DNA of 64,000 nucleotides from assembly GCA_022496805.1 (NCBI GenBank), contig CM040087.1:29908253-29972252 (forward strand). The letters run 5' to 3'. Both the position numbers and the translations under genes were made by a program. The notes below the pieces were generated by a model. The model worked only from the letters and a program-made list of their open reading frames with translations. It was not told the origin of the DNA and ran no database searches. Shown one piece after another: positions 1 through 64,000 of this stretch (its first letter is position 1; each line of letters begins with the position of its first letter). Origin of the DNA: Pohlia nutans (lineage: Eukaryota > Streptophyta > Bryopsida > Bryales > Mniaceae).

Positions 1-223
1 CAGGAGTAATGAAATGCCATCCATCCAAGGAGAATAGTTTTATGTATATCATGATCATATACATGACTCCAATCGTTGATGGTATCCCAACCCGCAAAAC
101 TGCAAGGCAAGAACATCATGATTACAAAACATTCATGAGCCTGAAAATTCAATTTCATGTGTACCCCACTTGGTCATCTTGCTATCACGATGACTTTCAA
201 CATAATATTGTTTGTGAAGTGAG

Positions 224-345
224 TAGTCTTGTACCAATGGCCCTTTGTCCGGTGGGCACTGGCTCATTGTCAAGACGAACAGACACTTTATTCACGCCGG
301 CCTCGAAAGAGGACCGGAGTTCATATCTATTATCTTGTTTGTCAA
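224..345 (+). repeat. LINE 3'-tail fragment
   Basis: This matches the last ~110 bases of the LINE at 13450-13560 (the ...TTTATTCACGCCGGCC... segment followed by a TATCTA-type tail) with several substitutions. It is a short, old, plus-orientation 3' fragment. Confidence 0.6.
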
Positions 346-490
346 GAAGTTTCAAACTAGTTAAGTTCAACAAATTTATGTTGATGTCAGTACTAAACGC
401 ATCAAGGTTATCCTGCATTTCACTTGGACGATAAAATTAGGGTAGTCTAACAGAGGTCCTTTCAAAAAATAAAAGCATTGACGGAATTAC

Positions 491-2053
491 CTGTTCTTAG
501 ATTGTCATCTTGTACGCTAGTTACAGAACTACGAACAATCACATTGTGATTGTCTATGCACATTGGCTTTGTGGCGTACACAGAGACTTCACTGAGGTTG
601 TTGGATGGCAGTCGCATTATGGAAGTCCAAATCTGCAATCCTCCGACCTGTTCATTCATTTTTCCACGAAGCCATAGTTCATGAAACTATTCATTGTAAA
701 GAGTTCTAATGAACTATATATATTCAGGTGTCAGAGCAATGAAGAAGCAATTCTCATTGAAATGATAAATTACAAACCCAGAGTATAAACCTGGGCAAAA
801 GTAGTCTATCACACTGACAGTCACCTCTTCTTTCGTGAGCCTCTTCAAAGCGATGCACTTGTCGAAGGTTGCTGCCTTGATTTCTGCTCCCTCTAAGTTG
901 AAGCCTTTTATTGTCAATTTCCCTGCAAAAATCAGATAATTATTCGCGCGCTCATGTTGACACGAACACAAATAATGCATTTGGTCGGCTACAAAGCAGA
1001 TCCTCTATTCATCCTGTTTGAATTCAATCAAAATGAATGCAAGAATGGAACAATACCAGCTGCATAAGCTGCGTGTACAATGGTAGGCACTTCATTAGCA
1101 TCATCTAGCTTCAGCATTTTCATTCCATCTGTACCAACAACGAAAACGACGTCATGAGCGAAATCTAGAACACTAAACAACAAAAACTAGGGCACCAACT
1201 AATTATCCTCTAATCAGTTTCATTTCTTCCACAGAATACCATTACACCTGGAAATTCCATAGCCATTTAGACTCTTTATTCCCTGTATTCACTATCAATT
1301 GCACAACTCTTGCAGAACTTTGGGTTTGCGTCACAATGGATCCGCCATGTACTACGTGACTGTAAGTGACTTTGCATCTTGATAAGTGAATGTCAATTTG
1401 ACATAATTATGGATGGTCTAATGAAAAATGTTTTGGCGATGAGCCTTACCAGCAGTATGAATGAAGAGGCGCCATCTACTGAGCTGCACAGTGAACTTCT
1501 CGTCTTTCATTGTGCCTTCAACTGCCAGATTGTGAAGCATTGACACACTTTGCGGATTAAGTTCCACCTTCGACTGCAACAGCGAAGACGGTCCAGGTTG
1601 CACTTTCACATCAATTGCATCTACCATTTCCGGCTTCTTCAGGACCTTCTGCTTCGCTCTCAAATCAGACACACTGACACTCACAGGGATTAGTAACGGA
1701 TGATCATTCTCCCCTTGTGAGGGATGAATGGACTCTCCGTGAACCTCCGATTGGGGTCCCTTCTCAGCCTCCAACCTCTCAATTCCATCCTTCCAAGCCT
1801 TCTCGGTGTCGATAGCTTCACTCAGGCCCACGTTCTGAGTGTTGTGGAGGCGACGCTTCAGTAGCTTGACACACTGTGACCATGTCCAAGCCACCACACA
1901 AACAAAGAGCAGCTGGCACAACCCACTCAGCACAGCATTGCTCGTTATGAACAAAAAGGCTTTGCTCCACATTTGCAGCCCCTCTGCCAGAACAGCCCGT
2001 GTGAGACAATTGCCTGCCATGGCTGCCGACTCCATAGCTTGTCCGCCTGCCAT
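491..2053 (-). CDS. Unknown membrane-anchored protein gene (partial model, 3' end unresolved)
   Basis: I do not recognise the family. Four exons join in phase with GT-AG borders: 1450-2053, 1057-1164, about 825-922 and 491-647, giving roughly 322 residues. The first exon starts at an ATG directly after a good acceptor (TTTTTTCAG), so the true start may lie in an upstream exon. A hydrophobic stretch at about residues 32-58 (FLFITSNAVLSGLCQLLFVC) looks like one membrane segment. It is followed by a basic, then an acidic, soluble part. The end of exon 3 was chosen only because it keeps phase. The fourth exon ends in a donor after ...DDNLRT, but I could not find a convincing next exon. An open stretch at 197-418 runs into a LINE tail and is not trusted. 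No catalytic motif is visible. Fairly sure it is a gene; function unknown. Confidence 0.45.
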
Positions 2054-2518
2054 CTGAAAAAAGCAACACAAGCTTGTCGGTGCCACAAAGATCGACTTGC
2101 CTCACAAGGTGGAAAAATACGGGTTTCAATTCACAGATCTGATCCCGTGTGACTCCTATTCACAGACAACTCGTCTATTCACAGATATGGTTAACCTTCC
2201 TTCAATTAGCAAGTGGTGTAAGCATCACTTGGCCACTCAACTTTGTCAGTTACATACACGACAGGCTCTCACTCTGAAATTGCATGTATAAGAAACCCAT
2301 ACATAGTGCTTGATAAAAGCTTGATCTCGCAGGCACTTGATCCCACTTCGTCCGGAGCTCTATATACTGATCTATAAATAGCACAATCGAGTCCTAGATA
2401 TGTTGAAATGCTTAAACGGAGGCACAGGGATTATGAATCAGAAGTTAGAGCTCACAGCCAGAATTAAAGCAGAACTGACCAGGGAGGCAGAAGATACCTC
2501 AGTCTCACTTGTACTAAT

Positions 2519-2614
2519 TTGTACAGACTGTCTGTACATTTGATGAATCAATTGACCAGATCTGTACACAAATTGACAGTCTGATAACTTCATCAATTGT
2601 ACAGACTGTCTGTA
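2519..2614. repeat. Small fold-back element
   Basis: Arms at 2519-2546 and 2589-2614 are inverted copies of about 26 bases built around TACAGACTGTCTGTA, with a third related piece (CTGTACACAAATTGACAG) in the loop. It could fold as a hairpin. No clear target duplication was found. Confidence 0.6.
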
Positions 2615-2619
2615 AAGAC

Positions 2620-3433
2620 TATCCCCCTTGGTGGTATTTCGTTGGTGTGCTCGCCCCAAGTAAGATTTAAAAGAGGAGCTGCATTATCTACAGGAACACC
2701 GACTCTTGGATTGAAATTGTCGAGCGTCTTGTCTAACGACAAAGTCCATCCACTGTACCAGACCCCCACAAAGCTACCAGAAATGATAACCAAGAGTACA
2801 ACATATAACCTAAAATGGTTAATTTTACGAGAACACATCATTGAAGAAAGATATTGTGCACAAAATGTAAACAATGTTTATTATGTGACTTGTCACTTAA
2901 TCATAGAAGTGAGATCTTGTTCAGTAAACAATGTTACTTAAAATTTGTACAGACTAATTAGACTATTACTTTGGTGTTCTAACTAACTTGGAGTCATAGA
3001 CTTTTGATTTATTAGTTCCCTCATAAGTCTATAACTTAATCACCATATGAGTAGCTTAGTCATAGACGCTTGGTCTATCAGTCCTTCATGAGTAACTTAA
3101 TTCCAACACTCTCTCATAGTTAGAATCACCTTTAGTAAATAATAATGCAGTGCCACATTATTTACTAAAAACATAACTTAGTATTACTCTAAGTTCACTA
3201 ATTTCCTCTTGAGTCTTAGTTTAGAATTAATAAACTGCATGAGTGGTCACCAAGTTATAGGACATAATGTTGGGTTTAAGTTTCCATCTAGACATTCTCA
3301 TTTGTCACTTTTTGTTGATGAAAAGCTCACAAAGAGAAGAGTTATGAGTTTTAATCCTATTGTGGTCAACCAATGCATGAACAAATCGTGTAGTAATTCT
3401 TTGCATTTATTTTGTAACTAATGATTAGAGCAG
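2620..3433. other. Intergenic, possible upstream exon on minus strand
   Basis: A minus-strand open stretch at 2593-2874 has a hydrophobic segment (LYVVLLVIISGSFVGVW) and could be an upstream exon of the gene ending near 491. However, no usable donor follows it before the fold-back element. The rest is AT-rich with short repeats of 'agtcttag/ttagactcat' type and nothing I can name. Confidence 0.3.
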
Positions 3434-3648
3434 TTAATCTCTAAAGGACTATGAAGGCCTCATGTTTTTTTAGCAGTCTTGTGAACTTTCTTTTGTTCAA
3501 AATTATTTGTTTGTTGACCAACACATGCGATGTTCTTCAGTGATTCTAGTGGTATGACATTTGGTTACATGCGAATTATATTTTTCACAATATGATTGAT
3601 TGAATTTTTCTTTTTAAAACCATGAACCCTTGATCCTTTAGGGATTAA
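3434..3648 (-). mobile_element. TTAA MITE, family A
   Basis: The ends are TTAA-TCTCTAAAGGAC... and ...TCCTTTAGGGA-TTAA, with TTAA on both sides. The interior is the family A core in reverse (cctcatgtttttttagca ... aaaaccatgaa). It codes for nothing. Confidence 0.75.
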
Positions 3649-4122
3649 TTGTTTTGATGTATGAATAAAAGTTATAGATAATGAATTCTAAATTCTATCC
3701 ATACAATTATATTTGCGTTTTCTATCACAAATATTCTTCTACAAACTTTGAAACGTGAATTTCAATTTTTTTGGTAATTTTCATTACAAAAATGTTATAG
3801 ACAATTTGTGGATGAAATTTGATGTAATGAGTTGAAATGTAATACTCTAAGTGTAGTGATTTTAGGAGATTTTTTGGTCGCTTGATTTTGTGAGTTGATT
3901 TTTTCAAGAGCACTTTTAGACTAAAATCTTCAAAATCTTTGGTGAAACACCGCAGCTTGAAATGAGGTATAACTAATCGGATCACACATGCATGAAGCAA
4001 AATTTCCATAAAAAATTGAGTAAAAAATTCACACTGCAAAAAGTGCATGACGGATGAGAAAGTGAAGTTTGCTTTGTACATCATGCAAAATATGCATGAT
4101 TGGGCATTTAGGAGTTGAAGGC
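3649..4122 (-). mobile_element. TTAA MITE, family B, truncated at its left end
   Basis: This is homologous to the complete copy at 5896-6471 in reverse orientation (tgtagtgattttaggag ... cgtcatgcactttttgcag core, seen as reverse complement). The left terminal ~90 bases are missing and the right end is degenerate (TTAGGAGTTGAA instead of a TTAA end). Confidence 0.7.
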
Positions 4123-4196
4123 ACATAGCCAATAATGCAATGAAATATGAATCTTGCCAAACCTTTTACATTAATAAGGTGAGATGACTAGTTTCC

Positions 4197-4283
4197 TACT
4201 CCCTTTGTTCCAGTTTGATTGCTCCAAATGAACAAAGAAATAGTGTTAGTTTACGGCAATCAAACTGGAACAAAGGGAGGGTA
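4197..4283. mobile_element. Tiny Stowaway-like MITE
   Basis: An 83-bp near-perfect palindrome, CTCCCTTTGTTCCAGTTTGA..., inverted at CAAACTGGAACAAAGGGAGG and flanked by TA on both sides. The CTCCCT(C/T)(C/T)GT terminus and TA duplication are typical of Tc1/mariner-derived Stowaway MITEs. Confidence 0.75.
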
Positions 4284-5895
4284 CCATTTAATTATACAGG
4301 CATTGTGATCGAAGGGCTTCTACAATTAATGGTCTCTTCATTCACAATTAATGGTTTTTGGATCCATGTTACAATTATTATTAATTTTTGATGCATATCA
4401 AACTTTTACAACCTGGTTTCATAGTCATATGTCATAACATTCAATAGCCTTCAAGAAGGATGCCTTTTAGTTTCATCCACCTTCACCTTTATAGATGGAG
4501 TGACCAGTGATATGTAATTGAATGGGCTATCAAACCAAATGAACAATTACAGGACACTATTGAATTATGACTGAGTGAGTGCTTTCGATTACTAAGGTAG
4601 TAAGACCTTAAACTGCCAACTACCCATTCCTGCCTCCTATAATTTCACTCAAAGTGATTGGGAGTGTACCTAATATGGACCACAACTTCACTAAAACTTC
4701 ACGAGAACCAATGAGATGGAACCAATGAGATGAAAGCATTGACAAGTTTTGTCCATGTGTTCCTTCTGTTTCTTTTGGGTAAGTCTACAATTTTGATTAG
4801 GTGTCTACAAAACCTTCACTTCAAAAATTCGTGTAAAATTGCTCATGCGTCCAAAAATTTTGATTCCAAGACCCAACACTTCGTCTCCAATTTGCTAACA
4901 CATTCATGGTTTCACTTCATGCTTTTTGCACTCCCCGGTTACCAATTCCCTTATTCTGTCGGTTTAAGGTGTTACTACCTTATTCACCATAGTTAGTTGC
5001 TCTTGTTTAATGCCACCTGCCCCATAGCTATTAATATGATGTGAAATATTCCACGTCATTATGTTGAGAGGAGGGCAGCAGTCATAGAGAGGCTACTGAA
5101 TGTTATGGTACCCATTCTACCCAACATAATTGAGTATCACGCCATGAAATTTGAAGGGTTTTCTTTTATTATATTTTAATGGGCACGGGGCTCAGAGCTG
5201 GAGCATGATATCTACCATACAATTTGAACTTGGGCAATTTCAAGTGAAACTTCAACCAATGTTTTCAACTTGACGGAAATCGATTTAGATTCTGCTTGTA
5301 CAATTTGTCAAGCAGGGCACATAGTGATAACAAAGAGGTCGTACTCAGGGTTTTTTGTTTTTGTTTTTGGAGAAATGCTCAAGTGGCGGCATTAAATAAA
5401 ATGGTGGAGTCAAATAATATTTTTATTTTCATCAATATTTTGGATAGAGCTATTTTTTCATCCACATGGTTGGATGAATTTCATTAAAATTGGCAATTTC
5501 GTCCAATCTATTTTTACGAATTGGAACAATCTGAGATCTTCATCCATTTTTTCTTCAAAAAATTTTCTTAAGGCTTCATGCACACCAATTAATTTTAGTG
5601 CATTTTGGCATTTAAATGCCTAAAACAAATCATCGGGTCATAGTCTAAGAAAGGGCATGCCCCCACATAATTAGACCTTCTTAGAAACTGCCCAAGTTTG
5701 AAACTTTTTGAAATGGCCCAAAATACAAATTCGTCTTAACTTTTGGTAAAATAGATACGGTTAAAATGTATTTGGAGATCTAGATACTAGCTCATTGTGT
5801 CCAAAAATTCATATGCATAGCTCATTGTATGCAAACTCTAAAGAATTGTCCACACTTAGGTTTATCACCTTTACATGATTGTATCTTTTGATCTA
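4284..5895. other. AT-rich intergenic DNA
   Basis: No gene, RNA or recognisable element. Open stretches at 4730-4996 and 5296-5487 have no domain or splice context and look like chance. Confidence 0.5.
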
Positions 5896-6471
5896 TTAAC
5901 CCCTAACTGCCCAACCATGCATATTTTGCTTGATGTACAGATTTCATCCGCAGTTTCTCATCCGTCATGCACTTTTTGTAGTGTGATTTTTTACTGAATT
6001 TTTTATCGGAAGTTAGCTTCATGTATGTGTGATCCGATTGAAAAGGAAACAATTCCTGAAAAATTTATGCCTCATTTTGTGTTGCAGTGTTTCACCCAAA
6101 ATTTTGAAGATTTTAGTCTAAAAGTGTTCTTGAAAAAATAAACTCATAAAATCAAGCATCCAAAAAATCTCCAAAAATCACTACACCTAGAGTACTACAT
6201 TATAAGCCATCACAACAAATTTCATCCCCATAATGTCAATATCTTATTCGTAATCGAATTACAAAATAATTTTTTATTTTATGTTTCAAAATTTATAGAA
6301 AAATATTAGTGATAGCAATCAAAGATCTAACCGTATAGATTGAATCTAAATTTCAAGATGTGTAACTTTTATTCATACATCAAGTTTCAAATTTTCATGT
6401 TAGTTGCATTTTATGATGCATCTTTGCAAAACTGCCCAAATTGGACATAGGTGAGGACGTTTAGGCGTTAA
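5896..6471 (+). mobile_element. TTAA MITE, family B, complete copy
   Basis: 576 bp bounded by TTAA on both sides. It begins CCCCTAACTGCCCAACCATG and ends ...GAGGACGTTTAGGCG. Other copies: 3649-4122, 28076-28939, 43400-43976, 47426-48110 and 57119-57442. Non-coding. Confidence 0.8.
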
Positions 6472-8652
6472 CATCAGCTACGCATGCAAATTACCATCCC
6501 ATCTTGATTACAAAGAGTAGAGTCACTACAACAATTCTCAAAAATTCAGAACCAAAACCCTTTCCACACTGAGTTGACAGACTTGAAAAATCAGTCTTGG
6601 ATCTTTAGCCTTGAATCTTTAGGAGTTAATCAATATCTATCTTATTGGTTTGATATAGTACCAATGTTGTTTCTATGGCAATTGTCGCATTGATTATACA
6701 TTACCCAAGAATTGTTATTTTTCTTTTCACAATGAAAATAAGCTTTAACCCAATAAGAAGGCCAAAACCCAAAAATAATCTTTGGACGACATTTTGCTTG
6801 CTTTTGGATGATATATGTTCACTATTGTTGCTTGAATAGCAAGGTGATAGGCCCATTCTCTTAGAGTTAAGGCAGAGAATACTAAAATCTTCAAGGACAT
6901 GATTCCAACTCTTGTACCAACATCTCGTATATTCATACACTTAGTCAAACATATTATCAAGAGATGTAAGCATGACTTGGCTAAACATTTGCGTTTGAAA
7001 ATGAGGTTGACTGCCGGTATTAAATCTTCAATAGTATTTTACAACCTCTCACTTTGAAAATTCACAAGAACTTCATATGTAGTGAGTAGTGACAAAATTT
7101 TGATCTCAACAAATTTGCCATCGTACCAAAATTGGTCCCTCCACAACACTATATTCCTTTGTCCCACCAAAAAGTTGTGATTTCATTGAAACTTTGGGAT
7201 TAACCTTTAAGCGTTCCTAGCTATTTTGGACTTAAAATCATCATTGCTTTTGATGTGTTATAGGTCTAAATGTAAGTGAGGTATAGAAATTTCAACCGTA
7301 CAATCTTGTAACATACATGTTGCAGATCATGTGGATCAAATTTGAAGTCATTCGGCCATATAGATTGCAAGATCATAGTGTTTTAATGTTAAAAAAGGAT
7401 GCTCAAATTTGCAACACAGTTAGAGATGAATTTTGTTTTCAAAATTACTCAAATGAAAAAACTTTGAACTATAAAGTTGTTTAAAATCATCATATAAACA
7501 CATTGGTTCCAAAAACGCCTCATGAAAAGAATTTAATGTGCCCTAAAATGGCCTTGCAATGTCAAAAAGTAGCCCAATAGGTGACCAATTTGATCCAAAA
7601 AGCAAAAAGTGTCCAAACTAGACGCGTGCACTAAAATGACTCCCAAACATTCAGAATAACATGAATTGACATGAAAATTTACCATGATAACTAGACTGCA
7701 AGGGGAATCCAATCTAACAATGTTTATCAAAAAACGGACATGGGATGAAGGAGATACAAGCCCCCGAAGTTGCAGCCATCAAAATGCACAAAAACTATCC
7801 AAAAAAATGATACCTACTTCCAAATGATCACCAAAAATTCAATACATCTTAAATTGATATGAAATTTTTACCACACATTAGAGTTATCCGCCAAGTGTTC
7901 TACAGTTGGGTGACTGGACCGCAGATTTTGAAAAGAGAGGTTGAGAAAACAATAAAAGTAGACATGTCAGATGCTGTAAATAAACTAGAGGTCTGAAGTT
8001 TGAAGGCACCAAAAACGGTGCCTAAAAACTTTCCAACCTCAGTTTCTATTCTCGTAGATGCTCTGTCACATGGGCTTCCTTGGCTTGACACGTATCTACA
8101 TGGAGTGGGTCTTTGGAGTGGGTCTATTCACTGAAATAGAAAAACCAGTAACTGAGAGCCCCTAACAGCCCCTGACAGCCCACCACGGGCCAATTTTCGT
8201 ATACTCAAGAAATTGCCAAAGTAAGGCTCTGAAAGCCGATGAGTTTGCGGAAAACTCTATTCCATACATCATTTGGTTTATTTTTCTAGAATTTCATTAA
8301 AATCGAACACTATTTGCAAAAGTCACAGCTTTTTGAAGGTAAATGTATCCCAAAACACGTCCAAAATATGGACGTCGGGACTGTTAAGGGTTAAGCCCCC
8401 ACATCGCATGAGAGGGCAATTGGTGCGGCGTCAAAATCAAAGCTCTTCACAGTGCAAAAGCACCCTTGAAATTTCTAGAGTTAATGTTGCATGCCCAACC
8501 CTAAAATACTTAGCAGAAAAGAATGTCATTTCATAGTCATCTCAGATTGCTACAAATAGCCTTCATACAACTGATATAAGCATTTTTGGTTCGAATATAA
8601 TGGAAGACTTGGCTTTGGTGCTTGCTCACAATTTTGTGATGCATACTTGAGG
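6472..8652. other. AT-rich intergenic DNA
   Basis: No gene is supported. TTAACCTTTAAGCG near 7200 and CTTAAGGGTTAA-like sequence near 8385 could be the two ends of a very degenerate TTAA element, but the match is weak. The stretch 6960-7130 is related to parts of 39380-39790 and 40200-40370, an unclassified dispersed repeat. Confidence 0.35.
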
Positions 8653-8717
8653 TGGTGCATGAATTCAAAGATTGTCAATCATGCACGCTGAAATCAGTTT
8701 GAATCTGTGATCCGGGT
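8653..8717 (+). repeat. 65-bp target-site duplication, left copy
   Basis: Identical by eye to 13562-13626, at the two edges of the LINE. It starts TGGTGCATGAATTC and ends GATCCGGGT. Confidence 0.9.
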
Positions 8718-9624
8718 ACTCATAGCAACACTAGAAGATGCAAAATTTACAAATAAAGACATATATCTACTATATATAGACTTCAAAAACGCATTTGGCT
8801 CATTAGATCACGCAAGACTCCTAACTATAATGAAAGACCTTGGATACCCGGCAGATGCAATAATGCTAGTCGGAAACATCTACTCCCACTCAAACACTAT
8901 ATTTACTGGAGAACACTTTGGAAAAACAAAACCAATACCGATTCAAAGAGGAACCATACAAGGAGACACACTTAGCCCATATCTCTTTTTAATTTTTCTA
9001 GAACCACTCTTGAGGTGGTTACAAAGAGGAGAAAATGGATATACATTTGGTACATCAAAAATTAAAATCAGCTCCGCAGCATACGCGGACGATCTAGCAG
9101 CTCTATCAAACAATACAAAATCACTACAAATACAATTAAACAAAATTGACAAATTCTGTAATTGGGCAGGCATGGACTTGGGAGTCACAAAATGTGCCGT
9201 CACCGGTTGCCCAAATAAATCTAAAATGCCGCCAAACAAATTCAAAACCCACATGACAAACCAAAAAATCAGTTACAGAGACCAACCACTACCAGTACTC
9301 CATCAAAATGAACCTTATGTCTACTTGGGCATACAATTAGTTCCATCACTAAAATGGAAACTCCAAACACATATCACCACTACTAAAATATTAGACCAAT
9401 GTAAACAACTATCAAAATGTCCTGCCACTACCAAACAAAGCATTAGTACGGTGGACACAGTAATCAGAGCAGGCATAGCCTACAGCTTCTTTGCAGTCCC
9501 ATATTCACTACCAATCATTAAAAAACTTGACAAGAAAATTATTGCAATCCAAAAAACAATATGCGGACTACCTAAAAGCACTGCAAACATAATAACACAA
9601 CTACCCATCATTTATTTGGATTAG
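8718..9624 (+). pseudogene. LINE reverse transcriptase fragment
   Basis: The reading frame enters from the duplicated target and carries recognisable reverse transcriptase blocks: IDFKNAFGSLDH (motif A, catalytic Asp), RGTIQGDTLSPYLF (motif B region) and AAYADDLAAL (motif C, with the two catalytic Asp). Fingers upstream of motif A are missing because the element is 5'-truncated. The frame stops at 9622-9624 after a one-base change near 9612. The homologous protein continues in another frame (FGLEAFSLKNAY...), so this is a dead copy. Role in an intact element: copying the LINE RNA into DNA at the nicked target. Confidence 0.9.
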
Positions 9625-11323
9625 AAGCCTTCTCTCTAAAAAATGCCTACCTTAGATGTATTGGTGAACAACTTCGCAATGCACTTAACGACAAAGGGAG
9701 ACTAGGAATAATATATAAAGGACTAATACAACACATACTTGTTAAAGCCGGCGGTGCCGAAGACATCCCACAAATTAAACGCCAAGATTGCATTACATCA
9801 CCTACAACACGTACATTATTCCTTCTGAAAACAGCAGGTGGTATACACCTCAAAAGCACAAAAAAAAACTTCCAACTCCACATGACCGAACTAGAAAAAG
9901 AATGGCGATCTACAGTCATAAACGAACTTCCACACTTAAACCCAAAACTCTCCATAAAATTATTATATAAATTAGTAATTGTACACAAAATTTACAACAT
10001 AGAACAAATCACCCTTTCCAACGGAACAAAACTAATGTCCCCAGAAGAATTTAAAATATACTATCAAAATCCTACTAAACTAGACAAAAGTGCACTAAAC
10101 TTAGCAGCACAACTCTTCTGTGAACCAACATGCAATGAAGATTGCCCAAACACATGCCGAATACATTTCCCACCACGCACACTCAAAGATAAATATAAAA
10201 TATATAACCCCCATAGAATTCCCAGAACACCAATAAACCCCGCACAAATCCCTCAACCACCCCAACCACAACAACTAGCCCCACCACAAAGCATAAAAAA
10301 TGACCCCATAAGATTCCCCATTAGCACAATATTAAACCTCAAAACAATTACAACAAAAGACAAATATAAAATATCTAAAAAATACAACACCTATTTATGT
10401 CAATGGATAGACTCAAACTACATAACATATAATAAATGGTTACAACAACGCGAACTATTTCCACTAAATCTACCAACAGTAATACACCATAACCTAAACC
10501 TACTTACAAAATACTTCATAGATTGTAAAAACAAACAATATCAAAATATCATAAATACACAATTTACACCCGAACAAAATAGAGACACAACAGATACATC
10601 CCACCTCCAACAATAATCCCCTACATTAAAGCATCCACAATTGAATGTAACTCAAAAAGAGGCATAGACACAAACAAGTGCACCATTCAAACACAAAATG
10701 ATAAAACCCACATATATAACGACACCGGTAAATATATCACCACCATTCCGACTACAAGAATAAAATGGTTATGGCAACAATATAACAACAACAAATACAA
10801 CATCCACAGACTAATACCTGCTATACAACCATTTGAAACAGAAGTAGTTTGGTTATACCAAAGATACGAACACAAAAATCACAAAAAGAATACAATAAAA
10901 ACACCACACCATACCATTCCATCATCCATTCTCGACACACTAATAACAACATTTAACATAACACACTTATACTTTTCTTCACCAATTACATGCTCCATGA
11001 AATCTACCCAATTCTACTCAACATTCGCCAGAGACAAGATTTTTGGCTCACAAGGGACAGGCTTTCAATACAAATGGAAAGGTATCAGATATGCACACCC
11101 AAATGACGCCGAAATAGCACAACAAGCAATACATTGGGGAAGACTAGCAACACAACAAGACCCAAAAACTGTCACCATTTTAGCAATCCCAGACACCAAC
11201 TGGTACCAAAATCTATCACCGTACAACGGACCCTTCCCGGATACGCACGCCATTATACATTTTGCCGCGGACACCATTACATATGACGAACCAACAATAC
11301 CACTAGCACCCAACAAAACCTGA
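9612..11323 (+). pseudogene. LINE middle region between RT and RNase H
   Basis: This continues the LINE polyprotein in frame 3 to a stop at 10614-10616 and then in frame 2 from about 10613 to a TGA at 11321. Predicted protein is rich in Lys, Asn and Tyr. A cluster C-E-P-T-C-N-E-D-C-P-N-T-C near 10120-10160 could be a zinc-binding knuckle. The segment around 10997-11320 (FARDKIFGSQGTGF, WYQNLSPYNGPFPDTHA) is clean coding sequence, but I do not recognise its fold. One frameshift and one in-frame stop break it. Confidence 0.7.
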
Positions 11324-12616
11324 AACGAACCACTTGCAATGCACATATGGTGTATTCACCATCAAAACAATAACATTGGCACAACAAACCAAATAAACAC
11401 CATAAACACAACAATTGAAAATCTACAAATTTCGCAATACCATACACAAACAGCACCACCCACACCACCAAACACAAAAGTTAACAAAAGCACAAAATGG
11501 AACAAACTCATATACCCGCCCTATAACAATCTACAAAACATGTGGGTAAATCCCCTTCCAAATTTCGAAATAAACACTACACTAAAATTCCTACCACAAT
11601 ACAGCTATTACACAGATGGATCCTTTTTACCACCTAAAGAAGCTGATGATGGCCATTGGAAGAAAGAAAAAGCCGGATATGGAATCTACAACTCATCTAA
11701 ACCAGACGTACAAATATCAAAAGAACTGCCTGGACTACAAACATGCTTCAGAGCAGAACTAATGGTAATACATGAAACACTTTCACTACTCACCACTAAG
11801 TACATAAACGAACCTGCACATATTTTTACTGATTACCTCAATTGTATACATGTTCTAAGCACACAACTAAAACACCCAACCCAACAAAACAACCACGCCG
11901 ATAAAACCATATTAGAAGAAATGCTAAAAATGCTAAAAAAGCGAACACAACTAACCACAATATACAAAATTAAAGCACATGCTAAAATTAACGGAAATGA
12001 ACACGCAAATCAACTCGCCAAAGAAGGAACCATGAAAAGAGGTTATCAATTTGCATCAAATCCACACGAATTTGCACACACCACACCTTACTACTTCCAA
12101 AAAGACACATGGCCCGGTCGTATCAAACGGCCAGACAAAGGACTAGTTAGATGTCTGGAAGAATACATAAAGAAACACAACCGAGAAACTAACGTAGAAA
12201 TACTGGCAGAAGACTTTCCCAACATTAACAAATGGACAACAAACTCCATCATAGATAACAAAATGTCCAATGACTTTTGGAATAATCCAGCAATAACAGA
12301 CTCACAAAAAACAAGCATACTAAAATTTAGAACCGGTCAATACATGGATAATGCCAGAAAACAATTAATTTTCGGCATACAAAGATTCCCCTCAAAAACA
12401 TGTCCCATATGTAATTCGCAAGATGCAGATACATGGCTACATGTACTTTTACTATGCAAACAACACCATATTCACGCACTAAGAACCAAAAGACACAATA
12501 AAGTCGTATGGGAATTAAGAAAATTAATACTATCCTCAAATAAATCAAGATGCTACACTCTCATGAATGCGGGCACATTCAACAATAATCCACAAGAAAA
12601 CACAGCTCCTCCATAG
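11324..12616 (+). pseudogene. LINE RNase H and zinc-finger region
   Basis: It is in the same frame as the preceding segment after the TGA at 11321. The RNase H signature is complete: YTDGSFLPP (first Asp, ~11610), CFRAELMVIHETL (Glu), HIFTDYLNC (Asp) and KAHAKINGNEHANQLAKEG (late His/Asp-type loop, here with NEH). It is followed by CPICNSQDADTWLHVLLLC, a C-x2-C...H-x4-C knuckle of the zf-RVT kind. RNase H removes RNA from the hybrid during integration. The catalytic residues look intact here even though the element is dead upstream. Confidence 0.85.
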
Positions 12617-12699
12617 TTATTACCATGTACCTGTAATCAACAAAGGTGTCAATGTAATGCCAGATTCAAACTAGATATACTATGCATTAAAGGCCTCCC

Positions 12700-13071
12700 A
12701 TACCAAAGTCCACCTCCTCTAAACCCCGATGATAACCTAACCATACAATTTATAGAATTCACATACACAAACGACAGATTTTCACCAGAAACAATTGACA
12801 GAATTTTTTAAAAATATCAACCTCTAATTAATAACATCATACAACATGTTGGAAAGTAGATCCTATCATCGTCATTACCGCCGAAGCCAGAGGAACCACA
12901 CACATCCCCTCAATGAAACAACTAGAAACAAAATTCAATATTTGCGAAACCTCCATAAAACACACATTCAAAGCAATAAATACCATTGCCATACAATATG
13001 CCGGATCTATCCTTTTACATAAAAGACGTATAGAGAACAACCAAGCAATACCAACAGACGTAGTACATTAA
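12700..13071 (+). pseudogene. Conserved C-terminal domain of the LINE polyprotein
   Basis: After the stop at 12616, homologous coding sequence can be followed across two frame changes: IQFIEFTYTNDRFSPETIDR (12740-12807), then PIIVITAEARGTTHIPSMKQ, SIKHTFKAINTIAIQYAGSI and a final IPTDVVH stop at 13069-13071. The minus-strand copy at 42660-43337 keeps the same peptide almost unchanged, and the copy at 57443-58837 keeps it in decayed form. I do not know its function. Confidence 0.7.
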
Positions 13072-13561
13072 AAGAGGGGGGGTAGTGGTGAAAACCACTG
13101 CTAGCCACTCTTTTCAAACAACTAGCTCATTTTGTCTCAGGGATGGTAGGGCCGGTTGGTTGGTACAACTTTCCTGCCATGACAACTCACTAGCAGCACC
13201 AAGCCATGTGTATCACACCACTGCTCAAACGAGCTCAACAGGTTTAGAACCCGGACCACATAAATGTGATACAACGCCCTTCACCAACCAACCAAAGAAC
13301 TCATGACTTGGCGATAATAATTAACCCAAAACATACCTTTATACTATCTCGCACCCAACCATCACTAATCTACTCCTTTTTGTTACTGTTACTTACTGTT
13401 ACTTTGTTTCGGTTACTATAGTCTCCATCCTCGAAAGGGGAGAGTAGTATTGTTCCAATGTCCCTTTGTCCCGTGGGCATCGGGTCATTAACATTACGAA
13501 CATACACTTTATTCACGTCGGCCCTTTCGATAGGGTCGGTGTTTCTATCTATCTATCTATC

Positions 13562-13626
13562 TGGTGCATGAATTCAAAGATTGTCAATCATGCACGCTGA
13601 AATCAGTTTGAATCTGTGATCCGGGT
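13562..13626 (+). repeat. 65-bp target-site duplication, right copy
   Basis: Right-hand copy of 8653-8717, directly after the (ATCT)n tail. It is identical by eye over its whole length. Confidence 0.9.
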
Positions 13627-16380
13627 CAAAAATATCGATTAAGTTGACGACTGCCTTAGAATTTCTAATGCACTCTATTGAGATGCATAAAAGGTGAGAG
13701 GGCCAATTACTAATGCCGACCATAAAAAAATTCTTATAATTACTTCATCAATGGCACTCTACTATACCAAAAATCAACAATCACTAAAATAATTATGACT
13801 ATTTAAAAGACTACTTGGACTCAACTCGTTTGTAGAAACTATATTTATTGTGAGTGTCTTTATGATCCTTGAAGATATATTCATTATTAATTTCAACCCA
13901 TGTCTATTGTTGCATATAGACAACCTAGACCTTGGACTTTGAAAATTCATAACTTAGTCAATATAACACCAAAATTATGATTCAACTTGGGGTAAAATTA
14001 GAATCAATTTGCTAATCCATTCAAAATATCACATGGCACCTTAGATTACTATAAATAAGTGACGTGTTTAAAGTGTTAGTTTATGGCATGTCCGCTTTAT
14101 ATATGTAGTGCTCATTTAGATGATGAACAATACTAGTATACTCCTCTATTCTAGAAATCACGACTTTAATTTGGGATAGATTTTAAGTCCAAATTACAAC
14201 TTTTTAGAAGGACGCCCGGAGTATTCCATACTCTATCTTTCATCACATTTAGTAGTTTGTGTTGGGTATGCCTTTTAGCTTCATTCAACACGATAAGAAA
14301 AATGGATGAACAGGAGATGGGGAAGGAATGAGATGTTGAACACATGGCAAACATAAGATACATCAACGTTTTCCACGAGAAAGACCTACATTCATTATTT
14401 ACTACCATGCCTGCAAATGAAATGGTGGACACATGTGCTACTCACTTACAAGTGTAAGTTCCCAATACTTGCAACTCCAAGTAAACATGGGTAGCTATTG
14501 ATTTACTCTATCGAGAATATGTTGGAGATTTGGTGGGAGCCCAGGACAGAGCTAAGCTCTACTAGTGAATGTTATGTCTCCCACTAAAAACCCATGCTTT
14601 CTTTTGTAATTTCAAAGGAGAATATGGGGTTTAGAGTGGGGCAGAGTAGTGATCTCCCAAAAATTGCACTCCTACATCTATTGAAATGCTTTTAAAAGTG
14701 ATGCGAATAAGTATCCTCCACCTTATAAATGCGAACACTCCATACTACACCGCCTATTACTTGGTTGGTTTTTTACTGATACAAAAACTTTTCTTGGAAC
14801 ATGGATTGAAAGATGACACTTGCCATTATATGAGAGAATTTAGTAGGAGTCAAGCAAGTGAGACAAACTTAAGATGTGACAACAAAGAGCATCCCAAAAC
14901 ATCCAAGAGCATCAGAGAAAATCTTCGAAACTTTAGTAGGGTTACAAAGTCTAGGGCTTAAGAACATTTGTTATGCTGCTCCATGCTTGAGATGTGAAAG
15001 TAAAACCTAACCTTAGGCCAGAGGGCTGTGCTTGCTTTGTTAATTTCATGTTCACCTATAGAGCAAATTCAAAAGCCCAAAGCAATGACATGATGCTTGC
15101 AAAACCAAAGCATTGCACATTGTTCATGCCACTGATGAGTTCATAAGCTAAGTTATGACGTTATGAGCATCTATCTTGACATGTTCATGTCCACAAACAA
15201 TATAGCAAAATGTTGTGTTCTTCTCAGTACCAGTATGGCTCACTCACAGGTAACACTTCAGTTTTGCACAGAGCATTGCCATAGTCACAATTGTAATTTG
15301 GGATACCCTAACCCTCCATCACAAATTAGGCATTACAACCACAAGAAACGTAGATCCAGCAAGTGGTTCTTGCATACAAAGAAAAACAATGAACCAAGGC
15401 GTGAGAAATCCGCCAAGAAAATTTCCTTGCCATTAAATCCAATAAAAAAATTGAATTTCATCAAACCTAGTGCATGTATTACATCCCATTTGTTTCATAA
15501 TAAGCTTCATGATTGCCCAAAATATTTGTCCTATAATAAGCTTCATGTTTGCTCAAACTACTACTCCTACAAGCTCATCGTCCACATCATTGTGCTCATG
15601 GTACATTGTGCTCAAGTCTATACCATTGTGTTCATGGTCCACACCATTGAACTAGTGAATTCTTCTATTTTGAGGGTTGAGTAAGCATATTATGGGACAG
15701 AGGAGTATGAAACTTGAAAAGTTAAAAAATATGTAGAATTTTACTACTTTGAAATCTCCCTTCATCCAGTAAACAATGTCGAGAATACAGAGAAACAAGA
15801 ATGAATCTAAAACATCACCAAAAGTGCAATCCCAATAACAAGACTGAAACAGCTGATGAACAAAAGAGTATCAAGTTTTCATAAATCTATCACATTGGCG
15901 ATGACCTTTACAGGAACAAGAATCTCTCCCAAATAAGGGCTTCCAAACGTAGTCCATGCTCTAGAACCACAAGAACAGCACTAATTGCCCAACTGGCATA
16001 CCTACTTACAGGGGAACACAAGCAGTGATAACCCCCACCTATCTCATATATTCACTACTCATGTCGTCATAATCAAGTCTCCAACTAAACCCTCAGAATT
16101 GATTCACCATACCCACTTGTTGCCAAGGTCACATCCTTCTGTACTATTTTACATCAATTTATACCCGCGTGTTAAGTCTTTACAAAAAAACCTCTGCCTG
16201 CAGAGAGAGCAGCTAGATCATAAGTTATACTCCAGTCACCGATATTATACATCGAGAAGATCAAAACTGGGCACCGGATTGAGCTCTCGGTTATAAAAGC
16301 CTGGTCAAAAAATGAGGCTGGGGCGGAAGTGGTGAGATGACGACCAAAAGAATTCGAAAATCAGGGGTCGACGAAACTCG
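13627..16380. other. Intergenic DNA downstream of the HMA gene
   Basis: No gene is supported. Open stretches at 14686-14961 and 15163-15684 lack domains. The sequence 15480-15710 contains two copies of CATAATAAGCTTCATG and a CATATTATGGGACAGAGGAG end. That motif recurs near 48515-48545 (CTCTGTCCCATAATAAGCTT), which suggests a decayed Stowaway-like MITE. Confidence 0.45.
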
Positions 16381-16381
16381 C

Positions 16382-17619
16382 TTAATAGAACGTATCATCA
16401 GCCATCTGAACAAAAGGAGTGCCACGATCAAACCGAGAGCGATACTCCAAGTCGTCATGCGAAAATCTGCCATAGCCAGCGCCGCGGGGCTCGGCGTAGC
16501 CTGATCGATACGCGCTGTCGATGTAAGGCGAGCTGTACGCGCGCGAGTACGAGGAATTGTAGCGCGGCGGGCTGGCGTAACGCGAGTACCCCGCCACAGG
16601 AGCGCGATACGCGCTGGTCTGGTAGCCCGGTGCACGGTAACCCGGCGCGCGTAACGCGCTCACCAGCGGCTTCGTACTCATCAATTGGCCCGTGGCCGGA
16701 GACCCCGAGTACTGCAGTGGCTGTGTGGCCATCCTCCAGAACTTGGACCGCTTCTTCACGCGCCTCACCTGCGAATCCCATTGACGACTTAAAAATTGAA
16801 ACTTGAATAATAAAAACCAATTTCTAGAGATTTACAACAAATACGTAACATTCTGTGGAGTTTTTGGCTGTAATACACACCAGTGATGGATACACTCATG
16901 TTTATTACTCCAATTCTTCTTACAGCAAGATGATTTTTCAAATAGCAAGTTGGTGATCGATATAACCAAAAAACAAATTTACTCACCCTGCGGAGCGCCT
17001 TCTCGGGATCCACGTCGCCCTGGATCGTGACGAGCTGGTGGTACTGGTCCAGCACCAGGTCGCGGACTCCTTCCAGATCCTCCAGCGACCTGCGCACTTT
17101 CTCCACGCATTTGTCGCAGCACATTGGCACGGACAGCACTAGCCCTTTCGGGTGCGTTTTGACGACGGTATTTACGTTGGGCATTACGTGTGTCTGCGTG
17201 TTGAGTGGCGCCATGAGCGCGCGCGTGCTGTACGCCGGGTCGACTAGCTCGCGCCGCGGGGGCGGCATCATGTGCGTTCGCCTCTGGTAGCCGTAAGGAT
17301 CCGAGTTCATGATGAACGTCGGCTCGCGCGGCCCATAAAACACCTGCACAGAATCAATCAGAGCTTCGTCAAACATCCACACACAAAACACACGCCCTGT
17401 TGCGGCACTTGCATTAGATTATTCTCCAACTCACCATTTACACTCAAAACGAGTCTGAGATGAGTTTCCACTCTTTCCAGTAAACTCTAGCCGTTTTTCC
17501 CAATGTTGTGGCTCCGGAGATTCTCACAAGGAAAGTCACCGAGAATCGAAATCAGAAAACAGTTAGCGTACCTCTTGTACACTGGGCAACGTGACGCGCT
17601 GCTCGTAGTAAGGATCCAT
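16382..17619 (-). CDS. Single heavy-metal-associated (HMA) domain protein
   Basis: Three exons, 17572-17619, 16987-17343 and 16382-16768, join in phase with GT-AG borders to give 263 residues. The HMA domain is at about residues 84-150, with the metal-binding loop VPMCCDKC (Cys92 and Cys95 in the M-x-C-x2-C pattern). It is followed by DPEKALRR/VRRVKKRSKFW, the ending typical of plant HMA/HIPP-like proteins. The N-terminal 80 residues are Pro/Arg-rich. The last ~110 residues are a Tyr/Arg/Ser/Ala low-complexity tail (APGYRAPGYQ, SSYSRAYSSP). No C-terminal CaaX box is present (it ends DDTFY), so unlike HIPPs it is not expected to be prenylated. The family carries or senses soft metals such as copper or zinc in the cytosol. 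GC content is much higher than the flanks. The start is the first ATG, 48 coding bases before the first intron. Confidence 0.88.
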
Positions 17620-17775
17620 GGCGATGTTCGTGAAGCTCCCGAAAAACTAGTTACAGGTTTGATCAAGCTCGAAAACCAAAGCACACAGAAACGAAGTATA
17701 AGCTAGCTAGATGCTGATATTGCGAACCCCGAGACAACAAAGTCCTTGAAGTCCTGGCTGGGAGTGCGGGATTGT

Positions 17776-17779
<4 letters not shown>

Positions 17780-17856
<77 letters not shown>
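17780..17856. repeat. (TC)n microsatellite upstream of the HMA gene
   Basis: About 38 uninterrupted TC units, 160-240 bases upstream of the HMA gene start codon, so in its 5' UTR or promoter. On the coding strand it is (GA)n. GA/CT tracts are common near plant transcription starts. Confidence 0.95.
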
Positions 17857-17862
<6 letters not shown>

Positions 17863-18786
17863 CAGTGCTCTGAGTGATCGATGCGTGGAAATGAATCTAG
17901 CTTGCGAAGGAGGTGGGTCTTGAAGGCAGTGATTCCGGGCCGCGGCTTCCGGAGTCTAGAAAATGCTCATGAGCTTGCGCAGGACGTTTGGGCTGGCCCG
18001 GGTGATTAGTGTGGTCCACGTTGGTTTGAGGGTCCCAGGCAGCGAAATATAGCCAGCAACTGCAAATTTTTATTTTTAGGAAGAGCTAAATTTGAACCAA
18101 AACTTATATCTTTACCACCCAAATATTCATCCATACTGACATATTTTCGTTCCTTTGAGCGAATTCTCATTCAATGATGATGAGTTCATCTAAAGTGCTG
18201 ACTGGTGCCACCTGTTTTTGAAAAACGAAAAATGGCAGGAGTAATCCCGGGTCGTAGGGCTCCTGACTGTTGGTGGTAATGGCTTGACAGGCCACCACGT
18301 GGCCACCCACCTAAAGATCTCGCCCTTGGAATCTGCCACGTACCCCTCTTCCCACGGAAAAAATCAGCCAGGCTCCGTTGAGGGAGAGCCAGGGGGGGCG
18401 GCCCCTCTGATGAGTCACTTTACTCCTTAGCCTGCGTATTCTTTTTCTTCGACTGCCATCATTCTCCTGCCCATGTACAAAACTTCATCCTTTTGGTCGT
18501 GGGTTTAGTGGGTGGGCCACTCGTCGTGCAATCGCTATGCGATGTCGGGATGACTTTGCTTTTAGACTCTTGTTTCTAGCAAAAGCTTGTAGAGAATGTT
18601 TTTGGTACAAGAGTCTTCCACACGTTCAAAATCACTTTTGTCTCGAGACTCTCGCCTTTAATGAAGAGCTTCAAAAATATATATGGTAGAAAAAAAATTC
18701 CATGATATGTTAAAAAGGATTTTGTCTCAAGACTCTTATTTGTGATGAAGTTTGTGGAGAATGTTTAAGGTAAAAGAGTCCATATA
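17857..18786. other. Intergenic DNA with a degenerate ~110-bp repeat
   Basis: Between 18560 and 19150 a loosely repeated module recurs (TTTTGTCTC(A/G)AGACTCT ... TGAAG(T/A)..TT...GTAGAGAATGT), about four diverged copies. A related piece reappears at 20180-20240. No gene. Confidence 0.45.
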
Positions 18787-19023
18787 TTAACTCCTAAAAT
18801 ACCATGAAGTCTGAATTAGGCCTCATGTTTTTTTTAGCAATTTTGAGTAAGTTTCATGTAGACTTTCATTTGTTTAAACTTGTGTTTTTTTACCAACATC
18901 TACACCTTTTTTCATTGATTCTAGTGATATAAAATTTAGTCTCATTTGAATTGTGTTCTTCAAAGTATGATCTATTGAATTTTTCATTTTAAAACCATGA
19001 GTCCTTCGTCTTTTAGGAATTAA
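18787..19023 (-). mobile_element. TTAA MITE, family A
   Basis: TTAA at both ends with family A core in reverse (gcctcatgttttttttagca ... ttaaaaccatgagtcc). Termini are degenerate (CTCCTAAAATACC / GTCTTTTAGGAA). It is inserted inside the ~110-bp repeat zone. Confidence 0.7.
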
Positions 19024-19499
19024 AGACGTGGTTAAAGATGGCTCTTCTTCCAAATTGTCGCCTCCAATGAGGGTTATAGAGAATATTTGTGGTGGAAGAG
19101 TTTAAAGTGAAAAATGATTATGCCTCAAGACTCTAACTTCAAATGAAGTTTTTGTAAAGTATATCAGAGATCACAAAGGGGAAAAATGAAGTTTGTGCAA
19201 ATTATTCAAAGTAAAAGAAGATATGAAGTGAAAGAGGTGATTAGGTAAAAGGCATCTCAAGTAAAAAACCGGAAGAAGATATAAAGTGGCAAAGTAATCA
19301 AGGTGGAAAATATCTCACATAAAAAAAGTGGAAGAAGATTTGAAGTGACATAGGGACGGAGGTGAAAGAGATGCAAGAAGATCCAAGGTGGTAAAATGAT
19401 AAAGGTAAAGAACATTTTAGACTTTAAAGAAGGTACAAGAAGCTTGGAAGTGACAAATGGATAGAAGTAGAAGAGATGCAAGAAGATCTTTCAGGTGAA

Positions 19500-20140
19500 A
19501 AATGTGAGGTGATTCGGATGACGTTTGAAAGAGTAAGAATGAAAAGGATGGTATAAGAAAGAGTAAGAGTGAAGATGGGTGACATATGAAATAATAAGAG
19601 TGACAGGGATGACAGATATAGGTGATATGTGAAAGAATATTAAGAATAACAAGGACAACATGTGAAAGAGTAAACGTGACAAGGGTGACACGTGAAAGAG
19701 TGAGAGTGACAAGGGTGAGACGTGAAAGAGGGAAAGTGACAAGGGTAACACGTGAAAGAAGAAGAATGACATAATAATATATGAAAGAACGAGAGTGACA
19801 GGGTGATACGTGAAAGAACAAGAGTGACATGTGATATGTAAAAGAACAAGAGTGACAAGGTGATATGTGAAATAATACTCAGGGTATATAACAAGGACAA
19901 CATGTGAAAGAGAAAATGACAAGGGTGACACGTGAAAGAGTGAGAGTGACAAGGGTAACACGTGAAAGTAGAAGAGTGACATAGTAATATATGAAAGAAC
20001 AAGAGTGAAAGGGTGATATGTGAAAGAACAAGAGTGACAGGGTGATCTGTGAAAGAACAAGAGTGATAGGGTGATATGTAAAAGAACAAGAGTGACATGG
20101 TGATATGTGAAAGAACATTTAGGGTATAATTATGAGGTGA
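19500..20140. repeat. 29-bp minisatellite
   Basis: About 20 degenerate tandem copies of a 29-bp unit of the form TGTGAAAGAACAAGAGTGAC + AGGGTGATA. Two higher-order blocks (19640-19830 and 19890-20110) resemble each other, so a multi-unit segment was itself duplicated. Because 29 is not a multiple of 3 and the minus strand is stop-poor, it yields long overlapping Phe/Ser/Val/Leu-rich open frames. These are artefacts. Confidence 0.85.
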
Positions 20141-20627
20141 AAGAAGTGACAAAACATTTCGTGTGAAAGAGTATCTAAAATGAAAGAATTTTGGTGTCTC
20201 AAATGATTTTATTTAGAGATTTTAGCCTTTGATGAAGCTTACATAACTATACAAGTTCAAGTGGAAATAATTGTTCCAACGAATTGGATGTTTTTGCACT
20301 TTTTGGTTCCTTACGAAATTAGGTAAATTTGTTCATAGTTTAAAAAATAAATTGTTTAGACGCTAAAGAGTTATTTTGGGCTCAAAGGATGCATATAAAT
20401 GTGTGCACTTTTTTTTAAATGAGTTTTTGGGATCCAAACACTAATCAATGTCGAAGGAAAAGGGTTGTGAGAGTGACTCAAAATTATATATAATGACTAA
20501 ATGATAACACATGTCTATGTAAAAATCTTTGACTTAGAATTTCAAATCATGATACCCCCTATTAATTATAAACTAATATCCACAACTAGATGACATGAAA
20601 TACTTTAATTCAAGTCCAAAATTTTAA

Positions 20628-21021
20628 TTGAATGTAAACACGCAATTCGCTATTTATGCACTTGGTCAAGTGCGTTCATTTCATGAGCAAATCTTGCTTA
20701 AAATTTTTTGTGTAAAAATTTCTCTAAAAAACAACCATTTTTGTCGTTCTACAATTACTTTCATTGTAAACAAACAATTATTTAATTTAATTTTTATTCT
20801 TATCTTTATCTTTTATCTTTATCTTTTATTTTATTTTTTCTTTTATCTTTTCTTTATCTTGTTTCATTTATCTTATTTCTTTCTTGTCTTCAATTTATTT
20901 TCCTTCTTGTCTTCCTTCTTGTCTTCTTCTTTTTCTTCTATTTTTTTTCATTCCTCTTGTGGCAGCCGCAAATCCTTCGCCCGCACCAAAGACAAAAAAA
21001 GAAAAAAAGAAAAAATAAAAA

Positions 21022-21059
<38 letters not shown>

Positions 21060-22345
21060 GAGTTCGTCTTCTTTTTTGTTTGGGGCTCATGAACCTTGAA
21101 AATAAAAATTAAAAAAAAATAAAAATTTAGGGTTCAGCCGCCGGCGGCTGAACCCTAAACGGCGGAGGATGCACCAAAAAATAAAATAAAAATAAAATAA
21201 AATAAAATAAAATAAAAAATCTATTTTTAGTCTGCTGTGGGCTAGAGGGTGCGCGGCCGCGCACCCTTTGCCTCATTTTCTCCTCTCCTCCTCTCCCTCT
21301 CTCCCTCTCTCCCTCTTCTTCTCTCTCCCTCTTCTTCTCTCTCCCCTATAAGGTCGAGGCACCTAAAACCGACCAGGTACCTAAAACCGATCAGGCCTAA
21401 TTTCTAGATTTTGAAAGAAAAGATGTACCTCATTTGTACATTAGAGCATGTGATCGGTTTTGGGTTCTGAAGTACTATTCACTTTGAAAATTTTTACAAA
21501 TTTCAATATTGCGAAATAATTCATGGAAAAATTTGCATTCTCCGCGAAAACTAACTTCCAACCTGGGAAAAATATCACCCTATTAATGGCTGGTCTAGAA
21601 ATAGTGTAGGTAGCTTAAGTTATCGGTTTTAGGTGCCTCCACCTTATATATGAGGAGAGGGGAGAGGGGAGAGAGAAGAAGAGGGAGAGAGGGAGAGAGG
21701 GAGAGGAGGAGAGGAGGAGAGGAGAAAATGAGGCAAAGGGTGCGCGGCCGCGCACCCTCTAGCCCACAGCAGACTAAAAATAGATTTTTTTATTTTATTT
21801 TTTTTGTGCATCCTCCGCCGTTTAGGGTTCAGCCGCCGGCGGCTGAACCCTAAATTTTTATTTTTTTTAATTTTTATTTTCAAGGTTCATGAGCCCCAAA
21901 CAAAAAAGAAGACGAACTCCAAAAATAAAAAATAAATTAAAAAAAAAAGGTTTTTTCTTTTTTTCTTTTTTTCTTTTTTTGTCTTTGGTGCGGGCGAAGG
22001 ATTTGCGGCTGCCACAAGAGGAATGAAAAAAAATAGAAGAAAAAGAAGAAGACAAGAAGGAAGACAAGAAGGAAAATAAATTGAAGACAAGAAAGAAATA
22101 AGATAAATGAAACAAGATAAAGAAAAGATAAAAGAAAAAATAAAATAAAAGATAAAGATAAAAGATAAAGATAAGAATAAAAATTAAATTAAATAATTGT
22201 TTGTTTACAATGAAAGTAATTGTAGAACGACAAAAATGGTTGTTTTTTAGAGAAATTTTTACGACAATATTTTTAATGCTTCCGGGGACCAAGTGCATGA
22301 TTATATGGCCAAGTGCGTAAATAGCGAATTGTGTGTTTGTATCAA
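20628..22345. repeat. Large inverted repeat (fold-back element), ~1.7 kb
   Basis: The left arm (20628 to about 21390) and right arm (about 21620 to 22345) are reverse complements with few differences, separated by a ~230-bp loop. Matching blocks include CGCAATTCGCTATTTATGCA near both outer ends, the CAGCCGCCGGCGGCTGAACC palindrome, GGGTGCGCGGCCGCGCACCC and GAGGCACCTAAAACCGA at the inner ends. A run of about 33 T at 21026-21058 is present only in the left arm. Open frames read through the arms are pyrimidine-rich artefacts. A transcript would form a long double-stranded RNA. Confidence 0.85.
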
Positions 22346-22812
22346 TTTTCATGTTTTTTGCTTTGTGAGAAAAAAATCCAAAAATTAGCATTTGCAAGCA
22401 TTGTAGTACAAAATAAATAATGTTTTTTAGTGTTCAAATTAATCATTTCAAACAACACATATTTAAATGTACTTCATATCAAAAATTAGTACCAAAATGA
22501 CGTCATTGGATATTTTAAACAAATGTTCTGGGTTTTTTTTTAACAATTAGGACAAATTTTGATTTTTGTGCTAAAAACTCTTTTAAAATCTTTAAACTTC
22601 TTCAAATTTTAAGTGAATTTGTTTTTGTGTACTCCACGAGTGTAGAAAATTAAAACCACATCCGGACAAGTCAATTTTTATTTTGTTTTAAAAAGGGACT
22701 CATTCAAAGTTGTCATGGGGGTTGATTTTAGAGTTCAAAAGGCTTTTCGGGGTACCCATATCATACCATTGCCCAACACGCCTGCATGTTTATGGGTCCG
22801 ACTTGGTACTTT

Positions 22813-23325
22813 GGGGCGGTTTACACTAAGGACCAAGAGCCATGACCATGGAATTCTAAAATCTGTGATTGGCCCAAAAAGAGCTCTTGGTCCCATTTGG
22901 CTTTACACTATCTTGAAAAAAGGAGAATGACCACTAACTTTGAGGTCCCCTAAAACTACTAAAATCTGCCATTTGGATAATGTGCCATGGTCCAACGAGT
23001 TTTCAGTTGAGTCGAGGCAAAATGCTTGACTCAACGGAAATCAAGGGAGCCGTAAGGCTGAAAATCAGCCATTGGCCGAAATTTTTTATTTTAATATTTT
23101 TTTTCCCGATTTTTTTGACGTTGCTGTAGATCGTTGGGATTTATATTAAAAAAATCAGCCCAAAGTTGTCCCGGTCCAAATCCACTTTACACTACAAGAG
23201 TGACCAAGCCACTCAAAAATCCATTTTTGATTTTTCATGGTCACGGCTCTTGGCCAAGAGCCATGACCATGAAAATGATTTAATTTTCTTGGTCATGGCT
23301 CTTGGTCCTTAGTGTAAACCGCCCC
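22813..23325. mobile_element. DNA transposon-derived MITE with 36-bp perfect terminal repeats
   Basis: Left end GGGGCGGTTTACACTAAGGA, continuing CCAAGAGCCATGACCA; the right end is its exact reverse complement over 36 bases. It is flanked by TTT on each side (22810-22812, 23326-23328), a 3-bp duplication. Sub-terminal copies of CCAAGAGCCATGACCAT recur inside. GGG-type ends with a 3-bp duplication point to PIF/Harbinger-type (Tourist) MITEs, though TTT is not the usual TWA. Non-coding. Confidence 0.75.
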
Positions 23326-23328
23326 TTT

Positions 23329-24413
23329 TATTGAATACAGCTTGAACTGTAATCCCACTTTTCTCTACTTTGAGGATACCGTTATTTCTATTACAAAGAA
23401 AACATCACAACACACCTCATAGCCCATTCACACCAAGCCCCTGCCGCACATGCATCTGCGCTCCCGAAATGGACGAAGGTAAAACTGAGAAACAAAAAAA
23501 TATTCAAAACCTTGTCTTTTCTTGCTGCAACTACTGTTCATGCATCGTGCAACTACATTACAGTGCCGCAAGGAAAGCCATGCTCCTTTTTTGTGTTGGA
23601 TTCCTCTCCGTCATGCATTAGAGTAATTTCTAATTACATATTTTACGTAACAACACATTCTTTCAAAGTTACCTGACGCATGCATGCATCAGCATTGGTG
23701 TATGTGAATGGGCCATCCGTCATCAATTGGAAACGATTTTTCATCCAAAATTTGATGGAAAAAGAGATAATTTCTTCACGGGCAGCAGACGCTTATAGTC
23801 CGCGAGGGGCCCAATGAAAAGAGTGTCAGCTGGGTAGGCATGAATCTATGACTTCCTGACTCACCAGAAAAACAGGAAAACTCTGTATTAGGAGCAACAT
23901 ATTATACTGATGAATAGCCAATTAGCAGGGAAGCAGAGTGGCGTGATTAGCACGCGGGCAGACTGTGAGGAACTGAGAACCTGCCAGGAGCGTGAGAAGC
24001 TCATTCACAAGCTGAAACGGATGGGGATTAACTTACAGTTTGACGCTACTCGTTACTGTAGCTTGTCTGCATGACTACCAACTTACTGATTTTCAGTGAT
24101 AAAGCGACTGACCAATTGTCAATTCCCGGCTCACTGGGGAGACGCGACGGGGCACCTGTCAGTCCGCTCGCCGGGCTTTTTGCAGCGTGGCACTGTGGCT
24201 CACACGCTTGAGCGAATCAATCCAGGATGAGCACAACTGAACCTTCGTCTCGTATTCGCACCGAAAGATATTTGCAACATGTTTTCTCTAGTTTTAAATC
24301 AGGTTTTATTCAGAAAAGTTCAACAGCTAAGAAAGCCAGGCAAGCAAGCAGTGAGGCCCCGCCGCTGGTCCCCAGTTCTGTTTCATTTCTGCAACGTTTT
24401 TGGTGTTGATTGA
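23329..24413. other. Intergenic DNA
   Basis: No gene or element recognised. The GC content rises after 23750 but no spliceable open frame with a domain is visible. Confidence 0.45.
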
Positions 24414-25378
24414 GAGCATTCCCACCCATGCACGCTAGGACTAAGAGCATCTCCACCCCTACTCTGAATTTTTGACTCGCGATTTGACATCTGGAGGGCC
24501 CCAAATATGAACAGTGGCTCGGAAAAAATAAGGTCCCGCACCGGGCCACGCGGTTTCCAGTCCCGGCCACCTGCCAGCTGCTATTTCGAGGGAATCTGCA
24601 GCACGAAGACCAGGGGTTAATTTTGGTCGGGAGCGGCCGTCGCGGTGGAGGTGGGGCATCCAGCTGTGACTTTGTCTAAAACCGGCGCAAATCTTTGTCT
24701 AAAACCGCGCACTTTGGGCTCTAGAAACAATCCAGGGACTCTGGAGGATGGCAAGACAACAAAGGAATTTGGCGAGGCCGCGACGTCCAGGCCGCTCCTC
24801 CGAGTCGCGGTGGGGCACAAAAATCCTCCCGGGCCCGCCACAGGCAATCACGGCCCTCCATTTGGAATAGGGGTGGAGATGCTCTAACCCTCTCAAATTA
24901 TTCATCTACATGTGAAGGGCCCTTGCACTCACACTCCCCCACCCTTGCACGCCCTTCACGTATCAAAAGTGCGCATCAAATAGTCAATGGACCAATCACA
25001 AGTAGAATGAGAGGAATAATCATCGAATAGTCAACTCAATAGTGATTTCAAGGCCCAATTTCTAAGAGCATGGCCACCCATGGCCTCAGAGGGTCTCCGA
25101 CCTCAAGAAGTGGATGAAAAGTTTCACGGGGCCTTTCAAAATGCTTTTTGACTCTGGATTCTAGCGTGTTAGAAATTGGGCCTTCAGAACACTATTTAGT
25201 TGACTATTCGATGATTATTCCTCCCATTCTACTTGTGATTGGTTCATTGACTATTTGATGCACACTTTTGATACGTTAAAGGGCGTGCAAGGGTGGGGGA
25301 GTGTGAGTGCAAGGGCCCTTCACATGTAGATGAATAATTTGAGAGGGTTAGTCCTAGCGTGCATGGGTGGGAATGCTC
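24414..25378. repeat. Palindromic element X (arms split by other elements)
   Basis: The left arm, 24414-24441 plus 24888-25063 (GAGCATTCCCACCCATGCAC...; ...AGTCAACTCAATAGTG...), is the reverse complement of 25168-25378 (...AGTTGACTATTCGATG...; ...CATGGGTGGGAATGCTC). The ends carry GAGCAT(T/C)(C/T)CC and are followed by TAA on the right, which resembles Tourist-like termini. Confidence 0.75.
24443..24887. mobile_element. Tourist-like MITE Y nested in element X
   Basis: Ends GAGCATCTCCACCCCTACTC and its reverse complement GGGGTGGAGATGCTC, flanked by TAA on both sides. GAGCATCTCC termini with a TAA/TTA duplication are a common plant PIF/Harbinger MITE signature. The interior is GC-rich and gives spurious open frames in all directions. 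Confidence 0.75.
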
Positions 25379-25482
25379 TAACACGCTAGAATCCAGAGTC
25401 AAGAAGCATTTTGAAAGGCCCCTTGAAACTTTTCATCCACTTCTTGAGGTCAGAGACCCTCTGAGGCCATGGGTGGCCATCA
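25066..25482. repeat. Palindromic element Z interlocked with X
   Basis: The left arm, 25066-25173 (GAGCATGGCCACCCATGGCC ... GGATTCTAGCGTGTTA), is the reverse complement of 25378-25482, with about five mismatches. The right arm of element X lies between the Z arms, while the left arm of Z lies between the X arms. Confidence 0.8.
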
Positions 25483-25735
25483 TCAGGAAATTGCAAAGGG
25501 ATTGATGCAATACTGCATCAATACGAACTTTCACACTTGACAGTATAAGATTGATGCAGTACTGAATCAATACTGTTGGCAGTACTGTAAGTGTACCAAT
25601 ATTGTTGGCAATGAGTACAGTATTGATATAGTATTGCTAACAGTATTGATGCAGTACTGCGTCAATCTTGTACTGTCAAGTGTGAAAATTAGTATTGCAT
25701 CAATCCCTTGCAATTTCCTGATGATGCTCTGATAC
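25479..25735. repeat. Palindromic element W inserted at the end of Z
   Basis: The inverted ends CATCAGGAAATTGCAAAGGG (25483-25502) and CCCTTGCAATTTCCTGATG (25705-25723) enclose short repeats of TGATGCA(A/G)TACTG. The expected end of Z (GGTGGCCAT...GCTC) is split around W, so W appears to be the younger insertion. Confidence 0.7.
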
Positions 25736-28075
25736 GCTTCGTGGAGAGCGGGCCCTGTGGAAGTTACTGTACAGTCTGTAGAGCGAGCATGTTGATCGAT
25801 AAGCTTCCTGTCCACCGGGCCGGTACTGTGTCTGTGAGTGCCGCCTCACTCGTCAGCGCTGCCACCCCTCACTCTGGCGGTGGCCTGACAGAATGGCCTG
25901 CAGACAAACAATGGAACTAACTCCCTTAACTTCCTCTAACGTATCTGGCGGTGCTTGGTTAATTGTTGGATTCCCCTACCGGTATTCTTGCATCATAAAA
26001 TGAGCATAAGAAGCACGCCCAGCAGTTGCTCATTGCGCATCAAATTCATGTCCAAGACGGTGTGTAAGAAGCTTCAACAACAAGCGTCGAATATGACTCA
26101 AATGAATTTCATGGATTAATTACATCATTGGTAGAAAAGGTGGCACTGCCGAGGGGAGGTGCCCAAACAAGTGGTGTGGAACCTGGCAGCACTTGGAACT
26201 GGGCATTGTCACCTTTTTCACTATTTGGACAACAAAATTCTAGCCATCGATTTAGATGAAGATTTTTCTTGTTAAATAGATGAAGCTAAAGACAATGAAA
26301 TTTTCATAGAGCATAATGTTTTTTGATATTTTGGAAACTTACCATTTTCCATTTGTAGATGGAAATAAGAAAAAAATTAAAATTAAAATTAAAAAAAAAT
26401 TATTGTAGAAATCATGCACGGTGTCATTCAATGAATGGCCAACACATTTCTTCTTGGCATAAGTTGTATTACCTCTAATTGAAGATGAATTTAAGGTTGT
26501 ACACAAAACAAACTTAAATTCTCTTTTCAAAGGTATATAAGTACTTCCTCAAGAATGTTAAGAAATTTTTGTACACAATGCTCTATTTACTATTTAGTAC
26601 CATTTTTTCAATACTATCGAAGTATAAAATGTCTTCAAATTGTATAAGCATTAAATGTGTTGTCATTAGATGATTTAGTTCTAAGTATTGATGTAGATAT
26701 AAATGATAGTTGATTTACAAGTAGAAATCCCCATTAGAGATGATATTTACATGTCACTTTGTTTGTATCCTTGATAATATAGATAATATGATACTCACAT
26801 TAATTCTGTTACTAATATATGTCCTTGATAACAAGTGGCATTTTGATATAATCTTTAAACACAATTTTCTATTTATGAGTGCTCAATTTTTTTTTGATGT
26901 CAAATTAGCATATGATACATTAAACATAATAAAGGGCATAGTTTTCACTACCCCAATCATTGTTATACATATACTGACGACTAGAAGTGATCATTCATTC
27001 ATTGTGAATCATTTGGAAATGGTTGCGTTCATCTTTTTAAAAAATATTACAGAAAATATATAATTTAGAAGTTCCTTTTATTAAAAAAAGATTTCACAAC
27101 ATTCTTGAACAACATAAAATCCCTTCCTATGTTCTTGGACAATTCTTTGATTATTTATGAGATTTTTTCAGTCAAATTTCAATAACAAAGAATGGCTATG
27201 ACCTAATGGTCCATTTAAAAAAAATTGAGATGATTGTGGAGGACATTTAAGCCTTTTTTTATTGGGATTTAAAATGACTTTTAACATCATTCAATTATGT
27301 CATTCATCAAAGCTCTCTTGTTGAAAGCTCATTATTCAATAGCTAAACAAATGGTTTTCTTGGCCGTTGATCATGTTTTAGTGGCATGTGGATTTCTACA
27401 TCTTTTTCACCTTTTCTTCATAATTGCACTAGGTACTAGTGGCACACCTTCAACTATTATAATTATCTTGGAATATTAAATCTGACGTGTCTTTAATGAC
27501 TAAATGTCAATTGTCACTTATTTACAATGACTCAAAATTACAATTTCAGTCACTATGAATAAGTCACAATGAACAAGTCACTATGAACAAGTCACTCTTG
27601 ACATGGTAATTTTTTGAAATTTTTGTGTTCTTCAAATCTATGACCTCGTTTTAGCAAGACCAATTTTGAACTAAAGTCAATGCAATTTTGGCTTGGTCAA
27701 AATTTCACATACTTATACGTTTGTAATTTTAGAGAAGTATGTACTCTTATAACACCAAATCCAACCGTTGGATTAGGACAATAACTTGATGAAATATTTC
27801 TAAAAAATGTTTCACCGTGAAGAGGATCATGAGGAAGGAGATATGAATGAAAAAAAATCATCTATCAACCCCACGGGGTTGGTTGGGCCTTTAAGGGCTA
27901 TTTTATGAAAATGAAAGGATTTCAAATAATCTTATTTAAAGAAATTGATTTTTTTATATGAGATCATACACAAAAGGAAAATTTCATTCAAGTCAATTCT
28001 CACCACACAATATGAAGTTCACAATTGGTAAACAAGCTTGTATGTGAGAATTTGTCTAAAAATCCAACAAATTCT
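25736..28075. other. AT-rich intergenic DNA
   Basis: No gene. 26125-26232 holds a decayed CACTA-like MITE (GGTAGAAAAGGTGGCACTGCCGAG on the left, GTCACCTTTTTCACTA on the right), related to 29172 and 47530. The rest is simple AT-rich sequence. Confidence 0.45.
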
Positions 28076-28939
28076 TTAACTCCTAACCGTCCAACCATGC
28101 ATATTTTGGGATTTCTCTAAATCCCCTGGTGGTCTTCAATGAATGGGGACAAAAGTGCCCCTATTTTTGTCCTTGTCAGGGCACACTTTAAAAAACAACC
28201 CCCTCCTTCAATGGTTTTTTATTCCCAAATAGGTTCCCATAGGATAACTTCAGGCCGTAGGCCCCAAATTTGCAAAAACAATTGCCAAAAAAAGCACCGA
28301 AGGTGCCCAAAATGGAAATTTCAGAAAAGGGGGGGGGGGCGTGAACAATAGCCCGCATTGAAGACCACCGGGGATATAGAGATGGGGCATATTTTGCATG
28401 ATGTACAGATCTGAAGTCCGTTTTCTCATCTATCATGCACTTCTTGCAGTGTGGATTTTTTATTGAAACTTTTATGTGAAGTCGGCTCCGTCCATGTGTA
28501 ATCCAATTAGAAAGGGGATGATTTGTGAAAATTTTATGCCTCATTTCATGTTGTAGTGTTCCACTCAAAATTTCAAAGCTTTTAGTCTAAAAGTGCTCTT
28601 GAAAAAGTCAACTAGTAAAATTAAGCAACCAAAAATCCTCCAAAAATCACTACACTTAGAGTATTACATTTCAATCCATCACAACAAATTTTATTATTAG
28701 ATTGTCAATATCTTATTTGTAATCATATAACAAAATATTGATAAATTTTAAGTTTGAAATTTAATACACAAATATTGGTGATAGCAATCGCAAATCTAAC
28801 CATGTGGATAGAATCTAAAATGCATAATGTACAACTTTTATTTATTCATCAACTTGAAAATATCCCTCTTAGTTGCATTTTATAATGCATTTTTGAAAAA
28901 CTGCCAAATCTAAAAAGAGTAAGAACGTTTAGGGATTAA
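28076..28939 (+). mobile_element. TTAA MITE, family B, with a nested insertion
   Basis: Family B, starting TTAA-CTCCTAACCGTCCAACC and ending CGTTTAGGGA-TTAA. It is interrupted at 28109-28386 by another MITE. Sequence on either side of the insertion is continuous with other B copies. Confidence 0.8.
28109..28386. mobile_element. Mutator-like MITE (278 bp, 10-bp duplication)
   Basis: The inverted ends (GATTTCTCTAAATCCCC(T)GGTGGTCTTCAATG and its counterpart CATTGAAGACCACCGGGGAT) extend over ~30 bases. The flanking sequence GCATATTTTG is present on both sides (28099-28108 and 28387-28396), while the other B copies have it once. A 9-10-bp duplication with long terminal repeats is the Mutator-like pattern. 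A G-run lies near 28330. Confidence 0.8.
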
Positions 28940-29865
28940 GTGCTAAATTTCTAATTCAATTCTAAAACTCTATTTTTAATTACAAGAACAAACAATCAAA
29001 ACAAGTCAGTTAATCTCAAAGTTTACAAATAATGTCTCATATACTAATTATCCACAAACACTAATAGTCATAATTAGTGTAGTGGTAAAATCTTCTTCTC
29101 CAAAAGACTTGAGAAAAACCAATCATGTTGCTACAAGGGACCCTCCACAATTGTTCAAGAATGTTATGCCACCACTAAAAAAGGTGGCACTGCCGAGGGA
29201 GATGTACAGACAAGTAGTACCCAATTCCACGCATGCACAGTGATTTTGCCTAGGCATGTTGTTGGGGAGTGCTACCTTGGTGAAGTAAGTTGTACAAACT
29301 AGCAAGAGTTGCATGTTGATAACGTGATGTATGTCAATATGCTAATTTCTTGTACGACAAGAGGTGTCGTATTTTGTGCAATGTTTTGAGTGCAGGAGTA
29401 GTCAACGTTTTATCCAGTACGTCAACAAATGGCAAGTATGGATAGTGCGATAAGCATCCAAGAAACGTGTCGTATGACACTTGAAGTCGTATACAAGACT
29501 CCTACGCCGAAAAGGCATGCCTACGAGTACAATGGCTACAAAATCTTGGCGCATCCAAACCAAGTATCTCTTTCAACATCAATCAACCATCTGGAATTGT
29601 GTGGCTCATAATGACCTGTGCATGCATTGCCCTGCCTTAGCAAACGTACTGTACCAAAGCATATTGGTCAGAAACTCTGCAGCTTTACTGTAAACTGACG
29701 CGATCTAGTGCATGGCATCATTCCACTTCACCTGCAATTGTGAAACTTTTCCAAATACGACCAACATCTCATTCACATAAGAGCAAAAAAATTAGGTAAG
29801 TTTCTCGACACCTGAAATCTGCAACACAAAAAGGCTCCAACACTAGTTTGTAAGTTCAGATCATC

Positions 29866-30092
29866 TTAACCCCTAAACGACCAAGGATTCATGGATTTAA
29901 ATGACAAATTCAACTGATCATATTGTAAAAAACATAATTCAAACAAGACCAAGTTTTATATCACCGGAATCAGTGAAGAACATTGCATGTCTTGATCAAA
30001 CAACAAATACATTTGAACAAAAGGATGTCCACTCAAAATTGATAAAAAAAACACAAGGCCCAATTTAGGCTTCTTGGTCCTTTAGGGGTTTG
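29866..30092 (+). mobile_element. TTAA MITE, family A
   Basis: Starts TTAACCCCTAAACGACCAAG and ends TTGGTCCTTTAGGGG followed by a decayed TTTG in place of TTAA. Confidence 0.75.
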
Positions 30093-30230
30093 TAAAAAAG
30101 GGTTTCAACACAGTAAACACGGTGATGAACTGCCACGCGGTCTTATTATTACAAGAGGTCACCTCTTATTGTGCATGTGAACCAAGTGTAGAAATCACGA
30201 AAATCAAAAGCCATCATCTCCTACATGAAT

Positions 30231-30233
30231 AAC

Positions 30234-30311
<78 letters not shown>
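30231..30311. repeat. (AAT)n microsatellite
   Basis: About 27 uninterrupted ATA/AAT units. Confidence 0.95.
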
Positions 30312-30313
<2 letters not shown>

Positions 30314-30470
30314 CTCAGCATCATGAACCATTACTGACTCCTCCGCATACCAACCTACAAAATACAGGCCTGTGAGCGCTCCTAATCAGGGTTATTTCCC
30401 AAGGCCACCAGATAAATGATTAATATACAATTCCGTGTGGAGGTGAAAACATGCATGGACCAGAAGCTTG

Positions 30471-33400
30471 TTATTGGAAGGGGTGGAAATGATGTGTCAG
30501 CTCCTCAGGACGGCATCGCTGGCCGGCCGGCAGAGCAAACTTAAGCACTGCTTCTTTGACCATCTTGTTGGACACTTGCGGATGCAGGATGTGCCCCAGC
30601 AGCTCCACACCCTCCACAAGCCTTGGCCCTGGAAAGCTGAAGCACGAGTGATCGCATATGTAGACTTCCCTCCTCTCCACTGCAGGTATGGACCAAAAGT
30701 CGGGAATGCGGCCGAGAATCTCCATCTGCACAAGTTTATATATGTGACTCAGTAACAAGCGGCTAGTCGCAAAGTCTCTGCCTTAGTATTTACCCCAAAT
30801 TTATTTTTACAGCTTCTTTTTACTGTTTGGGCACGTAACTCCTGGTAACTCCTCAAAAACGAAGCGTTTCCGTAGTCTCTCCCCTGGAAGGGCAGAGACA
30901 ATAAACTTTATATAGAATCAGAAGTTTATATATGTAAATAATCTCAGTCAGTAATGAATTGAGATTCAACCAGCACACATTTGTCATTTACATGGTCAAC
31001 ACAGACTCTGATGCTTGCAAGTTCAGGATTAAAATACCACACAAAACGAAAAAAATCCATTGCAAACAGATTTTACTTCTCCAGTAATCTCAAGCTAAAA
31101 TTAGAAAGTCCACTTTGAAAGCTATTAATCGATTATAGTAACTTCCAAAATATCTCTATCGTCGAAACAGTTGACGACATGATTTCTTCTTTCTATTGGT
31201 ACATTTTGTTACTTAACCCCTAAAGGAAAAAGGATTCACGGTTTCAAAATGACAAATTCAATCCATCATATTGTGAAAAATAGAATTCAGATGGAACAAG
31301 ATTTTATATCATCGGAATCCGTGAAGAATATTGTATGTGTTGGACAAGAAACAATTAATTTGAACAAGAGGAAAGTCCACATAGGACCTACTCAAAACTG
31401 CTAAGAAAAAACATGAGGCCCAATTGGGGCTTCTTCTTCCTTTAGGGGTTAATGATTAAAAACCATCGTGAATGTCTCCCAAGCAGTACTTCGTTTTACA
31501 AAGTGATCTGCCTGCTACGACTTGTTATGAATTTGAGGGAAAGGTTTGTTCCAAAATAGCAGCATATAAAACACTTTATCTGCATTGATTATAGGCTTTT
31601 CAGGTAAAGTGAGAGATCGTAGATGATATTCAGAAACAAGGAAAAATGTACCTCTGCCAAGCTCCGATCCAGGCTGGACCAGCGTGGGGCTAGAATGAGA
31701 ACTTCTGGAGCATAAGCTGTAAGGCGCTGAAAATGCAACGTTTCTGGCGGACACCCGGGTTTTTGCAGCCCTTCAGAACCCCCAGCCAGCGTCACCATTT
31801 CGAACGCCCAATGTCCTCCCAATTGTAGCGGATCCATGCCTTGAAGTAGCAGAACCCGAGGTCTGTCTTGAGTGGCTACTGAAGCCGCTACGCGCCGCAG
31901 CCGAGCTCGAAGTGAGTCAACAAGCAAGCATGCTTCAGAGTAGAGGCCTACAGCTTCTCCCAAAGTCATTATTGAAGCTAAAGTATCAGTTACCTGCATC
32001 GTCAACAAAACACAGTTACAATCCATGAGCTGCTGTTTTTTAACCCCTAGAGGACCAGGGATTCATGGTTTTGAAATGACAAATGCAATCGATTGTATTG
32101 TGAAAAACATAATTCAGATGGGACCAAATTTTATATCACTGGAATCAGTGAAGAAACATTGCATGTGTTGGTCAGAAAACAAATAAATTTGAACAAAAGG
32201 AAGTCCTCATGAGACCTACTCAAAACTGCTAAATAAAACATGAGGCTGAATTCAGGCTTCTTGGTCCTTTAGGGGTTAAAAACAGCTTCAAGAGCTGCAC
32301 CACCAGAAAGTATCCAGAATCCAGAAAACATGAAAATTGATGTGGTTTCCAGCAAAAAGGACGGCAAGCTTGTAAGGCACGGTTTGAGAGTAACGCTGCA
32401 TTGTGGTTACTTACCGTTTTAGGGCCGAGAGTGACCAATTTGGTGATGTTCTTGCTAACTACTCCAGCCTTCGCTATCATGGAAGTCAGCGAAGTGTCAT
32501 GCATATCGCATTGTTCACAAGTATCCTGGAGTCAAAACGGTACCGTCATTGTTAAACAGAATTGGTGCAGGCTGCATATTATATGAGGCCATGAAAGCAA
32601 GAGCTCGTCGTTAGAATGTTAGTGAATCAGGTCCATCAGCAATCCCTACCTGAGATATAATAAGATCAGGTTTCGCTTTACTCAACCATGATACATCCAA
32701 CCGGCAATAGCTCTCCTTCTTGGCTGCTAGAGCTTTCATCTGTAAGAAAAAAAAATCTTGACAGTGAGCGAAAGACATATCATCTACTCCACCGCAGGAA
32801 CTAAAACAACTGATGAGACTTGTCCAAAATTAACAGGGCTTCGGGACTAAACAGAATCATAAATTCAACGAATTAAGTATGTGCTAAGATAGAAAGGACA
32901 AACTCTCATGAAAAACAAAGAAATTTTATATTTTCCCAAACGTTTTGTCACTAGGTTGATCTGGCAAACTGGGATTCCGTTCCCTTAAAAACAAAAGTGA
33001 CACCTATGAAAGTACCCAACGGTTACCTGTGAACTTGAATATACACAATTCAGATACTCACCGCAAAGTCCACGTTCTTGCTAGACATAGAAGCGATATC
33101 CACTTTACTCGAACATACCTGATGAGGACGAGGAACGAAAACAAGGATTAAAATCAACAATAAACTGATCCAAAGAAGCATCACATGATTAATCACTTCT
33201 AAATGAATCCATGAAAGGTCTATAGCATGCAAAACTTACAACGTGTCGTTTTGTTTTGACCCCAGGCGGCCTATCACACATATCCGTTATTGCTATTAGT
33301 CGATCTCCTGCACCTGAAGCCACCAACCACAACCACATATGACATTCAACAGCAGCATACAACATTAATATAACTGTTTAACCAAGTACTCTTTCTCAAC

Positions 33401-36400
33401 AAATGCAAACAACACAAGAAAAAAAAACCAAAAAAACAAAAAAAACCTTCAGGTTGCTGCTGAACAGAGAAAGACGTGAGCTTACCAATCTCTATTAGAA
33501 TTTCTGTGGCGGAAGGCAGTAACGAAACTATCCGCTCTGGCAACCGTTTCCCATTGAGAGGTTTTCCATTCCTACTTGATAGTTGTTGTTGCCGACTATC
33601 TAATGAATACTTTTGACCATTGCGGGGCCTTTCTAAAGTTAGACGACTGCCAGTAGTATCTCTATCGCCAACTATTCTAGTGTCATCCTTGACGCCACGC
33701 ACTGCACTACTTGTTACGACTCTCATGGACGGTAACCCAGAGCTATTATTATAAGATACAGTTTCAGATTTACCCGTGTGACTAGAGGGCCTCATTCTGG
33801 TAGTGGTTTCAGGCTGAATATGATCTGAATATTCACTAAAACTATTACCTCTCTGGTGCCCACGGTGGTGTCCATTGCACTGACTCTCGCCAGCATTACC
33901 CCAGACTTCTGATTCAGACCTCACTAACCTGTGATTATTACTACCTCCCATATCAAAAGACTCGGACCGCCGGATTTGAGATGCTTGAGGCCCTTCAAAC
34001 ATAGCATCAGAAAAGGCTCTCGGAGATAAAGACCTCACTCTCTCAAACACCCGGGTATGGGAGCCCTCCTCTTGCGCAGCCAGCAGAACTCTCGATAATG
34101 GTTGAGACTTTCCTGGAGTATCAATCTCGGTTAGTGTGATACTAGAATGATAAGGCACGAGCTCCTGCGAATCTTCCCCCAGAGCTGCCGCTACCGCGGC
34201 CGCAGCCGCTGCCCCTGCGGCAGCCGCAGCTACCGGCCCGGCACCCGCCACAGCTGACGCTGACGCAGCCGCAACAGCAGCTGCTTTCGTGGTATTTGTT
34301 CTGCAACAACGAGAGAATGAGCTTTCAGTAACCATCCAAAGCATAATTACTATCCAATATCTTGTAAGGCCAAAACACAAGGAAAGCAGGGGCGTTTACT
34401 GTGTAGTAAAATGATCAATTTTCTATGTGTTAATGTAGTAAAATGATTGATTTACATGCTCCATACGGTAAAACATGCTATAAAGAGGGTACTTTTACGA
34501 CATAGTTAACCCCTAAAGGACCAAGAAGCCCGAATTGAACCTCGTGTTTTTTTTAGCATTTTTGAGTAAGAATATGGAGTTCCTTTTGTTCAGAATTATT
34601 GTTTCTGGACCAACACATATAATGATTGTTCTTCACTGATTCCAGTGATATGAAAATTTGGTCCAATCTTAATTATATATTACACAATATGATCAATTGA
34701 ATTTGTCATTTTAAAACCATGAATCCTTGGTCCTTTAGGGGTTAAAAGTCCCTATTGACCTTGTGAAATACTTCAACATGATGCAAGCAACGATTTGAAT
34801 CATTGTCATGCGTCACAAACATAAGTTCAAGATCACACTTTGTATTTGACAAAAAGGTCTTTCAAATGTAACAATAAATACGATACACCATATTTTTGTC
34901 AATTTCAGATTTTAATAAACGAACTAAAAGATGTGCGAGGAGCGCCTAGAATTTGAGAATAACGATGACAATGTTACCTGCAGCACTCCACAAAAGCAGG
35001 TGCAACGGTGGGATTGCTGCCAAAATGTAGGTGTACAAAGCTCGCCATGGCATTTCCCTGCATGAAACCTTCGAGTTCTTCTCGTGCTTCGTCATAATCA
35101 ATTTTCATCGTCAACCTGGTCATTGTTCACCAACGTCAAGAACGACCTAGACAACATGTGGAAGTTCGAGAAGATCATTCAACAGAATCATACCCACTTT
35201 GAAAGCTAATAGTCGGTTATAGCACCTTCCAAAACATATTTGAATCATTTTAAAATGTAGGGAATGATTTCTTCTTTCTATTGGTACATTTTGTTGCCTT
35301 CTTAAATGATTCATTGTTATGGAAGCGGGCACTTTAACCATTTGGGCACTTAGAGGTTAACTAGTTCAAATTCACCAATTTCATAATCCTGGCATAGCAG
35401 TGCCAGAGAGAATTGACTCACCCTCTAGGGCAATCAGTGACGTGGTTGCCTGGAGGGTAAAAGATCTCACTGGAGTGGTAAACTTGTCCTCGAATTTCAC
35501 CGACGATTGCTGGAAAGAGTACACAGTCGTTCCGAGGTGTCACCTGCCACCACCCATGATGTAATTGAGTTAACCAAAAAGAAGCCCATCTAACCTCCCT
35601 TTTGGCTCTACTTCTAACCTCTTTTTTGAGCTATACTTGGGTTGAATAGGGTCGTGTCATAGATTGTCCCCTTGTGGGCCATGGGCTTGGAGCTTTGGTA
35701 GAAGGTGTGGGAGTCATTGCGAGGTGTGAAGAATAATGACAATGGCTTGTTTTAGATTGTCTCCCAACTCATCATGAACTAGTTTTTGGTCTATTTATAT
35801 TTCAATATGAATTCAACACGAGTTTGCTAAAACTTTCCTCTTTGAGCTGACTTTTCAGTTAACTCTATTGTCTATGAAAAAGGGATGTCCCAACGGATCT
35901 TTGAAAAACGAATGGAGAGACTAACAATATGAACGAAGGACGTAATATGAACAAAAAGTAGGAGTGTTCTTAACCACCTAGAGAGGGTTAGCGTTCTGGC
36001 GCAGTATCTATGCAAAAGAACCATGACTTTGAAAACACAGTTTTTGCAGCATTACAATAAAAACAGAGGGCAGTAGAAAACCTTCGCAATCATGACTATC
36101 ACACAACTATTCATTATAGGACATCAACAGCTAAACATACATGAAAAAACTTGACTCACCTTCACATAGCCTTCATGCTTGACTGGTTGAGTGCGGGTGG
36201 CAAATGGAAATACCCCACACATTGGAAAAACCTCCTCATCGGAGCCCTGCTTGTCAGCACCAAACCAATAAGAACCTAACAAACTCATAAATGAACAAAC
36301 TACCCGAGGATGAAAACGAAACAGCTACATGGGACAACAAAGCGCTGTCCCAAATAATGCGAGGTAACAGCAAATTCCATGCAGTTAATATTGTGAAAAG

Positions 36401-39400
36401 AAAGATACCTCAATGCCTTGGGACAAATACATCAGGCCTCCACACTCGCCATAAACAATGCCCCCCGCAAGAGCAAAAGCCCGGACAGCATATAGCATTG
36501 GTTTGTTGGCTGACAATTGCTCTGCGTGGATTTCTGGATGGCCCCCACCAAAGATGATTGCATCCAACCTGGGTGGAAGCAAATCCCTCAAGGGAGAAAA
36601 GAACACCAGTTCCGCTCCAGATTCTGCACATAATCACATTCTTAAGATGATAGAATAATACAAACTACTGTAGTAGTAGATTTCTGTGACATAGTGGTAT
36701 AAGAACTGCACAAGATTTATCCCTTAACCCTTAAAGGGCTGATGGGGATAGTAGATACATTGGCGTATATTTGACATTTGTTGTAAATAGAAAGATCCAA
36801 ATTGAGACCCCAATAGCTCATTCAAATTATGTCGACGTGAATTTTAACTTCACTTTTGACCTTAAACCAATAGGAGGTGTGGAACCATGCCAAATACAAT
36901 AGAATATTGATGTATAATACTGGTTTAGGGTGGGGCTCTCTAGACCTTTAAGGGTTAAAGGACTAAGGATTCATAGTTTTAAAATGACAATTTCAATTGA
37001 TCATATTGTGAAATATATGATTCAGGTAGGACCAGATTTTATATCACTGGAATCAGTGAAGAACATTGCATGTGTTCATCAAAAGAGAAAGAAATTTGAA
37101 TAAAAGGAAGACCTGTTCAAAACTGCTATAAAAAACATGAGGTCCAATTTCGGCTTCTTGCTCCTTTAGGGGTTATAATAGGATCACACAAATGTGGCCT
37201 CTTGCAACGAGCAAGAAAATTTACTCAGCTTTTCTGATTGATCCAGTGATTCAAACTTTGTCCGTACCTTCCAGAAGATTCAGATTGGCCTGATAGTAAA
37301 AGCAGAAAACCTCATCTCGTGCAATTCCAATACGAACATGCTTCCCTGCCGGTGGGGACGTAGGACTTCGACAAGGAGAGGTGTCTTCGGTCCACTCAAT
37401 GCAGTTCAAGGGCTCACACACTGCAGCTGATTCTAAGACGGCATCCAAATCGATGTGTTGCTCTACCAAATCAGCAAGGCGCTGAATGTAATTCGACGAC
37501 CTGTCCTCGTCCTCGGGTGAATGTATGCCTAAGTGCCGTTGCGGAAGCTGAATATCAGCTGTCTTAGGTACACCCCCCAACACTTGAATGCCAGGTTCAG
37601 TTGTCAGGACTGCCTCTGTAAGCCACGCAGTATGGGCAGGACTCCCGACCTGGCAGAAACAAAAAAAACAGTTGATTTCAGTTAACACATAGCTCAGTTT
37701 TGAACACGGTAATGGAAAAAAACCATCTGCTTCTTAACCCTTAAAGGTCCAGAGAGCCCTTTCCGACCAGTATTATACAACAATATTCTATGGTATTTGG
37801 CAGGGTTCCACACCTCCTATCAAAAGTGAAGTTAAAATTCACGTAATATGATTTTAATGAGCTGTTGGGATCTCAATTTGAAACTTTCTATTTACAGCAA
37901 ATGTCAAATATACGCCAACATATCTACTATCCCAATCAGCCCTTTAAGGGTTAAAAATGCCCGCAGATGGGGATCATCAGTGAGTACAGGCAACCCTCTA
38001 TAAATGTTAACCTTCGGAGTAGGAATTTCTTAACATTTACAGTAGGTTAACACTTTAACAAATAGAGGAGGAGGACTTTCAAGAATTAACTCTTATAAAT
38101 TAACATTTCTTTATTATATTCTGAACTTCACATAGAATCAGCGTCGTGAGTTCTTAGGTATTTTGACCTTAACCCCTAATGCAGGCAGGAACCACAATGT
38201 GGTCTACATTATGTCTTCCTTCATTGCTGCATTTATACAAGAAATTCTTTCAAGCATTGTCGCCTCTGGAAAATTACGGAGATTTCACAACACACTCCCC
38301 TTAGGTCTTGCATGTTTAGGAAAAAAAATTGGCCTCATCCAACGTACTGGTGGACAATAATTGCGCAATGTATTTTTTTGTCCTCTATGTATACTGCCTG
38401 TATGAATAGGGCAACCTCTTTTAGGGGTTAACCAAGTGACGAGATGTTCACATACACTAATGTACAGAAGACTCTTCATTCTTTCAAAGGGTGCCACTTT
38501 TTTTATTGGATGTTGTAATTAGTGGTCACTATTGTATCCTAAAATCAGTTTAACATTTATGAAGGTCAAATTAAAAAAGAAGAGGGTATAAGGGAGTCAA
38601 ATTCTGTTAGCAATTAACGTCTAACATTTTCTAGTTAGCAATATTGGGAAGTACAAAAATGTTACTCCCTCCGTCCCAAAGTTATTGTCATGTTTGAAAG
38701 TCATGTTTGAAAGTGCTTTTTTAAGTAGGTCAAAAAAATACTTCTTTGTGGCTAATTTTATTTTGGTTGCAATGAACACATGCAATGTTCTTCAATCATT
38801 CTAGTGACATAATTTGGAACCTTTTTTAATCATGTTTCTTACAATATGATCAATGAAATTGGCTCAAAGAAATACCAAACAAATTTGTATGACAATAATT
38901 TTGGGACGGAGGGAGTAACAGATATAGTGAGTAAACGTCTATGGGTGTGACATTTATGGAGGTGTACCTTATTAAACACAACGCCTGCAAATTTAAGGGC
39001 AGGATCGAAAGTGGTGTAGCCCCGGATGATGGCTGCCGCACTGCGTGCCAGAGCCCAGCAATCCAGCACTAACAAAACAGGTGCAGACAGAAGCTTCGCC
39101 ATTTCAGCAGTGCTTCCCACATCCGATCGGCCATCTCGACCATCATACAGGCCCATGACTCCCTCCACAATTGCAACATCCGTGTCAGCCACCCGTGCCC
39201 TAAAACATGCCAGATTTACATCCCTGCGCAACACCCATCCAAATGAACATCATCGGGCTTTCTGTAACATCACAATTCACAATGCACTAATCAACAAAAG
39301 CTGTTGAGTAAAATAGAGGATACTGAGCCTGTTCCCACAGCAACTCATTAATTCACACATTTGGTTGGACTTCAAGTAGCAGCATGACTTGGCTAAATAT

Positions 39401-40911
39401 CTGTGGCCATCGATCTTTAACCCCTAAAGGACCAAGGATTCATGGTTTTAAAATGACAAGTTTAATCAATCGTATTGTGAAAATTATAATTTGAATGGGA
39501 TCAAATTTTATATCGCTAGAATTAGTGAAGAATATTACATATGTTGAATTAAAAATAAAATAAAAAATAACAAAAAAGAATCTACATAAAACCTACTCAA
39601 AATCGCTGAAAAAAACAGGAGCCACCTGGTGGCCTTATGGTCCTTTAGGGGTTCAGAGGAAATGCGGTTGTCTACTGTCATTTATAGTGATCTACATTCT
39701 CCCGCTTCGGAACTACATAAGAAACTCATTCATAGTGATAAATATTCGATCTCAACAAATTTGGCTCTTGTACCCAAAGTGATCTCAATAGTGATCTCCC
39801 AATGAAAGCACACTCCTACACATTGGCGTAAAAGCTTAAATAGAATCCTCTGCATGCCATGATGAAGAAGACAACATCCTTGGCTATTTCAGGTGCAGCA
39901 AGAAAAATGAGTATGGTAAAGGGACAGAAATGTACACCTGGTGGATTCACAAATTCAAGTAACCTGCCACTATCTGGTTACCTGCTCAGCATCCAGCCAT
40001 CGAGGTTGTACGAGTTGCGACCTGTCGCAGCACTGTGATGCATGGGATCCAAAAAATCTGCTTTTCCCCAATCCCAATGCAAGAAAAGGCTCTCAGCAAT
40101 GCATCTCGCTACTTCTCAGACACTTATAAAGTAAAAAACTTTAGGGACCTGATCCTGTCTCTTGTACTAATCCCTATTACCAACATCAACTCATCTATTC
40201 ATACCCTCCAATTAGCAAGTGGTAGTGTAAGCATAACTTGTCTAAATGTCTATGCCCACTCATCTTTGAATGCTAATGAAGTTATCCACTGTCCCTTCAA
40301 TAGTGGTCTACAACCTCTGATTGCACAAGAAATCATCATACACAGTGATAAAAATTTGACTTTGGCTCTTGAATGCAAAGCAAGATCTTTCCACCGTCCT
40401 ACATATTGGATAAGTTGCATAACCCCTAAAGGACCAAGGATTCATAGTTTTAAAATGACAAATTCAATTGATCATATTGTGAAAAATATAATTCAAATGG
40501 GACCAAATTTTACATCTCTAGAATTAGTGAAGAACAATGTATGTGTTGGTCAAAAAACAAACAAATTTGAACAAAAGGAAGTCCATGCAGAACCTACTGA
40601 AAACTACTAAAAATAACATGAGGTCCGATTTGGGCTTCTTGATCCTTTAGGGGTTAACGTTACGCAAACAGTATCCTATGATAAAATTGTAAAAACTATC
40701 TTATTGTAAGAGACAAAAGCTATTCAACATTTGCGTTTTGAAATACCTATATTTCACCCAATAAACGAGATATTGATACTAGAAACGCACCTGGTCCAAT
40801 CTTAAAAGGCTGGACGCGCAACCCTCGTCGGGTGTACGCAGCCATGAGTCCCACGGCAATGGAGGTCTTGCCAACCCCACTGCATGTTCCGGCCACCACA
40901 ATGGTCCTCAT
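30471..40911 (-). CDS. CbiA/CobB-type cobyrinic acid a,c-diamide synthase fused to a BtuF-like corrinoid-binding domain
   Basis: Fifteen exons join in phase with GT-AG borders: 40791-40911, 39982-40057, 38968-39223, 37268-37649, 36409-36623, 36160-36246, 35422-35543, 34978-35115, 33486-34300, 33240-33313, 33062-33118, 32650-32739, 32415-32525, 31652-31993, 30471-30725 (about 1046 residues). An in-frame TAG lies 12 bases before the ATG. Residues 1-465 are CbiA/CobB: P-loop [10 protein letters not shown] (8-17), FKIGP/DFLDP (36-45), [16 protein letters not shown] (86-94), then the class I amidotransferase part with nucleophile Cys339 ([10 protein letters not shown]) and the terminal VHLHF His. 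The family amidates the a and c side chains of cobyrinic acid using glutamine and ATP. The usual RGHEFH is RGQVYH here. Residues 466-720 are an Ala-rich then Ser/Arg-rich linker. Residues 721-1046 match the BtuF fold ([33 protein letters not shown]). No targeting or lipoprotein signal is visible, so it is probably cytosolic. TTAA MITEs sit in several introns. Confidence 0.9.
30773..30905. mobile_element. MITE with GTCTCTGCC ends, intron of the CbiA-BtuF gene
   Basis: Begins GTCTCTGCCTTAGTATTTA and ends GGGCAGAGACAATAAA. A related copy is at 50217-50350, sharing AACTCCTGGTAACTCC in the middle. Ends are inverted over about 8-12 bases. It lies in the last intron of the host gene. Confidence 0.6.
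31213..31452 (+). mobile_element. TTAA MITE, family A (intron 14 of the CbiA-BtuF gene)
   Basis: TTAA-CCCCTAAAGGAAAAAGGATT ... TTCCTTTAGGGG-TTAA, 240 bp, both TTAA intact. Confidence 0.85.
32040..32279 (+). mobile_element. TTAA MITE, family A (intron 13 of the CbiA-BtuF gene)
   Basis: TTAA-CCCCTAGAGGACCAGG ... TTGGTCCTTTAGGGG-TTAA, both ends intact, 240 bp. Confidence 0.85.
34506..34745 (-). mobile_element. TTAA MITE, family A (intron 8 of the CbiA-BtuF gene)
   Basis: TTAA-CCCCTAAAGGACCAAG on both ends (inverted), with the core reversed relative to the other intron copies. One of the best preserved copies. Confidence 0.87.
36724..36958 (+). mobile_element. TTAA MITE, family C (intron 4 of the CbiA-BtuF gene)
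   Basis: TTAA-CCCTTAAAGGGCTGATGG ... TAGACCTTTAAGGG-TTAA. The core is unlike A (GGCGTATATTTGACATTTG). A second, inverted copy is at 37734-37954 in the same intron region's neighbourhood. Confidence 0.8.
36955..37176 (+). mobile_element. TTAA MITE, family A, abutting family C
   Basis: It shares the TTAA at 36955-36958 with the C element and has the A core (TTCATAGTTTTAAAATGAC). The right end, CTCCTTTAGGGG-TTAT, is slightly decayed. The two elements are end to end. Confidence 0.78.
37734..37954 (-). mobile_element. TTAA MITE, family C (intron 3 of the CbiA-BtuF gene)
   Basis: TTAA-CCCTTAAAGGTCCAGAG ... CAGCCCTTTAAGGG-TTAA, in reverse orientation to 36724-36958. Confidence 0.8.
38169..38431. 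mobile_element. TTAA MITE, family D (intron 3 of the CbiA-BtuF gene)
   Basis: TTAA-CCCCTAATGCAGGCAGG ... GGGCAACCTCTTTTAGGGG-TTAA, 263 bp. The only copy in the window; its core is unrelated to the other families. Confidence 0.7.
38663..38917. mobile_element. Stowaway-like MITE carrying a family A core
   Basis: TA-CTCCCTCCGTCCCAAAGTTA ... TTTGGGACGGAGGGAG-TA: long inverted ends and a TA duplication, the standard plant Stowaway signature. The interior 38765-38870 (ACACATGCAATGTTCTTC, TCTAGTGACAT, ACAATATGATCAATGAAATT) is homologous to the reversed core of the TTAA family A elements. Lies in intron 3 of the CbiA-BtuF gene. Confidence 0.82.
39417..39654 (+). mobile_element. TTAA MITE, family A (intron 2 of the CbiA-BtuF gene)
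   Basis: TTAA-CCCCTAAAGGACCAAGG ... TATGGTCCTTTAGGGG-TTCA; the right TTAA has decayed. Confidence 0.82.
40419..40657 (+). mobile_element. TTAA MITE, family A (intron 1 of the CbiA-BtuF gene)
   Basis: ATAA-CCCCTAAAGGACCAAGG ... TTGATCCTTTAGGGG-TTAA. It gives a chance plus-strand open frame of 191 codons with flanking DNA, which is not a gene. Confidence 0.82.
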
Positions 40912-40919
40912 ATTGCCTT

Positions 40920-42647
40920 GCTACTTGCAATGAATGTCCTCTGGCCCGCGTGCATCACCTACACTAATTCCATTTTGCACAGTGCATTTGCACCATCCAC
41001 TCTTAAATGCTTAAATGCGTGACCCTAACCCAAACCCTTGTGTTGTTGTTGTTCCAGCTCCAACAAAAAGATCTTTGCCACAGTAAATAATGATTCTCCT
41101 CTTCATGCATCACTGAAATTCTCAACATGCACACCGGAAGTGGCAATGGATCAACCCTACAACCTCAACCAAGAAGGTGCCCTATCATTGCGTCTTCCTG
41201 CGAGAATCAAAACCACCATAAGTTCAAAAATGAAAATGAAAAGCTCACCATCATTCAAGGATTACGAGTGCAAGATTCAAAAAAAACCATTGAAAAATAA
41301 AAACACACAGACAGCCACACAAAAGAACTTCCACTCGTTCGCCGAGAATGCAACAACTTACAAGAATTGCTGCATTCCAAAGCCAGATACCGACGTTCCA
41401 AAAGAACGGTGGAGAAAAAAGCACACGTCCCGAAAAGAAAAGGAAAAAAGAAATAAAATAAAAATCGAATACCCTCATCACGTACAGCTAACACGGAGTG
41501 TCAGAAAACGGCCAGACAGATTCAATTCCGAATGACTGGCGGAGAATACAAGACAGCGGACGTACACCGACACCCACTCACAAAGGGGAAGAAAAAAAAA
41601 AGCGCAACACCACATCACCAAAATCAAAAAGAAAAAACGAAAGAGACAATCAATCTATGTGCGAGGAGAGTATCATACCGATTGAGCGGTGATGCTTGAA
41701 TCTCTCTCTTTCTCTCTTTCTCTCTTTCACTGCCCTAGCTCAATCACTTCCTGCAAGTTTTGAAAAAGAAAAACAGGGGCCAATACTGTTTTATCAAATC
41801 AATCTCTCAACGACGGACTGAACAGATTTGAGTGATTGCTCAGTTGCAATCCTGTTCTCGAAATATCCGCCCCCTGTTCATTCAAGCGGCCGAAGACCCA
41901 AGCAAACTAAGTAAGGAGCTGCAACCAAGGCGAGCCAATGGAGCGGACCCTTGGTCCCCACAAGGATTAGGTGATGGACCGCCAAACTAGTTTGGACCTT
42001 GGACCCAATATGATTAAAATTTCAAAATAAAAGGAAACAAACAATTGTATGAGTGTTTTTTTTGGGTTAGGAAGGACCTGACGTATCAGATCCTGCCACC
42101 TGTCGTTTTCCATGAACGTCTAACGAATGTTCAGGAGATTTTGGGGAGCCGTGCAGTCCTCAGTCAGTACTGTACTGAACTGGGTGTGGAACTTCAGGTT
42201 TTATATTGGTTTTTTATGTTTGTACTGCTGGTGGAGGGCAGGGGCAGCGGACAAAAAAATAAAATGTCATAATTGTTTTTCTGAATAAGGAATTTCTGAA
42301 GAAAAATTGTGACTTTTTGCACTTTTTCAGCTTTCATTACCGTAGTATCATAGCTGGTTTGCCAAAAAATAATTCAAAAATAAATAAATAAATGAAAAGT
42401 AAAAAACCGGAAATTACGAGGAAAAAAATGAAATAGAATAAATTGTTTTTAGCTGTATTTTGGTATTTCTAAGTTATTATGGGCCATTTTTAATTTTTTT
42501 TAATTTGCTCATAAACAAAATTCAAGGAATTCGTTTTTTGAGGAACAAACTTTATTTTTCGAAAAGTATTAAATATTTGCTCGTGGAGTGGTGACCCAGC
42601 CATGGTACTACGGTGATCAATTTGTCGACCTTGACCATCATTTATTG
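40920..42647. other. Upstream flank of the CbiA-BtuF gene
   Basis: This should hold the minus-strand promoter and 5' UTR of the gene starting at 40911. 41698-41730 is a TCTCTCTTTC-rich tract. A plus-strand open frame at 41038-41535 is Lys/Thr/Asn-rich, has no domain and overlaps the expected promoter, so I do not call it. Confidence 0.5.
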
Positions 42648-42659
42648 TAAGTTTTTGTA

Positions 42660-43337
42660 GATAGATAGATAGAAACACCAACCCAAAGAAATGGGCCGGC
42701 GTGAATAAAGTGTCCGTTCGTAATGTCAATGACCCGATGCCCACCAGACAAAGGGACATTGGAACAATACTACTCTCCCCTTTCGAGGATGGACACTATA
42801 GTAACCAAAACAAAGTAACAATAACAATAACAAAGAAATGATGGGTGAGTTCTAGTTTGTATAAAGGTATGTTTAGTGTTAAGTTTTATCACCAAGTCAT
42901 GAGTTCTTTGGTTGGTTGGTGAAGGGCGTTGTATCACGATTATGTGGTCCGGGTTCGAAACCAGTTGGGCTCGTTGAGCAGTGGTGTGATACACATGGCT
43001 TGGTGCTGCTAGTGAATTATCATGGCAGGAAAGTTGTACCAACCAACCGGCCCCACCTATCCCCTGAGACAAGTTGAGCTAGTGAATTTGAAGAGTGGTT
43101 TTCACCACTACCCCCCCTCTTTTAATGTACTACGTCTGTTGGTATTGTTTGATTATTCTCTATACATCTTTTATGTAGAAGGATAGATCCGGCATATTGT
43201 ATGGCAATGGTATTTATTGCTTTGAATGTGTGTTTTATGGAGGTTTCACAAATGTTAAATTTTGTTTCGAGTTGTTTCATTGAGGGGACGTGTGTGGTTC
43301 CTCTAGCTCGAGCTGTAATGACTATCATGGGATCTAC
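42660..43337 (-). mobile_element. 5'-truncated LINE copy (678 bp)
   Basis: Reverse complement of the last ~700 bases of the LINE at 8718-13561. It includes the terminal coding segment (VITARARGTTHVPSMKQLE ... IPTDVVH stop at about 43122) and the 3' UTR ending in (TAGA)n at 42660-42672. A TAAGTTTTTGTA duplication flanks it (42648-42659 and 43338-43349). Confidence 0.85.
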
Positions 43338-43399
43338 TAAGTTTTTGTACAATATATGTGGGGGTTGGATACTTGAATTTTCGAGAGTTGAATGTTGAA

Positions 43400-43976
43400 T
43401 TAACCCTTAAATGTCCTCACCCCTCTCCAAATTTGAAAGATTTAAAAAATGCATTATAAAATGCAACTTAGAGGGATATTTTTGAACTTGATGTAGAAAT
43501 AAAGGTTGTACATTATGAATTTTTGATTATATTCGTGCGGTTAGATCTATGATTGCTCTCATCAATATTTCTCTATAAAATTTGAAACTTAAAATTCAAA
43601 ATTCTCTTCTAATTGAATTACAAATAAGATATTAACAATATGTGGATGAAACTTGTATGTGATTAGTTGAAATGTAATACTCTAAGTGTAGTGATATTTG
43701 AGAAATTTGGGTTGCTTAGTTTTATGAATTGACTATTTCAAGAGTACTTTTACACCAAAATATTCAAAATTTTGGGTGGATCACTACAACATGAAATGAG
43801 GCATAAAAGTGTTACAAATCATCCCCTTTCTGATTGGATCACACATGCATGAAGCTAACTTCCCATAAAATATACGGTAAAAAATCCACACTACAAAAAG
43901 TGCATGACGGATGAAAAAACTGTGATTGTTATTGTACATCGTCCTAAATATGAACGCTTGGTCTTTTAGGGGTTAA
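43400..43976 (-). mobile_element. TTAA MITE, family B, complete
   Basis: TTAA-CCCTTAAATGTCCTCACC ... TTGGTCTTTTAGGGG-TTAA, 577 bp, reversed relative to 5896-6471. Confidence 0.82.
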
Positions 43977-44423
43977 GGTAGTAGGATCAATAACATGGAG
44001 GGAGTAGTTTCCGAGCTATAGGTGCACCAATAACTTGGAAGCATAGGACCAATTTCCTCGTAGTAGGAATGTGACAAAACTCCTTGTTGATTTTTGGTTC
44101 TCTTGCACACAATTTTACATAACCTCCTATTGTCACTCACTAGTCCACATGGTTACATAGCTTTTTAAATTCTTATAAAATCAAATACAAGTCGGAATGA
44201 TGCAGTTTTTTTTAGACATTCTTAATGTTTGTCATATCTCTGAGTATTTTTCCAATATTTCAAATCCCAAGCTAAGAGACTCCAAAAGTCACGGTTGTTG
44301 GTGTTGCTACCTTAGTATGGTCACCAAGTTGAAGTTTAATATAGAATACAATTTGTTTATTTGTTACATTTACTAGATTATAATGTACATGGTTACGTAC
44401 TTGAGTGAGTGCATGACATGGCG

Positions 44424-44670
44424 TTAACCCTTAAACAACAATGCCAGCCCCACGGGCTTGGTTTTAGTTTGGGAGAATCTTGCTCATAACTCCTACACCA
44501 TTGCACTAAATGGGGTTTTTAAAATGCCAAACCGAGCACCTTAGAGAGATCTATACTTCTTTAGAATAGAGCTAAAGTAAACTAAACACATAATCATGTT
44601 TAAAATATAATTTAAAAGAGATTTTGGCTGTGGTAAAAAGTCAGGAAAGCATATGTCGTTTAAGGGTTAA
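44424..44670 (+). mobile_element. TTAA MITE, family F
   Basis: TTAA-CCCTTAAACAACAATGCC ... ATATGTCGTTTAAGGG-TTAA, 247 bp. A second copy, reversed, is at 58213-58455 inside a LINE. Confidence 0.82.
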
Positions 44671-45215
44671 CCCCTAAATGGCGGAGGGGGTAAGGGCAAA
44701 ACATAAATGTGTTATAAAAAATTACTTCTTCAACTTCGATGAAGTTTGGTCCAAAAGAGAATATGAGGAGCTTGATGTTTAGTAATTTTCCATACGGTCA
44801 AATTTCAAAAAATTGCTTTTTATCTTCTCATAATGAATTTAGAAGCATTTAACTTCAAATATTTATCAGAATTACAAATTTTATTTTTAAAATTTGAAAT
44901 TTTATATGATTTGTTAAAACTAGACATTCTATTCTAAAATCTAAAATTGCAAATTTTTCAACGGAGAGAACATCATTAATTTCCCCAAATAGTAAGTTTT
45001 CTAACACTAGCCAATGTAGAAGTGTTTTTCTTTGAAAATTTCTCCCGGGTGGAGTTTAACTCGGATTGACATGATTCAAAATGGGTTGGAAAGTAGACTC
45101 GATTCCCTATTTAAAAATATTTTTTATTTTCTGTAAAAATATTTTTTCTATTTTAGGCAGCCCGTAAAAAAAGGGCAGAGACCATAAAATGGTTGATCCG
45201 TCACTTAGGGGTTAA
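44667..45215 (+). mobile_element. TTAA MITE, family E, sharing TTAA with F
   Basis: TTAA-CCCCTAAATGGCGGAGG ... GATCCGTCACTTAGGGG-TTAA, 549 bp. The left TTAA (44667-44670) is also the right TTAA of the F element. Further copies are at 46179-46723 and 59031-59576. Confidence 0.83.
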
Positions 45216-45990
45216 GCTCGAAAGGTGATTTTGACGTTCCCAATTGAGTTCCCCACGTTATCCGTTCCAATGCATGTTGACGTTACAGATGGTTACAATG
45301 CAATGCACCGTTATGGGCGCGGGGATTGCGATGACGCAATTTCATGCACCATCGGGGTTTTCTTAAAACTATGATTTTTGGCATCAAACACCCAGCAAAT
45401 ATTACACTTCTTCTTCTACAATTAGTAAGTTGAATAATAAATAGTAAAGATTCTTTTTTTGCTTTTGCACACTAGGAGACAAATGATTGTTTGAAAGTTA
45501 ATACAGTGAATTGCATAGGTGGGATATTCAAGTGACCTACCCTCAAAAAAAGTGACCCTAACTCAAAAAAAATTGTACAATTTTTCATTTTTCAAACATG
45601 GAGTACCGACATTGAAACACACTTTCGTTTAGATTTAAGACAAAGTCGTATAATTGAATAAGAATTCTGCTCAAATGGATGAATATTTTGGGTCCAAATG
45701 TAGCTGTTTATAAAAGTAGTTTTTCTTTATAGCTATACTTAACCAGACAAAGAAAAAAGAAAAGAAAAAAAAGCTGCCCCCAACACTGTAGTGATGAAGT
45801 TTTGATGGGTATGGACCAGAGAATTCTCATCTGGGGCTGGGCCACTTGCACGGGGTGGAGTATGGGGCGATGCTCCAGATACTTGCATGGGTGGTGCTCA
45901 TCTGCTGCTCATTAGTCCTGAAAATTCTCTCCCTCCCACTTGAATGTTTCATTCTACCCCTGTCACCGCTCGCCATTGTCACTTAAATTC
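45216..45990. other. Intergenic DNA
   Basis: Nothing recognised apart from short A-runs and a GC-richer patch at 45775-45910. Confidence 0.4.
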
Positions 45991-47067
45991 TTAACCCTTT
46001 AACGTCCTGATTCAACACTGTTTTCAAATAAGCGTTATAAAATGTTCGATGGAAACCAAAAATGGGGTGGATGGACAAAGCAAAGTTGTAAATGTCAATG
46101 TGAGGATCACATGGATTTATTCTATTTTAATTTGATATTTTTAAATAAATTTTGTAAGGTTTTCTCTTGAAATTTAATTTAACCCCAAAATGCCGGAGGG
46201 GGTAAGGGCAAAACATAGACGTGTTATAAAAAATTACTTCTTCAACTTTGATGAAGTTTGGTCCATAAGAGAAAATGAGGAGCATGATGTTTAGTAATTT
46301 TCCATACAGTCAAATTTCAAAAAATAGTTTTTTTATCTTCTTATAATGAATTTAGAAGCATTTAACTTCAAATATTTATCAAAATTACAAAATTTATTTT
46401 TAGAAATTGAAATTTGTTGGGATTCATTAAAACTGAACATTTTATTCTAAAATTTAGAAAAAAAATATTTCAAAGAAGAGAACATTACTACTTTCCCCAA
46501 ATAGTAATCTTTTGAACACTAGACTATGTAGAAGTGTTTGTCTTTGAAAATTTCTCCCCGGTGAAGTTTAACTCGGATCAACATGATTCAAATTGGGTTG
46601 AAAAGTAGACTTGATTCCCTATTTGAAAATATTTTTATTTTCTATTAAAAAAAATTCTATCTCGGGCAGCCCATAAAAAAGGGAAGCAATTATAAAATGG
46701 TCGATCCATCACTTAAGGGTTAAAATACCAAAGTAGCACAAAAAATTTGAAAATATGGTAATGAAATTGGAATAACATGCACTACAAGATGGTATGGTTT
46801 CCATTATTTGTTTCTACTTATTTTGGAAAATCATATTTAAGGTCCCACTTTTTGAACTAAAAATGAAATTTGACATAAACCAATTCTGTTGTTTTTCTAA
46901 AAATCATAATAACCTACTTTGAAGATCCAAACTGAAAACAAATAGTCGACTTGCTCAAAAACCAAAAGAAATTCTGGTGGATGAAAACTGTTTAATTTGG
47001 ATGAGAATCTAGCAGTTTCAATTTATGTGTCGTCCACATAGTGGGCATTGGCACGTTAAAGGGTTAA
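45991..47067. mobile_element. TTAA element, family G, 1.08 kb with nested E
   Basis: TTAA-CCCTTTAACGTCCTGATTC ... TTGGCACGTTAAAGGG-TTAA. Inside lies a complete family E copy (46179-46723), so the original G element was about 530 bp. No open frame of note. Confidence 0.75.
46179..46723 (+). mobile_element. TTAA MITE, family E, nested in family G
   Basis: TTAA-CCCCAAAATGCCGGAGG ... GATCCATCACTTAAGGG-TTAA, co-linear with 44667-45215. Confidence 0.8.
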
Positions 47068-47429
47068 ACGTCAAATCAAGCCCCATGGGCTTGTTACAAA
47101 GGAATCATTGAGGAAAAAGGTAGTTTTTCTAAGCCAAATTAAGAGAGAATTGGTCCATTGGAAAGCTACTAAAAAAGCAATATAGATTCTTGATTTGCGC
47201 CTCATTTGGGAACTTGTGGAATCATTCATAAGCAATCAAATTTGTCATAGTGAACAGGAGTTGAAGATGGGCACTACAAGTCGTTTTTGAAAAAGTGTTG
47301 CAGTGCAACAATGTTGTAGTAGTGTCTGTCCAGCAAAGTCGTTTGTTTGTTTTTTTTTTTTTCCTCCAAAAACATTTTAGATACCCTCCGAGATGCCCCG
47401 CCCATGCCCTTTTGACATTTAAGTGTTAA
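47064..47429. mobile_element. TTAA MITE, family H (probable)
   Basis: Begins at the TTAA shared with G (TTAA-ACGTCAAATCAAGCC) and ends CCTTTTGACATTTAAGTG-TTAA. The ends match only loosely. It carries CAAGCCCCATGGGCTTG, also seen in F. Confidence 0.5.
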
Positions 47430-48110
47430 CCCCTAAATGCCTACATCCCTCTCCAAATTTGGAGAATTGCAAAGATGCATTCTAAACTTTGACTAAGGGG
47501 ATATTTTGAACCTGATTTATGAATAAAAGCACTAATAGAAAATGTGGCACTGCCGAGGGAGATGCCTAGGCAAGTAGTGCCCAATTCCACACATGCACAA
47601 TGATTTTTCCAAGAGAGCACCACCTTTTTTACTAGTGAAGTTTCATATTATGAATTTTAGATTCTATCTCTAATACAATTAGATCTATGATTGTTATCAC
47701 CAATATTTTGTATAAAATTTGAAACACAAAATTCAAAATTCTTTTAGTATTTCAACTACAAATAAGATAGACAATCTGTGGATGGTATTTGTTGTGATTG
47801 GTTGAAATGTAATACTCTAAATATTGTGATTTTTTGGAGGGTTTTGGTTGTTTAATTTTACAAGTTGATTTTTTCAAAAGCACTATTGATTCATTTTGAG
47901 CAAAGATTTTTGGTGAATCTTTGCAACATGAAATGAGCATAAATATTTCATAAATCACACCCTTTCTAATTGGTTCACACATGCATGAAGCTAACTTCCC
48001 ATAAAATCTATAGTAAAAATTCCATACTATAAAAAGTGCATGATGGATGAGAAAACATGGAAATCTGTACATCGTCCAAAAAATGGCCTTTTAGGCAATC
48101 AAGGGTTTAA
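47426..48110 (-). mobile_element. TTAA MITE, family B, with a nested CACTA MITE
   Basis: Starts TTAA-CCCCTAAATGCCTACATCC at the TTAA shared with H. The family B core is in reverse order, and it ends near 48110 in a decayed terminus. Interrupted at 47530-47637. Confidence 0.75.
47530..47637. mobile_element. 108-bp CACTA-type MITE
   Basis: Left end CACTAATAGAAAATGTGGCA; the right end reads CACTAGTAAAAAAGGTGG on the other strand. It is flanked by AAG on both sides (47527-47529 and 47638-47640). CACTA ends and a 3-bp duplication define the CACTA/CMC superfamily. The surrounding family B sequence is continuous when it is set aside. Confidence 0.85.
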
Positions 48111-49845
48111 GATTGTAGAAGTAAGTGACAATCGGTTTTTGTAATAGCATGATAAAAAATCATTTGTAACATCCCTCTATCACTTTGTGTTAGACAAGAA
48201 TAATTTTTGCTTGTAGTATAGTGATAAGAACGAGTTACTATATTAATGATTTTTTTTTTATGGTATTTCATTCACCGTTTAAGAGTACACATTACCGTAC
48301 CTGAGAAGCAAGGTAGACAAAAAATAATTACAAAAGAGAAGCCCAAATTTTTAGCATATTCTTTTATCAAAAAAAAAAATTCTATGATGAAAGGAGAATC
48401 TTGAAGAATATTCACATAATCTTAAAGAATATTTGCATCGTTTTGGCAAAAAAGTAAAATATTGGATGCGAGATGTCAACCGTGCCTTTTGGATATGGTA
48501 TATTAGATATGAATATATTCCTCTGTCCCATAATAAGCTTCATGTTGAAGGAATGATTTTTCGCATCTTCAACTGTAGGATCTTGTTTTATAATGCCAAA
48601 AGAATGCATGGTAAAATTTTCATAGAATTTGATTGTACAAATTGCAAGTTTATAGCGTTTGAAGTGAAAAGATGAAATGACAACCTTTTTTAACATTTTA
48701 TGACTGTTTGAAGACTTGGAATTTTTTTGTTAAATTGGTCAAAAAATCTTTAACTTTTTTTTAATGTTCAAATTGGTATTAGCTATCAAGAACAAAAAAA
48801 AGTTTATAAGAAAATGAATTGAAAGAGAAGAAAATGATGTTCAAAAACAAGAAAACCCCATGGTCCTTTAGGGGTTAGTAATTTGGAAACTCATCCCAAA
48901 TATTGCTTTCAAAATTTTTTATAACATCCAAATACAACCTTAGTCAATGGCTTAAAATACTATGAAATGGTTTTCTATTCTTTAATTTGAATTATCCTAT
49001 CAACCATTTTTATGATCACTTCTCGTTTTCTATAGGCTACGAAGACCGTTTTTTTATTTTCTTGAAAGACAAAAAAAAAACACAACAAAGTCTAGTAGGA
49101 AATCAAGTCTAATTTGCAAATAAATTCGAATCATCTCAATCCTACTTAAATTCCACCTAAAGAAATTTTCAAATACACACGTTCACATATTTGGCAAAGG
49201 TAATGATGCTCTACCGATCTATTTTTACTATTTTTACATTTAGGGAATTATGAATTTTTTTGAAGACTTTGATGGTATTTTGCAGATTGCCTTTGAGGTA
49301 TACCTTCAATCGACTATTAACGTTTTGTCTAAAGTTTTTGGAAAGGATTAGCATTTAGTACTTTTGAGAGTTTCTTGGTAGTACAAAAAACAACAGACTA
49401 CAACTAAGACACCTACATGAGCTTCTTTGGACAAGGCAACAAAGCTTTCACGACACATGAAACCTTTATATTTGAAGCCAATTCTTCAATTGCAAAGTAA
49501 TTTTTCTTGGCACTTTGCAATGAATGGTTCAATATGCAAGTTCAATATGTCTCTTGTCCTCCTTTTGAAAAATTCTCATTCATCCCCCTTCATACAAGGT
49601 AATTTCTTCATTCCCATGAACAAAATAATATGTAAATAACTAAAAGAAAACACTTAATTTAACCACATTTGAGAAATCTATAAGCAAAACTTCATAACTA
49701 TACATACATTGTCTAAAAGAATGCACCTTTATACTTAAAAATATTTTTCAAAATGAACATAAGACCAATTTTATTTAATAATAGAAGGCCCATTCATCAT
49801 CTGAAATCTATAGGTTTGAAACAACATTACTAAAGTGTCTATCCT
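48111..49845. other. AT-rich intergenic DNA
   Basis: No gene. A Stowaway-like CTCTGTCCCATAATAAGCTT motif is at 48521-48540. A lone CCATGGTCCTTTAGGGGTTA, the right end of a family A-type MITE, is at 48858-48877. Confidence 0.4.
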
Positions 49846-49974
49846 CGACATGGGACGGTAGTTTTGTTCCAATGGCCCTTTGTCCAATGGACACTGGATC
49901 ATTAACATTACAATCAACAGACACTTTACTCACTCTGTCCTCTAACGAGGCCGGAGTTTCTATCTATCTATCTG
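49846..49974 (+). repeat. LINE 3'-tail fragment, plus
   Basis: Matches the final ~125 bases of the LINE, ending in TCTATCTATCTATCTG. Confidence 0.75.
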
Positions 49975-50033
49975 TGAAACAACAAATGATATATATATAT
50001 ATTATCAATTGTCTAAGATAGCATTCAGTTACA

Positions 50034-50120
50034 AGATAGATAAGAACTCCGGTCCATGAGATGGGCCGGCGTGAATGGAGTGTCTGTTCGTTTAACCAGT
50101 AAGCCGCGCAAAGGGTTAAT
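50034..50120 (-). repeat. LINE 3'-tail fragment, minus
   Basis: Begins AGATAGATAAGAACTCCGG and continues with the reverse complement of the LINE terminus (GGGCCGGCGTGAAT). It is about 60 bases from the plus-oriented fragment, tail to tail. Confidence 0.7.
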
Positions 50121-50216
50121 GGTGTTTAGTTACAACCATTATTGAAGTGATAAAACATATACATCTATGAATACGAATGAAACATGTAAATTGAGAACAA
50201 GGAGCTACTCATATAG

Positions 50217-50350
50217 TCTCTGCCTTAATATTTATCCCATGATTATTTTTATGGTTTGTTTTTACCGTCGAACTATGTAACTCCTGGTAACTCCCAAAAA
50301 CAAAGTGTTTTCGTAACCTCTTCCTTGTGTGGGACAGAGACGATAAAACA
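50217..50350. mobile_element. MITE with GTCTCTGCC ends
   Basis: Second copy of the element at 30773-30905: GTCTCTGCCTTAATATTTAT ... GGGACAGAGACGATAAAAC. Confidence 0.6.
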
Positions 50351-50569
50351 TATTTCATCATCTAAAAACGTGAACATTCATCCACATATATTGATATGTT
50401 TATTCAACATAATAGCACGTTTTTCCGATTTTTCAAAATAAATAAATTCGTATGAAGAAATAGAAAAGAAAAATAAAAAAAAGAAGAAAAAACACAGAGC
50501 GAAAACTACCTTCCAGACATTTTGCATTTTCCAACATTAAAAAAAACACACACAGACTGTGAAACAGCG

Positions 50570-50840
50570 CCATGTCTGTATTTGGATGAAAATGACGAAT
50601 CCCCAAGAACAGACCGAATTGGATGAACGTCGTTGTCGGAACCCGTCTGTTTTGGGATAAAAACGTCGAACCCCCACGAACAGACTAGGAATAGGATGAA
50701 CGTGGTTGTCGGAGCCCGTCTATTTTGGGATGAAAACGTCGAACCCCTACGAACAGACTAGGAATCGGATGAACGTGGTTGTCGGAGTCCGTCTGTTTTG
50801 GGATGAAATCGACGAATCCAAGGACCGAGCTGAACGAACA
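50570..50840. repeat. 73-bp tandem repeat in the CUL1 upstream region
   Basis: GGATGAACGT(C/G)GTTGTCGGA recurs at 50621, 50694 and 50767, with partial units on both sides, so the period is 73 bases and there are about 3.5 copies. Each unit contains (C/G)CCCGTCTGTTTTGGGAT and CGAACCCC(C/T)ACGAACAGAC. It ends about 250 bases before the CUL1 start codon. Confidence 0.9.
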
Positions 50841-51092
50841 GACCTGAAGACGAGCTCGTTGCTTCGACGTTTCGGTGTCCGAGGTCTTGTGGAGGCCTTG
50901 TGGAGGTTTTGCGCAGGTCGAGGACTCGAGGGGTGGGTTTTGGCGGAGGGGATGATCGGGGCAGGATAAAAGGGGCGCAGGGGCGGCAGTGTGGAGTTAA
51001 AGAATGGTGGAGGACGTGGTGTTTTCGAGGGGTTTTTATGGTAGGGTTTGCGGTGGTTGATTGATTGATTTTGTCGAAGAGTAGGGGCGACG

Positions 51093-56006
<4,914 letters not shown>

Positions 56007-57118
56007 CGAGGCAGAAGAGCTGAAACCCAATGGTACATGCAAATGATGATTAAGGTTGATGATATACAACTGAAGGTGAAATTTGCAGTAGTATAAAATT
56101 TCAGTTACAGATTTAGAGGATAGTCTTTGACTGAATCCAATTCCTACTTTGTTGAACTTCTGTAGGATGACTTGGATTCCGAAAGAGACCAGCCTCTGGT
56201 TGTGGAGCAGTGCTTGATTTGTTACATCATATAGTACAGGTTTTGTGTACGAATTTGTATTGCCATTATCATTTTATTACACGTGGGAGTAAGTATTACC
56301 CACCGTCCGATAATGAGAAACGGTTAGATAGTGGTGAGGCAGTGGTTAGACAGTGGTTGGACCATTCAACGGGAAGCCCTGGCACATCACCTATACCTGT
56401 ACATTCCGCCCATCAGCTGCCTCAGTGCTGTTGAGTTATTAGCTTTGCAGTCACTTGCAATAGTGATTCATTTCGACAGCTGCCTATATTGTTATGAGTC
56501 CCTGACATGAAGTTGTATTGTGTGTCAAGGCATGCTTGTGAGGAAGGGAGCTTGTCGGCAAGCAGAGGCTAACCCTTGAATCGAAGCTACACTTGTGTAT
56601 TGGACCTGACCACTACTTTGTACTTGAAACATACCGTAGTTGAGCAGACGGAGGTTTTGAATCACATTCTAAAATACCATCTGATAGTAGCAAATTTTAT
56701 TGAGTGGGATATGGATACCGAGGACTGTATGTAGGCGTCAGAATATGAGATTCCTATCATGACTTTTAAAAACAAGGAATTGATAACTACAGTAATAACA
56801 TCAGTGCTAACATCAGTACAGTCCGGTACATCATGCTTAGAATTTTTTTTCGTAAGCATTGAAAGTAGGTAGATCCTATATCAAGTGGCCGCATTGATTT
56901 TGAATATAGCAAATATTGTAAGAAAAAATTCCCACCAGTAGAGGATTAGAGTAGGAATGTTCATTTCAATAAGTTTGTAAGCAACTTGAACCCGACTTTA
57001 TAGACGAGTCCTACAAACTTACGAATTTCTAATGTGTTTGTTGCAAGAAATGTGTTTACATCCCTTCACAATACTTATTTTTTGTGATGCACATCTAATA
57101 TTGTTCTTTCATACAATC
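56007..57118. other. CUL1 3' UTR and flank
   Basis: The CUL1 3' UTR presumably covers the first few hundred bases. After that there is no gene or element I can identify. Confidence 0.45.
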
Positions 57119-57442
57119 TTAACCCTTAATTGTCTAGGCATCCATTTTTTTGACGATGTACAGATTTCATCCTCGTTTTTTCATCCATCATGCACTTTTT
57201 GTAGTGGATTTTTTACTATAGTTTTTAGGGGAAGTTAGTTTCATACATGCGTGAACTGGTTAGGAAAGGGATGACTTGTGAATTTTTTTGTCTCATTTCA
57301 TGTTGCAATAATTTACCAAAAGTTTCTAAGATCTTAGTTCAAAATAGTTCAAAAGTGCGCTTGAAAAAGCCTACTTGTAAAATTGAGCAACCCAAAATCT
57401 CCAAAAAATACTACACTTGGATTATTATATTTCAACCCATGA
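57119..57442 (+). mobile_element. TTAA MITE, family B, 5' half only
   Basis: TTAA-CCCTTAATTGTCTAGGC ... followed by the B core up to TTCAACCCATGA, where a LINE copy begins. The other half is not found beyond the LINE. Confidence 0.7.
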
Positions 57443-57509
57443 GATAGATAGAAACTCTGGCCTCTTTCAAAGCTGACGTGAATAAAGTATCTGGTAGTGA
57501 CCTAGTGCC

Positions 57510-57845
57510 GTACCATGAGCTTAAAGTGAATTCCCTGTGTGTTTTCATGTGTTTTCCCTGTGTAATGAAACACAGGGAATTTGTAAAGAGTCCACACGAA
57601 AGAACAAAGACATAGGGAATATCGAGACACATAGGGAAAATTGAGACATGCACAGGGAAAAACTGAGTGTTCCCTGTGTCTCAATTTTCCCTGTGTCTCA
57701 GTTTTCCCTGTGTTTTAGTTTTCCCTGTGTTTCAGTTTTCGATGTGTGTCTTTGTTCTTCCCCTCTACAATTGTGCGACTTTTTACAAATTCCCTGTGTA
57801 TGTAGGGAAAACGTCACAGGGAATCCACTTTAAACTTCCTGTGGC
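57510..57845. mobile_element. Inverted-repeat element in the LINE
   Basis: Ends AGCTTAAAGTGAATTCCCTG and CAGGGAATCCACTTTAAACT are inverted repeats. The inside is built from many short copies of TTTTCCCTGTGT(C/T)TCA in both orientations. Superfamily not clear. Confidence 0.7.
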
Positions 57846-58212
57846 GGGGGTGAATTAAAGGACCATTGGACCAAAACTACTCTCCTCTGTCGTGAATAGA
57901 CACTTTAGTGATTTGTAACCATAAAAGTAACCATGAGCTGTTTGTTGGGTAATTGTTTGAGTATATGTTGGTTTTTAGTATGATGTTAGATCGCCAAGTA
58001 CCAAGTCATGAGTTCTGTGGTTGGTTGATGAAGGACTATGCATCATATTATGTGGTCTGGATTCGATTGTAGTTGGGCTTGTTTGAGCATTAGTATGATT
58101 TACAAAACTCGGTGCTAGTAGTGAGTTTATCATAGGCCGGAAAGTTGTACCAACCAATGCAACCGGCCCCTACCCACCTTCCTGAGACAAGTGGTGACAC
58201 TGTGCTATTTGC

Positions 58213-58455
58213 TTAACCCTTAAACGACAATTCCTTTTCTGATACCACACCCAAAATCTCATTTTACATTCCATTTTAAGCATGATTCTGTGTTTAATTT
58301 ACTTTAGCTTTATTCTAAAGAAGTATAGATCTCTCTAAGGTGCTCGGTTTGGAATTTTAAAAACCCCATTTGGTGCAATGGTGTAGAAGTTATGAGCATG
58401 ATTCTCCCAAACTAAAACCAAGCCCATGGGGCTGGCATTGTCGTTTAAGGGTTAA
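58213..58455 (-). mobile_element. TTAA MITE, family F, nested in the LINE
   Basis: TTAA-CCCTTAAACGACAATTCC ... GGCATTGTCGTTTAAGGG-TTAA, reversed relative to 44424-44670. Well preserved. Confidence 0.85.
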
Positions 58456-58845
58456 AATAAATAGTGATTTTCACTACTAACCCGTCTTTTTATTCTATTG
58501 GTATTGATTAGTTGTTTTCTATTCGTCTTTTATGTAGGAGGATTGATCCGGCATACTGTATAGCTATAGTGATTATTGCTTTGAATGTGTGTTTAATGGA
58601 GGTTTTAGAAAGTCTAAATTTTTTTTCGAGTTATTTCATTGAGGGAGCGTGCGTAGTTCCTCTAGCTTTAGCCGAGATGATTACGAGTGGGTTTACTTTC
58701 CACCCTTGGTGAATGATGCTATTGATTAATGGTTGATATTTTTGGATTTTATTGTCTATTGTATCTTGTGAGAATTTGTCATTAGTGTATGTGAATTCAA
58801 TAAATTGTACCGTGATGTTGTCTTCTGGATTTAGTGGTGGAGCAC

Positions 58846-59000
58846 TTTCTTATCCCAATTGACTCCATTAGCAATTTTATTGAAATCACATACAAATTGA
58901 TTTCTTATCCCAATTGATTGCATTAGCAATTTTATTGAAATCACATACAAATTGATTTCTTATCCCAATTGACTGCATTAGCAATTTTTTTCATTATTAC
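58846..59000. repeat. 55-bp tandem repeat
   Basis: TTTCTTATCCCAATTGA recurs at 58846, 58901 and 58956: about 2.7 nearly identical copies directly beside the LINE 5' truncation point. Confidence 0.9.
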
Positions 59001-59030
59001 AAAGTAGGGCATCAATAAATGCTTTCAAGA

Positions 59031-59576
59031 TTAACCCCTAAGTGACGGATCAACCATTTTATGGTCTCTGTCCTTTTTTTATGGGCTGCCCGAAATAGAA
59101 AAAACATTTTTATAGAAAATAAAAAATACTTTAAAATAGGTAATCAAGTCTGCTTTCCAACCCAATTTGAATCATGTCAATTCGAGTTAAACTCCACCCG
59201 GGAGAAATTTTCAAAGAAAAACACTTCTACATTGTCTAGTGTTAGAAAACTTACTATTTGGGGAAAGTAATGATCTCTCCGTTGAAAAATTTGCAATTTT
59301 AGATTTTAGAATAGAATGTCTAGTTTTAACAAATCATACAAAATTTCAAACTCTAAAAATAAAATTTGTGATTCTTATAAATATTTGAAGTTAAATTCTT
59401 CTAAATTCATTATGAAATGATAAAAAGCTATTTTTTGATATTTGACCGTATGGAAAATTACTAAAAATCAAGCTCCTCATTTTCTCTTTTGAACCAAACT
59501 TCATCAAAGTTGAAGAAGTAATTTTTTATAACACATTTATGTTTTGCCCTTACCCCCTCTGTCATTTAGGGGTTAA
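59031..59576 (-). mobile_element. TTAA MITE, family E
   Basis: TTAA-CCCCTAAGTGACGGATC ... CTCTGTCATTTAGGGG-TTAA, 546 bp, reversed relative to 44667-45215. Confidence 0.83.
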
Positions 59577-61476
59577 ATTTTGTTTTTCTTAGATTTGAAT
59601 GACGGGATCAAACTAAAATTAAAAGAACTTGGAATCCCAAAACTATAAATATTAATTTAAAGCACTTTGCAAAAAAAAAAAACAACAACATGAATGAACA
59701 AAATCTGATGGATTTAAAGATGGTCAAAGTTTTGTTGCCTTAAAAATACATAAATTATATTGATTAATTGAAGTGGACATGGCTCACATTTGAAGTATAA
59801 AACATAGGACAATTATTTAAAAAAATATAAACGCCAAAAAATAGGACTATTATTTCCGAACAGAGGGACAATTTGTTTAGAAAATTCTTCTAACTCGGTT
59901 TAGGGTTAACTGGAAACGTTATTGGTGTTTATTTTTTTATTTTTTTATTTAGCAAATATAAGTACTCTAAATAAGTAGATTAGTCTTAGATAATTATAAG
60001 ATTTGAAAATATTATAGATTTTTACTCTCGACAAATTTTTTTTACCAAAGACATTGATTCCAATACTATTGAAAGATCCCCATCTTGACCAATATAGAGG
60101 GTAAAAGAATTGGTCAACAGTAAAAACTTACAACATGTTTATGTAAATTAGTGTATCTATCACTAATCTACCTATTTAGTGTAGTAGGAGACAAACTAAT
60201 CAAAGTACATCCAAATTTTAAGTTTTAATCATAACATTCAATAACTTGTGTGAGGTCTGCGTTTCTATCCATCCATGAATTGGGGTCTTCATGCACGATA
60301 GAGATAAATTTACAACACATGGGCTCTCCATCCCTCCTTGTTGCTACCATGCACACATGGCAATCACCTTGTATGTAGTAAGTTTACACCTGTTTGAAAA
60401 AATGGATAGCTATTGATGAGATATGGATGATGATGGGGAATATACTGTACATTCTCCTTGGAGTCAAAGATAGAGGTAGCACTAGCTACTGAAAGTTATG
60501 GATTCTCTTCACACTTCTGAATATACAAGATTTCAGTTTCACTTCTCAACTAATGTTTGATTATCCCCATAAGGACTCAAGAACGACTTTGGGTCTCATG
60601 TTTTTTCAGCTGTTTTGAGGACCTGTGAAGAATTCATTTTTATCAAAACTCATATATTTTTTTACCCAACACATGCAATGTTCTTCATTGATTTTGATGG
60701 TATGAAATTTGGTCCCATCTAAATTATACTTTTCACAACATGATTAATTGAATTTGTCATCTTAAAACCAGAAACCAGTGGTCCTTCAGGGGTTTAAAAA
60801 ACCCTCTGCAGTTGCAGACCTGCTTTGCTAAACAGGGCCAGCATCACAACAAGAGAAACATCATAACAAGAATGACATGACCAGCATCAATAATAGAAAC
60901 ATCATAAAAATGACATGACCAGCATCACAACACATAGCCAGCATTACAACAAGAAGGGAACACGACGAGCATCACCATTTGCAGCTACAGTACAATCTCA
61001 GGTACAGTGACAACCTTCCCTGATCCCTGTGTAACCGCAATAACGCTTGGCATAGTAAATGGAAATTCCCAAAAACGACCATCAGAAGTCGTACATCTTA
61101 GTCCCAACAATGCCTCTACGTTAAATTCTAAGAGGTTCAGTGTACAGTACAGTACTACAGCGCTCAAGAGAAATCTGGTATTATGCACATAATACATAAA
61201 TAAAAATACGTTTATTTATTTATTTATTTATTGCCACAAAACTTAATACAGAAAACCCAATCTGGAAGCAGGAAAACATATTTCCCCAAGCAAGCAAAGC
61301 TACATATATGTATATATATAGAAGTCTTATAGGATCTCATGTACAAAGAGACCTGTAGACACAACAAACTCACCTCCTTAAGTTTCAGCACACCTATCTT
61401 ACAACTCAAACCAAACCAAACCTGATGCAATGCGAAACGATACAATGTGCTGAGTGGCCGTAAACTTGCAATGTGT
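59577..61476. other. Intergenic DNA and 3' flank of the gene at 61477-63995
   Basis: 60561-60796 is a decayed family A MITE. 60830-60970 is a short imperfect repeat around ATGACATGACCAGCATCA. 61211-61232 is (TTTA)n. The 3' UTR of the minus-strand gene ending at 61477 likely reaches into this stretch. No gene. Confidence 0.5.
60561..60796 (-). mobile_element. TTAA MITE, family A, decayed
   Basis: TTAT-CCCCATAAGGACTCAAG ... GTGGTCCTTCAGGGG-TTTA with the reversed A core. Confidence 0.65.
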
Positions 61477-63995
61477 TCACTGCTCCTCATCTGGATCCTT
61501 GCGAGCAACAGCCAAAACTGGAGATGTCTCAGTGTACCCTGTGTTACCAGTAGATGTCGTGGAGAAGGAAGATTGGGAGTTGAACAAGAGGGCCGGGGGG
61601 ACCCGACGAGAGTCATAGTTAGACTCCAAAGCTTGATTGCCTGAAGCGGAGCTGGTTTCTGCACCAAAAGAGCTTTCAGAAAGCCGAGCCGGGTTGTTGT
61701 TGTTGACAGAAGAGACGACATGAACACTGTCCGCATGCAGACTAGGAGACGGTCTGAGGACACTTGCATTTGGCATATACACTGTACGACTGCTAGGGCT
61801 TTGGACATCCTGATTACTAGGACCATAAAAGTGACGAGGATGATAAGGAGGAATACTTGAATTCGGGTCCGCGGCTTGGACCTCAACACCGAGCACGGAC
61901 ACCGTTTTGACAGGCTTGACCACATGCAAGCCCGCCATGTGCGCGGTCAGTGTTGTGTCACATTTCAGGATGGGAGATGCAGGATCGTAGGAATCGTTGG
62001 AATCCAGGTTGAGGTTGAGGTCTGGAGAAGTGTTGAAAGGCTTACGCGAGGATGGCTCACCGCTGGCGAGCTCATGGATGTGATGTGGCCTCTCCACATC
62101 AATGCCCATGTCCTTCATCTCGTGCGAGGAGCGCGAATCCTGCTCAACATCCGCGGAGCCACTGGTTGTTGAATAACTGGAATGCCGCTCCAACTTGCTG
62201 TCATCTTCTTCCAAATCTTCCTTGCCTGGAGAATCATCATTGGCACTGTCCACTGAGTTCCTCCGTGACGACTTCCCGACGCAGGTCTCCACCAATGCTT
62301 GAAACTTTTCATGAGCGTTCGCGTCCATGGACTGAAGGCGAGCTGCAGCCGTCGCCACACGACTCTTATCCGACAGCACGCGCTGGTCATGCAACTTGTG
62401 TATTGCATTCAGAACGGCCTCTCTTGCTTGCATAACTGCAACAGAATTGCAGTCAGGGTGTCCTGCATCAGTTTGACGTCGGGGGTTGAGGAATGAGATT
62501 ACTTCCAAGATTGAAGCAAAAAGAACTCTACATCAACATGGCAAACAAATAAAGTTAAACGATATTACACATGAGGTAGAGGATAGAGGCACCTGAAGAT
62601 AATGGCACCCAACCCATATCCAAATCTTCACGGGATTTCAGGCAAAGCATGAACTTTTTCAACGCATCAGCAATTTTAGTTTCATCACCACCACACCAAA
62701 GCACACGGAACTCCTTTGGATGTAACATAGCCATATCTCCAGCTGCGCGTTGACGGACAATCTTCAGAAACACTTGCACTTTCTGCACCACGGCTTCTCG
62801 CTCCACGACCGTTCCATTGAGCAGTGAATTGATATCCTGGGAAACCTCGGCTCGTCCTTCGGAATACGGAGGCAAGTTGGCGAACAAAAAGCATCCTTCG
62901 TTGAAAACAGACTGGGCCGATATTCTAAGCACAGGAGCAGCACTTTCACTGCTGGAGTAGCCTAACATGGTCTCCCGGAGAAGCCCTGTTACCGGATCAG
63001 ACAGAGTATTGTTTTTGTAGAAACAATACAGGTAGACAATCTTGAACATACGTACTATCAAAGGACAATGAGGAGGATCACTGACAAACATATTCCGATT
63101 CACCTGCACAGCATGAGCAATTTTCTTTTGCTCCACCTCCGAATGCAGCCACGGTTTGGGTGGCACACCTCCAATGGAATCGGACTTCAACAGATGGAGC
63201 AGAGGGGACCAATGCCAGACAGCCAATTCCTTGTGAGCATGCTCCTTGGCGTCAAAATCATCCAGTCTGTCCTTCACATACTTCTCTCTGCGTAAATGAA
63301 GCTCCTTCTGAGCTGCATCCATCTGTGCTTCATAACGTAACCACTCTTTCTGATATTGCAGGAACGCTTGCAACGCCGTTTTCTCCATGTGACGAGCAAA
63401 TAAATCAGGTTGGCCTCCAACTAACTTGAACCTACTCATTGTAAGTTTCACTGCTTTCTGCTCCTCGTCGCTAGCATTTTCCTGCAACAGAGACATACTT
63501 AGCAAGCCTCGACAACTCAAAAGGAGAACAGTGCAACAGACGATCTTCTATATGCTTGGAACATGAACCCTGAAAGGACCAAGAGGCCCTCATGTTATTG
63601 AGTAGGTCATATGGAGACTATGTTATTCTTCACTGATATAAGATATGGCCCCATCTGAATTATATTTGCACAATATGATTGGTCATTTTCAAACCATGAA
63701 TCCTTGGTGCTGTAGGGTGGGTTAAAGCATGAGAGTTCTGAGTGTGCGTATTTACCTCTCGCTCCATGTACCACGTTCCATAGGAGCTTCGTAAACTGGG
63801 GTCAATGAGCCTCTTGTCCACGAAATCAAAAAAAGCCTGAAGGAAGGAGTCATCCTTCACATCAGGGAAGTCACTTGGTAGCAACTGGAATTGCATCAAG
63901 TGCCAAAGACCGGGACATGGCACCACTTCGGGGCACGAAACCATGGAAGCATCCTGTTGCATGTAATGAGCAACTTCGCGCGCCTGAGCTTCTAC
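61477..63995 (-). CDS. Unrecognised protein gene, 3' part (5' end beyond the window)
   Basis: Three exons join in phase with GT-AG borders: 63756-63995, 62593-63481 and 61477-62435, giving 695 residues, with the first exon of the window opened by an AACAG acceptor. For the last exon an alternative acceptor at 62462 is also in frame and would add nine residues. I do not recognise the family. Residues 1-80 contain a Trp/Phe/Asp-rich globular stretch (FFDFVDKRLIDPSLRSSYG). Next comes a charged, probably helical segment (YEAQMDAAQKELHLRREKYV), then a well-ordered stretch with Trp and Cys (VRMFKIVYLYCFYKNN, KEFRVLWCGGDETKI). From about residue 395 it is a Ser/Asn/Pro-rich tail that looks disordered and regulatory. 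No signal peptide, membrane segment or catalytic motif is visible. A decayed family A MITE (63564-63725) lies in an intron. Confidence 0.75.
63564..63725 (-). mobile_element. TTAA MITE, family A, internally deleted
   Basis: ACCCTGAAAGGACCAAGAGG ... AATCCTTGGTGCTGTAGGGTGGGTTAA; shortened core. Lies in an intron of the unknown gene. Confidence 0.65.
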
Positions 63996-64000
63996 CTGTT

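What the first reader, a model, noticed from the sequence alone, without database searches (positions are those of the whole stretch)
30471..40911. Nuclear gene for a cobyrinic acid a,c-diamide synthase fused to a BtuF-like B12-binding domain
Seen: a 15-exon, ~1046-residue open model with an intact CbiA/CobB half (P-loop [34 protein letters not shown]) and a BtuF-fold third ([23 protein letters not shown]). Known: CbiA acts in corrin ring synthesis in bacteria and archaea, BtuF binds B12 outside the bacterial inner membrane, and green plants and algae are not considered B12 producers. Inference: the plant-like host has kept a two-domain protein that could bind and amidate a corrinoid or another tetrapyrrole-like compound, perhaps for salvage or remodelling. 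The combination in one eukaryotic protein looks undescribed to me.
Basis: partly seen in the sequence, partly recalled or inferred. Interest (0 to 1): 0.92.

Follow-up and report, generated by a model that had tools for sequence, protein, structure and literature searches.

The report
Ancient plant fusion of B12-type proteins
A moss gene carries, in one protein, a bacterial-type enzyme that amidates B12-like rings and a B12/heme-binding-like domain; the fusion is old and shared with liverworts, clubmosses and several algae, although mosses are not known to use vitamin B12, so its true substrate is an open question.

Summary
The gene model is right: minus strand, 15 exons, 14 GT-AG introns, 1046 intact codons. 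The halves are a CobB/CbiA-type a,c-diamide synthase and a cytosolic BtuF/heme-binding-fold domain. In trees of chosen rows, each eukaryotic half is one group, pointing to one old fusion. In one bacterial MAG a close relative of the BtuF half overlaps a cobB gene; more distant relatives often lie beside B12-uptake-like genes, the closest ones hardly ever. Most likely mechanism (inferred): the binding domain holds a corrinoid or siroheme-type ring and CobB amidates it. The substrate is unknown: a published survey finds B12 metabolism lost in mosses, and my own check of this genome did not complete. Clubmoss copies have lost catalytic residues. Ten paper searches showed no description of the fusion. 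An alanine-rich hairpin is its best conserved segment in land plants.

The parts
30471..40911 (-). whole coding region, ATG 40911 to stop 30471, 15 exons, 1046 aa
   Evidence: all 14 introns GT-AG, no internal stop
34980..40911 (-). CobB/CbiA half, aa 1-465, exons 1-8 (40911-40791, 40057-39982, 39223-38968, 37649-37268, 36623-36409, 36246-36160, 35543-35422, 35115-34978)
   Evidence: NCBIfam NF002204 462.3 bits (cut-off 254); PF07685, PF01656
40861..40890 (-). P-loop [10 protein letters not shown], aa 8-17, in exon 1
36409..36623 (-). exon 5, holds the glutaminase nucleophile motif ECGGLMYL (aa 338-345)
   Evidence: role of the Cys recalled
34174..34287 (-). conserved alanine-rich segment, aa 471-508, near the start of exon 9
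   Evidence: 86% identical to Marchantia, 77% to Chara over aa 466-510; predicts a helical hairpin for the Marchantia copy; coordinates derived
33547..34173 (-). variable linker, about aa 509-717, in exon 9
   Evidence: Marchantia counterpart predicted disordered
30474..33546 (-). BtuF-like half, aa 718-1046, end of exon 9 and exons 10-15 (33313-33240, 33118-33062, 32739-32650, 32525-32415, 31993-31652, 30725-30471)
30471..30725 (-). exon 15: PGPRLVEG motif and C-terminal tail [12 protein letters not shown]...HFHPF shared with the nearest bacterial relatives

Best explanation
The gene makes a cytosolic two-domain enzyme. The N-terminal half is a CobB-type ATP- and glutamine-dependent amidotransferase that turns two acetate carboxyls of a sirohydrochlorin-derived ring into amides. 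The C-terminal half is a binding-protein domain of a cytosolic BtuF-like subfamily that holds the same ring, tethered by a long flexible linker, and hands it to the CobB half or stores the product. Shown here: intact domains and motifs, one group for each half in trees, an operon link of the same two functions in a bacterium. Inferred: catalysis, ligand, hand-over, cytosolic location. The substrate is most likely a corrinoid or an (iron-)sirohydrochlorin; which one is not settled.
Against: Dorrell et al. infer loss of B12 metabolism in mosses, so a corrinoid would have no known user. Tail-bearing loci, the closest kin, show almost no B12 neighbours: CobB 1, BtuD-like 2, BtuC-like 0 of 27. No expression or activity data. 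Annotated Physcomitrium and Ceratodon proteins start at residues 46 and 89 of this model, without the P-loop; mis-annotation is possible but not shown. Some CobB positions differ from bacteria in the moss (QVYHSSEI for HEFHYSE, GGGHPE for GGGYPE). No transit peptide seen by eye, whereas siroheme is made in plastids (recalled). Five of 26 eukaryotic CobB rows lack the glutaminase Cys, 6 of 22 BtuF rows lack C..C (counted). The C-terminal tail is only 63% identical to Ceratodon and 83% to Physcomitrium.
Confidence: 0.58

Rival explanations
1. Corrinoid salvage: the protein captures incompletely amidated or damaged corrinoids taken up from microbes and re-amidates them, as a remnant of the B12 metabolism of the land-plant ancestor.
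For: Distant bacterial relatives lie in B12-like clusters: L052 with CobC-like, CobB, TonB-receptor-like, BtuF-like, BtuC-like, BtuD-like and CbiE genes (only CobB and CbiE pass their cut-offs); L062 with CobT (over cut-off), ABC-transporter and BtuB-like genes and a CobB stretch. In bacteria CobB is also fused to other B12-type domains, e.g. PF02570 or PF00155. B12 metabolism is inferred for the land-plant ancestor (abstract, passages); CblB and CblJ homologues persist in liverworts (section 9).
Against: Mosses and vascular plants are inferred to have lost B12-dependent metabolism and CBA1 was not found in mosses, yet the moss protein is conserved. Tail-bearing loci lack B12 neighbours. My search of this genome for METH did not complete.
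Confidence: 0.3
2. Siroheme-type amidation: the substrate is sirohydrochlorin or siroheme, giving a siroheme amide in the manner of DsrN or CfbB.
For: Related amidases act on siroheme (DsrN) and on the F430 precursor (CfbB) (passages of PMC10504309; CfbB's NCBIfam name). In a plant without B12, siroheme-pathway rings are the main endogenous rings with the needed acetates (recalled chemistry). The fold is also that of heme binders.
Against: Sequence is over the CobB and under the CfbB cut-off; no DsrN model or reference was compared. Neighbours of distant bacterial relatives point to corrinoids. No transit peptide seen; no siroheme amide in plants known to me (recalled, not searched).
Confidence: 0.28
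3. Non-catalytic sensor or scaffold: the halves are kept for binding a tetrapyrrole or for protein contacts through the alanine hairpin, not for amidation.
For: Selaginella, Diphasiastrum, P0007, Tetraselmis (P0019) and P0048 lack the glutaminase Cys. The alanine segment is more conserved in land plants than the enzyme (its composition inflates identity).
Against: In the moss, Marchantia and 19 others of 26 rows the Cys is intact.
Confidence: 0.2
4. Artefact: two neighbouring genes or a bacterial contaminant joined by the reader.
For: No RNA data; Chara has two annotated gene models for the halves.
Against: 14 GT-AG introns, linker and BtuF start in one exon; same fusion annotated in many independent genomes; a record with transcript-assembly style name spans the junction (P0042).
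Confidence: 0.03

Closest known systems
CobB/CbiA cobyrinate or hydrogenobyrinate a,c-diamide synthase
   Same: Full-length match above the curated cut-off; P-loop, catalytic motifs and GATase_3 domain
   Different: Eukaryotic nuclear gene, fused to a binding domain; no known substrate in moss
CfbB and DsrN tetrapyrrole amidases
   Same: Same amidase family on related rings (passages)
   Different: CfbB cut-off not reached (398.6 of 560 bits); DsrN was not compared
BtuF and periplasmic heme-binding proteins
   Same: Binding-protein fold and family PF01497
   Different: No signal peptide seen, cytosolic type, own C..C and CDxP motifs and tail; no BtuF model of NCBIfam matched at 0.001
Bacterial L003 cluster BtuF1-CobB-BtuF2 (MAG F1-120-MAGs186)
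   Same: Same two functions; tail VLKFALPAG...HFQPY; overlapping genes
   Different: Separate genes, BtuF1 before CobB; its CobB is of another branch

Membership tests
CobB/CbiA | full-length match above curated family cut-off | tested here: met
   NF002204 462.3 bits (254), TIGR00379 425.2 (261.4)
CobB/CbiA | intact P-loop and glutaminase Cys/His motifs | tested here: met
   roles of residues recalled
CobB/CbiA | amidates cobyrinate or hydrogenobyrinate a and c | not testable with these tools
   needs assay
CfbB | score above curated cut-off | tested here: not met
   398.6 bits against 560
DsrN | groups with DsrN, beside dsr genes | not tested
   no reference sequence obtained
BtuF (periplasmic) | binding-protein fold | tested here: met
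BtuF (periplasmic) | N-terminal signal peptide, periplasmic | tested here: not met
   the domain follows 717 residues of a protein that begins MRTIVVAGT; 12 of 14 bacterial relatives start at the first strand, P0095 and P0105 have extensions; judged by eye, no prediction program
BtuF (periplasmic) | NCBIfam BtuF model above cut-off | tested here: not met
   no BtuF model at E 0.001
BtuF (periplasmic) | binds cobalamin | not testable with these tools
   needs assay

The most novel reading that the evidence does not exclude
Green plants have carried, since before the origin of land plants, a dedicated tetrapyrrole amidation system (CobB tethered to a cytosolic ring-binding domain) that works on an undescribed ring compound, such as a siroheme amide or a corrinoid derivative, independently of all known B12 enzymes; it lost activity in clubmosses and was lost in later lineages.
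Probability: 0.33. Interest if true: 0.9.

Novelty: new variant of a known kind. Interest (0 to 1): 0.72.

Why it matters
Eukaryotes are held not to make the corrin ring. A conserved, apparently catalytic corrinoid/siroheme-type amidase in algae and early land plants, kept in mosses that are reported to lack B12 metabolism, means either hidden corrinoid chemistry in plants or a new modified tetrapyrrole. It can be tested directly in Physcomitrium or Marchantia by gene removal and mass spectrometry.

Tried and rejected
Two-gene or contaminant artefact: rejected. Uniqueness to this host: rejected. CfbB identity: cut-off not met. Both halves coming from the L003/Chloroflexota lineage: not supported for CobB, whose eukaryotic group lies elsewhere. 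RNA structure as the cause of the conserved alanine stretch: not supported in the window sequence (z -1.31, 19 of 200 shuffles as good). Viral carriage: one IMG/VR relative of 17 pattern matches, by eye a piece of a generic bacterial gene at a locus end. Neighbours of tail-bearing Chloroflexota genes: nine recurrent representatives scanned gave MFS, flavin reductase, abhydrolase, gyrase, peptidase C26, OMP decarboxylase and aldolase families, no B12 family. PDB by sequence for the CobB half, single query: nothing at 0.001. Structure search left the N-terminal CobB domain barely tested. Paper searches: (ten answered). None of the listings showed the fusion; several were ranked by unrelated terms, and most subscription papers are not in that library, so they are weak negatives. 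Of papers I saw passages of PMC11439503 and PMC10504309, and abstract, passages and section 9 of PMC11439496; the rest as listings only.

Full report
OBSERVATION. The gene lies on the minus strand. I located each exon by its splice sites and joined them: 15 exons, 14 GT-AG introns, 3141 bases, 1046 codons, no stop before the end. The protein falls into a CobB half (aa 1-465), a linker (466-717) and a BtuF-like half (718-1046). The window is part of a 697,796,988-base assembly of 332 contigs. The closest proteins are from mosses. That size fits the moss Pohlia nutans (recalled; not shown).

DISTRIBUTION. A search with the whole protein gave 92 hits (the 7989 candidates sharing most words were scored). 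By local alignment at 1e-8, 91 match the CobB half, 65 the BtuF half, 64 both, and 63 of these in the order CobB-BtuF; the exception is P0062, whose record code suggests Tetraselmis. Of the 27 CobB-only hits, many are bacterial-type proteins with other domains such as PF00155 or PF02570. Named sources of the fusion include Physcomitrium, Ceratodon, Marchantia, Riccia, Selaginella, Diphasiastrum, Myrmecia, Trebouxia, Chloropicon, Prorocentrum, Polarella, Achlya, Aphanomyces and Saprolegnia. The names Spirogloea, Chlorokybus and Mesotaenium I read from record codes; the Mesotaenium BtuF half aligned over 99 residues only. Oomycete and dinoflagellate copies carry in addition Kelch repeats and PF17653. 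No named seed plant, fern or Chlamydomonas was in the list; the list is limited in length range and sensitivity and has unnamed entries, so absence is not proven.

ORIGIN. In trees of chosen rows the eukaryotic rows form one side of a branch in each half: BtuF 22 of 83 rows (SH-aLRT 99) and 20 of 59 in the careful tree after 24 rows were dropped (100/99); CobB 26 of 86 rows (100) and 21 of 71 after 24 of 95 were dropped (100). Prokaryotic rows were taken from best hits and roots are not inferred, so wider sampling could change neighbours. The nearest relatives of the BtuF half are bacterial proteins that share its C-terminal tail: L003/P0093 and a group of Chloroflexota (SAR202/Dehalococcoidia) MAGs; together with the eukaryotes they form a 33-row group (100/100). 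In a 14-row alignment of these, 12 start at the first strand without a leader and two (P0095, P0105) have extensions.

BACTERIAL LINK. In L003 (MAG F1-120-MAGs186) the tail-bearing BtuF gene (4851-5870) overlaps cobB (5858-7219) by 13 bases, and a second Peripla_BP_2 gene follows (7245-8135). That MAG has another CobB beside a VWA gene, so the linked copy may be specialised (inference). CobB was within the fetched DNA in 3 of 80 loci, the best 80 of 477 found. Of 14 genomes asked (of 27 tail-bearing loci), 13 have CobB over the cut-off. Eight of the twelve Chloroflexota CobB found there, with L003 CobB, group together (98), apart from eukaryotic CobB. Thus this BtuF type is tied to CobB in bacteria with one CobB branch and fused in eukaryotes to another. 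That is functional-linkage evidence, not proof.

Neighbourhoods point to corrinoids only for the more distant relatives: of 53 loci, BtuD-like 20, BtuC-like 19, BtuB-like 12, CobT 3, CobB 2; of 27 tail-bearing loci, CobB 1, BtuD-like 2, BtuC-like 0. The queries came from L052 and L062, which count themselves; contig ends truncate many loci; BtuC/BtuD queries can also match siderophore transporters. The L052 cluster holds CobB and CbiE over their cut-offs and CobC-, TonB-, BtuF-, BtuC- and BtuD-like genes under theirs. L062 has CobT over cut-off and transporter and receptor genes under theirs; its CobB rests on tblastn only.

CATALYTIC STATE. Of 26 eukaryotic CobB rows, 21 keep the glutaminase Cys motif; Selaginella, Diphasiastrum, P0007, Tetraselmis (P0019) and P0048 do not. 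Of 22 BtuF rows, 16 keep C..C; Marchantia, Diphasiastrum, P0007, P0042, P0043 and P0048 do not (counted). The window moss keeps both, with small departures elsewhere ([14 protein letters not shown]). Diphasiastrum also changes GPDFLDP to GPDSINP. So activity looks intact in this moss and decayed in the two clubmosses. The Physcomitrium and Ceratodon records begin at residues 46 and 89 of this model, so their P-loop exon is unverified.

ALANINE HAIRPIN. The segment aa 466-510 is 98% identical to two other mosses, 82-86% to three liverworts, 77-80% to two clubmosses and 77% to Chara, more than the CobB half (58-67% outside mosses) or the BtuF half (50-54% in these non-moss rows); the rest of the linker is 17-30% there. 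Its alanine-rich make-up inflates identity and no composition control was run; but Spirogloea, Mesotaenium and Chlorokybus show no such segment (12-21%). In the Marchantia model it forms two helices with block pLDDT 87-90 (73 at the end), followed by a disordered linker. Its role is unexplained.

FUNCTION. The family's known amidases act on cobyrinate, on the F430 precursor and on siroheme (passages of PMC10504309). Dorrell et al. 2024 (abstract, passages, section 9) report B12 metabolism in hornworts, two B12 proteins in liverworts and infer loss in mosses and vascular plants; their main text holds no CobB, BtuF or cobyrin-. I tried to check METH in this genome; the tool did not complete. I therefore commit to a tethered tetrapyrrole a,c-diamide synthase (0.58) and leave corrinoid and siroheme-type substrates about even.

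NOVELTY. Each half is a known family; automatic annotation already names them in some species. The fusion, its breadth, its bacterial operon counterpart and the alanine hairpin were not seen in the listings of ten paper searches. New variant of a known kind; interest 0.72.

Noticed in passing
window 34174-34287 (minus): Alanine-rich stretch, the most conserved segment of the protein in land plants and Chara by identity; predicted helical hairpin in Marchantia.
   Followed up: partly
window, e.g. 40419-40657, 39417-39655, 34506-34745, 32040-32279, 31213-31452: Miniature-transposon-like repeats about 240 bases long with inverted ends TTAACCCCTAAAGGACCAA; 21 matches to the end motif with up to 3 mismatches against 0.05 expected, several pairs in introns of this gene.
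   Followed up: partly
P0028, P0030-P0032, P0035, P0059: Oomycete and dinoflagellate versions carry extra Kelch repeats and the PF17653 domain in the same protein.
   Followed up: no
P0026 and P0068 (Chara CBR_g32417, CBR_g32415): Possibly one gene split in annotation: P0068 begins just before the alanine segment that follows CobB in other species.
   Followed up: partly
P0062: Record with the two halves in reverse order.
   Followed up: no
P0001, P0002: Annotated Physcomitrium and Ceratodon proteins lack the exon 1 P-loop region present in this window.
   Followed up: no
window 8692-9621, 11324-12613 (plus): Reverse transcriptase and RNase H frames, retroelement remains.
   Followed up: no
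window 16792-17418 (minus); 52144-52839 (plus): Heavy-metal-associated domain frame; cullin frame.
   Followed up: no
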